In this document: positions 1 through 37,147 of the stretch, one piece after another
How positions within the stretch are numbered: position 1 is the first letter of the stretch
How the letters are laid out: each line of letters begins with the position of its first letter
Assembly (NCBI GenBank): GCA_020027965.1
Contig: JAHRHE010000012.1
Span: 1-37,147 of the forward strand
DNA length: 37,147 nt
Source: Nitrospirota bacterium
Lineage (GTDB): Bacteria; Nitrospirota; Nitrospiria; Nitrospirales; Nitrospiraceae
Direction of reading: 5' to 3'
Notes under the pieces: generated by a model
The model's database searches: none
What the model was told of the DNA's origin: nothing
What the model saw: only the letters and a program-made list of their open reading frames with translations
Translations under genes and position numbers: made by a program

Positions 1-1116
1 GCGAGCAAGCCATATCTGTACAAGCCGGTGAGCCATGAGCCCCGCATCCAGGAACTGCACGATGACTTCAAAAGGATGGGCTACCATCCGTTTTCGCTGC
101 CGCTGGGGATCCGCCTGAACGAAGCGCAGCGGGAGAAGAGCGCCTGCATCAAGTGCAGTACCTGCGACGGGTACCCATGCCTGGTCAATGCAAAATCCGA
201 CGCGCAGGTCACGTGCGTAGACCCGGCCCTGCAGCATTCAAATGTCACGCTGCTCACGCATGCGTACGTCACAAGGCTCGAGACAAGCCGGACCGGGCGC
301 GAGATAACCACGGTGCACGTGGAGCGCAACGGCGCTCGTGAGACGTACTCGGCGGGCATCGTGGTCGTCTCCTGCGGCGCGATCAACTCGGCCGCCCTCC
401 TGTTGCGCTCCGCCGACGACAAGCATCCCAACGGTCTGGCCAATTCGTCGGATGTGGTCGGGCGCCACTACATGTGCCACAACAACTCCGCGCTCCTGGC
501 GCTGTCCAAACGGCCGAATCCCACGGTGTTCCAGAAGACCCTCGCGGTCAACGATTTCTACTTCAGGTCCGATGACTGGGCCCATCCTCTCGGCCACATC
601 CAGATGCTGGGGAAATCCGATCTGGAGCAGCTGCGATCCGGGGCGCCGGCCTTTGCGCCGGGCCTGGCCCTGGACCAGATGGCCAAGCACTCCATCGATT
701 TCTGGCTGACATCTGAGGACCTGCCGGACCCTGACAACCGCGTCATCGTGGAGAAACGCGGCGAGATCACCCTGCGCTATACAGAGAACAATCTGGACGG
801 GCATAGACGGCTGCTGGCCAAACTGAAGGACATGCTGGGCAATCTTGGATGTGAGCATCACTTGGTGCCCCAGCACATTTACTTGGGCAAGAAGATTCCA
901 ATCGCCGGCACGGCGCACCAATGTGGGACCATTCGGTTCGGCCGCGATCCGAAGGCTTCCGCGCTCGACGTGAACTGCAAGGCGCACGACCTCGACAATC
1001 TCTACGTGGTGGACGCCAGCTTCTTCGTGTCCAGCACCGCGGTGAATCCGTCCCTGACGATTATCGCCAATGCTCTGCGGGTGGGCGATCACATCCTCGA
1101 GCGATTGGGCGTGTAG
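1..1116 (+). CDS. GMC-family FAD-dependent oxidoreductase (5' truncated by window edge)
   Basis: The frame is open from base 1, so the N-terminus with the FAD dinucleotide-binding motif lies outside the window. The visible part contains the GMC substrate region and the typical C-terminal domain. HQCGT near residues 300-305 carries the conserved histidine, and DLDNLYVVDASFFVSS with AVNPSLT near the end carries the second conserved His/Asn-type position (Asn here) and the FAD-contacting segment. The family oxidises alcohols, sugars or sterols using FAD. The substrate cannot be read from sequence. The cysteine-rich stretch ACIKCSTCDGYPC is usual in the GMC subgroup related to glucose-methanol-choline dehydrogenases. 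Next downstream, after an 80-base repeat-bearing gap, is a secreted VOC protein. A GTG at 28 could be mistaken for a start, but the preceding codons continue the family sequence. Confidence 0.9.
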   Translation, partial: ASKPYLYKPVSHEPRIQELHDDFKRMGYHPFSLPLGIRLNEAQREKSACIKCSTCDGYPCLVNAKSDAQVTCVDPALQHSNVTLLTHAYVTRLETSRTGREITTVHVERNGARETYSAGIVVVSCGAINSAALLLRSADDKHPNGLANSSDVVGRHYMCHNNSALLALSKRPNPTVFQKTLAVNDFYFRSDDWAHPLGHIQMLGKSDLEQLRSGAPAFAPGLALDQMAKHSIDFWLTSEDLPDPDNRVIVEKRGEITLRYTENNLDGHRRLLAKLKDMLGNLGCEHHLVPQHIYLGKKIPIAGTAHQCGTIRFGRDPKASALDVNCKAHDLDNLYVVDASFFVSSTAVNPSLTIIANALRVGDHILERLGV

Positions 1117-1180
1117 CGTGAAGCGTGAAGCGAACCCCCACCCTCCCCCTGTAGGGGGGAGGGGTAGGGAGGGGGTGAGA
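1117..1180. repeat. Short dispersed repeat: 8-base tandem plus imperfect C/G-rich inverted repeat
   Basis: Directly after the GMC stop codon, the 8-base unit GCGTGAAG occurs twice in tandem. It is followed by a C-rich arm (1134-1150) and a G-rich arm (1153-1176) that can fold imperfectly back on each other. The GTGAAGCG word recurs in the repeats at 24002 and 24470. This could serve as a weak transcription stop or be an inert intergenic repeat. No T-run follows it. Confidence 0.5.
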
Positions 1181-1196
1181 GAAGCAACGGGAAGGT

Positions 1197-2255
1197 ATGA
1201 CCAAAAGCCTATCACGCAATTCTCCGTCGAGCGGGCTACACGTAGCCTTTCGCCGATGCCTCTTGACCTTGGTCTTTTGCCTGGCATCGGCACTACCCGC
1301 GGCGGCTGAAGGAGTCTCCGTCAAGTCCGTGGCCGCCATTGGCATGACCGTCGCGGACATGGATCGCTCCACGGCGTTCTACTCGGAGGCCCTGGCGTTC
1401 AAAAAGGTCAGCGACGTGGAGGTGGACGGGGCGGAGTATGAACGCCTGTGGGGCGTGTTCGGACTGCGCGCGCGCGTGACCCGCATGCAATTGGGCGAGC
1501 AGACGCTCGAGTTGATCCAGTTTCTGGCGCCGCCCGACGTCCGGCCGATCCCCGTGCCCTCCTATAGCAACGATCTCTGGTTCCAGCACTTCGCGATCGT
1601 CGTGCGGGACATGGACGCCGCCTGGGACCACCTGCGCAAGCATCGGGTGCGGCAAATCTCGTCGCGGCCGCAGACCATTCCGAAGTCGAACGCGGCCGCG
1701 GCGGGTATCAAGGCCATCAAGTTCCGTGACCCAGATGGGCATAACTTGGAGCTGCTCTGGTTTCCCGAGGGGAAAGGTAATCCCCGGTGGCATCAGCCGA
1801 CCACGGAATTGTTTCTTGGTATTGACCATACGGCTATGACGGTGCGTAGTACCGAGAACAGCCTCAAATTCTATCGGGACCTGCTCAGGATGACAGTGGC
1901 GGGAAGCAGCTTGAACCTCGGCACCGAGCAAGAGCATCTGGATAGTTTGCCCGGAGCGAGGGCCCGTGTCACCGGCGTGAAACCGGAAGTCGGGCCGCCC
2001 AGCGTCGAATTCCTGGAGTACGAGTCGCCTGGTACAGGCCGCCCCATGCCGGCGGATGCCCGCCCTACCGATCTGTGGCACTGGCAGGTCACGCTGGTCG
2101 TCAGCGATGCAGAGGAGGCGTTGAAGCTCCTGCGTATGAATTATACGTTCGTGTCGGTGGGAGTGGTGACGACGACAGACGGCGCGCTGGGCTTTAAGAA
2201 AGGCTTCCTCGTCCGCGACCCTGACGGCCATGTCATGGCGATCGTTCAAAAATAG
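1197..2255 (+). CDS. Secreted VOC (glyoxalase/dioxygenase fold) protein with two VOC domains
   Basis: A 352-residue protein. Residues 1-38 form a signal peptide (Arg/Arg, then a hydrophobic core ending in ALPAAAEG), which predicts export to the periplasm. Domain 1, about residues 45-190, begins with a VADMDRSTAFY segment and ends with RDPDGHNLELLW. Domain 2, about 205-350, begins IDHTAMTVRSTENSLKFYRD and ends RDPDGHVMAIVQK. These are the paired beta-alpha-beta-beta-beta modules of the vicinal oxygen chelate superfamily. The family includes glyoxalases, extradiol dioxygenases and resistance proteins. Exported members are not assigned to one reaction, so no substrate is proposed. The stop lies ten bases before the start of the downstream membrane-protein gene, so the two are probably co-transcribed. 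Confidence 0.85.
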   Translation: MTKSLSRNSPSSGLHVAFRRCLLTLVFCLASALPAAAEGVSVKSVAAIGMTVADMDRSTAFYSEALAFKKVSDVEVDGAEYERLWGVFGLRARVTRMQLGEQTLELIQFLAPPDVRPIPVPSYSNDLWFQHFAIVVRDMDAAWDHLRKHRVRQISSRPQTIPKSNAAAAGIKAIKFRDPDGHNLELLWFPEGKGNPRWHQPTTELFLGIDHTAMTVRSTENSLKFYRDLLRMTVAGSSLNLGTEQEHLDSLPGARARVTGVKPEVGPPSVEFLEYESPGTGRPMPADARPTDLWHWQVTLVVSDAEEALKLLRMNYTFVSVGVVTTTDGALGFKKGFLVRDPDGHVMAIVQK

Positions 2256-2265
2256 GAGCAGGAGT

Positions 2266-3042
2266 ATGGCGTCGCAGACGGCGCGCCAAGTTGTGAAAGG
2301 CCTTGTCCTCCTCGTGGCGCTACTCGGTGCCTACCTAGCTGTCGAGTCGGTCAATCTGGAAGAAATTCTCAAGCCGGAACGAATCGTGACTTTTCTGCAG
2401 TCACTGGGTCCCTGGGCGCCCGTGGGTCTCATTTTGGGCATGACGACAGCGGTCGTGATCAGTCCCATTCCCAGCTTGCCGCTGGACTTAGCGGCGGGGG
2501 CTGTCTTCGGTCCTGCCTGGGGGACCACTTATGCGGTCATCGGGGCGGAGATCGGCGCCATTGTGAGCTTCATGATCGGGCGCGCGCTCGGCCGGGAAGT
2601 CATTTCCAAGGCGCTCGGAACAAGTGTGGTGTTTTGCGAAAAGTGCTCGGACCACCAGTTGATGGTCTTAGTCTTGCTGGCGCGGCTGTTGCCGGTGTTT
2701 TCCTTCGACGTGATCAGCTATGGAGCAGGATTAACCACGATGTCGCTCAAGGGCTTTGCTCTCGCCACCTTGGTGGGAATGATTCCGCCGACCTTCGCGT
2801 TTACCTACCTGGGCAGCAGCGTCGTGTCGGCGCAGTGGGCGTTGGTCGGAGCCGGCCTGGTTATGGTGGCGTTCTTCCTGCTGGTGCCCAGGCTGCTGAC
2901 GCGGTACCGGTCCTCCTGGGCGGCCAGGGTTGTCTTGGGCCCGCCGCCCGAGCCTTCGCTTCAGCCTCTTCCGGAGGTCGGAGCCCACTTGGTCGTCAAC
3001 CCTGGCCTTCGTTGCCCGGGCTGTGGCGGGAACGTAGGGTGA
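2266..3042 (+). CDS. TVP38/TMEM64 (VTT/DedA, SNARE-associated) family membrane protein
   Basis: A 258-residue integral membrane protein with an N-terminal helix (about 8-25) and several further hydrophobic segments. The VTT-domain signature is visible: GPWAPVGLILGM, then PSLPLDLAAGAVFGPAWGT, then an FMIGRALGRE segment and a LLARLLPVFSFDVISYGAGL segment. The start is placed at the ATG at 2266, which has AGGAGCAGGAG immediately upstream; an in-frame ATG at 2230 lies inside the upstream gene and has no ribosome site. The cytosolic tail ends with CPGCGG, a single CxxC not typical of the family. VTT proteins are linked to lipid scrambling and membrane homeostasis; the function here is inferred from the fold only. 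Confidence 0.85.
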   Translation: MASQTARQVVKGLVLLVALLGAYLAVESVNLEEILKPERIVTFLQSLGPWAPVGLILGMTTAVVISPIPSLPLDLAAGAVFGPAWGTTYAVIGAEIGAIVSFMIGRALGREVISKALGTSVVFCEKCSDHQLMVLVLLARLLPVFSFDVISYGAGLTTMSLKGFALATLVGMIPPTFAFTYLGSSVVSAQWALVGAGLVMVAFFLLVPRLLTRYRSSWAARVVLGPPPEPSLQPLPEVGAHLVVNPGLRCPGCGGNVG

Positions 3043-3070
3043 GGAGGGTCTCCTCCGATGGTCGGGTTGG

Positions 3071-3256
3071 CTAGAGCGCGGCGCGCAGGAGTGTGAGGCG
3101 AGGCTCGGCCAGCACGCGGTCGAGCTGATCCGTGAGCCGGTCGGCGCTTTCCCTGCTGCACACCATCGGCGGCTTGAGATTGGGCACGTTGTGGAAGGGG
3201 CCGGGCGCTCGGCCACATACGACGCCTCCGCGGCGGCCGGCTCCAGCGTTTCGCGG
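3071..3256 (-). pseudogene. Decayed copy of the 3' end of the class III aminotransferase gene
   Basis: This strand repeats the last ~220 bases of the aminotransferase fusion gene at 4357-7449, from its stop codon to about base 4580. Both ends encode [15 protein letters not shown] and PPMV(F/C)SRE(N/S)ADRLT. The copy has several point substitutions and a net loss of about 31 bases after GGGGCCG, so the reading frame is broken and the preceding [16 protein letters not shown] segment is in another frame. Homology stops abruptly near 3256 and just past the stop codon at 3071. It has no start and no N-terminal part. It is a remnant of a partial duplication; an expressed product is unlikely. Confidence 0.85.
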
Positions 3257-3421
3257 CGGGGGCGGACACGCCTGGTTTTCCCACAAAATGGATCCCCTTC
3301 GAGCCGAAGATTGTCACGTCTTTTCTTTATGCTCTTTATGTGGGTGGAGCGAAGAGAGAAAAACATTCACAACTTCAATATCTTTATGCCCCTGATACCG
3401 TAAACCTTGCAGGCACGGGGG

Positions 3422-3462
3422 TTGCTCATTCGATCCCATAAAGATCGGGCAGCAAACGATCG
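3422..3462 (+). promoter_or_regulatory. Possible structured leader upstream of the Asp-rich secreted protein gene
   Basis: A nested inverted repeat sits 22 bases before the start codon at 3484. TTGCT at 3422-3426 pairs with AGCAA at 3451-3455. Inside it CGATC at 3431-3435 pairs with GATCG at 3443-3447 around a CCATAAA loop. A further CGATCG follows at 3457-3462, just before the ribosome site. It may tune translation or be chance; it does not match a riboswitch class that I recognise. Confidence 0.25.
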
Positions 3463-3483
3463 TAACTTATGGAGGAATGAGCC

Positions 3484-4191
3484 ATGAGACTGGCTAAATT
3501 TCTTAACGCAGCGGCTTTGGTGGCTCTGTCGGTGGCTCTCTCTTCTCCCGCTGTTCTGGCAGATCGCGATGATCGCGATGATCGTGATCGCAATCACCGG
3601 GATATCGTCCGTGCGGATCAGCCGGATTCCGATGATGATGACGATGACAATCGTCGGGATCGTGATCAAGCAGGTCCCGTGGATGCTCAGCTTAACTTCT
3701 GCCCCGATAGTCTTGCGAGGTTCGAGCGCCTTAAGAGAAACGAGAAGGCGGGCATCGAATATTCTTCGCGGATCGTCCTGCCTGTGAGCACGATTGCGGT
3801 TCCAACCACCGGCGTGAATGTCGCCGTGTACGTCAAGAACGTCGGGCAAGGCCCAATTACCTATGTATTTGAAGATGAGGGAGGACTGGGAGCTTGGGGT
3901 TTTTGGGGCAGGGGCGTTCCTACCGGCTACAAGCACAAGAAGGGCAAGAAGGTTCACCAAGACGTGGCCCTCAATGTATTCAGCGATGTTCCCCTCAAAC
4001 CGAAGGGCTCATCTGCACAGTTCAGTGATTTGGGATGGGGCGGAGCTCAAGAAGAGCAGGCTGGAATGATCGCCTGCACCGCGTGGAGGCAGTTCACGCT
4101 GCCCAAGGCAAAGGGTAAAGCGCATATGGATCTCTCGTTTTACAGGGGTACCGAGCTCCATACGGTTCGCGTGAAGTTCCTCTTCAACTAA
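3484..4191 (+). CDS. Secreted protein with Asp/Arg-rich N-terminal segment, function unknown
   Basis: A 235-residue protein preceded by a strong ribosome site (GGAGG, seven bases before ATG). Residues 1-26 are a clear Sec signal peptide ending SSPAVLA-D. Residues 27-62 are a low-complexity acidic/basic stretch built of DRDD, DRD and D6 blocks, suggestive of divalent-cation binding or a disordered linker. The rest, about residues 70-235, is predicted beta-rich, with the segment VNVAVYVKNVGQGPITYVF resembling an immunoglobulin-like or CARDB-like strand pattern. I do not recognise the family. The gene stands alone between the aminotransferase fragment and the terminator at 4267, so it is probably a monocistronic unit. 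Confidence 0.75.
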   Translation: MRLAKFLNAAALVALSVALSSPAVLADRDDRDDRDRNHRDIVRADQPDSDDDDDDNRRDRDQAGPVDAQLNFCPDSLARFERLKRNEKAGIEYSSRIVLPVSTIAVPTTGVNVAVYVKNVGQGPITYVFEDEGGLGAWGFWGRGVPTGYKHKKGKKVHQDVALNVFSDVPLKPKGSSAQFSDLGWGGAQEEQAGMIACTAWRQFTLPKAKGKAHMDLSFYRGTELHTVRVKFLFN

Positions 4192-4266
4192 CGAGAGGGC
4201 GGGTTCCGACCGTGATTCTTGGCCGCCAGCCCTGAGCGGCGCCCATATTTAGAGTTGCGAAGACAG

Positions 4267-4317
4267 AGGAGGACAGGCAACTTTCTGTGATTGAGAAGTT
4301 GCCTGTCCTCCTTTTTT
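4267..4317 (+). terminator. Rho-independent terminator
   Basis: A perfect 17-base-pair stem (4267-4283 with 4296-4312) with a 12-base loop is followed by six T residues at 4312-4317. It lies 75 bases after the secreted-protein stop codon. The T-run is on the plus side only, so it serves the plus-strand gene, not the convergent aminotransferase fusion. Confidence 0.92.
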
Positions 4318-4356
4318 GGTTGAGTACGGGGTCGCTCTTCCGCTTGGCCTCGCCGG

Positions 4357-7300
4357 CTAGAGCGCGGCGCGCAGGAGTGTGAGGCGAGGCTCGGCCAGCA
4401 CGCGGTCGAGGTTCTTCGTGAGCCGGTCGGCGTTTTCCCTGCTGAAGACCATCGGCGGCTTGATCTTGAGCACGTTGTGGAAGGGGCCGTCCGTGCCGGT
4501 CAACACCCCGAGCTGTTTCAGTCGCTCGGCCACATACGATGCCTCCGCGGCGGCCGGTTCCAGCGTTTCGGGGTCTCGCACGAGCTCCACGCCGAGGAAG
4601 AGACCTTCTCCTCGAACATCACCGATCAGGGGATGCGTCGGCCTCAGGCGCGTCAGCCCGTCTTTCAGGTAGGCGCCCACGCTGAAGGCGTTTTTCTGCA
4701 GCTCTTCCTGCTCAATCACGTCCAGCACAGCGAGCCCGACCGCGCAGGACACCGGGTTTCCCCCGAACGTGTTGAAGTATTCCATCCCGTTGGCGAACGA
4801 CGCCGCGATCTCTCGAGTCATCACGACCGCAGCCAAGGGATGGCCGTTGCCCATCGGCTTCCCCATGGTCACGATGTCGGGCACCACGCCCTGGGTTTGG
4901 AAGCCCCAGAACTGTGAGCCGACCCGCCCGAGCCCGACCTGGATCTCATCGGCAATGCAGACGCCGCCGGCCTCCCTGACAGCCCGATAGGCTTCCGCAA
5001 AATAGCCCGGTGGCAGGACGATCTGCCCGCCGCAGCTCAACATCGACTCGCAGATGAACGCCGCCACCCGGCGGCCCTGCCGGTGGGCTCTCTCGAGAGC
5101 GTCGCGAACGTGTTGCGCGTACCACCGCCCGGCGTCCCGATCCTCCTTGTACGGTCCACGATACCGGTCCGGCATGATGACCGTCTGGACGTGGGGAGGG
5201 GCGCCGGCGCCGCCTGGGCCCTCGAACTTGTACGGGCTGATGTCAATCAGGGCCGTCGTGTTCCCGTGGTACGCGCCCTCGACGACGATCATGTCCGTGG
5301 CCTTCGTATGGGTTCGCGCCAGGCGCAGGGCGAGTTCATTGGCCTCGCTGCCCGAACAGACGAAGTAACAGACGCGCAGCCGGTCCGGCAGGGTGGCGCA
5401 CAGACGCTCTGCGTACTCGACGAGGTGATCGTGCAAGTATCGGGTATTCGTGTTCAGCACGGCCATTTGCTGCTGCGCCGCCCGGACGACCGCGGGATGG
5501 CAGTGGCCGACGTGCGCCACGTTGTTCACGCTGTCGAGATACTCCCGGCCCAGGTGGTCGTACAGATACTGTCTCCATCCCTGAACGAGCTTGAGCGGCT
5601 TCTGATACGACACGGTCAGGTTGCTGCCCAGGTGACGCTGTCGGGCCTCCAGGATCTTCTGGGGGCGTCGCCCCTCTAGGGCTTGCGAAAGGTTGGGAAT
5701 CCGGAGGACCAGGTTGGGATCAGGACACAGGCTATGCCAGAGCGGTCGGGCCTGCGCAGCGCACACGCCCGGGAAGGTTCCGGACTGATCGAGCAGATCG
5801 GTGATGATCTGAAAATGCAGATGAGGGGGCCACTGTCCGTTGACCGAAGAGTCCCCGACGGCCCCGATGCGCGCGCCCTTGGCGACCGGCATGCCGGGAG
5901 ACAGCCCTTCCAGCGACTCCGCGCTGAGGTGGCCATACAGGGTGAAGAACTCGCCCGCGCCCGGGACCTCATGGCGGAGGATGATGGTCGGACCATAGTC
6001 GAGCGGCCGGGCGTTGTTCGCGAAGCTGTGCACGGTGCCGTCCAGCGGGGCAAATACCGGGGACGACGGCGCCATGAAGAGATCGATGCCGAGGTGAACC
6101 GTGCGCCATTCCTCGACGTCACTACCTGCGGGCCGGTACTCCTCGGTCGTGTAGCCGCGGCGGGCCTCATTATAACGTCCCACTCCGACGCGCACCCCCG
6201 CTGACTTCATGCGCGTGAACAGCGCCGCGGTCCAGCGCGCCGTGTCGGCGGGATTCCCGATATCGGCAAACTCGGCGCTGCCCGCCCCCAGGTCAAAGCT
6301 CAGGGAGTCGCCCTTGCGCACGTCGGGCTCCACCACGGGACCGAGCGCTTCGGCGTTCCCCTCCAGCCAGCCCACCACCACCGCCGCGCGCGGACAGGCA
6401 GCCAGCCCACAAGCGCTGCGGAAGGCGTAATGGAACAACCGCGGACTTAACCGGGCCAGACGATCCAGAGCCGCCCACGCAGGCGCTTCCGATATCGTGA
6501 GATAGGCGTTGTCCGGATCGCGCTTCTTTCGATAAGCCGAAAGGGTCACGCTGGTGCACAACCGCATGGCCATGAGATCGTAGAGCAGCTCGAGCTCGAG
6601 CTCCGTCAAGGGATTGGCGTGATGGTACCCGCCGACCACCTGGGACGCCGCCGTCACGGGATCGCTCTTCCCCAGGATAGCGTAGGCGGCGCACACCGCC
6701 GGCTCGAAGACCGTGTGGGACTCGACGAGATCCCCGAAGTCGACGACCCCGGTGATCTCCCCGCCAAGGAACTCGATTCCCGTGACGAGGACGTTGTAGT
6801 CGTTCCCATCATTGTGAATCACGCTCGTGCGCAGCCTCGACAGCGCCGGCTCCACGAGCTTCCGGGATCGCTCCAGATAGTGCTCCACGAGCGCCCGCCG
6901 CTGAGGATCGAGAATGTGGTCCAAGTTCCGGGCGATGACCGTCCCGGCGTGTTTCAGGTCCCATTGGAGTGTCCGTTTCAGGGCGGGATGAGTGAAGCTC
7001 GTCAACACGTGGTCCAGCCGGCCGAAAAACGCGCCCAGGCTGCACAGAAGCTCCTGCGTGTGCGGACTCACCTCAACCAGCAGATGGCCGGGGAGGTAGG
7101 TCAGGAGCCGGATGAAGTGGGCCGAACCATCCGAGCCCCGGGCCGTCCCGATGCGCTCACCCAAACTCGTCGTCCGAAGGCGGGGGCTGCCCAATGTGGG
7201 AGCCAGGCGAGCCAGGTGCTCCAGCGCGGCGTTCTGTGCGTCGAGGACCTCCCGAACCTCAGAGGCATTGGCGATCTTGAGGACGAACTGTGGCCCGGAA

Positions 7301-7449
7301 CCCGTCACGAGCAAAAAATTCTGATCGCGCTCGCTGGGCAGCGGCTGCGCCGTCGCCAGGATCCCGAACAGGTCGCGGGCCAGCGCGCAGGCGTCTTCCT
7401 CGGAAAAACGGGGCGGCGCCTGCGTGGTTGTTGGGTTGACGGTGCTCAT
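4357..7449 (-). CDS. Trifunctional fusion: APH-type kinase, M23 peptidase domain and class III PLP aminotransferase
   Basis: A 1030-residue three-part protein. Residues ~20-340 are an aminoglycoside phosphotransferase/hydroxylysine-kinase-like domain with the Brenner loop HNDGNDYN (His212, Asp214) and the metal-binding DFGD (Asp237). Residues ~430-560 are an M23 peptidase fold with the zinc motifs HLGID (His452, Asp456) and HLHF (His543, His545). Residues ~590-1030 are a class III aminotransferase with the PLP lysine in MGKPMGNG (Lys864) and the DEIQVGLGR cofactor segment. The same architecture is known in other bacteria. Relatives of the two outer domains act on hydroxylysine and on phosphorylated amino alcohols (ethanolamine phosphate or 5-phosphohydroxylysine phospho-lyases), so a kinase followed by a PLP lyase is a plausible sequence of reactions. 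There is no signal peptide, so the intact M23 motif is presumably used in the cytosol or for binding. The start ATG lacks a clear ribosome site. Confidence 0.9.
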
Positions 7450-7696
7450 GTCTGCGGAAGGCCGCCGTGTTCCAATACCGGAACGGGCACCCCTGCTCCG
7501 GCATCTTCCAATAAACCGGAGGCAGTCTGCAAGTGCGGCTGCCCTTCCGCCGTTCCCTACCGACCCGATCCTTTACATCGCACCCCGGTCTAGGGCACTC
7601 TGTGCTCGGGTCAGCGCTCGTGATCGCGGGAGAGACCTAGACCGTTCTCATGGGTCGTAACCAGAGTCACTGATCGTAAGCCTTGGCAGCACCCTC

Positions 7697-8590
7697 GTGT
7701 CTGGTCAACGCTCATTCCGTTTCGCCATGCAAGGCTTCACCCTGCTAGCAGCGCTCGAGCTGGCCTCGCCGCACCCCTCCTCGGCTGTGCGGGACCCGCC
7801 TCCTGAACTGGCCCCCCATCTCGCTGAGATTGCCCAGTTGGCTCGCCCCTCGCCTATGGTGACCATCCCGGCCGGGTGGTTTTTGATGGGGACCAATCGC
7901 AAGGACGATGACCCGTTTGGCCTGGAGACCCAGTACGACGACACGGAACTCCCGCAGCGACGGATCTGGCTGGATGCGTATGAGATAGACCGCTCCGAGG
8001 TCACCCTGGCCGAGTGGCTCGCCCACGTACAGCGGCAGGGTCGCCAGGTGCCGGACGTGTTGCAGCGGTTGATCTGGCACCTGCTCTCGGTGCATTTCGC
8101 ACCGGATTACGTCCTGGCCCCCTGGCCTGCGCTCTATGTGACCTGGTCGGAAGCCGATGAGTTCTGCCGAGCCCAGGGCAAGCGGCTGCCGACTGAGGCT
8201 CAATGGGAAAAGGCGGCCCGGAGGACTGAGGGCAACCTCTTTCCCTGGGGGAAGGCCGCGCCGACGCCCGAGTTGGCGGTGTTCGGCAAATACCACGTGC
8301 ATGAGATTCCGCTGGTCGCGGCCGTGAGCAGCAAGGAGGAGGGACGGAGTCCCTACGGGCTCTATCACATGGCCGGCAACGTGGCCGAGTGGGTCCAGGA
8401 CTGGTTCGGGTTCGACTACTATGCGATCATGCCGGAGCGCAACCCGCCGGGTTCCACCGAAGGCCGGTACAAAGTGGTGCGGGGCGGCTCCTGGAAGAGC
8501 AACCCCCATATGCTCAGGACCGCGACCCGCGGCGGCGCATATCCGGAGGATCGCACCGCCACGATCGGCTTCCGTTGCGCGAAGCTCTGA
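7697..8590 (+). CDS. Secreted SUMF1/formylglycine-generating-enzyme-like protein lacking the catalytic cysteines
   Basis: A 297-residue protein. The N-terminus (FAMQGFTLLAALELASP) is a probable signal. Residues ~52-297 form a full SUMF1-fold domain: VTIPAGWFLMGT, then DRSEVTLAEWL, then RLPTEAQWEKAAR, then HMAGNVAEWVQDW, then VVRGGSWKS, ending IGFRCAKL. True formylglycine-generating enzymes bind copper through two cysteines just after the RGGS segment. Here that region reads KSNPHMLRTATRGG without cysteine, so sulfatase activation is unlikely. Domains of this type also appear in substrate-binding or structural roles. The GTG at 7697 is the furthest start; an ATG at 7727 is the alternative, and neither has a strong ribosome site. 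No sulfatase gene is nearby. Confidence 0.85.
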   Translation: MSGQRSFRFAMQGFTLLAALELASPHPSSAVRDPPPELAPHLAEIAQLARPSPMVTIPAGWFLMGTNRKDDDPFGLETQYDDTELPQRRIWLDAYEIDRSEVTLAEWLAHVQRQGRQVPDVLQRLIWHLLSVHFAPDYVLAPWPALYVTWSEADEFCRAQGKRLPTEAQWEKAARRTEGNLFPWGKAAPTPELAVFGKYHVHEIPLVAAVSSKEEGRSPYGLYHMAGNVAEWVQDWFGFDYYAIMPERNPPGSTEGRYKVVRGGSWKSNPHMLRTATRGGAYPEDRTATIGFRCAKL

Positions 8591-8750
8591 TCCCAACCCT
8601 CATGAACCGAAGTCCACCAGCGGCGCTTCAGGGATGCGGCCAACCGGCTCGACGCTTGGCTTCCCGCGCTGTTTCGCGTAGCATAAAAGGAACTCCTTCA
8701 CCAGGGAAATCACCGTCGCGGGCCCGTGAGAGCCGCGTGAGAGGTGTCCC

Positions 8751-9092
8751 ATGGAGAAACGTGAGTTCGCGCGCTTTTCCATCGAGCTGCCCGTCTCGTT
8801 TTCCGGCAACAGGATCACCGGCGGCGGGATGATCTCGGGGCTCTCGCTTCGGGGCTGCACGTTGGTGAGCGACGACTTGATCCAGACCGGGACCACGCTC
8901 ACACTACATATCGAATTACCCGGACAGTACGCACCCCTCAAGGTGGAGCTCGCCGAGGTCCGGTGGGCGAACGGGCGGGACTGCGGCCTGGAGTTTGCGC
9001 GGCTGCGGCTGGAGGAAAAGGAGCGGCTCCAGCGCTTCATGAGCGCGCTGACGCGGAAGGCCAAAGGCGGGGGGGCCAAGCAGACCGGGTGA
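8751..9092 (+). CDS. PilZ-domain protein
   Basis: A 113-residue single-domain protein. It has the PilZ layout: a basic N-terminus (EKREFARF) before a LPVSF strand, then a turn SGLSLRGC, and strands ending VRWANGRDCGLEFARL. The canonical c-di-GMP signature is RxxxR followed by (D/N)xSxxG. Here the first D/N position is Gly in GLSLRG and the arginine motif is only partly kept (KREFAR), so c-di-GMP affinity is uncertain. It stands alone between the SUMF1-type gene and the convergent MASE1-PAS gene, with a likely terminator after it. Confidence 0.85.
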   Translation: MEKREFARFSIELPVSFSGNRITGGGMISGLSLRGCTLVSDDLIQTGTTLTLHIELPGQYAPLKVELAEVRWANGRDCGLEFARLRLEEKERLQRFMSALTRKAKGGGAKQTG

Positions 9093-9218
9093 TTCAGAGC
9101 GCCACAGGAGAAAGACTCCTGACCATTTTTCCCAAATCTCCCGCGTGAGGCAGTCGGACCCACCGAGTGGACCGTCCGGGGCAGCTCGTCAGTTGGTGCC
9201 AAGAATCGAGTCCAACCG

Positions 9219-9256
9219 CTTGACCTCAACCGCGGAGGTGCGGTCAAGGTCTTTTT
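9219..9256 (+). terminator. Probable terminator after the PilZ gene
   Basis: CTTGACC (9219-9225) pairs with GGTCAAG (9242-9248), and ACCGC/GCGGT can form an alternative inner stem. A T5 run follows at 9252-9256. It overlaps the last codons of the convergent MASE1-PAS gene, a common arrangement for convergent genes. Confidence 0.5.
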
Positions 9257-10749
9257 GTGCTCTCATCCGAGACCCGCCGCCAACCCGGGTAGAATTGGTC
9301 CAGGCATTCGGGGCACATGCCGTGCGTGAACTCTGCATCTGAATGCTTTTTAAGATAGGCTTCGATCTGTTCCCAGTAGCCGTCGTCGTTGCGGATTTTC
9401 TTGCACGCCGCGCAAATGGGCAAGAGGCCACGTAAGGTTTTCACCCTTTCCAGCGCGACGCTCAGTTCCAGAACAAGTCCCTTCCGTTCCTCCTCCGCTC
9501 TCTTGCGCTCCGTCACATCGCGCGTGATCGACGACGCTCCGATGACCCTGTCCCTGTCATCCTTAATCGGGGACACCGTCAAAGAGACATAAATAGGAGT
9601 GCCATCTTTTCTGATCCGTAGGGTTTCAAAATGGTCGATGCATTCACCGCGCTCGAGTTTTTCCAGAATTTCGCGCTCCTCGTTGTGGAGGTCTGGCGGA
9701 ACCAGGATCGTAATCGGCTGATCGAGCACCTCTTCGGACCGATAGCCAAACATCTTTTGGGCGGCCTGGTTCCAGCTCAGAATCATGCCAGCCAGCGTTT
9801 TCCCAATTATTGCATCATTCGAGGACTCTACAATGGCTGCAAGTTGAGCCAGCTTCTGTTCCGTCCGTCTTCGCTCTGAGACGGTGGCGGCCAGTGCAAG
9901 GGCCATGACGGCAATCACGCTCACAAATACCTGGAGTAACAAAAGGGACTCGTTCTGCTCGCCCTGCACAAATGGCCCAAACCCTACTAATGTGCCCCAG
10001 ATGGCGATCCCGGACAGCAAAAAGCTGACCGTGACGGTGGCCCGGCGACCGAATTGAGCTGCCGACCACACGAGGATCGGAATGCACAGATACTCGAGCG
10101 GATAATGTCTTACATCAGTGGGAAGGAGCCCGCCAAAGACGAGCAGGCCTACAAGCCCTAGGAACAGCAGTAAGAAGGCGGCTTGGTATACCTGACGACG
10201 ATTCCATCGCAGCTGAGGTTTGGCGTGCCAGAGAACCACCAGCGGTGTCACAATCAGGGCACCCGCCGCATCCCCCAGCCACCACGTCAACCAAATTGTC
10301 CCATAGCTCGTCCAACTCGCGAAGCCGCCAAGAGCCAGGCTCGACACGCCGAACGTGGCGCTAATGGTTGTACTCAACAGACCGGCAAGGAGGGTGAATC
10401 TGAAAATATCCTGTGGGTGGTCGAAGACGTCACGGCCATGTGCAAACCGGTTCACGAGGTACGCGCCCACCAGGCCTTCAAGCGTGTTCCCGGTCGCGAT
10501 ACCGAGTGTCGTGGCAACCGTGCCTTCGGTGGCGATGTTCACCAGGAAGGCGCCCAGGAAAATGGCAGGCCAGATGCGATATCCAAGGATCAGGACAGCA
10601 GCCAGCGCGAGACCCGTCGGTGGCCAGACCGCGGTCGCGCTCGTGTGCACGAAGGCCAGCATGAGTCCGAGCTTGGCGACAACAATATATATGAGGGTGA
10701 GGAGGACGATCGTGACGAGAGGCTTTGGGGGTCTCATCGTAGGATTCAT
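9244..10749 (-). CDS. MASE1-PAS membrane sensor with a C-terminal Cys-rich motif and no kinase domain
   Basis: A 501-residue protein. Residues ~8-290 form a MASE1 membrane sensor with about eight hydrophobic helices (ATAVWPPTGLALAAVL and WWLGDAAGALIVTPL are characteristic). Residues ~300-420 are a PAS domain (SSNDAIIGKTLAGMILSWN through DVTERKRAEEE). The last ~60 residues contain ICAACKKIRNDDGYW and HGMCPECLDQFYP, a paired-cysteine module that I recall at the ends of PAS and receiver proteins of environmental bacteria. It could bind metal. There is no HisKA, HATPase, GGDEF or EAL domain, so the output is unknown; it may act by contacting another protein. The start could be the first ATG or the one four codons later. 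Confidence 0.85.
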   Translation of the reverse strand: MNPTMRPPKPLVTIVLLTLIYIVVAKLGLMLAFVHTSATAVWPPTGLALAAVLILGYRIWPAIFLGAFLVNIATEGTVATTLGIATGNTLEGLVGAYLVNRFAHGRDVFDHPQDIFRFTLLAGLLSTTISATFGVSSLALGGFASWTSYGTIWLTWWLGDAAGALIVTPLVVLWHAKPQLRWNRRQVYQAAFLLLFLGLVGLLVFGGLLPTDVRHYPLEYLCIPILVWSAAQFGRRATVTVSFLLSGIAIWGTLVGFGPFVQGEQNESLLLLQVFVSVIAVMALALAATVSERRRTEQKLAQLAAIVESSNDAIIGKTLAGMILSWNQAAQKMFGYRSEEVLDQPITILVPPDLHNEEREILEKLERGECIDHFETLRIRKDGTPIYVSLTVSPIKDDRDRVIGASSITRDVTERKRAEEERKGLVLELSVALERVKTLRGLLPICAACKKIRNDDGYWEQIEAYLKKHSDAEFTHGMCPECLDQFYPGWRRVSDESTKRP

Positions 10750-10914
10750 GGCGTTGGCCTGCGCGTGAACGGGTGTACAGGCGACGATAGCACGCTCTAC
10801 AGAGAAAACAAAGGGGGGGGTGTTCTGAAGCTGCGCGGAGGAGATGTCCTCCGCGCTCTTGGGGCAGCTCGATGGGACCGGCCCATTCGCTCTCCGGGAG
10901 AGCGGTGCAGGCCC

Positions 10915-11460
10915 CTACTTGACCTTTTCCCAGTAGTCGATGAAGACGCCTGGCCGCGTCGCTTTGAACTTGTCACCCTCGAAAACGAGGGAGGGCTCCC
11001 CGTGGAGCGGAAGCTGGAACTCGATACGCCCTTCCTTGATCGTCACCGGCGAGGAGCCGGTCGCACTTGATGGGTCGTAGCTGATCCCTTTGCCGCCCAT
11101 CTCGTCGTTGACCATGAAGTCGAGGCTCTTCTCGCTGTATTCCTTGTCGGTGAGTTTGTAGGTCGCGATGTTAGAGACAGAGAAGGACTTGCCCTTCGCA
11201 TCTTTCCAGTGCACGTTAAAGTTTCGGTACTCCTTCGTGAACGTGAGCAGCCCCACCACCTCCGGCGGGCCTTGCTTCGTGCCGTCCGGCAACTCTCGGT
11301 ACACCAGCCTGTAGGTACCTTCGATAGTGACCCCCTTCGTCTCCGGACCGGGCGTCTTCGATGCCTCGCATGCCGCCTGACTCGCGGCTGCGACTAGTGC
11401 AAACAGGCCGACGAGGACGGACGTCGGCCTCTTCTTTATGTTCAGCCTGGAATACATCAT
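10915..11460 (-). CDS. Small exported protein, lipocalin-like fold suggested
   Basis: A 181-residue protein. The start at 11460 is set by GGAGAG just upstream (GAAAGGAGAGC-ATG); the frame runs further upstream but has no ribosome site there. Residues 1-33 form a signal peptide with SQAAC at its end, which could be a weak lipobox or a normal cleavage site. Residues ~45-180 start with GTYRLVYRELPDGT and contain alternating strands (VGLLTFTKEYRNFNVHW), resembling the lipocalin-like domain of small uncharacterised proteins. Its promoter (11510-11538) faces away from that of mltC, so the two genes are divergent. Confidence 0.7.
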   Translation of the reverse strand: MMYSRLNIKKRPTSVLVGLFALVAAASQAACEASKTPGPETKGVTIEGTYRLVYRELPDGTKQGPPEVVGLLTFTKEYRNFNVHWKDAKGKSFSVSNIATYKLTDKEYSEKSLDFMVNDEMGGKGISYDPSSATGSSPVTIKEGRIEFQLPLHGEPSLVFEGDKFKATRPGVFIDYWEKVK

Positions 11461-11509
11461 GCTCTCCTTTCGATAGGCCGGAGGGTCAACCGGGGACGTG
11501 AACGAAATA

Positions 11510-11538
11510 AGTTTAGGCGTCTCTGGCCTCTTGTGCAA
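11510..11538 (-). promoter_or_regulatory. Sigma-70-type promoter for the exported protein gene
   Basis: On the minus strand TTGCAC (11538-11533) and TAAACT (11515-11510) are separated by exactly 17 bases. They lie about 50 bases before the start at 11460. Confidence 0.5.
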
Positions 11539-11565
11539 GCGTTTCTCGGTGCGGAGGCTGCTCGG

Positions 11566-11594
11566 TTGACGAAGGTGGGGTGGGACGGTAGGAT
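11566..11594 (+). promoter_or_regulatory. Sigma-70-type promoter for mltC
   Basis: TTGACG (11566-11571) and TAGGAT (11589-11594) are separated by 17 bases, 74 bases before the mltC start codon. The opposite promoter at 11510-11538 starts in the same intergenic space. Confidence 0.55.
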
Positions 11595-11668
11595 GAGACA
11601 CGGGGCTCGCGAATGAGCGAGCCCGGGTGGTGAGGTCGCGAGCACGGCGCGGGTGAGCGGGTGAACTC

Positions 11669-12931
11669 ATGAAGTCGACGCACATGCTGGTACTTCTTGC
11701 AGTGACGGGCCTGTCCGTCGCGGCGGGGTGTGAGACCACGGAGCGGGTGCTCGGCACGGCCGAGCGCGCCGTGACGAGCCGCACGGGAAAGACCGTCCTC
11801 GACATTGCCCAGAGCAAGGACCCGGAGCAGGTGCTCAAGAAGCGGCTCGAGAGCTACGAGCGCGATCCCGCTGCGCTGCTGAGGGATGTACGCGCCGTCC
11901 AGCGGGACTTCGAAACCCTGATGGCGCACTTGCGCGGAGAGGTAGGGAAGACCTGGGGGAAAAAAGAAGTGAAGCTGCCCGAGCGCAAGCGCTACGTCAA
12001 GTACACCCAGAATTACCGCAGCCGCGCGATCGTGGATTTTGACGCGGGCGAGATCCTCGTAGAGACCCTGGACGACAAGGATCCGAGCGGGAGCCTCAAG
12101 AGCGCCATCGTGACGACCTTGCTCACTCCCAATGACCCCCGAGCCGTGGACCTGTTCTCGGACAAGGCGATCACGCTCACCGGCGACAAGGAACCCTACC
12201 TGCTGGGGCTCGTGGTGGATCAGGACGGCAAGCCGGTGCGCGCGCCGGCCGAGGCCGAGCGGTTCGCGGCCTATCTACTCGAAAAGCGGTCTGGCACGCG
12301 CCCCATCGAGCAGGAGGGGACCACCAGGACGGCGCGGTACGTGACCATGGCCATGGTCACGAACTTCGCGCACAAGCAAGCGGAAAAGTACCGTCCCATG
12401 GTCACCCAATTCGCCGAGCAGTATCAGATCAGCCCCAGCCTCGTCTTTGCGATCATCCGGACGGAAAGCAACTTCAATCCCTTTGCGGTGAGCTCGGCGC
12501 CCGCGTATGGGCTGATGCAGCTTGTGCCCACGAGCGGGGGCCGCGAGGCCTACCGGCGTGCGAAGGGGCGTGACGCGATTCCCTCGCGGGACTACCTGTT
12601 CGACCCGGACAATAACATCGAGCTGGGGACAGCCTACCTGAACGTGCTGAGCCATCACCAACTGGAGCCGGTGGCGAATGCGGTGTCGCGCGAGTACTGC
12701 GTGATCTCCGCGTATAACACCGGCCCGAGCAACGTGCTGCGCGCCTTCTCCAAGGATCAGGTCGCGGCGGTGAACCAGATCAACAGCCTGCACCCCGCGG
12801 AGGTCTATGAGAAGTTGCGGAAAAGCCTGCCCTACCAGGAAACCCGCGAGTATCTCTCCAAGGTCGTCACCTTCCGGAAAGAATTCGTCAGCGCCTCGGC
12901 GGCCGTTGAGGCGGGGTCCGCCGGACGTTAG
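11669..12931 (+). CDS. mltC: Membrane-bound lytic murein transglycosylase MltC-type lipoprotein
   Basis: A 420-residue lipoprotein. The signal ends in the lipobox VAAGC (cysteine near residue 21), which predicts an outer-membrane lipid anchor. Residues ~60-220 match the MltC N-terminal region (DUF3393), including YTQNYRSRAIVDFDAGEILVET. Residues ~240-400 are the SLT domain: ESNFNPFAVS with the catalytic glutamate at residue 266, AYGLMQLVP, then AYNTGPSNVLR. The enzyme cleaves the MurNAc-GlcNAc bond of peptidoglycan, forming a 1,6-anhydro end. It is somewhat longer than the E. coli protein. It is the first and only gene of its plus-strand unit. Confidence 0.92.
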   Translation: MKSTHMLVLLAVTGLSVAAGCETTERVLGTAERAVTSRTGKTVLDIAQSKDPEQVLKKRLESYERDPAALLRDVRAVQRDFETLMAHLRGEVGKTWGKKEVKLPERKRYVKYTQNYRSRAIVDFDAGEILVETLDDKDPSGSLKSAIVTTLLTPNDPRAVDLFSDKAITLTGDKEPYLLGLVVDQDGKPVRAPAEAERFAAYLLEKRSGTRPIEQEGTTRTARYVTMAMVTNFAHKQAEKYRPMVTQFAEQYQISPSLVFAIIRTESNFNPFAVSSAPAYGLMQLVPTSGGREAYRRAKGRDAIPSRDYLFDPDNNIELGTAYLNVLSHHQLEPVANAVSREYCVISAYNTGPSNVLRAFSKDQVAAVNQINSLHPAEVYEKLRKSLPYQETREYLSKVVTFRKEFVSASAAVEAGSAGR

Positions 12932-13231
12932 GCGAGCCGTGTGCGCTCAGCGCTCCGTCGCCGGTCACCTTCCATTCTGAACCCATTGAGCTGTGCCAGC
13001 CATCTGCAGAGCCACCTGGTTGGCCTGCAAGGTCGGCCTCTGGGCGCGTCTGGTGCATGAGCCGATGGGACTCGATTGGAGCGTCGGACTGTCAGTCTCA
13101 CAGTCTTTCTGAACAGGTGCGTGTTACAGGATGGATGAAGAAGAAAGGCGCGTATCGCAGGATGGGAAGGGGACAGCCCGTGAGGACTGTCCCCTTGCGA
13201 GGCTGCCGGGTAGGGCTCCGCCGAGCGCTCG
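12932..13231. other. Intergenic region between convergent mltC and haemoglobin genes
   Basis: Apart from the 10-base-pair hairpin at 13167-13196 I see no gene or promoter here. Confidence 0.6.
13167..13196. terminator. Perfect hairpin between convergent genes
   Basis: AAGGGGACAG (13167-13176) pairs perfectly with CTGTCCCCTT (13187-13196) around a 10-base loop. No T-run follows on either strand. It may stop transcription from both sides or be a short dispersed hairpin. Confidence 0.4.
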
Positions 13232-13705
13232 TCAGTTGGTCTTCTGTGCCAGAGGGGCCTCGACGATGTCTTTCTTCATCGGCCCCAGGGCGCCCAGCAG
13301 TTCCTTTTTCTCACGCTCGGGTACCTTGAACTGACTGAGCGTCGCAACCAGATCCCCAACCAGCGCGTCGAATTCTTCGCTCGTGATCCGCATGCCGGCA
13401 TGCGTGGTTTTCATGTCCCGACCGGTGTAGGTGCAGGGCCCACCGGAGGCCTGGCAAATCTGCTCCACGAGCAGCATCTTCAATCTCGGGATGTTGGCAT
13501 TGGCAAACTTTCCGTTAATCCGGTTGTCGGCCGCGACACGACCGACGAAGTCATCAACCACGGCTGTAATCGCCGGTTTGCCGCCCAGGCGATCGTACAG
13601 CGACGCCTCCGGGGCCTTAGTGGTGGTGCTGTCCATTATGCTGCACCCCGCTGCAGCGACGGCCATCCCGAGGATGGCAACCCATGAGATCACACGCATG
13701 TGCAT
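13232..13705 (-). CDS. Exported group I truncated haemoglobin lipoprotein
   Basis: A 157-residue protein with a strong ribosome site (AGGAGG eight bases before ATG). Residues 1-21 are a lipoprotein signal with lipobox AAAGC (Cys21). The globin part starts at SLYDRLGGKPAITAVVDDF, the standard entry of group I truncated haemoglobins. It continues with NANIPRLKMLLVEQICQASGGPCTYTGRDM and reaches the haem-ligand histidine in KTTHAGMRI (His102). Ordinary members are cytosolic; the lipobox places this one at the membrane in the periplasm, where it could bind O2, NO or nitrite-related ligands. The only cytochrome or electron-transfer candidate in view is the distant GMC oxidoreductase. Confidence 0.88.
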   Translation of the reverse strand: MHMRVISWVAILGMAVAAAGCSIMDSTTTKAPEASLYDRLGGKPAITAVVDDFVGRVAADNRINGKFANANIPRLKMLLVEQICQASGGPCTYTGRDMKTTHAGMRITSEEFDALVGDLVATLSQFKVPEREKKELLGALGPMKKDIVEAPLAQKTN

Positions 13706-13933
13706 AGCTCTTTCCTCCTGTTAAAGTTGAGGGTGTGAGTCCTAGGCTCCGCAGACTCCTCTGCTCGCGGGCGGCCTGACCGGAGCCGCTCATGTACCCC
13801 CCTACGAACAGAGCCGGGGAGTCGGATTTCTAGACCGCCGGCCCGCTCGTGGGCCTCCTGTGAAAGGTGCTATAGTCCCGCCTCAACCAATCCGATCTCC
13901 CCCTTCACCTCGTACAGGTCTCGGGGGTGGAGT

Positions 13934-14227
13934 ATGGGCACGCAACTGATGCAGCCCGGACTGCGTGCCGACGAGCTGGAGTGGGCCGGCCTGATTCTCG
14001 AACGGCGTGGGGCGACCAGGCTGCGTTGTGCGCCCTGTACGACTCAACCAGTGCCCGCATTCATGGAGTGGTCCTGAAGATACTGGGCGATCACGCGTCC
14101 GCCGAAGATGCTCTTCTCCGATCCGGTGACGGCTCGTACGACCGCACTGGTCCGCATGGCGGCCGGGGCTCGGTACGCACCGCATCGCCATGGGCAGGCT
14201 GAAGAAGTGTAGGTGATGCTGGGGTAA
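13934..14227 (+). pseudogene. Remnant of an ECF sigma factor gene joined to a ChrR-type cupin anti-sigma fragment
   Basis: Starting at ATG 13934, a frame encodes MGTQLMQPGLRADELEWAG and ILERRGAT. Around 14005 it shifts into another frame that reads GDQAALCALYDSTSARIHG, then VVLKILGDHASAEDALL, a recognisable sigma-70 region 2 start. Regions 3 and 4 are absent. From 14120, in a third frame, the sequence reads RTTALVRMAAGARY-APHRHGQAEEV, which fits the cupin motif G(X)5HXH(X)3E(X)6G of ChrR-type anti-sigma factors. The codon after EEV is TAG, replacing an expected Tyr. A deletion has therefore fused the start of a sigma gene to the middle of its regulator, and both are now broken. Confidence 0.7.
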
Positions 14228-14346
14228 GACCAGGGAGACACGGAGGAAGGACGAGAAGGCCAGTCTAAACCCAGACCCCGAGGTGCCTACGCAGTGATTC
14301 CCGAATCGGGATCGCAGACCGGGAGCTTCTGCGCGACTAAGCTCCC

Positions 14347-14715
14347 CTACTCGTAGAAATGGGGTCCAAAGATCGACTTCACCCCGACCAAATACCTCCT
14401 GGTAGGTGTATCGGCAAGAATCGGGCGCGTCCAGCGTACTTCGACCAGCGCCAGGGAATTGGTTGACTTGGTAGGGGTGGGCAGATGGACCTTGATCACC
14501 TGGTCCACCTGAGGGGCCTGATCCATCAGGAGCAACATGCCACCGGAGCTGATGTCGATCGACAGCGCTTCTCCCTGGTGCATGACGATCGTGCCCCCAC
14601 CGAGGTCTTCGCTCATTTCATAGGGACACGATTCTATGAGCTCCATACGCTGTGCGCGGCGTCGCTGTTGACGGATCGGCGTTAACGGCTTGTTAGGGCT
14701 ATTTTGGAGATCCAT
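14347..14715 (-). CDS. PilZ-domain protein
   Basis: A 122-residue protein. The start is placed at 14715, where GGAGG lies seven bases upstream; an earlier ATG at 14766 has none. The basic stretch RQQRRRAQRMEL (with RxxxR-type spacing), then LSIDISSGGMLLL ((D/N)xSxxG is met by DISSGG), and the closing VEVRWTRPILADTPTRRYLVGVKS match PilZ domains. Both c-di-GMP-binding motifs are better kept than in the PilZ protein at 8751, so binding is likelier here. No flagellar or polysaccharide genes are adjacent. The upstream 324 bases are unusually A+T-rich near 14878-14910. Confidence 0.85.
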   Translation of the reverse strand: MDLQNSPNKPLTPIRQQRRRAQRMELIESCPYEMSEDLGGGTIVMHQGEALSIDISSGGMLLLMDQAPQVDQVIKVHLPTPTKSTNSLALVEVRWTRPILADTPTRRYLVGVKSIFGPHFYE

Positions 14716-15039
14716 AGCACTACCTCCGGGATGCCTACACGAGGCCCTCGCTGGGGCCGTAAGCACAAAAGTTCCACTGGGCCTTCAGCGTTCACACACA
14801 GTGCAAACCACGCTCGCTGATTATGCCATGAGCAAACCACATGCCCGAGTAAAGAATCCATTCCTAAATTGCAACATGTTAATAATAATAATTAATATTT
14901 GATGACGGTGGCTTTGGGAGGGATGGAAATTCGTTTAAAAATGGCCAGGACGTACAATTTTGTACACTGAAAAGGCTGCACCATACAGTTGGCAGGCAGC
15001 CTCCGAACTCGTCCGGGATCAAACAGGACATGGGTAGCT
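14716..15039. other. A+T-rich intergenic region upstream of the PilZ gene
   Basis: The stretch 14875-14905 is a run of TAATAA-type repeats, far richer in A+T than its surroundings, and probably serves as the promoter-proximal region of the minus-strand PilZ gene. I see no gene here. Confidence 0.4.
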
Positions 15040-16605
15040 TCATGGCGAAGCCTTCCGTCCTTGCGGACCGTTGGAATGCAGAGGCCGGATCCGCCGCACC
15101 ACAAACGGCAGCATCGCACCGGCCACCAGACATCCCCAACCGAGGGCAAGGACTGACCAGGCCAGCGCCGGCGAAACGAGAGCCACGCGGGCCCACCAGA
15201 CCACCGGCCCAAGAGCAACACGGGTGAGTGACCGGAGCGCCCCAGACCTTCCGATGACACGGGCGAGCGGCGGACTGAGCCGATAATAGGCGGCGATGAT
15301 GAGCCGTCCCGGTGCATGCGTGAGCAGGGATCGGTCCCGGAACTCCCGAAGGACCTGCACCTCGGCAGCCAGGGGTGAGCCGAACGCCGCCGTCGCAATG
15401 AAGCATCCGCCGCCACCACCTCCGCCACCTCCGCTCGTTGGCGGGGGCGGTGCTGGAGGTGAAGACGTATTCATGATCCGGTGGACGGTGCCCCCGAGTC
15501 CGACGACGTAAATCTCTCCAACTTCATCTTCACCGAACGATGAGATGCTCAGCCCCGTGTTGAGCAGCAAGGTTTGGGTGCCCCCGCTCATCGGTGGGAA
15601 GAGCTGAAATATTTCGCCGGTGCAAAAGTCGCCATAGAGATACGTGCCCGCCGGGAAGGTCGCGACGGAACCGCGATACAGGTACCCTCCGATGATTGAG
15701 CAACGTCCTCCACCGTGGTCGTACTCGACGATCGGCGTGACAAAGCCTCCTGCACCGCAGAGCGAGGGGTCCAGGCCGGTGCAGAGGCTCCCTTCGAACA
15801 CGCGCCAGCCGTAATTGCCGCCCTTGGTGATGATGTCGATTTCCTCTCTCGCACCTTGGCCGACGTCACCGGCAAAGAGGAGACCCGTCAGGCGATCAAA
15901 CGACCAGCGGAAGGGGTTCCGCAGCCCGACCGCATAGATCTCATCCCGCCCGGGAGTGGCGCCGAAGAACGGATTGTCGGGCGGGGACGAGTAAGGGATC
16001 AACCCGTTCGGCATATCAATATTAATACGTAACATCTTGCCAAGCAACTCGTTGATGTTCTGCGCGCGGTTGCCAGGGTCATTGCCGGAGCCGCCGTCGC
16101 CCATCCCGATATAGAGAAAGCCGTCTGGGCCGAACTCGATCATCCCTCCGTTGTGATTGGCAAACGGCTGCGGGATGACCAGGAAGACGGTCTCTTGAGT
16201 ATCGGCCACATTTGGATTCGAGAGAGAGGCCCGGTACTCGGCGATCACGGTCGCCCCGTCTGGCTGGCGCGTATAGTTGACGAAGAAGCGGCGGTTCGTC
16301 GGGTAATTGGGATGAAACGCCAGGCCGAGCAGACCGCGCTCGCCGCCGGACAGGACTTTAGGGATGATGTCCAGGAACAGGGTTGGCGTGGTCGCTTGCG
16401 GCTGGAGCACCTTGATGCGGCCCGTCTGCTCGACAATGAACAATCGGTTGGTGCCGTCGTGAGCGCTGGTCACGTAGACGGGGCTGGAGAGACCCGTCAG
16501 GAGCTCCTCAAGCTGAATGGCGGCGAAGGCAGGGCAGAGAGAGAGCAACACAGTCAGGCCGCTCAGCGCGCCGACGCGCAATTTAGTGAATCGGGTTGGG
16601 ATCAT
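15040..16605 (-). CDS. Secreted PQQ-dependent sugar dehydrogenase-like beta-propeller with CFI-box C-terminus
   Basis: A 521-residue protein. A signal peptide covers residues 1-28 (CPAFAA). Residues ~30-380 form a glucose/sorbosone dehydrogenase-type six-bladed propeller: [50 protein letters not shown] (histidine in a catalytic position), and [12 protein letters not shown]. The C-terminus has a proline-rich linker, nine glycines and then [19 protein letters not shown], the CFI-box module that I recall from secreted proteins of environmental bacteria. It ends with one or two hydrophobic helices and a basic tail. The module may anchor or sort the protein at the cell surface. The family oxidises soluble aldoses with PQQ; no PQQ synthesis genes are in view. 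Confidence 0.88.
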
Positions 16606-16717
16606 CTGCGGCCCATGTCCTCAGCGACGTGCATCGAGTGCGATGCTGTCAGTCCTTGGTCATCCCGCAAACCGCAAGAATCATGCCCGCGTGGAGCGCT
16701 TCCCCCAGTCTTTACTG

Positions 16718-17269
16718 TTACCAGAGACGAGGAGGGGATTCCTCGGCAGCCGACGGCGGGTAGGTGACTGTGTCATGATCGAGCCGGGCAAAAGGCGTGA
16801 GGGAATGGGCCTCCGCACTCGCGGCCGACAGGATGTGTCGAACCGTCCAGCCTCGAGCGACCAGCGCGTCCGCAATCAGCATGCGATGGCATCGCCACGG
16901 AACGGCCTCCGCGCACATGATGCAAGTCCGGGTTTTCATGCTATACGCCATGAGCTCTTCTAACGCTCTCGAGAACGTTTCGGTCTGCATGTAGTCCGCA
17001 TAGCCGCGGAAGCCGGCGCTCCGCCATCCCAGGTTGATCGAGTCCGGCCGGGCTTTTCGGCGGCCACCCAATGCCGGGAGATGGTGATAGTGCAGGCCGG
17101 CCCTCGCCAGGCTCTCGGCGAGCGCCTGCGTGTTGAACTGAGGATTTCTCCGAGAGAACGGGATGAGGCGAACGTCCACGACGAGCGAGATGCCCTGCGC
17201 CTTCACCAGCGCCAGAACTTCCTCGATCGGCCGCGTGGAATGCCCGATGGTCCACAGAAGGAGCGACAT
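16718..17269 (-). CDS. DUF488-family protein
   Basis: A 183-residue protein with the DUF488 signature: LWTIGHSTRPIEEVLALV, VVDVRLIPFSRRNPQFN and MCAEAVPWRCHRMLIAD. The family is widespread and biochemically uncharacterised. The conserved cysteines and His suggest an enzymatic or nucleic-acid role, but none is assigned. The gap of 112 bases to the sugar dehydrogenase downstream leaves co-transcription open. No clear ribosome site precedes the ATG at 17269. Confidence 0.85.
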   Translation of the reverse strand: MSLLLWTIGHSTRPIEEVLALVKAQGISLVVDVRLIPFSRRNPQFNTQALAESLARAGLHYHHLPALGGRRKARPDSINLGWRSAGFRGYADYMQTETFSRALEELMAYSMKTRTCIMCAEAVPWRCHRMLIADALVARGWTVRHILSAASAEAHSLTPFARLDHDTVTYPPSAAEESPPRLW

Positions 17270-17344
17270 GGGTCAAGCTATTATCGCATGTGTCGCGATG
17301 GCGACTTCAAGGAGGGGCCACGAGAGACGCTCGGGTGGGAGGCG

Positions 17345-17878
17345 TTAGGATGGATTCGCGCCGAGCCGCGAACAGAACGTCTCGACGCTCTTGCGGAAGA
17401 GGAACAGTGCGGTGTCCTTCGGCGACGCGGCGACGGCGGAGTCCGTGGCGGCCTGGATGGCTGCGGGGGGGAGGCGAAAGCGACGCGCGACAAAATCGGC
17501 GTCATCCAAGTCGAGATCCGTGCCTCGACGTAATTTAGCGACGATAAAGTCAATCGGGTGGAGAAGGCGAAGCCGGAGCCCAGGTCGCTCCAGCAGAACC
17601 GTGACCCGATCCCGGTAGCCCGGCGGCATAGCGACGACCGACCATCCGGAAATGTTTTCGCCTAAGTCCGCCGGGACTTGATGTTCCTGGAGGAACTGAA
17701 CCAGGGAGTTTAGGTCGCCGACCAGTTCTCCGTCCACATCCTGCGTGACGCGGTTGGTGTAGCCGTAGGCCTGAAGCGCAAGGCCGCCGACAAGCAGGAG
17801 GTCCACCGACACGCCGGTATGCCGGACGTACTCATCGAGTAGCGTGACCAGGTGGTCAGTCGTGAGCGGCGGCGACAA
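17345..17878 (-). CDS. Nucleotidyltransferase of the AbiEii/DUF6036 type
   Basis: A 177-residue protein starting at a TTG with GGAGG nine bases upstream and overlapping the preceding gene by 23 bases. The nucleotidyltransferase core is visible: LLLVGGLALQAYGYTNRVTQDVDGE, in which GG and the DVD pair supply the nucleotide and metal contacts. A third acidic position is likely in PIDFIVAKLRRGTDLDLDD, a segment shared with AbiEii toxins. Such proteins add nucleotides to RNA or protein targets and many act as toxins neutralised by a neighbouring protein. Whether this one is a toxin is inference, based only on fold and on the tight coupling to the upstream gene. Confidence 0.75.
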   Translation of the reverse strand: MSPPLTTDHLVTLLDEYVRHTGVSVDLLLVGGLALQAYGYTNRVTQDVDGELVGDLNSLVQFLQEHQVPADLGENISGWSVVAMPPGYRDRVTVLLERPGLRLRLLHPIDFIVAKLRRGTDLDLDDADFVARRFRLPPAAIQAATDSAVAASPKDTALFLFRKSVETFCSRLGANPS

Positions 17879-18305
17879 ACCTGAGAGCCTCCGCGAAGGT
17901 GCGGTAGTCGCGAGGATCCACGGGGGACGTGTCTATCGGGAGAGGCGTGCGTACCAGCACCGAGTCGATCAGGCTCCGGTAAGCGGTATACCAACGACAG
18001 GCCTTTGCATAGGCTTCCCGCATCTCGGCGCGTTCCAACCAGGGGGCGAGGTTGAGCTGGTCATTAACCAAGATTTCGAGCCAGAGTAGGCGAACCGCCC
18101 GAGGGTTGCCGAGGACGTCTTCAATGCTCGAGCTTCCGGTGTAGGCAGGCAGGATTCTCAGAACGGACGGTCTGGGGGCAGCCGAGCTGGCCTTCATCGT
18201 GGCGAAGTGTACTGGATTCAGGCGAGTCTCGCAAGCCGGCTCAAGAAACCCTCTCCCCGAGGAGGCCAGGCGGTTGGATCCGCCGGGGGTGATCTCTATG
18301 CCCAT
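17856..18305 (-). CDS. Uncharacterised protein coupled to the nucleotidyltransferase
   Basis: A 149-residue protein with a good ribosome site (GGAGGG, five bases before ATG). No motif that I recognise is present. The N-terminal third is basic and proline-rich. Residues ~70-149 look helical (RAVRLLWLEILVNDQLNLAPWL, then EMREAYAKACRWYTAYRSLID). It overlaps the start of the downstream nucleotidyltransferase by 23 bases, implying translational coupling. By position it could be the antitoxin or adaptor of that enzyme, but nothing in its sequence proves this. Confidence 0.65.
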   Translation of the reverse strand: MGIEITPGGSNRLASSGRGFLEPACETRLNPVHFATMKASSAAPRPSVLRILPAYTGSSSIEDVLGNPRAVRLLWLEILVNDQLNLAPWLERAEMREAYAKACRWYTAYRSLIDSVLVRTPLPIDTSPVDPRDYRTFAEALRFVAAAHD

Positions 18306-18395
18306 TTCGTCCCTCCTGCCGCCCTCATAGCCCAGGCGGTGAGCTGGTCCGGGTTTTCGATAATGTCCACGGGCACCTCGTAAGATGATGCGCCC

Positions 18396-18974
18396 TCACC
18401 GGTCCTTCCCGACGACTCTCGCCATGACCAGACTGGCCAGGAGCCAGCCGACGAGCAGATCCGCGAAGGCCACGGCGGTGTAACTGGTCGAGAAGTTCCA
18501 CCACGTCCAGTTGGGCAGGTAATCGATGACGGCGGCTGTCAAGGCCACCAGGACCAGGAACCCGGCGCGCCCCAGGTAACTCAGGCCGGTCGTCTTCAGC
18601 AACAACCAGGTGGCCAGGAGCGCCGCCAGGATGTTGCCGAGAAGGCTGGTCACCAGGGCGGACTTCATGTCCCTGGCACCGGAGAGTCTCACCGAGGCAA
18701 ACATGAACGGGCCCTGCATCATGCGCCTGTGGCCTTCCTCCTCCGCCAGTTTCCGTTGCTCCGGTGTCAGGCTCGGTTCGTGTTTGTGCGGGTTGGGCAG
18801 GATGTACATGCCGGCCCGCGGCGCGGTCAATGTCAGGATTCCGGCCACGGCCGGCTCATCGGTGAATTTCTCCAGCGTCATCAGGTGCCAGGGGAGCACC
18901 ATCCAGGAGACGGCGCCCCAGAGAAACAGGACCAGGCCACCGAGTATGCCGCCCAGAGCCAATGATGTCCGCAT
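18396..18974 (-). CDS. Conserved integral membrane protein, function unknown
   Basis: A 192-residue protein with about four membrane helices (residues ~8-28, 108-130, 135-152, 165-186). A large loop at ~30-105 is proline- and histidine-containing (ILPNPHKHEPSLTPEQRKL). Topology suggests that this loop is extracytoplasmic. I do not recognise the family. Its start lies 30 bases after the MoaD-like stop, so it is the last gene of the cca/BNR/MoaD operon. Confidence 0.7.
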   Translation of the reverse strand: MRTSLALGGILGGLVLFLWGAVSWMVLPWHLMTLEKFTDEPAVAGILTLTAPRAGMYILPNPHKHEPSLTPEQRKLAEEEGHRRMMQGPFMFASVRLSGARDMKSALVTSLLGNILAALLATWLLLKTTGLSYLGRAGFLVLVALTAAVIDYLPNWTWWNFSTSYTAVAFADLLVGWLLASLVMARVVGKDR

Positions 18975-19004
18975 GTGCGAGCCCTCCCCTTCGTTGTGCG
19001 TCCG

Positions 19005-19265
19005 TCAGCCTCCGCTGAGCGCACAGGTAATGTGAATCTGATCGCCCGGGCGAAGCGGGACCGCCAGGTGCTGCGCCTGTGTGTCGTTGATGAAGATTCG
19101 GATGTGCCGCCGGATCGTGTCCTGCTCGGTGATGATGCGGAAGCGAAGGCCCGGATAGCGGCGATCGAGGGCCGAGAGGACCTCTCCGATCGTCGCGCCG
19201 TCAGCCTCCACGTCGCATCTGTGCCCGGTGTAGGAACGCAGCGGGCTGGGAATAGACACCGTCAT
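19005..19265 (-). CDS. MoaD/ThiS-like ubiquitin-fold protein ending in Gly-Gly
   Basis: An 86-residue beta-grasp protein ending in SGG. The family uses its terminal Gly-Gly as a thiocarboxylate to donate sulfur in molybdopterin, thiamine or other syntheses. Visible features are SPLRSYTGHRCDVEADG, a helical GEVLSALDRRYPGLR segment and the closing RPGDQIHITCALSGG. Its start overlaps the upstream BNR gene by four bases (ATGA), a strong coupling sign. No MoeB/ThiF-type activating enzyme or MoaE/ThiG partner is in the window. The unusual partner suggests a sulfur- or protein-tagging role different from cofactor synthesis. Confidence 0.85.
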   Translation of the reverse strand: MTVSIPSPLRSYTGHRCDVEADGATIGEVLSALDRRYPGLRFRIITEQDTIRRHIRIFINDTQAQHLAVPLRPGDQIHITCALSGG

Positions 19266-20458
19266 CGAGAGAGTGCTACCGCTTCAACCGAGTAGACCTC
19301 AGGCAGGTGCCGCGCCAGACAGGTCCAGCGTTCGCCTCCGGTGCGACTCCCCCAAATCTCCCCGCTGGTGGTCCCGAAGTACAGGCCGACGGGCTCGTGC
19401 GCGTCGACGGCCATGGCCTGGCGCTTGACGGTCCACCAGGCCTGACTTTTCGGGAAGCCGTGGTCCAGCCGGGTCCAGGTCTTGCCGGCGTTGCGGGTCA
19501 CATAGGCGCCGGGTTTCCCCCCAGGACTCACGCGCGGCCAGACCTCGGTGCCGTCCATGGGGAATACCCAGACCGTGTCGGGGTCCCTGGGATGCAGGGC
19601 GATGGGAAACCCGATGTCGCCGATGGGCTTGGGCATATTCTCCCCGATGCGCGCCCACCGGCCGTCGGGACGGTCCATCCGATAGATCCCGCAGTGATTC
19701 TGCTGGTACAAGCGGTCCGGCCTCAGCGGGTGGAGCCGGACGCAATGCGGATCATGCCCGTACTCCGGGTCTGGGACAGGGAGGAAGTCCGCACGACAGC
19801 CTTTGTTCAACGGCGCCCAGGTTGCGCCTTTGTCTGTGCTTTCGAACACGCCGCCCGACGACATCGCGATATAGAGATGGTTGCGGTCGCGAGGGTCAAT
19901 CAGGATGGAATGGAGCTTGGGGCCGTCTGGCGTGCCGTCTTGCTCCCCGCCGGTCCATTGGCGACGAAGCGGATGCTCGTTAAAGCCGTTCACTCCCGTC
20001 CAAGTCATTCCCCCGTCCTCGGATCGGAAGAGGCCCTGAGGCGAGGTGCCCGCATACCAGGTCTCGGGCTCGCTGCCATGTCCGGACGTGAGCCAGAACA
20101 CGTGATCAACCACCAGGCCTTTCTGTCCTTCGGGCACCTTGGGGAAGGCCGGCGGGGTAGTGGCTTCCTTCCAGGTCTTGCCGAAATCCGTGGACCGAAA
20201 GACGGTCGGCCCCAGGTGCCCGGTGCGCACGGCCATGAGGAGCGTTCGGCCATCCCGCGGGTCTATCACGAGGTGGTGCACGATATGGCCCAGAAAGATC
20301 GGGCCCGACAGCGACCACGTTCGCCGAGCGCGGTCCCCCCGCAGGATGAACCCGCCCTTGCGCGTGCCGATTAACAGCGCGACGGGACCGGAGGCAGGTG
20401 CCGGAGTCGACGGGGTCATGGGTTTGGCTCGGGGCGATCGCCGCGTGACTTTCGGCAT
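19262..20458 (-). CDS. BNR/Asp-box beta-propeller protein (sialidase- or sortilin-like fold)
   Basis: A 398-residue protein. The start at 20458 follows AAAGGAGGAACATC; the frame extends upstream but without a ribosome site. The repeated Asp-box SxDxGxTW is present as STDFGKTW, SEDGGMTW, STDKGATW and in a variant TRNAGKTW, spaced as blades of a propeller. The opening LLIGTRKGGF is typical of the WD40/YVTN/BNR-like proteins sometimes labelled glycosyl hydrolases. The catalytic Arg triad of real sialidases is not evident. There is no signal peptide. It is translationally coupled to the MoaD-like gene and 46 bases behind cca. Confidence 0.85.
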   Translation of the reverse strand: MPKVTRRSPRAKPMTPSTPAPASGPVALLIGTRKGGFILRGDRARRTWSLSGPIFLGHIVHHLVIDPRDGRTLLMAVRTGHLGPTVFRSTDFGKTWKEATTPPAFPKVPEGQKGLVVDHVFWLTSGHGSEPETWYAGTSPQGLFRSEDGGMTWTGVNGFNEHPLRRQWTGGEQDGTPDGPKLHSILIDPRDRNHLYIAMSSGGVFESTDKGATWAPLNKGCRADFLPVPDPEYGHDPHCVRLHPLRPDRLYQQNHCGIYRMDRPDGRWARIGENMPKPIGDIGFPIALHPRDPDTVWVFPMDGTEVWPRVSPGGKPGAYVTRNAGKTWTRLDHGFPKSQAWWTVKRQAMAVDAHEPVGLYFGTTSGEIWGSRTGGERWTCLARHLPEVYSVEAVALSR

Positions 20459-20504
20459 GATGTTCCTCCTTTTGACGCTGCTCCAGTCCCTGGTGTGCCG
20501 TGGC

Positions 20505-21908
20505 TCAGGCGACCGAGGTCCCCTCACGGATCACGCGCTTGGCGTACTTGAGGCCCTCCTCGAGCGTCGAAAACGCCCCGTCGATCTGGGCGTCATAACA
20601 GGCCTTCAGGATCGATCCCACCTTCGGACCGGGAGTGAGTCCAAGCGCTAACAGGTGGCGACCTAAGACGATCGGCGCTGGCGCGGCGCGCTCGACGTCC
20701 AGGGCGCGGGAGCGCGCCAGCAGCCATTCGCCGGCCGGAAAGCCGTCGAACACGATCGGAGGACGACCCATGTGATCAGCCCGGGCGACCCGGACGAGGC
20801 GATCGATCCGGCCCACGCGCAGGGCCAGGCGCCGAACGGCGCTGTCACCGGCCCGGGCCTCGTAGAGTTCCCGTGGGCGCAGGTGCGCGAGGACGAGGGA
20901 CACGACGTCCTCGATGAGAGCCTGCTGGTTCGTCATCCGGCCCAGAAACGATCGGGTCGGGGCTTCGCCGGCTGTGTCGTGCCCTTTCGACCGGATCCTC
21001 CCATCCTCGAACACGGTCGTCGCCGGCTTCCCGAAGTCGTGGCAGAGGACGGCCAAGCCCACGACCAGGTCCTCCCAGTCCTGCCCGAGGCGTTCGGTGG
21101 CGAAGGCATCCAGGCAGTGCAGCGTGTGGATCCAGACGTCGCCCTCGGGATGCCAGTCCGGCTCCTGCGCGCATCCGATGAGGGCCTGCAGTTCGGGAAA
21201 ATATGGGAGCCAGCCGCAGTCGCGCAGAAACGTGAGCCCGCGGGACGGCCGGACACCGAGGAGCAGGAACTTCCGCCATTCTTCCAAGATCCGCTCGCGC
21301 GCGAGATGCTCCGGCGTGAGGGTCCGGCAGAGGGCCGCCGTCTCCGGGGCGACGGTCAGGTCGAAGCGCGCGGCGAACTGCATCCCCCGCAGCACACGCA
21401 GCGGATCTTCGACAAACTTCTCCGACGTGTGGCGGAGCACCCGCGCGTCGAGATCACGCAGTCCGCCGTAGGGATCGAGCAGCTCGCCGCTCGCGGGATC
21501 GAAGGCCATCGCGTTCATCGTGAAATCCCGGCGCGAGGCGGCTTCCTCGAGCGTCATGAACGGATCGGAGAGGGTCTCGAACCCACGGTGGCCCACTCCG
21601 GTCTTGGACTCGCGGCGGGGGATCGAGACGTCAATCGGGAGCCCGTGAATCTTGAGGACACCGAACGCCTGCCCGACGAGGTCCATGGTGAAGCGCGCGG
21701 AGAGAATCGCCGTGAGACGGTCCGGTGGGATCCCGTAGACCTCGATGTCCAGATCGGTCGCCGGGAGGCCGAGCGCGGCATTGCGGACACACCCGCCGGT
21801 GAGCAGGGCGCGACCGCCGGCGGCCCTGACGGCTTCAGAGATGACCGCCTGCGCCTCCTGGAGCGCGGGGTCGGTGATCCGCATGCTGAAGCGCTTGCGA
21901 GCATCCAT
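20505..21908 (-). CDS. cca: CCA tRNA nucleotidyltransferase / poly(A) polymerase-like protein with HD domain
   Basis: A 467-residue protein. The start is placed at ATG 21908 (AGGCAGG upstream), 33 codons inside the open frame. The head domain has LLTGGCVRNAALGLPATDLDIE, containing the GG and DxD motifs, and SRRDFTMNAMAFD. The neck follows with EDPLRVLRGMQFAARF. Residues ~240-360 include an HD motif (LAVLCHDFGKP) found in the tRNA-repairing class I bacterial enzymes with phosphohydrolase activity. It adds CCA to tRNA 3' ends. It heads the operon that continues into the BNR and MoaD-like genes. The lineage-specific split between CCA- and A-adding enzymes cannot be called from sequence. Confidence 0.9.
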   Translation of the reverse strand: MDARKRFSMRITDPALQEAQAVISEAVRAAGGRALLTGGCVRNAALGLPATDLDIEVYGIPPDRLTAILSARFTMDLVGQAFGVLKIHGLPIDVSIPRRESKTGVGHRGFETLSDPFMTLEEAASRRDFTMNAMAFDPASGELLDPYGGLRDLDARVLRHTSEKFVEDPLRVLRGMQFAARFDLTVAPETAALCRTLTPEHLARERILEEWRKFLLLGVRPSRGLTFLRDCGWLPYFPELQALIGCAQEPDWHPEGDVWIHTLHCLDAFATERLGQDWEDLVVGLAVLCHDFGKPATTVFEDGRIRSKGHDTAGEAPTRSFLGRMTNQQALIEDVVSLVLAHLRPRELYEARAGDSAVRRLALRVGRIDRLVRVARADHMGRPPIVFDGFPAGEWLLARSRALDVERAAPAPIVLGRHLLALGLTPGPKVGSILKACYDAQIDGAFSTLEEGLKYAKRVIREGTSVA

Positions 21909-22295
21909 GGTACTGACCTGCCTCTGATCAGCGGCGTTCAAAATATCATGATTCCCGATGCCCGGGCTACCCCGTGAGCCTCTGACTTTCCGTTTCAGGG
22001 AGGCCATCTACGAGTTCCAGTAAGACTCGGGCCACCTCCTCAATGGGAGATCCGGGCCGCCTCTGCCAACCGTAAAGCAGGTGTCCTCGGCACGGTGACG
22101 TGTCGGGCAAGACGGCTGCTCTGGCCGGGCGGCGCAGTTATCCTTCTGTCTTACGCAGGTTATCTTCTCAGATACATTCAGAGTACTGAAGATGAGAACC
22201 CGTGCGAGCTTTCCTGACCAAGATGCCACTCATTAAGTTGATAATTCAATAGGTTAGCTGGATCTTTCCCCCTGAGGCCTGGCGGGAGTTCAGCC

Positions 22296-22311
22296 TGGTA
22301 CTGAGCTTGCT
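22296..22311 (+). promoter_or_regulatory. Sigma-54-type promoter candidate
   Basis: TGGTACT-N4-TTGCT fits the -24/-12 pattern TGGYRYR-N4-TTGCW with one mismatch; GG and GC are separated by ten bases. It lies 82 bases before the first small membrane-protein gene. No activator binding site can be assigned. Confidence 0.4.
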
Positions 22312-22324
22312 GTATCACTCCAGC

Positions 22325-22356
22325 GAAGCGGTTGGTGAGGGAAGCGGTTGGTGGGG
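22325..22356 (+). repeat. Tandem direct repeat of 16 bases (two units)
   Basis: The unit GAAGCGGTTGGTGAGG is repeated once with one A-to-G change. It lies in the untranslated leader of the small membrane operon. Confidence 0.7.
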
Positions 22357-22392
22357 GAAGATGGATCAAAGGAATCACGGAGGAAACCGAAC

Positions 22393-22515
22393 ATGGTCAT
22401 CCTACTGCTGGTGCTGATGGGCTGGGGCATGCTGCTGACGATCAGCGCCTTATTCGGGACGCTGGTGCCCGGGGTCATAGAAAACTTGACCGACGGGGAT
22501 CAGGAGAAGTGGTGA
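22393..22515 (+). CDS. Small single-pass membrane protein (40 aa), first of a paralogous pair
   Basis: A 40-residue protein beginning MVILLLVLMGWGMLL and continuing ISALFGTLVPGVIENL with an acidic tail (DGDQEKW). It has a good ribosome site (CACGGAGGAAAC, nine bases). The next gene at 22598 encodes GWGLLLALSALFGTLVSGVME, so the two are clear paralogs. The hydrophobic part occupies about residues 2-27. No family known to me matches. The existence of the paralog, with a matching start context, is the main argument that this short frame is real. Confidence 0.6.
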   Translation: MVILLLVLMGWGMLLTISALFGTLVPGVIENLTDGDQEKW

Positions 22516-22597
22516 TAGGTCACCAGAGACCGGAGGGAGACTGGACCATGACCAGGCCAGTTGTGCGCGTGAGCGATCAGGGAGCGAGAGGCTGAAC

Positions 22598-22741
22598 ATG
22601 ATCACGATCATCGTCTTTGCGGTGCTCATCGGCTGGGGCTTGCTGCTGGCGCTCAGCGCCTTGTTCGGCACCCTGGTATCTGGGGTGATGGAAAAGCCCG
22701 CTGACAAGGATCAGGACGACTGGTCATGGACCAGGCGGTAA
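22598..22741 (+). CDS. Small single-pass membrane protein (47 aa), second of the pair
   Basis: A 47-residue protein (MITIIVFAVLIGWGLLL, then ALSALFGTLVSGVMEKP, then a DKDQDDWSWTRR tail). It shares with the protein at 22393 the (G)WGxLLxxSALFGTLVxGV core, the acidic tail with D-Q and a C-terminal Trp. GAGAGG lies six bases before the ATG. The two genes arose by tandem duplication. Its function is unknown. It probably spans the inner membrane once. Confidence 0.65.
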   Translation: MITIIVFAVLIGWGLLLALSALFGTLVSGVMEKPADKDQDDWSWTRR

Positions 22742-22760
22742 GCGACCGGAGGGCTGAACC

Positions 22761-22913
22761 ATGACGTGGGCAATCGTAATGGGAGTCATCGCGTTGTTCG
22801 GAACCGTGGCGCTGAGGCAGGTGGTCACCGCAGCGAGTACGGGCTTCGCACCCGTCCCGGTCCAGACGCTGAAAGAATTGCGGCGCCGGATGGAATGGAG
22901 AAGCAGGAGATGA
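22761..22913 (+). CDS. Small membrane protein (50 aa)
   Basis: MTWAIVMGVIALFGTVALRQ is followed by a Val/Ala/Pro-rich stretch and a basic tail (RRRMEWRSRR). GGAGG lies eight bases before the ATG, and the GACCGGAGGG leader recurs near the preceding genes. The ALFGTV core weakly echoes the two upstream paralogs. Its stop overlaps the next gene's start (ATGA at 22910). Confidence 0.55.
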   Translation: MTWAIVMGVIALFGTVALRQVVTAASTGFAPVPVQTLKELRRRMEWRSRR

Positions 22914-23113
22914 GTGCCATGGTCGTCGCAATCCTGAAAGGGGTTGGTTTGATCGCGCTGGCCGCCGCCCCGTTCGGCTTTCTGCTGCTCATGCTCGCCG
23001 AGGCCCTCACGAGGAAGGGGAGGATTCCCACGTACCAGGTGACCTCCGTGCATCCCATCCGTGGAGGGCCCCCGATCAAGCGTACGGAGCACCCGATCAA
23101 GTACGCTGCGTGA
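22910..23113 (+). CDS. Small membrane protein (67 aa), last of the cluster
   Basis: The first residues are MSAMVVAILKGVGLI, then ALAAAPFGFLLLMLAEALTR, giving one or two helices. The C-terminal ~30 residues are soluble and basic (HPIRGGPPIKRTEHPIKYAA). An ATG at 22919 with AGGAG nine bases upstream is the alternative start; the 22910 ATG overlaps the upstream stop (ATGA), indicating coupling. I do not recognise a family. Confidence 0.6.
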   Translation: MSAMVVAILKGVGLIALAAAPFGFLLLMLAEALTRKGRIPTYQVTSVHPIRGGPPIKRTEHPIKYAA

Positions 23114-23433
23114 AGACACCCGGAGCTTGTGACGGAAGGCGTCGGAGCCTTGTTCAGGGCGGGCGGTGCCACCTGTCCTGAATGGTGGAGGCTTCAGTTC
23201 CTCCTGGGCCTCCACCCGTCACAACGTACGACGGATCCTCCGCCCCGAGGGCTCCCATCCAACCCCGCAGAACCCCGGGCCTCCTTCCCTTCGCGCCGCA
23301 GCCAGTGCCCGCCCCCGCCGCTCCCCTTGACACGTACCCACAGTCGTCCTAGCCTTGGGGCGTAAAAATGGCTCGCGCGGGGATAGAAGACGAAGGAGAA
23401 GTGAGCTGATCCGTCGTAACAGAGGAATCACAC
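23114..23433. other. Intergenic region with a promoter for the lipoprotein gene
   Basis: Apart from the promoter at 23327-23355 there is no convincing gene. A C-rich segment at 23299-23330 is shared with the region upstream of the DUF2934 gene at 24208. Confidence 0.5.
23327..23355 (+). promoter_or_regulatory. Promoter TTGACA-N17-TAGCCT (lipoprotein gene)
   Basis: TTGACA (23327-23332) and TAGCCT (23350-23355) are 17 bases apart, 78 bases before the lipoprotein start. The same spacer length and -10 recur at 24143 and 32782. Confidence 0.6.
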
Positions 23434-23967
23434 ATGAAAGCACTGGGTGGTGCCCTCGCCTTCCTCTTCGCTGTGGCTGTGATTCAAGGTTGCACAGGCA
23501 AGGAGGACACAACTAGTAGTAAGCAAATAGAAATAGAAACGGGTGGCGGGAAGACCCAGGAGGAAGCCCCCATCGAAAAGGCAGTACTTGACCTAGCCAA
23601 CGTCAGTACCCAATTCCCCAAAACAAAAGACCCCCAATCTATCTTTCGTTTCTATTTTCAAGACTACGCCGGGATTAATAACGGGAAGTCGGAATCTCGG
23701 AAGGATATTGAGAAATACCTCTCTGATGTGCTGGAACGGATCAATCTTGGCGAACCTATTGGTATCTCGGCCAAGGTTGCAAACATAAAAACCAGCGTTA
23801 CCGGTGCGTCAGGATGGGCAACCTACGATTTTGAGTATAAGTTAGGGAGTGGTGGAAGGGTCTTGCAGACTGATCAAGGCAAGTGCACTACTATCTTCAG
23901 GAAGCAGGGAGGTTCGTGGCTGATTCAGCATGAGCATTGTTCGACGGCAAACCCCTTTCTCCGGTGA
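23434..23967 (+). CDS. Lipoprotein with NTF2/SnoaL-like fold suggested
   Basis: A 177-residue lipoprotein; the lipobox is VIQGC (cysteine near residue 20). The mature region carries a low-complexity linker (residues ~25-45) and then PKTKDPQSIFRFYFQDYAGINNGK, with a closing GKCTTIFRKQGGSWLIQHEH typical of the NTF2-like/SnoaL superfamily (cone-shaped fold, often ligand binding). The 3' half is visibly richer in A and T than the neighbours (AAATAGAAATAGAAA), which suggests recent acquisition. It is probably transcribed alone from the TTGACA promoter. Confidence 0.7.
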   Translation: MKALGGALAFLFAVAVIQGCTGKEDTTSSKQIEIETGGGKTQEEAPIEKAVLDLANVSTQFPKTKDPQSIFRFYFQDYAGINNGKSESRKDIEKYLSDVLERINLGEPIGISAKVANIKTSVTGASGWATYDFEYKLGSGGRVLQTDQGKCTTIFRKQGGSWLIQHEHCSTANPFLR

Positions 23968-24001
23968 CTGAACGGGCTAGCCCGGACGGGGCCAGGTCTG
24001 G

Positions 24002-24099
24002 ACGTTGACCGTTGACGGCGCGGGCCCACTAGGCGTGAAGGGTGGTTCGTGAAGCGTATCTCGTCAGAAGTTTCACGAGATACGAGTTGCGAGCGACGG
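24002..24099 (+). repeat. Dispersed repeat, copy 1 (empty)
   Basis: Homologous to 24470-24615. It contains GGCGTGAAGGG, TCGTGAAGCG, and an inverted repeat GTATCTCGT/ACGAGATAC. Copy 1 lacks the 42-base insertion of copy 2 at the GCG|TATCTCG point (24054-24057). Confidence 0.85.
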
Positions 24100-24142
24100 A
24101 GGCCATCGCACTGGAGCCCCTGCCCGCCCCCCGACGCTGCCC

Positions 24143-24171
24143 TTGACACCTTCTCCCACACGGCATAGCCT
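24143..24171 (+). promoter_or_regulatory. Promoter TTGACA-N17-TAGCCT (DUF2934 gene)
   Basis: TTGACA (24143-24148) and TAGCCT (24166-24171) with 17 bases between, 36 bases before the DUF2934 start. The flanking C-rich sequence also matches the one at 23299-23330. Confidence 0.6.
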
Positions 24172-24207
24172 TGCGTCACTGACCTGATTCAGGGTCACTG
24201 CCATGAG

Positions 24208-24423
24208 ATGGGACACATGAAACCCAACAAATCGAAGCCGGCAAGCCGGAGACCTACGCGCCGCACTACAGAAGGTTCTCGAACACCTTCGGCGTCCGAA
24301 GAGCTTCACAAACGGATCGCCAAGCGTGCGTACGAGATCTACGAGCAACGCATCCGCCAAGGCGCCCTGGATGACTGGCTTCAGGCCGAACGGGAAATCC
24401 TGGGACACAAAGGTGGGAATTAA
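24208..24423 (+). CDS. DUF2934 protein
   Basis: A 71-residue protein with a basic, disordered start (KPNKSKPASRRPTRR) and the DUF2934 core HKRIAKRAYEIYEQRIRQG, then ALDDWLQAEREILG. DUF2934 proteins are short, of unknown function, and common in soil and aquatic bacteria. The paralog at 28488 shares RIA(K/Q)RAYE(I/L)YEQR and DWLQAER. The start may be 24208 or the next ATG at 24217. It precedes a repeat-rich intergenic stretch. Confidence 0.85.
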   Translation: MGHMKPNKSKPASRRPTRRTTEGSRTPSASEELHKRIAKRAYEIYEQRIRQGALDDWLQAEREILGHKGGN

Positions 24424-24469
24424 GGGGCCGGGAGTCTTTTTAGCCAGGAAACGCCGGGGCACCTCCAGT

Positions 24470-24615
24470 CTTGACTTTGACAATTGACGACGTGAGCCCG
24501 CTAGGCGTGAAGGGCACCTCGTGAAGCGCCCCTCGACAGGCTCGGGGCGCCCTGAGCCCGTCGAAGGGCGTATCTCGTCAGAGGTTTCACGAGACACGAG
24601 CTGCGAGCGACGAAT
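24470..24615 (+). repeat. Dispersed repeat, copy 2, carrying a palindromic insertion
   Basis: Same order of blocks as copy 1 (24002), but a palindromic stretch interrupts the GCG|TATCTCG junction. The GTATCTCGT inverted repeat has one mismatch here (ACGAGACAC). Confidence 0.85.
24529..24567. repeat. REP-like palindromic insertion
   Basis: An imperfect palindrome with arms CCCTCGACAGGCTCGGGGCG and its near complement around 24548. It is flanked on both sides by GCG (24526-24528 and 24568-24570), which copy 1 of the host repeat has once. Its CTCGACAGGCTC core resembles known intergenic palindromes of REP type. Confidence 0.75.
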
Positions 24616-24854
24616 AAGGTCTCCTTGAGTGCGCGATCCTTGGGTCGGGAGTCATTGCGAACGTCGGATGCCCTCGCGCCCCGAGCCCACACTCTCCATG
24701 AGCCCCTCTACTGTGACAGCCGATCCGCTCGGCCGGCGCGGCCGTGGTGCAATCCGCGCGAGATACGAGGTATGGGCGCGGAAGGTGACTCCAACGGTGC
24801 TGTGAGCAACTCCGTTCGTCGGGAGCCTCTCTTGTCACGATCACGGAATTCACG

Positions 24855-25466
24855 TTGAAGCCGGCATCTCGCACGCTCGTGTTCCATAAGCCCTATGGGG
24901 TGCTTCCCTGTTTTACCGATCCGAAGGGACGGCCGACGTTGGCCGATTATGTGGCGATCCCGGGGGTGTATGCTGCCGGGCGATTAGATCTGGATAGCGA
25001 GGGGCTCATGGTGCTGACGTCGGATGGGAGGTTGGCGCATCACATTACCGATCCGCGGCATCAACTCCCGAAGGTCTATCTGGCTCAGGTGGAACGCGTT
25101 CCGAACGAGGACGCCCTGGGGCGGCTGAGACAAGGGATCCTGCTCAATGGCACACGGACAAGGCCTGCTGAGGTTCAGGTGCTGTCGGCGGTGCCGGAGC
25201 TTCCTGATCGTCCTGTGCCGATCCGATTCCGCAAATCCGTGCCGACCGCCTGGTTGAAGATCACGCTGCGAGAGGGGCTGAACCGGCAGGTTCGGCGCAT
25301 GACGGCCGCGGTGGGACATCCGACGGTACGACTCATGCGGATCGCGATCGGAACGATGGTGCTGGGAGATCTCCAGCCCGGCCAATGGCGGGAATTGACG
25401 AGGAGCGAGATTGGGCGGATCTCTACGGCGAAGAGGGCAGGTTCAGGTGTGCATTCAAGGTCCTAG
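24855..25466 (+). CDS. rluE: 23S rRNA pseudouridine synthase, RluE family
   Basis: A 203-residue protein starting at a TTG (no ATG or GTG is available before LVFHKPYGVL). LVFHKPYGVLPCFTDPKGRPT is the RluE-type N-terminus. The catalytic motif GRLDLDSEGLMVLT holds the conserved aspartate. EGLNRQVRRMTAAVGHPTVRL is the standard RsuA-family core. It converts a specific uridine in 23S rRNA (U2457 in E. coli) to pseudouridine. The last three codons and the stop (TCA AGG TCC TAG) lie inside the left inverted repeat of the IS30 element, so the native C-terminus has been replaced or extended. Enzyme function is likely retained because the motif region is complete. Confidence 0.88.
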   Translation: MKPASRTLVFHKPYGVLPCFTDPKGRPTLADYVAIPGVYAAGRLDLDSEGLMVLTSDGRLAHHITDPRHQLPKVYLAQVERVPNEDALGRLRQGILLNGTRTRPAEVQVLSAVPELPDRPVPIRFRKSVPTAWLKITLREGLNRQVRRMTAAVGHPTVRLMRIAIGTMVLGDLQPGQWRELTRSEIGRISTAKRAGSGVHSRS

Positions 25467-26503
25467 TGCAACAGTTGGCGAAACGCATGAGCTGGGCTGT
25501 GCCAGTCCAGGACTTTTCTGGGGCGGTCGTTGACCATCGCCTGCACGTGTTTGATCTCTTTGCGCGAGAGCCGGTTGAAGCGCGTGCACGAGGGGAAGAA
25601 TTGGCGGAGCAGCCCATTGGTGTTTTCATTGGTGCCCCGCTCCCACGGGCAATGCCGGTGCGCAAAGTAGACGCGCATCGTCGTCTGCTTCGTGAAGAGG
25701 CGGTGCTCGCGCATTTCGGGACCCTGATCATACGTGAGCGAGCGACGGAGCTGGGCGGGGAGCGTCCGGAGTTCCCGCGCGAAGGCCTGCCGCACGGTGG
25801 CGGCGTCCTTGGCCTTCAGGGGCACCAGCAGTGTGAAGCGCGTCGTCCGCTCCACCAGGGTCCCCAGCGCGGACGCATTGGCATGGCCCACGAGCAAGTC
25901 GCCTTCCCAATGCCCCGGGACCGTTCGATCCGCGACCTCGGCCGGGCGCGTCTCGATGCTGACAATGTCCTGGATCGGCCGCGGGATGAGCCGAACCTTG
26001 TGGGGCCGGCGAAACCGGTGCCGCTGGCGCAAGTACCGGGTGAGTTCCCGTTTGAGCGTGCCCCGCGGGAGGACATAGAGGTAGGTATAGATGGCTTCGT
26101 GGGAGATGCGCATCGTCGGCTCTGCAGGATACCGCTGCAGCAACCCGCGCGCAATCTGCTCGGGCGACCACCGTTGAGCGAGGAGGGTGAAGACCGCCCG
26201 GCGCAAGCGCGACTGGACCGCCAGCTTCCGAGGCTTGCGCGGCCGGTGGGCCCAGCGCTGCGCCCGTTGATGGGCCCGCACCGCTCGATAGGTGACGGGC
26301 GAGGCGTGATGACGAGCCAGTTCGCGCGACACGGTGCTTGGGGCACGCCCCAGCGCGCGGCTGGTGGCCCGGAGACTATAGCCTGCAGCCAACATGCGAC
26401 TCAATTCCTCGCGCTCCATGAGGTTCAATCGTCGATACCGTGCCATGTGCAACTCCTTGGCTCCTGGATCGACCAGGATACAAGTGTTGCACTAGAACCT
26501 TGA
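25455..26503 (-). mobile_element. IS30-family insertion sequence, 1049 bp, complete
   Basis: The terminal inverted repeats are TCAAGGTCCTAGTGCAACA (25455-25473) and the complement of TGTTGCACTAGAACCTTGA (26485-26503), differing at one position. A single intact transposase fills the element. IS30 elements usually create 2-3-base target duplications; the flanks CAT and GCC do not match, so either the insertion was followed by change or the true ends are one or two bases away. It interrupts the end of rluE. Confidence 0.9.
25463..26452 (-). CDS. IS30-family transposase
   Basis: A 329-residue DDE transposase, apparently full length. An N-terminal helix-turn-helix (YRRLNLMEREELSRMLAAGY, then SLRATSRALGRAPSTVSREL) precedes the catalytic domain. 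The acidic triad is visible in GHWEGDLLVGHANASALGTL, LTYDQGPEMREH and ERGTNENTNGLLRQFFP. It catalyses excision and insertion of the element. The frame has no break, so it may be active. Confidence 0.92.
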   Translation of the reverse strand: MHMARYRRLNLMEREELSRMLAAGYSLRATSRALGRAPSTVSRELARHHASPVTYRAVRAHQRAQRWAHRPRKPRKLAVQSRLRRAVFTLLAQRWSPEQIARGLLQRYPAEPTMRISHEAIYTYLYVLPRGTLKRELTRYLRQRHRFRRPHKVRLIPRPIQDIVSIETRPAEVADRTVPGHWEGDLLVGHANASALGTLVERTTRFTLLVPLKAKDAATVRQAFARELRTLPAQLRRSLTYDQGPEMREHRLFTKQTTMRVYFAHRHCPWERGTNENTNGLLRQFFPSCTRFNRLSRKEIKHVQAMVNDRPRKVLDWHSPAHAFRQLLH

Positions 26504-26693
26504 GCCCAGAAGGGAGCCTTTTCTGAGGAGAGGCGGGGTCGGGAGTCTTTTCCAAAACGTGCGTTTGTCGAGGGAAAGGCCGAAGACCTCGAAGCCTCCC
26601 TCGAACAGTTTCGGCTGATCGCGAATGATTCAGGTGAGGGGAGCTCACAAATCGGTGGCCTAGCGTTGGATCACATCAATAGGGAGCGTCGCT
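26504..26693 (+). other. Intergenic region with a repeat-derived fragment
   Basis: A GGGGTCGGGAGTCTTTT word (26534-26550) and the frame DLEASLEQFRLIAND (26600-26635) both recur elsewhere: the first at 24425, the second at 29625 as DLVAALEQFRLLA. Both probably derive from the same dispersed repeat family. No start or full gene is visible. Confidence 0.5.
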
Positions 26694-26843
26694 GTGAAAC
26701 AGGGCTATCGTTTGATCCTTGTGGACAAAGACGGTGTGCTGATCACTGAATTTCAAGTGACTGAGCACGACCTGGCTGACCCGGCGGCGTTCGTCGCGGC
26801 GCTCACGCAGTCGATCGAGCACGTCGAAGAGGAGGACCCGTGA
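26694..26843 (+). CDS. Small protein (49 aa) of unknown function
   Basis: A GTG-started frame: VKQGYRLILVDKDGVLIT, then EFQVTEHDLADPAAFVAA, then LTQSIEHVEEEDP. GGGAG lies six bases upstream. It looks like a beta-hairpin plus helix and has no signal. Its stop TGA overlaps the next GTG start (GTGA), suggesting coupling with a signal-peptide gene. I do not recognise it. Confidence 0.5.
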   Translation: MKQGYRLILVDKDGVLITEFQVTEHDLADPAAFVAALTQSIEHVEEEDP

Positions 26844-26986
26844 AGGAACGACGTCAGTCCTCGTTGCTGGTTGTCCTCCTGCTGCTCCTCCTTCCACTTT
26901 CTCTTTCCGTCCATGCCAAAGATCTCGGCGAGCTGAGTGCGAATCCGTTCAACCCGGAAACCACCGCGAATTCTTCTCGCTGTTGA
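26840..26986 (+). pseudogene. Truncated exported protein (signal peptide plus NPF repeat start)
   Basis: A 48-residue frame: a signal peptide (VVLLLLLLPLSLSVHA) followed by KDLGELSANPFNPETTANS and an early stop. From memory, small secreted proteins in several bacteria start with LGELSANPF(N/D)P and then repeat NP(Y/F) units. Here that tail is missing, so this is probably a broken member. The start GTG overlaps the upstream stop. Confidence 0.4.
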
Positions 26987-27515
26987 ATCGTTCCAGTGTG
27001 CATCTCAGCTGCCTTGCTCTCTCTCTTCGCCACGCTGTTCGCTGCGCCATGCCCATTCCAGGGCGAATCGCAACGTGCCTGAATCATTGCACTATCTACG
27101 CCCCAGTAATACTCCTTGACTACGGAACACTATCCGCTTAAGGTGAAGGCCTGACGTGCTGAGTTACGTGGACTGTCCTATCCCTCGCGCTTCCTGTTCC
27201 TTCCTGCGCGTGACCGATTCCCCAGTCTCCGCCGCTTTTGCGCCAGCGTCTCTCTGACTCGCTGCCTGTCTGGTGTCATGGCCTGCTGATGGAGGCGGCC
27301 AGGACTCCGGCCATGCTCCAGGGGGCTGTTCGACTCACGCCCGCATTCCATAGAGAGGAGTGAGCATTGTGTTGGTGGTGATCCCTGTCGTCACGCGGCG
27401 CACCGCCCGGGTTGTGTGATTGGGGGAGGTCGGGCTGTCCGATAGTGTCCCGGCGTGATGACCTGAGACCAGCGTGAAGCTGACGCATCGCTATCTCACA
27501 CAGGAGGGAGATCCT
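26987..27515. other. Intergenic region without a clear gene
   Basis: A weak TTGACT-N17-TAAGGT pair (27116-27144) could drive the CsbD gene, but the -10 is poor. A GTG with a ribosome site at 27369 gives only 16 codons. Nothing else is supported. Confidence 0.4.
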
Positions 27516-27743
27516 ATGAACGCCGATCAACTCAAGCGGAAATGGATGCAGTTCAAAGGCGATCTGAAACAGAAGTGGGGCAAGTTCACCGATAATGACT
27601 TGCTACACATCGGAGGGAACTACGACAGGTTTGTCGGCAAAGTTCAGGAACGGTATGGCGATAAAAAGAGTGAGCTGATGAAGTGGGCGGACCAGTGGTA
27701 TCACAAGTCTCAGCCGGACGCGACGGGGAAACAGACTCAGTGA
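27516..27743 (+). CDS. CsbD-family stress protein
   Basis: A 75-residue CsbD protein: NADQLKRKWMQFKGDLKQKWGK, then LLHIGGNYDRFVGKVQERYG. GGAGGGAG lies five bases before the ATG. The family is induced by general stress in other bacteria; its biochemical role is unclear. First gene of the stress cluster, 63 bases ahead of the BON gene. Confidence 0.9.
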   Translation: MNADQLKRKWMQFKGDLKQKWGKFTDNDLLHIGGNYDRFVGKVQERYGDKKSELMKWADQWYHKSQPDATGKQTQ

Positions 27744-27806
27744 CGGGAATCGATCAATGAGAGACGTCTCACTACACAATTTCACATGTTCGTTAAGGAG
27801 AAGATC

Positions 27807-28364
27807 ATGACAACACGCTATGTACTGACACTCTGTACTGCTCTGGTAGTCGGTGCGGTGCTCATCACCGGATCGACGAACGCGCTTGGTAAGGCCGACG
27901 AGAAGACTCCGATCAATGACTCGTGGCTGACGTCGAAGACTAAGATTGCACTGTTTGCCGATGCCCGGGTCAAAGGGAGTGAGATCAATGTCGAGAGCAC
28001 ACAGGGCTCGGTGATGATCCGTGGCAACGTTGATTCCGACGCGGCGAAGCAGGCGGCGGAAGAGATTGCCAAAGGGATCAACGGCGTCAAGAGTGTGAAG
28101 AACGAATTGCAGGTGGTGGCCCCGGCCAAGCGCGAGGCGATCGATGACAAGGATGATGCGATTACGACACGGGTCAATGCGCAGATCGCGAAAGACGCCT
28201 ATCTGAAGAAAGCCGGTATTCGTGTTCAGACGAATGCGGGAGTGGTCTCGCTGAACGGCGAGGTTCAGGACCTGATGACCAGTGCCCAAGCATCTTCGAT
28301 TGCCTGGCGGGTCCCCGGCGTGAAGTCTGTGAAGAACGATCTCACGGTGAAGGAGAAGGCCTAA
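27807..28364 (+). CDS. Periplasmic protein with two BON domains (OsmY-like)
   Basis: A 185-residue protein. The start is at ATG 27807, with AAGGAG six bases before it; an ATG seven codons earlier is less likely. Residues 1-29 form the signal. BON domain 1 (about residues 38-108) contains VNVESTQGSVMIRGNV-like wording and domain 2 (about 115-183) VQTNAGVVSLNGEVQD, each with the GV(K/R)SVKN(E/D)L close. BON domains bind phospholipid and protect against osmotic and envelope stress. It sits between CsbD and DUF2934 genes. Confidence 0.88.
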   Translation: MTTRYVLTLCTALVVGAVLITGSTNALGKADEKTPINDSWLTSKTKIALFADARVKGSEINVESTQGSVMIRGNVDSDAAKQAAEEIAKGINGVKSVKNELQVVAPAKREAIDDKDDAITTRVNAQIAKDAYLKKAGIRVQTNAGVVSLNGEVQDLMTSAQASSIAWRVPGVKSVKNDLTVKEKA

Positions 28365-28394
28365 GGTTTTATTCACACGACACACGAGCTCTCC

Positions 28395-28430
28395 GTCCGT
28401 CGATATCCGACCACAGTGGTGTCGACGGAC
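28395..28430. terminator. Stem-loop after the BON gene
   Basis: GTCCGTCGA (28395-28403) pairs perfectly with TCGACGGAC (28422-28430), with a 4-base-pair inner stem in the loop. No T-run follows. It could slow or end transcription between the BON and DUF2934 genes. Confidence 0.35.
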
Positions 28431-28487
28431 GACAGAGACTCTCGCTGAGTCAACCACTATGAACACGGCAGCGTGAGGAGGTGCACG

Positions 28488-28724
28488 ATGAGCAAGGACA
28501 CCACCGTCAGTCGAGCCACGCCGGCCGCCACGTCTCACGCCGGCTCTGGCCGTGAGAAGACAGGCCCCGCTGAGGAGGCCGCACGGCGTGCGGAGGCACA
28601 GCAAGACCGCATTGCGCAACGCGCCTACGAACTGTATGAGCAACGGGGACGGCAGGAAGGCCGGGCCATGGAGGACTGGTTGCAGGCGGAACGGCAACTG
28701 GTCGGAGCATCAGGTCAATCGTGA
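28488..28724 (+). CDS. DUF2934 protein, second copy
   Basis: A 78-residue protein. AGGAGG precedes the ATG at 28488, favouring this start over a frame start at 28473. An Ala/Glu-rich N-terminus precedes QDRIAQRAYELYEQRGRQEG and MEDWLQAERQLVG. It shares the core with the 24208 protein but has a longer, more acidic lead. It lies between the two-BON gene and the Hsp20 gene, so it is probably part of the stress response. Confidence 0.88.
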   Translation: MSKDTTVSRATPAATSHAGSGREKTGPAEEAARRAEAQQDRIAQRAYELYEQRGRQEGRAMEDWLQAERQLVGASGQS

Positions 28725-28788
28725 AACGAGCTACGCGGGTACTGAACGTTCACTTCTATGACTACTATGACTACAAGGAGATAAGGCC

Positions 28789-29262
28789 ATGAACACACTG
28801 GTACGATGGGACCCCTTCAAAACTCGGTGGAATCCTTTGAAAGACCGGGATGAATTGGAAAGCCGGTTGGCGACGATGTTGGGAACTCGGGAGGCGACGG
28901 GTAGTGGGGAAAGGGAAGCCATGACGGTGGCCCAGTGGTCGCCGCTGGTGGACATTACGGAGGATGAGAAGGGATATCACATCAAGGCCGAGTTGCCGGA
29001 AATGAAGAAAGAGGACGTGCGACTCACGGTGGAGAACGATATCCTGGCGATTTCCGGCGAACGGAAATTCGAGAAGGAAGACAAAGGAAAAAAATATCAT
29101 CGCATCGAACGCGCCTACGGGAGCTTCGTGCGCAGCTTCTCACTTCCAGATGATGCGGATGGGAGCAAGGTGTCTGCTGACTACAAGGACGGGGTGCTCC
29201 AAGTGCATCTCCCGAAATCCGCGAAAGCTACACCGCGAGCCATCGAGATCAAGGTGGGCTAG
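28789..29262 (+). CDS. Small heat-shock protein, Hsp20 family
   Basis: A 157-residue protein with a good ribosome site (AAGGAG, ten bases). An N-terminal arm (LVRWDPFKTRWNPLKDRDEL) is followed by the alpha-crystallin domain at residues ~45-145: PLVDITEDEKGYHIKAELP, then ISGERKFE, then YGSFVRSFSLPDDAD, with the GVLQVHLPK strand. It ends PRAIEIKVG (IxI-like). It is an ATP-independent holdase chaperone. Last of the CsbD/BON/DUF2934/Hsp20 group. Confidence 0.95.
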   Translation: MNTLVRWDPFKTRWNPLKDRDELESRLATMLGTREATGSGEREAMTVAQWSPLVDITEDEKGYHIKAELPEMKKEDVRLTVENDILAISGERKFEKEDKGKKYHRIERAYGSFVRSFSLPDDADGSKVSADYKDGVLQVHLPKSAKATPRAIEIKVG

Positions 29263-29686
29263 GGCCCTTGCGTTGATCGAGGGATGTGGGGCGCCACGGA
29301 AGGTATGCCTACGCTGACCACGATGATGGAGTCTTCCTGACGCTCCGCGCCCGCCGCCGTCCCTCGCTGCTTCCGCTTCCACGACCCGGCATCCAACATG
29401 GCCGGGGTCAAGGCTTGAATCTTGACATCTCCTCTCGCCTGAGGACTTGGGGGCTGCCCTGACGAGGGACTTCTGCCCGCCTACCGCGCGACCCGGCGAG
29501 CCTCGGCATGGGGAGAAATTGGGGTCAGAGTACATTTCCGTTGAGTGGTTGTCGGTGCTGGCGGGCTCTCTGCGTCAGGCCGTGGGCAGGTCTTGAATTT
29601 GACAATTGACCGCATCGACCTCGTAGCCGCCCTCGAGCAATTTCGCCTCCTTGCCACTGCCCTCGGCGCCGGGCCACTCGTTGACA
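29263..29686. other. Repeat-bearing intergenic region
   Basis: Contains the direct repeat copy at 29514 and the frame IDLVAALEQFRLLATAL (29617-29665). Apart from the repeats, 29263-29510 shows nothing that I can support. Confidence 0.5.
29514..29582 (+). repeat. Direct repeat, left copy, flanking the toxin-antitoxin module
   Basis: Begins AGAAATTGGGGTCAGAG and ends GCGGGCTCTCTGCGTCAGGC. It matches 30365-30433 in the same orientation over about 69 bases, with scattered changes. The homology continues more weakly downstream on both sides. Confidence 0.85.
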
Positions 29687-29977
29687 TCACGATCTGCGGC
29701 CCAGTTGTGCCGCGACGTCTTCGTAGATCCGGCGCCGGTGGCCGACGGCGATAATCTTGAGGAGTTTGCGCGGCCGATCCACCGCGTAGACGATTCGAAA
29801 TCGCCGCACCCGGTACTTCCAGAATCCGTCCAACTCCCTCACGAGCGGCGTGCCGCTGTCAGGGGCCTGGCTGAGTGTGCGAATGGCGGCTTTGATGCTG
29901 CGTTTGAGGTCCGGCGCCAGGTGGCGGATGACTTCAGCGATGTGGGGAGGAATGTCCGGTTGAAAGACCGCTCTCAC
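29687..29977 (-). CDS. RelE/ParE-family toxin
   Basis: A 96-residue protein starting at GTG 29977, which overlaps the antitoxin stop by four bases (GTGA). The RelE fold is shown by FKYRVRRFRIVYAV-type wording (YRVRRFRIVYAVDRPRKLL) and the closing IIAVGHRRRIYED, where basic residues correspond to the active-site patch of mRNA interferases. It is short of the histidine/tyrosine pair of some RelEs, so a ParE-type gyrase poison cannot be excluded. Partner antitoxin directly upstream. Confidence 0.85.
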   Translation of the reverse strand: MRAVFQPDIPPHIAEVIRHLAPDLKRSIKAAIRTLSQAPDSGTPLVRELDGFWKYRVRRFRIVYAVDRPRKLLKIIAVGHRRRIYEDVAAQLGRRS

Positions 29978-30267
29978 CGAGGGCGGACCCTCGGCGGTGT
30001 TAGGGGCTCTCCAAAGACATCTTCAAACGACAGGCCCCTGCCCCCCTGAGCGTAGAACTTCTTGCTCCGGCGCACCTGCCGCATCAGGTCGGGATCGGCC
30101 AGCACGTCGAGCGTTTCCTTCAACCGCTCATATTCGGCATAGTTGAGGAGCACGGCGGCAGGTTTGCCGTTCCGGGTCACCACCACCTCTTCCTCGCGCT
30201 CGGCCACACCTCTGACCAGCTCGGGCAGCCGTGCTTTGACTTCGGAGATGGGAAGGGTCTTGGACAT
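29974..30267 (-). CDS. Phd/YefM-type antitoxin
   Basis: A 97-residue protein. The N-terminal half (SKTLPISEVKARLPELVRG, then EEEVVVTRNGKPAAVLLNYAEYERL) is the Phd/YefM dimerisation and DNA-binding domain. The C-terminal half (LADPDLMRQVRRSKKF) would wrap the toxin. AGGAG lies eight bases before the ATG at 30267. It probably represses its own promoter by binding the palindrome at 30287. Confidence 0.88.
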   Translation of the reverse strand: MSKTLPISEVKARLPELVRGVAEREEEVVVTRNGKPAAVLLNYAEYERLKETLDVLADPDLMRQVRRSKKFYAQGGRGLSFEDVFGEPLTPPRVRPR

Positions 30268-30286
30268 CCTGACGGCTCCTAGGGTT

Positions 30287-30302
30287 GACCAGAATTCTGG
30301 TC
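30287..30302. promoter_or_regulatory. Perfect 16-base palindrome, probable antitoxin operator
   Basis: GACCAGAATTCTGGTC is a perfect palindrome. It lies between the -10 element (30306-30311) and the antitoxin start, so binding would block initiation. Palindromic operators at this position are typical of antitoxin autoregulation. Confidence 0.7.
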
Positions 30303-30305
30303 CAC

Positions 30306-30334
30306 ACTGTACGGCATCCTCGAGGCTCTGTCAA
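30306..30334 (-). promoter_or_regulatory. Sigma-70 promoter of the toxin-antitoxin operon
   Basis: On the minus strand TTGACA (30334-30329) and TACAGT (30311-30306) are exactly 17 bases apart. They lie about 40 bases before the antitoxin start. Confidence 0.75.
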
Positions 30335-30364
30335 CCACCGAGCCAAGTTAGAAGATAGAGTGGC

Positions 30365-30433
30365 AGAAATTGGGGTCAGAGCACAATTCCGTCGAGTGGT
30401 TGTCGGGTCCCGCGGGCTCTGCGCCAGGCTCCG
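30365..30433 (+). repeat. Direct repeat, right copy, flanking the toxin-antitoxin module
   Basis: AGAAATTGGGGTCAGAG again, in the same orientation as the copy at 29514. The weaker homology beyond it runs through GCCGCCCT and reaches the stop end of the neighbouring TPR-like gene at 30451. Confidence 0.85.
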
Positions 30434-30450
30434 TTTCGACTGGACCGCGC

Positions 30451-30912
30451 TCAGTCGCCGCCCTTGAACGCATCCCGGTCGTATTCCTCGCCGACGTCAT
30501 CAGGTTCCTTGATGCCCAGCGCGCTGAGAAACGACACGCGCAAGGCTCGGACGTGCGTGAGGGTCCGGGCGTCGGAGGGTTCGGGTCCGGCCAAAAACCG
30601 GTCGCAGAGCGTCAGGCCATGCTGAAAGTGTTCGGCGATCGGGTCTTCGGCGGCTTGCTGCCAGGTACTATAAATGAGGAATGCCTGGAAGGCCCGGGCG
30701 GTCGGGTAGCGCTCGCCGAGCGTCAGGAGCCGGCGGTACGCCTGCGTGGCGGCGTCCCCGGCGCTCGCCGAAAAGGCAGCCTCCCATTCGGCAGCCGATG
30801 CCCCATCGGCGCCCAGCTCGTTGTGCGTCTGGGCGAGCTGGAATGCGCTGTGGGCGGCGATGGCTGGGTCGAACGAGAGATCCATGACCCCGTCTTGTAC
30901 GCCCTTTCGCAC
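30451..30912 (-). CDS. TPR-like helical protein, function unknown
   Basis: A 153-residue protein. The start is GTG 30912 or, equally well, ATG 30885 (MDLSFDP). Residues ~20-125 form paired helices (AFQLAQTHNELGADGAS, then AAEWEAAFSA, then ATQAYRRLLTLGERYP, then AFLIYSTWQQAAEDPI) with TPR-like spacing but no strict motif. The C-terminus (EEYDRDAFKGGD) is encoded by sequence related to the flanking repeat, so the original end may have been altered. No signal peptide. Confidence 0.6.
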   Translation of the reverse strand: MRKGVQDGVMDLSFDPAIAAHSAFQLAQTHNELGADGASAAEWEAAFSASAGDAATQAYRRLLTLGERYPTARAFQAFLIYSTWQQAAEDPIAEHFQHGLTLCDRFLAGPEPSDARTLTHVRALRVSFLSALGIKEPDDVGEEYDRDAFKGGD

Positions 30913-30985
30913 CCTGTTCGCAAGGCCGTCTTCGCGCTAGGGCGCGCGAACCAGAGGGTTGGGGGCCAAGGGGTGAGGATGTTGC

Positions 30986-31267
30986 TCAGCGAAAGATGAG
31001 CCAGGAGAGGTAGATGATCAGCACGATGATGATCGGCAGAATGACGGCCAGAGCTTTGCGCGCTCCAGCCACAAGCTGTGCACTCGTCGCCTGAATGTAC
31101 TCAGCGCGATCTTGAATTCGCTCCGTTCGGTCGCTCTGCGTCTGAACCAGCGCAAACTGTGCGCGCTGCATCGCCAAGGCTTCAGCTTGGAAGCCCAGTT
31201 GAAGCTTCTGGTTGTCACGTATCTCTTCCACAATGCGAATGAGACGCTGAAGGTCTTGATCGTTCAT
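30986..31267 (-). CDS. Tail-anchored coiled-coil membrane protein
   Basis: A 93-residue protein. Residues ~1-65 are heptad-like and charged (LQRLIRIVEEIRDNQKLQL, then QTQSDRTERIQDRAEYIQ), followed by a hydrophobic helix at ~70-92 (ALAVILPIIIVLIIYLSWLIF). The ribosome site is weak (AGGG). The topology suggests a cytosolic coiled coil anchored at the C-terminus. The family is not recognised; small proteins of this shape often sit beside transporters, but nothing links it to the gene at 31374. Confidence 0.65.
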   Translation of the reverse strand: MNDQDLQRLIRIVEEIRDNQKLQLGFQAEALAMQRAQFALVQTQSDRTERIQDRAEYIQATSAQLVAGARKALAVILPIIIVLIIYLSWLIFR

Positions 31268-31373
31268 CGCGCTACCCTGAAAGAGGCGACCGCCCTGTTG
31301 TCAGCCATTCCGTCACCTAGGGTGAAGTGTACCTCGTTTCTCCGTGACGTCAAATGGGGTTGATTGCGATCGG

Positions 31374-32678
31374 TTAGGCGTGGTGCCTGTTTGCGGAGCG
31401 AGGCGGGCCGCGGCGAGCGTCTCCCCGAAGAGTCAGCACGACACTCAGCGAGATGATTGCGCAGAGGGTCAGATAGAGACTCGGAGCCAGGGTGTTGCTG
31501 CTCCAGTCGATTAAGAACGTCGCCATCAGCGGCGCCGTCCCCCCGAACAGTGCCGACGCGATGTTATAGCCCGTCGAGAGTCCGGTATAGCGGAGCGGGG
31601 TGGGGAACAGTTCGACTACTACGGCGAAGAACGGTCCCAGGTAGCAGGACATCAGGACGGTCAGCAGCACTTGTGCGGCCAGGATGTTGGGCAGATGATC
31701 GCTCGTGAGCCAGGTGAACAGGGGATAGGATGCGACGGCGAGCCCGGCGGCGCCGATGACCAGTAAGGGTTTTTGCCCGATTTTGTCAGACAGGCGCCCC
31801 ATGAGGGGGATCAACACCGCCAGGAGTGTCATGCAGGCCGTATTGATGGTCAGCACGGGGCCAAGCGAAACGCTCGTCACCGTCAAGAGGTAGGTCGTGA
31901 GGTAGACGTACAGGAGATAGAACCCGACGCCGTGCAGCAACACGAGGCCGATCACTTTGGCGACGGCCACTCGCTGAGAGGTTAAGACCTCGCGGATGGG
32001 GGAGGCGGACAGCGTTCCCGACCGGCGCACCCGTTCGAAGGCCGGCGATTCTGGAATGCGTGTTCGCAAATACCATCCCACCAGCGCGATGACACTTCCC
32101 AATAAAAACGGAATCCGCCAACCCCACTGATGGAGTGCCTCGTGTGTCAGGCTCGAGGCCACCAGGGCGCCCACGCCGGAACCCAACAACGCTCCCACCT
32201 GCGCACTGAAGCCAGCCCAGCTTCCGATATAGCCTCGTTGGGACGGCGCCGCATGTTCCACGAGAAAGGTGACCGAGCCCGTAAATTCCCCGCCGACCGA
32301 CAATCCCTGGAGAAACCGAAAGAACGTGAGGGCGAGCGGCGCGGCCATCCCGATGGTCTCATAGGTCGGCAGGAGCCCAACACAAAAGGTCGGGATCGCC
32401 ATGAGGATGACCGACCAGGCCAGGGCGCTGCGCCGTCCCACCGTGTCGCCCCAGTGGCCGAAGAGCAGCGCCCCCAGCGGGCGGGCCAGAAATCCGATCG
32501 CGAAGACCCCGAAGGCGGAGAGCAGCGACACCGACGGCTGCTCGGACGGGAAGAACAAGGTGGCCAACACCGGCGTAAAGTAGCCATAGAGAGCGAAGTC
32601 ATACCATTCCAGCACATTGCCGATCGCACCGGCCAGCAGCGTCTTTTTTGGAATTGGAGTTGTCGATGTTCCCACCAT
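31374..32678 (-). CDS. MFS transporter, metabolite:proton symporter (MHS) family
   Basis: A 434-residue, 12-helix major facilitator. The hallmarks of the ProP/KgtP-like MHS family are IGNVLEWYDFALYGYFTPV at the N-terminus, then GHWGDTVGRRSAL, FLQGLSVGGEFTGSVTFLVEHA and RIPESPAFERV. Members import osmolytes (proline, betaine), dicarboxylates or related anions with protons. The substrate cannot be narrowed from sequence. It is a monocistronic minus-strand unit. Confidence 0.92.
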   Translation of the reverse strand: MVGTSTTPIPKKTLLAGAIGNVLEWYDFALYGYFTPVLATLFFPSEQPSVSLLSAFGVFAIGFLARPLGALLFGHWGDTVGRRSALAWSVILMAIPTFCVGLLPTYETIGMAAPLALTFFRFLQGLSVGGEFTGSVTFLVEHAAPSQRGYIGSWAGFSAQVGALLGSGVGALVASSLTHEALHQWGWRIPFLLGSVIALVGWYLRTRIPESPAFERVRRSGTLSASPIREVLTSQRVAVAKVIGLVLLHGVGFYLLYVYLTTYLLTVTSVSLGPVLTINTACMTLLAVLIPLMGRLSDKIGQKPLLVIGAAGLAVASYPLFTWLTSDHLPNILAAQVLLTVLMSCYLGPFFAVVVELFPTPLRYTGLSTGYNIASALFGGTAPLMATFLIDWSSNTLAPSLYLTLCAIISLSVVLTLRGDARRGPPRSANRHHA

Positions 32679-32781
32679 GGCACCGGAGGCCAGTGTAGCC
32701 GGATCTTCGATACCTTACCATCTCTTACGATGCCGCGCGGCGTCTCGATTGTTGTCGTACGGTCGGCGCTGCGCGTGGCTG

Positions 32782-32810
32782 TTGACTCCATCCCTCTCAA
32801 GCAGTAGCCT
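32782..32810 (+). promoter_or_regulatory. Promoter TTGACT-N17-TAGCCT (CHRD locus)
   Basis: TTGACT (32782-32787) and TAGCCT (32805-32810) are 17 bases apart, about 150 bases before the CHRD gene and 84 before the mini-ORF at 32894. Same spacer length and -10 as at 23327 and 24143. Confidence 0.5.
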
Positions 32811-32893
32811 ATCCCTATTTCCGCTCCCATTTCCGCTCCGACCAGGGTGGTGATCTCCAGCGGGTGGCGCGAATCCCACGGGAGGGAGGACCT

Positions 32894-32965
32894 GTGAGCG
32901 GGCAGCTCCGTCAGAAGCGCTCAGTTTCAGAGGGCGAACCCCAACGAGAGGAGGACACACCATGA
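32894..32965 (+). CDS. Possible 23-codon leader ORF overlapping the CHRD start
   Basis: GTG AGC GGG ... ends TGA at 32963-32965, overlapping the CHRD ATG (ATGA). GGGAGGGAGG lies just before the GTG. The peptide (VSGQLRQKRSVSEGEP...) has no recognisable motif. It may only serve translational coupling, or be chance. Confidence 0.3.
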   Translation: MSGQLRQKRSVSEGEPQREEDTP

Positions 32966-33489
32966 TGCACGTGAACCTCACCACACTTACTGTGGCCGTA
33001 GCCCTCCTGGCGATCCTCAGCACGCCAACCCTGGCCGTGGCGGATGATGACGAGATCAAGGCCACGTTGCGGGGGTTCGAGGAGCCCCCGGCGGTCTCCA
33101 CTGTGGCAACCGGGAGATTCCAGGGGGAAATCAATCGCGACAGCATTGAGTATAGACTGAGCTATTCCGGTCTCGAGGCGCCGGTCAGGCAAGCCCATAT
33201 CCATCTGGGCCAGATGGCTGTGAATGGGGGCATCGTTGTCTTTCTCTGCCAGACTACGGCCTTTCCTGACCCCACCGGCCATGCACCTACCTGCCCTCAA
33301 TCGGGGACGGTGACAGGGACTTTCACAGCTGCCAACGTGCTGGCTGTCCCTGCCCAGGGTATCGCTGCCGGGGAATTTGGAGAATTGCTGCGGGCGATCC
33401 GGAGAGGCGTGACCTATGCCAATGTCCATTCAGACAAATTCCCCGGGGGCGAGATCCGCGGGCAGATCAGGTCCCAGGACGACGATTGA
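32962..33489 (+). CDS. Secreted CHRD-domain protein
   Basis: A 175-residue protein. A signal peptide runs to about residue 28 (TLAVADDD). Residues ~30-170 form a CHRD domain: LRGFEEPPAVSTVATGRFQG, IEYRLSYSGLEAPVRQAHIHLG, the cysteine-bearing VVFLCQTTAFPD, and YANVHSDKFPGGEIRGQI. The family (named from chordin) is found in secreted and extracellular proteins with no agreed biochemical activity. A strong ribosome site (GAGAGGAGG) precedes the ATG. Probably transcribed alone. Confidence 0.9.
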   Translation: MMHVNLTTLTVAVALLAILSTPTLAVADDDEIKATLRGFEEPPAVSTVATGRFQGEINRDSIEYRLSYSGLEAPVRQAHIHLGQMAVNGGIVVFLCQTTAFPDPTGHAPTCPQSGTVTGTFTAANVLAVPAQGIAAGEFGELLRAIRRGVTYANVHSDKFPGGEIRGQIRSQDDD

Positions 33490-33943
33490 GAAGGCTCAGG
33501 CCACCAACGCGGGGGACGCAAACAGGCAACACGGTTAGGGCCCAAATCGGGTGGGGTGACCGCAACCGCCCCTGAGCCTGTTTCAACTGAGCAGCCCATT
33601 GGTCCAGAGGATTCCGCGGGATCCCCACCTCACGCCCGATCTCCATGGCCGGCGGTCCCGAATGCTTCGCGGGCTGCCGGCCTGGAGCTTGGAGGCCTTC
33701 CGCCCCCTGTTCTCCGATCCACGCCTAAAAGGCGGGCGCGGTTCGCGTTTGCATATTCGACCCATTTCTTGACGGTAGAAACCCTTCCGCTATACTGAAA
33801 CGGGGCAATCTCACTGCCAGCGGCCTGCTCGCGCGTTTCGCGATCCAAGGTGTGTTGACCCGATCTCCCCATGGCGTGGAGGATCTGGTGCAGGATCGGG
33901 GCTCGCGAGCAGCCTGTGCTGCATTCAGCACTGAACGGGGGCC
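33490..33943. other. Intergenic region with a degraded IS3-type fragment
   Basis: Apart from the fragment at 33555-33650, the region shows no gene. The leader of the cyclase gene has only a weak ribosome site (GGGGG). Confidence 0.4.
33555..33650 (-). pseudogene. Probable remnant of an IS3-family OrfA-type helix-turn-helix
   Basis: The minus strand reads GPPAMEIGREVGIPRNPLDQ, then WAAQLKQAQGRL, a close echo of the helix-turn-helix of IS3-type OrfA proteins (ARELGIPRN(T/L)LYRW). Before it the frame is broken, with other frames carrying related residues. No start, no catalytic domain and no inverted repeats are visible. Confidence 0.35.
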
Positions 33944-36352
33944 ATGGGGAGAAAGTGGAGTTGGGCGGGCCAGTACGGGATCGCGATCCTCGTGGCCGTC
34001 CTGTTGGGGCTGTCGCTGAGCAAGGTCCCGCTGTTCAACCAAACCACTCTGGTCGGAAACAAACTGACCGCCGCCCAGGTGGTGGAATTTCTGGGGTATG
34101 GCGGGGCCCTCCTGCTGTTCTGGTTGCTCGGCCGGCGGATGGGTCTCCAACTCCAGAGGGATGGCAAGGAACTCTCCTTTCTCCGCCACGTCATTATCCC
34201 ACTGACCACGCTGATCGTGGTTCCTGCCTCGTACAGGGTGCTCCTTCCGATCGCGGGCCCGTTTCTCGACAAGACGGGCCGGATGGTTTACAACTGGCTC
34301 TTCGTCGGCGGGATGGTCAGCGCCGGGCTGTGGCTGATCTTCGCGGGCGTCCTGAGGTCCGCGGCACTGATCGAATCCTTCGACCTGCTCGGGCCCAAAG
34401 GGTTCGTGGCCCTCTTTCTGGTCCTCTGCGCGACGGCCCTGATCAATTTCTATGTTCCGCAGAAGCTCGCCGTTCTGGACTTTTACTTCCTCCCCATGCT
34501 CGTCGGCGGCTACTACCTGGGTCGCAGGAAGTTCATGCCCGCCACTCTGTGCTGCGTGCTGACCGTGCCCCTGTACGTCTTCTTTACCGCCGAATCATTT
34601 CGAGCCCCGGGTTCCCTGCTCGACGCGTTTTTGCGTATCACGCTCTGGGGCGGGGTACTCGTGGTCGCTGGAGCCGTCGCGGGCTGGCTCCAGGAGCGGC
34701 TCAATGAGGAGATCACCGCGGTGCAAACCGTGAACCGGGCCCTGAAGCAACAGGAGGAAGACATCAAGCAGAGCACCACGTCTCTGAAGGCCTACACCAA
34801 CGACCTCGAATTAAAGCTGAAACAGCAAAGCGAGGAGCTGAGGGAATCCCAACTGTCGGTGGAATCTCTCAAGGCCAAGATGGACGAGACCCTGTCCCCC
34901 GCCATGGACCCCTCGGTGGTCAAGTTGATGATGGAAGGGCGGCTGCGCAACGACAAGCGCAACGTCAGCATCCTGTTCTCCGACCTGGTCGGATTCACGA
35001 CCTATTCAGAGGAACATCCCCCAGAGGCGGTCATCCAGGACTTGAACCGCTTTCTCGGGGACATGGAACCCATTTTGCTCGCGTATCGCGGGCATATCGA
35101 CAAGTACATGGGCGATGGCATCATGTGTGAATTTGGAGCGCCCTTGGACGTGGAATCCTACCGCCTCCTTGCGGTGCTGGCCGGGCTCAAATTGCAGGAG
35201 AAGCGGGGTGCGCTGGGTTATCCCTGGCAGATGCGGGTGGGCATTGCGTCGGGCTCCACGATCACGGGCTTGATCGGCTCAAAACGCCAGAACTACACCG
35301 CAATCGGCGACGTGGTGAACGTGGCCGCCCGGCTGGAAAAGTCCTGTCCTGCCGGCCGGATCCTCATTGATCGATTCACCTACGACGGGGTGCAGCATTT
35401 TGTCGAAGCGCGAAAAGTGCGCGACCAGCCCAACCGGGATGTCACCGACATCGAGCGCGAGCGAAGACTGGAAAGCCTGCACGAGCAACTGGCGGCCAGC
35501 CCCGATAAAGCGCAGACCTATTATGAGATCGGCCGTATTCACCTCGAGCTGGACGAGGTGCCGGAGGCGTTCTCGTATTTCGAGCGGGCCTTGCACCTGG
35601 AGCCGGGCCATGTGGATGTGAAAGTCGCCTACGCGGAGGCGGGGATGCGGCTCAAGGAAGCCGGTAAGATCAGCGTCAAGGGCAAACGCACCCGGATTGA
35701 GGCGTATGAGGTGATTGCGCTGAAGGATCCCTTGAAGAACCGCGAGAAGATTCCGGAGAGTGTCTCTGAGAAATACCGGCACGCGGTGGATGCCATTCCG
35801 GTCTCTGAGGACGTGATTCTCCCGGTGGAAGGTCTGGACGGGAGCGTCGGGCATTCAAGAGTTGTCGCGCTGATCTCCTTCGCCGTGGCCAGCACCTTGG
35901 GGCTGCCGGATGCGGACAAGCAGGAGCTGCTGCTCGCCAGCTACATGGCCGATATCGGCAAACAGATTATTCCCCATCATCTGCTCAACCGGAAGGGCGG
36001 CCTGACCGCGAATGAATTCGAGATCGTGAGGAGGCATCCGATCGAGGGCACGAGGCTGATGCGGGACCTGGGTTATGGCGACGAGGGGATGGTCAGGATT
36101 GTGCGTCACAGTCACGAAAATTATGACAGCTCGGGGTATCCGGACGGCCTGGCAGGCGAGAACATTCCGCTTGGCTCGCGCATTCTGGCCGTTGCCGATG
36201 CCTACGACGCGCTCACCTCCTGGCGCGCGTACCGGGACCCCTGGGAGCGCCATGCCGCCCTCAATGAAATCCGTCGTGGGGTCACGAAAGGCCTCTATGA
36301 CCCGAAGGTCGTGGAAGCTCTGCGGAACCTCATGGGCTCAGCCCGCCCGTAG
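33944..36352 (+). CDS. Membrane class III adenylate cyclase fused to a TPR and a degenerate HD-GYP domain
   Basis: An 802-residue protein. The N-terminal ~250 residues have six or seven membrane helices. A coiled coil (~255-325) precedes a class III cyclase domain (~340-500) with LFSDLVGFT (Asp347), YMGDGIMCEF (Asp391) and IGDVVNVAARLE, the metal and transition-state residues of adenylate-type cyclases. Residues ~520-575 are TPR-like (TYYEIGRIHLELDEVPEAF). Residues ~620-800 follow the HD-GYP pattern: GHSRV, then MADIGK (Ala669 replaces the first His of HDxGK, Asp670 kept), HPIEGTRLM, HENYDSSGYP (GYP 731-733). The missing metal ligand makes phosphodiesterase activity doubtful. It may link cAMP synthesis to c-di-GMP sensing. 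Confidence 0.85.
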   Translation: MGRKWSWAGQYGIAILVAVLLGLSLSKVPLFNQTTLVGNKLTAAQVVEFLGYGGALLLFWLLGRRMGLQLQRDGKELSFLRHVIIPLTTLIVVPASYRVLLPIAGPFLDKTGRMVYNWLFVGGMVSAGLWLIFAGVLRSAALIESFDLLGPKGFVALFLVLCATALINFYVPQKLAVLDFYFLPMLVGGYYLGRRKFMPATLCCVLTVPLYVFFTAESFRAPGSLLDAFLRITLWGGVLVVAGAVAGWLQERLNEEITAVQTVNRALKQQEEDIKQSTTSLKAYTNDLELKLKQQSEELRESQLSVESLKAKMDETLSPAMDPSVVKLMMEGRLRNDKRNVSILFSDLVGFTTYSEEHPPEAVIQDLNRFLGDMEPILLAYRGHIDKYMGDGIMCEFGAPLDVESYRLLAVLAGLKLQEKRGALGYPWQMRVGIASGSTITGLIGSKRQNYTAIGDVVNVAARLEKSCPAGRILIDRFTYDGVQHFVEARKVRDQPNRDVTDIERERRLESLHEQLAASPDKAQTYYEIGRIHLELDEVPEAFSYFERALHLEPGHVDVKVAYAEAGMRLKEAGKISVKGKRTRIEAYEVIALKDPLKNREKIPESVSEKYRHAVDAIPVSEDVILPVEGLDGSVGHSRVVALISFAVASTLGLPDADKQELLLASYMADIGKQIIPHHLLNRKGGLTANEFEIVRRHPIEGTRLMRDLGYGDEGMVRIVRHSHENYDSSGYPDGLAGENIPLGSRILAVADAYDALTSWRAYRDPWERHAALNEIRRGVTKGLYDPKVVEALRNLMGSARP

Positions 36353-36407
36353 AGGGTCCCAGCGACTCTCCCCCCGTGTGAACAGCGCTGAGAGTGTTTC
36401 AGTCTCT

Positions 36408-36797
36408 TCAAACCCTCGCGGCACCCTGCCACAGCATGTCGTACCCCAGCTCTTTGGTGTCGGAGCACATGCTGGCCAATGCGGCGAACTTGTTGTTGAA
36501 GACTTCGTCGGCATGGGATTTTTCGTGGTCCTCAAATGAGCGCCAATAGGTGACGATGACATAATGGTCGTCCGCAGTCCCGGATTTATTGAGGGATCCC
36601 TTGTCGGAGACGAAGCCGGAGAACTTGAACACCTGCCCGCCGATGAACCCTCCCTTGTCGCCGCCATACGTTTCCTTGACGACGCTGCATAATTCCCCGA
36701 CGGCCATCTCTACGTCATCGAAGCTCACGCCGGGCTTGAGCTTGACGGTGTTGAACAGCATTTTGGCCCCGAATGGGAGTGTAATCGGACCGAACAT
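36408..36797 (-). CDS. Dimeric alpha/beta-barrel protein, antibiotic-biosynthesis-monooxygenase-like
   Basis: A 129-residue protein. The start is at 36797, where AGGAGG lies six bases upstream; the frame runs further upstream without a ribosome site. The segment DDHYVIVTYWRSFEDHEKSH and the helix-rich end FNNKFAALASMCSDTKE fit ABM/stress-response A/B-barrel dimers, but no active-site pattern is conserved. The function is inferred from fold only. No signal peptide. Confidence 0.65.
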   Translation of the reverse strand: MFGPITLPFGAKMLFNTVKLKPGVSFDDVEMAVGELCSVVKETYGGDKGGFIGGQVFKFSGFVSDKGSLNKSGTADDHYVIVTYWRSFEDHEKSHADEVFNNKFAALASMCSDTKELGYDMLWQGAARV

Positions 36798-37125
36798 ATC
36801 ATCCTCCTGAGAGAGACGCGTAGCCAACGCCGGCGCGCGTGCGGTCATAATCCAACCTGAGCGGCACCATACTATACCACCGGTCCAGCAACAATGCAGG
36901 GTTGCCGGGTGAGCCCCCCGGGGAAGGACGCGTCTCGACGCGGCCGGGGTGGGCGGGTGAGATCGATAAGGAAGCGCCACTCGGCGGGGAGCGGCGGGGT
37001 GCTGTCCGCCCCGCTCATCGTGCCGGATCTGCCTGATTGACACGGCCTACCTAAATAAGTAGTCTGTCCCAGTTTCTCATCTCCATTTCCATTGGCCGTC
37101 AGGATACCGGCGAGAGGAGGACATC

Positions 37126-37147
37126 ATGCCGCCATTCATGAAGGATT
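37126..37147 (+). CDS. Start of a gene cut by the window edge
   Basis: ATG at 37126 follows GAGAGGAGG at six bases. The visible codons read MPPFMKD. A TTGACA at 37037-37042 could belong to its promoter, though a good -10 is lacking. The product cannot be inferred. Confidence 0.55.

Follow-up and report, generated by a model that had tools for sequence, protein, structure and literature searches.

A sigma-54-type operon of tiny membrane proteins in Nitrospirota with a conserved structured RNA at its 3' end

The tiny-protein operon and its surroundings

The window, that is, the whole stretch of 37,147 nucleotides of Nitrospirota DNA analyzed here, carries four consecutive tiny frames on its plus strand. 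ORF1 (22393-22515) encodes a 40-aa single-pass membrane protein of family A7, and ORF2 (22598-22741) encodes its 47-aa tandem paralog. ORF3 (22761-22913) encodes a 50-aa membrane protein that reads MTWAIVMGVIALFGTVAL..., and ORF4, with the C-terminal end -KYAA, occupies either 22919-23113 (64 aa, from a better-spaced ATG) or 22910-23113 (67 aa). All four frames lie where the original prediction had placed short frames with a membrane helix and a ribosome site, and each contains a hydrophobic stretch preceded by a purine-rich ribosome site. The description of ORF1 and ORF2 as tandem paralogs is borne out by an identity of 57% and by the common segment WGMLLTISALFGTLVPGV / WGLLLALSALFGTLVSGV. 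The ATGA overlap described between ORF3 and ORF4 is present in the sequence, but it is probably accidental rather than a real junction. The motif AGGAG (22905-22909) abuts ATG 22910 and has a 9-nt spacing to ATG 22919, and ATG 22919 is thus the more likely start of ORF4, giving a protein of 64 aa.

None of ORF1-ORF4 scored above the cut-off in profile scans with Pfam, NCBIfam, PHROGs, and PADLOC, and a blastn search of plasmids with the operon region gave no match. The ending -AA of ORF4 recurs in several tiny proteins of the regulon described below (L003, L012, L041, and L075 besides the window), in the forms KYAA, RKAA, SKAA, and KKAA, and could be a candidate ClpX-type degron. Downstream of the operon, the plus strand carries a lipoprotein-like gene with a SnoaL_3 domain (PF13474) at 23434-23967. 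At 24073-24630, the repeated peptide-like reading STGSGRPEPVEGR appears on both strands, which suggests a palindromic REP-like repeat. A minus-strand frame at 25463-26452 reads, by eye, like an IS30-family transposase.

Five of the 235 genomes of the order have the ORF1/ORF2 family, namely the genome of the window and G013, G025, G035, and G198, which together represent four genera. The corresponding operons are labeled L003 (G013), L004 (G025), L005 (G035), and L012 (G198), and all four of these genomes have homologues of ORF2. The residues L, W, G, L, L, and G are invariant in six copies of the family. In L004 and L005, the first 25 codons of the second frame, which form the transmembrane part, differ by seven synonymous and no nonsynonymous changes. 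ORF3 is 30% identical to the second frame of L003, and the first frames of two further regulon sites (L041 and L075) look like ORF3 by eye. The frames of the ORF1 family are intact in four of the five genomes; in L012, the first frame meets no stop beyond the homologous region and extends into the second, so the G198 copy may be altered. No homologue of ORF4 was found by sequence; searches of 61 relatives and of the species collection returned only ORF4 itself or nothing. The arrangement of four genes is not fixed, as the window has four tiny genes, G013 has three, and G025, G035, and G198 have two each. In G011, the promoter elements and the RNA described below are present with no tiny gene between them.

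The sigma-54 promoter and its upstream box

A sigma-54 (-24/-12) promoter, TGGTACTGAGCTTGCT, is located at 22296-22311 on the plus strand. The element has GG and GC at the canonical spacing, and both are kept in relatives. In all five operons, a strict scan places a sigma-54 site a short distance before ORF1, so the -24/-12 candidate of the original prediction is conserved throughout the ORF1 family; it is also kept upstream of a lone RNA copy (L021). The pattern TGGYMYN5TTGCT matches the own genome 17 times, compared with 12 times for the reversed pattern, and at this density a match shortly before any given gene has a chance expectation of about 2 in 10,000. By motif, position, and conservation, the operon counts as a sigma-54 operon, presumably dependent on RpoN.

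An upstream box of the form TATC-N6-GATA, TATCTTCTCAGATA, lies on the plus strand at 22161-22174 and is probably the site of a sigma-54 enhancer-binding protein. It recurs in six of six conserved loci (the five operons and L021), always 131-158 bp before the sigma-54 site, with L012 having the version TATC-N6-GAT, and it is found in 1.2% of shuffled upstream regions. The distances between box and sigma-54 site form two groups, 131-135 and 155-158. In L021, which belongs to G011, the pair of box and promoter stands upstream of the RNA element with no recognizable small frame between. The own genome has one rpoN gene and 19 strong matches to sigma-54 activator domains; the enhancer-binding protein genes examined have no box close by, and no activator gene was identified beside the regulon sites. 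The 5' leader contains a 16-bp tandem repeat at 22325-22356 (plus strand), whose two copies, GAAGCGGTTGGTGAGG and GAAGCGGTTGGTGGGG, differ by one mismatch. This repeat, also part of the original prediction, is present as described and was not seen in the leaders of relatives.

A regulon behind the paired sites

The combined pattern TATCN6GAT-N115..145-TGGYMYN5TTGCT has matches in 123 of 175 genomes of the family, as against two hits of reversed controls, so the pair marks a regulon; pattern searches are the basis of these genome-wide counts. At least two more paired sites occur in the own genome, on contigs C43 and C169. Among 47 distinct regulon sites, 16 (34%) have, within 150 nt, a tiny frame (28-70 residues) that combines a membrane helix and a ribosome site, compared with 1.4% of random positions in the same DNA. 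The 47 sites are not phylogenetically independent, and several unrelated-looking families of tiny proteins occur among them.

Other genes behind or beside the sites encode PilZ proteins, response regulators, a Tle1-like catalytic domain, an Hcp-like protein, a ShlB-type POTRA protein next to TPS exoproteins (two-partner secretion), and a hybrid sensor kinase. These partners point to the cell surface without naming a signal. One regulon product (L067, on contig C43 of the own genome, G000) has 341 aa, with many Trp, Cys, Arg, and Glu residues; its frame starts about 225 nt after the sigma-54 site. It has repeated W..E...RC-like units and, behind them, a Trp-rich hydrophobic stretch. At L109 (contig C196 of G000), a coiled-coil, RNase Y-like gene is preceded by a sigma-54-like site, with a GTATC-N6-GATAC palindrome 197 bp further upstream.

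The structured RNA at the 3' end

The sequence after ORF4 folds into a multi-branched RNA at 23129-23222 on the plus strand. The closing helix P1 pairs 23129-23135 with 23216-23222 and encloses P2 (23136-23151), P3 (23153-23182, with a GUGCC loop), and P4 (23184-23216). The loop of P4 presents the anti-Shine-Dalgarno segment UUCCUCC at 23198-23204, and its UCCUCC is found in 22 of 22 aligned copies; this conservation is partly ascertained, because the homologues were found with models seeded on the P4 loop. The z scores of the minimum free energy against shuffles are -4.95 for the window, -3.57 for L004, and -5.72 for L005.

A model built on three and then eleven copies detects 21 elements in 19 of the 175 family genomes at E <= 0.001, and a weak Nitrospirota match from a species-wide scan provides the 22nd copy. 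In the 22 aligned copies, 92.4% of the pair cells are standard. Changes on both sides occur at 27 of 30 base pairs, with 120 double-change cells compared with 31.8 in shuffles, and slid controls collapse; the alignment was fitted to the model, which biases these counts in its favor. The weakest helix is P1 (70%), which is best in the operon copies; examples seen by eye are GUGACGG/CCGUCAC in the window and GUGUGAGU/ACUCGCAC in L012. The UGUGCC of P3 is found in 14 of the 22 copies.

The Rfam covariance models gave no hit to the RNA, either at gathering thresholds or at E<=10. A pattern scan of a collection of 84,980 species, with a pattern that spans only part of the variety of the family, returned 51 hits, mostly by chance. 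The model kept four strong hits, all in Nitrospirota, besides the weak Nitrospirota hit and a weak, probably chance hit in another phylum. The RNA has one copy in the own genome and one or two copies per genome elsewhere, and its identity as a dispersed REP-like repeat was rejected on these numbers.

Two gene contexts of one RNA

In four of the five operons (the window, L004, L005, and L012), some 15-35 nt separate the last tiny frame from the start of the RNA. No copy was seen behind the G013 operon (L003) or at the other regulon sites. About 16 other copies, in many genomes of the family, end operons of another kind and are located close to the stop codon of a gene of the HD-domain (PF13487) or MauG/cytochrome-c type. 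These loci (L019, L020, and L022-L035) often face bacterioferritin-like genes; apart from the HD domain, the names were given by eye. The enhancer/sigma-54 pair is absent from all 16 of them. Thus, one type of RNA is found in two gene contexts, and its association extends beyond the tiny proteins, as it also ends operons without this promoter. G035 and G198 have one copy of each context kind. A zinc-ribbon-like gene of 50-72 aa (CPxC...CxxCG), or a remnant of one, follows the RNA in L004, L005, L020, and L029, which include both contexts.

Proposed function and alternative explanations

While the anatomy of the operon and its RNA, from promoter and box to the ORF1 family, the enrichment of tiny proteins, and the fold with its invariant loop, is well supported by comparison of sequences, we infer its function. 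The reading that we favor, with confidence evenly divided for and against, is a surface or stress module under the control of sigma-54 and an activator, in which micro-membrane proteins are combined with a 3'-UTR RNA that perhaps acts by anti-SD pairing. An enhancer-binding protein at TATC-N6-GATA (22161-22174) would contact, by DNA looping, the sigma-54 RNA polymerase at 22296-22311 and turn the transcript on in response to a specific envelope or surface signal. The four tiny single-pass proteins encoded by the transcript would be inserted in the inner membrane, where they may be small partners that modulate larger membrane complexes. The transcript would end in the multi-branched RNA (23129-23222), with an exposed UCCUCC loop able to pair with Shine-Dalgarno sequences. 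This 3' end, either released or retained, may serve as a regulatory RNA that lowers the translation of selected mRNAs, with the operon's own GGAGGAA site possibly among its targets. The UUCCUCC loop is complementary to GGAGGAA. This sequence is the ribosome site for ORF1 and, in L004 and L005, for the second frame, so the RNA could feed back on its own operon, yet almost any strong ribosome site fits the loop. The partners of the regulon (PilZ, response regulators, Tle1-like, Hcp-like, and ShlB/TPS proteins) fit with surface biology.

The alternative that survives best, although we consider it doubtful, assigns the RNA to the operon end only, as a GC-rich terminator or a structure against exonucleases. 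Its loop would be kept because the fold or a bound protein requires it, and it would not act in trans. On this view, UCCUCC may sit in the loop of a terminator or stability hairpin. Nearly every copy stands at a gene end near a stop codon, the RNA is common to unrelated operons, and several copies at HD loci have short U-rich stretches after P4. At the window copy, however, no intrinsic terminator (a GC hairpin with a U-run) was found, as P1 closes the structure with no U-run behind it. Moreover, the loop is constant in all 22 copies while the stems vary, and the promoter pair of L021 stands before an RNA with no recognizable gene between, which would be odd for a mere terminator.

A membrane-stress response of the phage-shock kind, with small proteins sensing or relieving membrane damage under a PspF-like activator, is improbable. 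The combination of sigma-54 with small membrane proteins is a theme of the Psp system, and envelope-related genes occur in the regulon. The operon differs from Psp in gene content: its products have no match above the cut-off to PspA, PspB, PspC, or PspD in Pfam or NCBIfam. The phage-shock comparison made in the original prediction is not supported, as ORF1-ORF4 have no significant match in Pfam, NCBIfam, PHROGs, or PADLOC and the regulon genes examined behind the promoter pair are of the PilZ, response-regulator, Tle1-like, Hcp-like, and two-partner-secretion kinds rather than psp.

It is quite improbable that the tiny proteins are accessory subunits of respiratory complexes, comparable to CydX or CydH and induced with an alternative electron-transport chain. 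Their size, single helix, and early Trp are similar, and ORF2 matches CydH of NCBIfam below threshold (E 0.057), but its 13.4 bits compare with a cut-off of 30, and no cyd or other oxidase genes were seen in or adjacent to the operon or, within their short loci, beside the relatives. Spurious frames, with a real promoter and RNA and no proteins made, are very improbable, for although ORF4 has no homologue found, L021 has no small frame, and the first frame of L012 has no stop after its homologous part, the six invariant residues of the ORF1 family, the purely synonymous changes in the transmembrane part of the second frame of L004 and L005, and the repeated occurrence of tiny membrane frames behind this promoter in further genera all speak against them.

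The surface or stress module can be extended, more tentatively, to an undescribed sigma-54 regulon with a GTATC-N6-GATAC enhancer and a preference for tiny single-pass membrane proteins. Part of this regulon would end in a new, Nitrospirota-specific class of RNA with an anti-SD loop controlling translation, so that one signal would yield both micro-proteins and a riboregulator. Nitrospira-type bacteria account for much of the nitrite oxidation worldwide and are hard to grow. To our knowledge, little is known of their gene regulation, and a literature search for Nitrospira with sigma-54 or enhancer-binding terms found general papers. Three elements go beyond the original prediction, namely the activator box, the regulon, and the structured RNA behind ORF4. 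If correct, they would give these bacteria a concrete regulon with a recognizable enhancer, overlooked micro-membrane proteins, and an RNA class that has no match in Rfam.

Comparison with known systems

The PrsK/PrsR regulon of PEP-CTERM systems also has an enhancer box and a -24/-12 promoter before surface-related genes and was found by comparing upstream regions (Haft 2006, PMC1569441; Aquincola pepA, PMC9850573). Box 1 of PrsR includes TTTACA and is separated from the sigma-54 site by about 63 nt (PMC1569441). Control of the window operon by PrsR was rejected, as its box is TATC-N6-GATA at 131-158 bp. Pfam and NCBIfam give no PEP-CTERM match for ORF1-ORF4 or the downstream lipoprotein, and none of the targets seen is a known PEP-CTERM gene.

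RhpR of Pseudomonas syringae, a two-component regulator, represses T3SS genes from a site of the form GTATC-N6-GATAC (PMC4191427). This is the same palindrome as the regulon box; in the available part of that report, RhpR is not presented as a sigma-54 activator, and the likeness is provisionally taken as coincidence.

The system that the window operon would work most like is ccaF1-CcsR1-4 of Rhodobacter sphaeroides, in which a small protein is combined with structured 3'-UTR RNA carrying an anti-SD loop. The loops of CcsR carry anti-SD motifs of the CCUCC type. The small-protein gene and the stress sRNAs derived from its 3'-UTR are under the same promoter (PMC8625941). CcaF1 is an RNA-binding DUF1127 protein, and CcsR comprises four related RNAs whose maturation involves RNase E (PMC8625941). 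In contrast, the tiny products of the window are membrane proteins, and a single multi-branched RNA with no Rfam match takes the place of the four. Membership in the ccaF1-CcsR type was rejected, as no DUF1127 match reaches the Pfam cut-off. If the proposed function is true, the window operon would be a further case of a micro-protein operon joined to a regulatory RNA under one tightly gated promoter.
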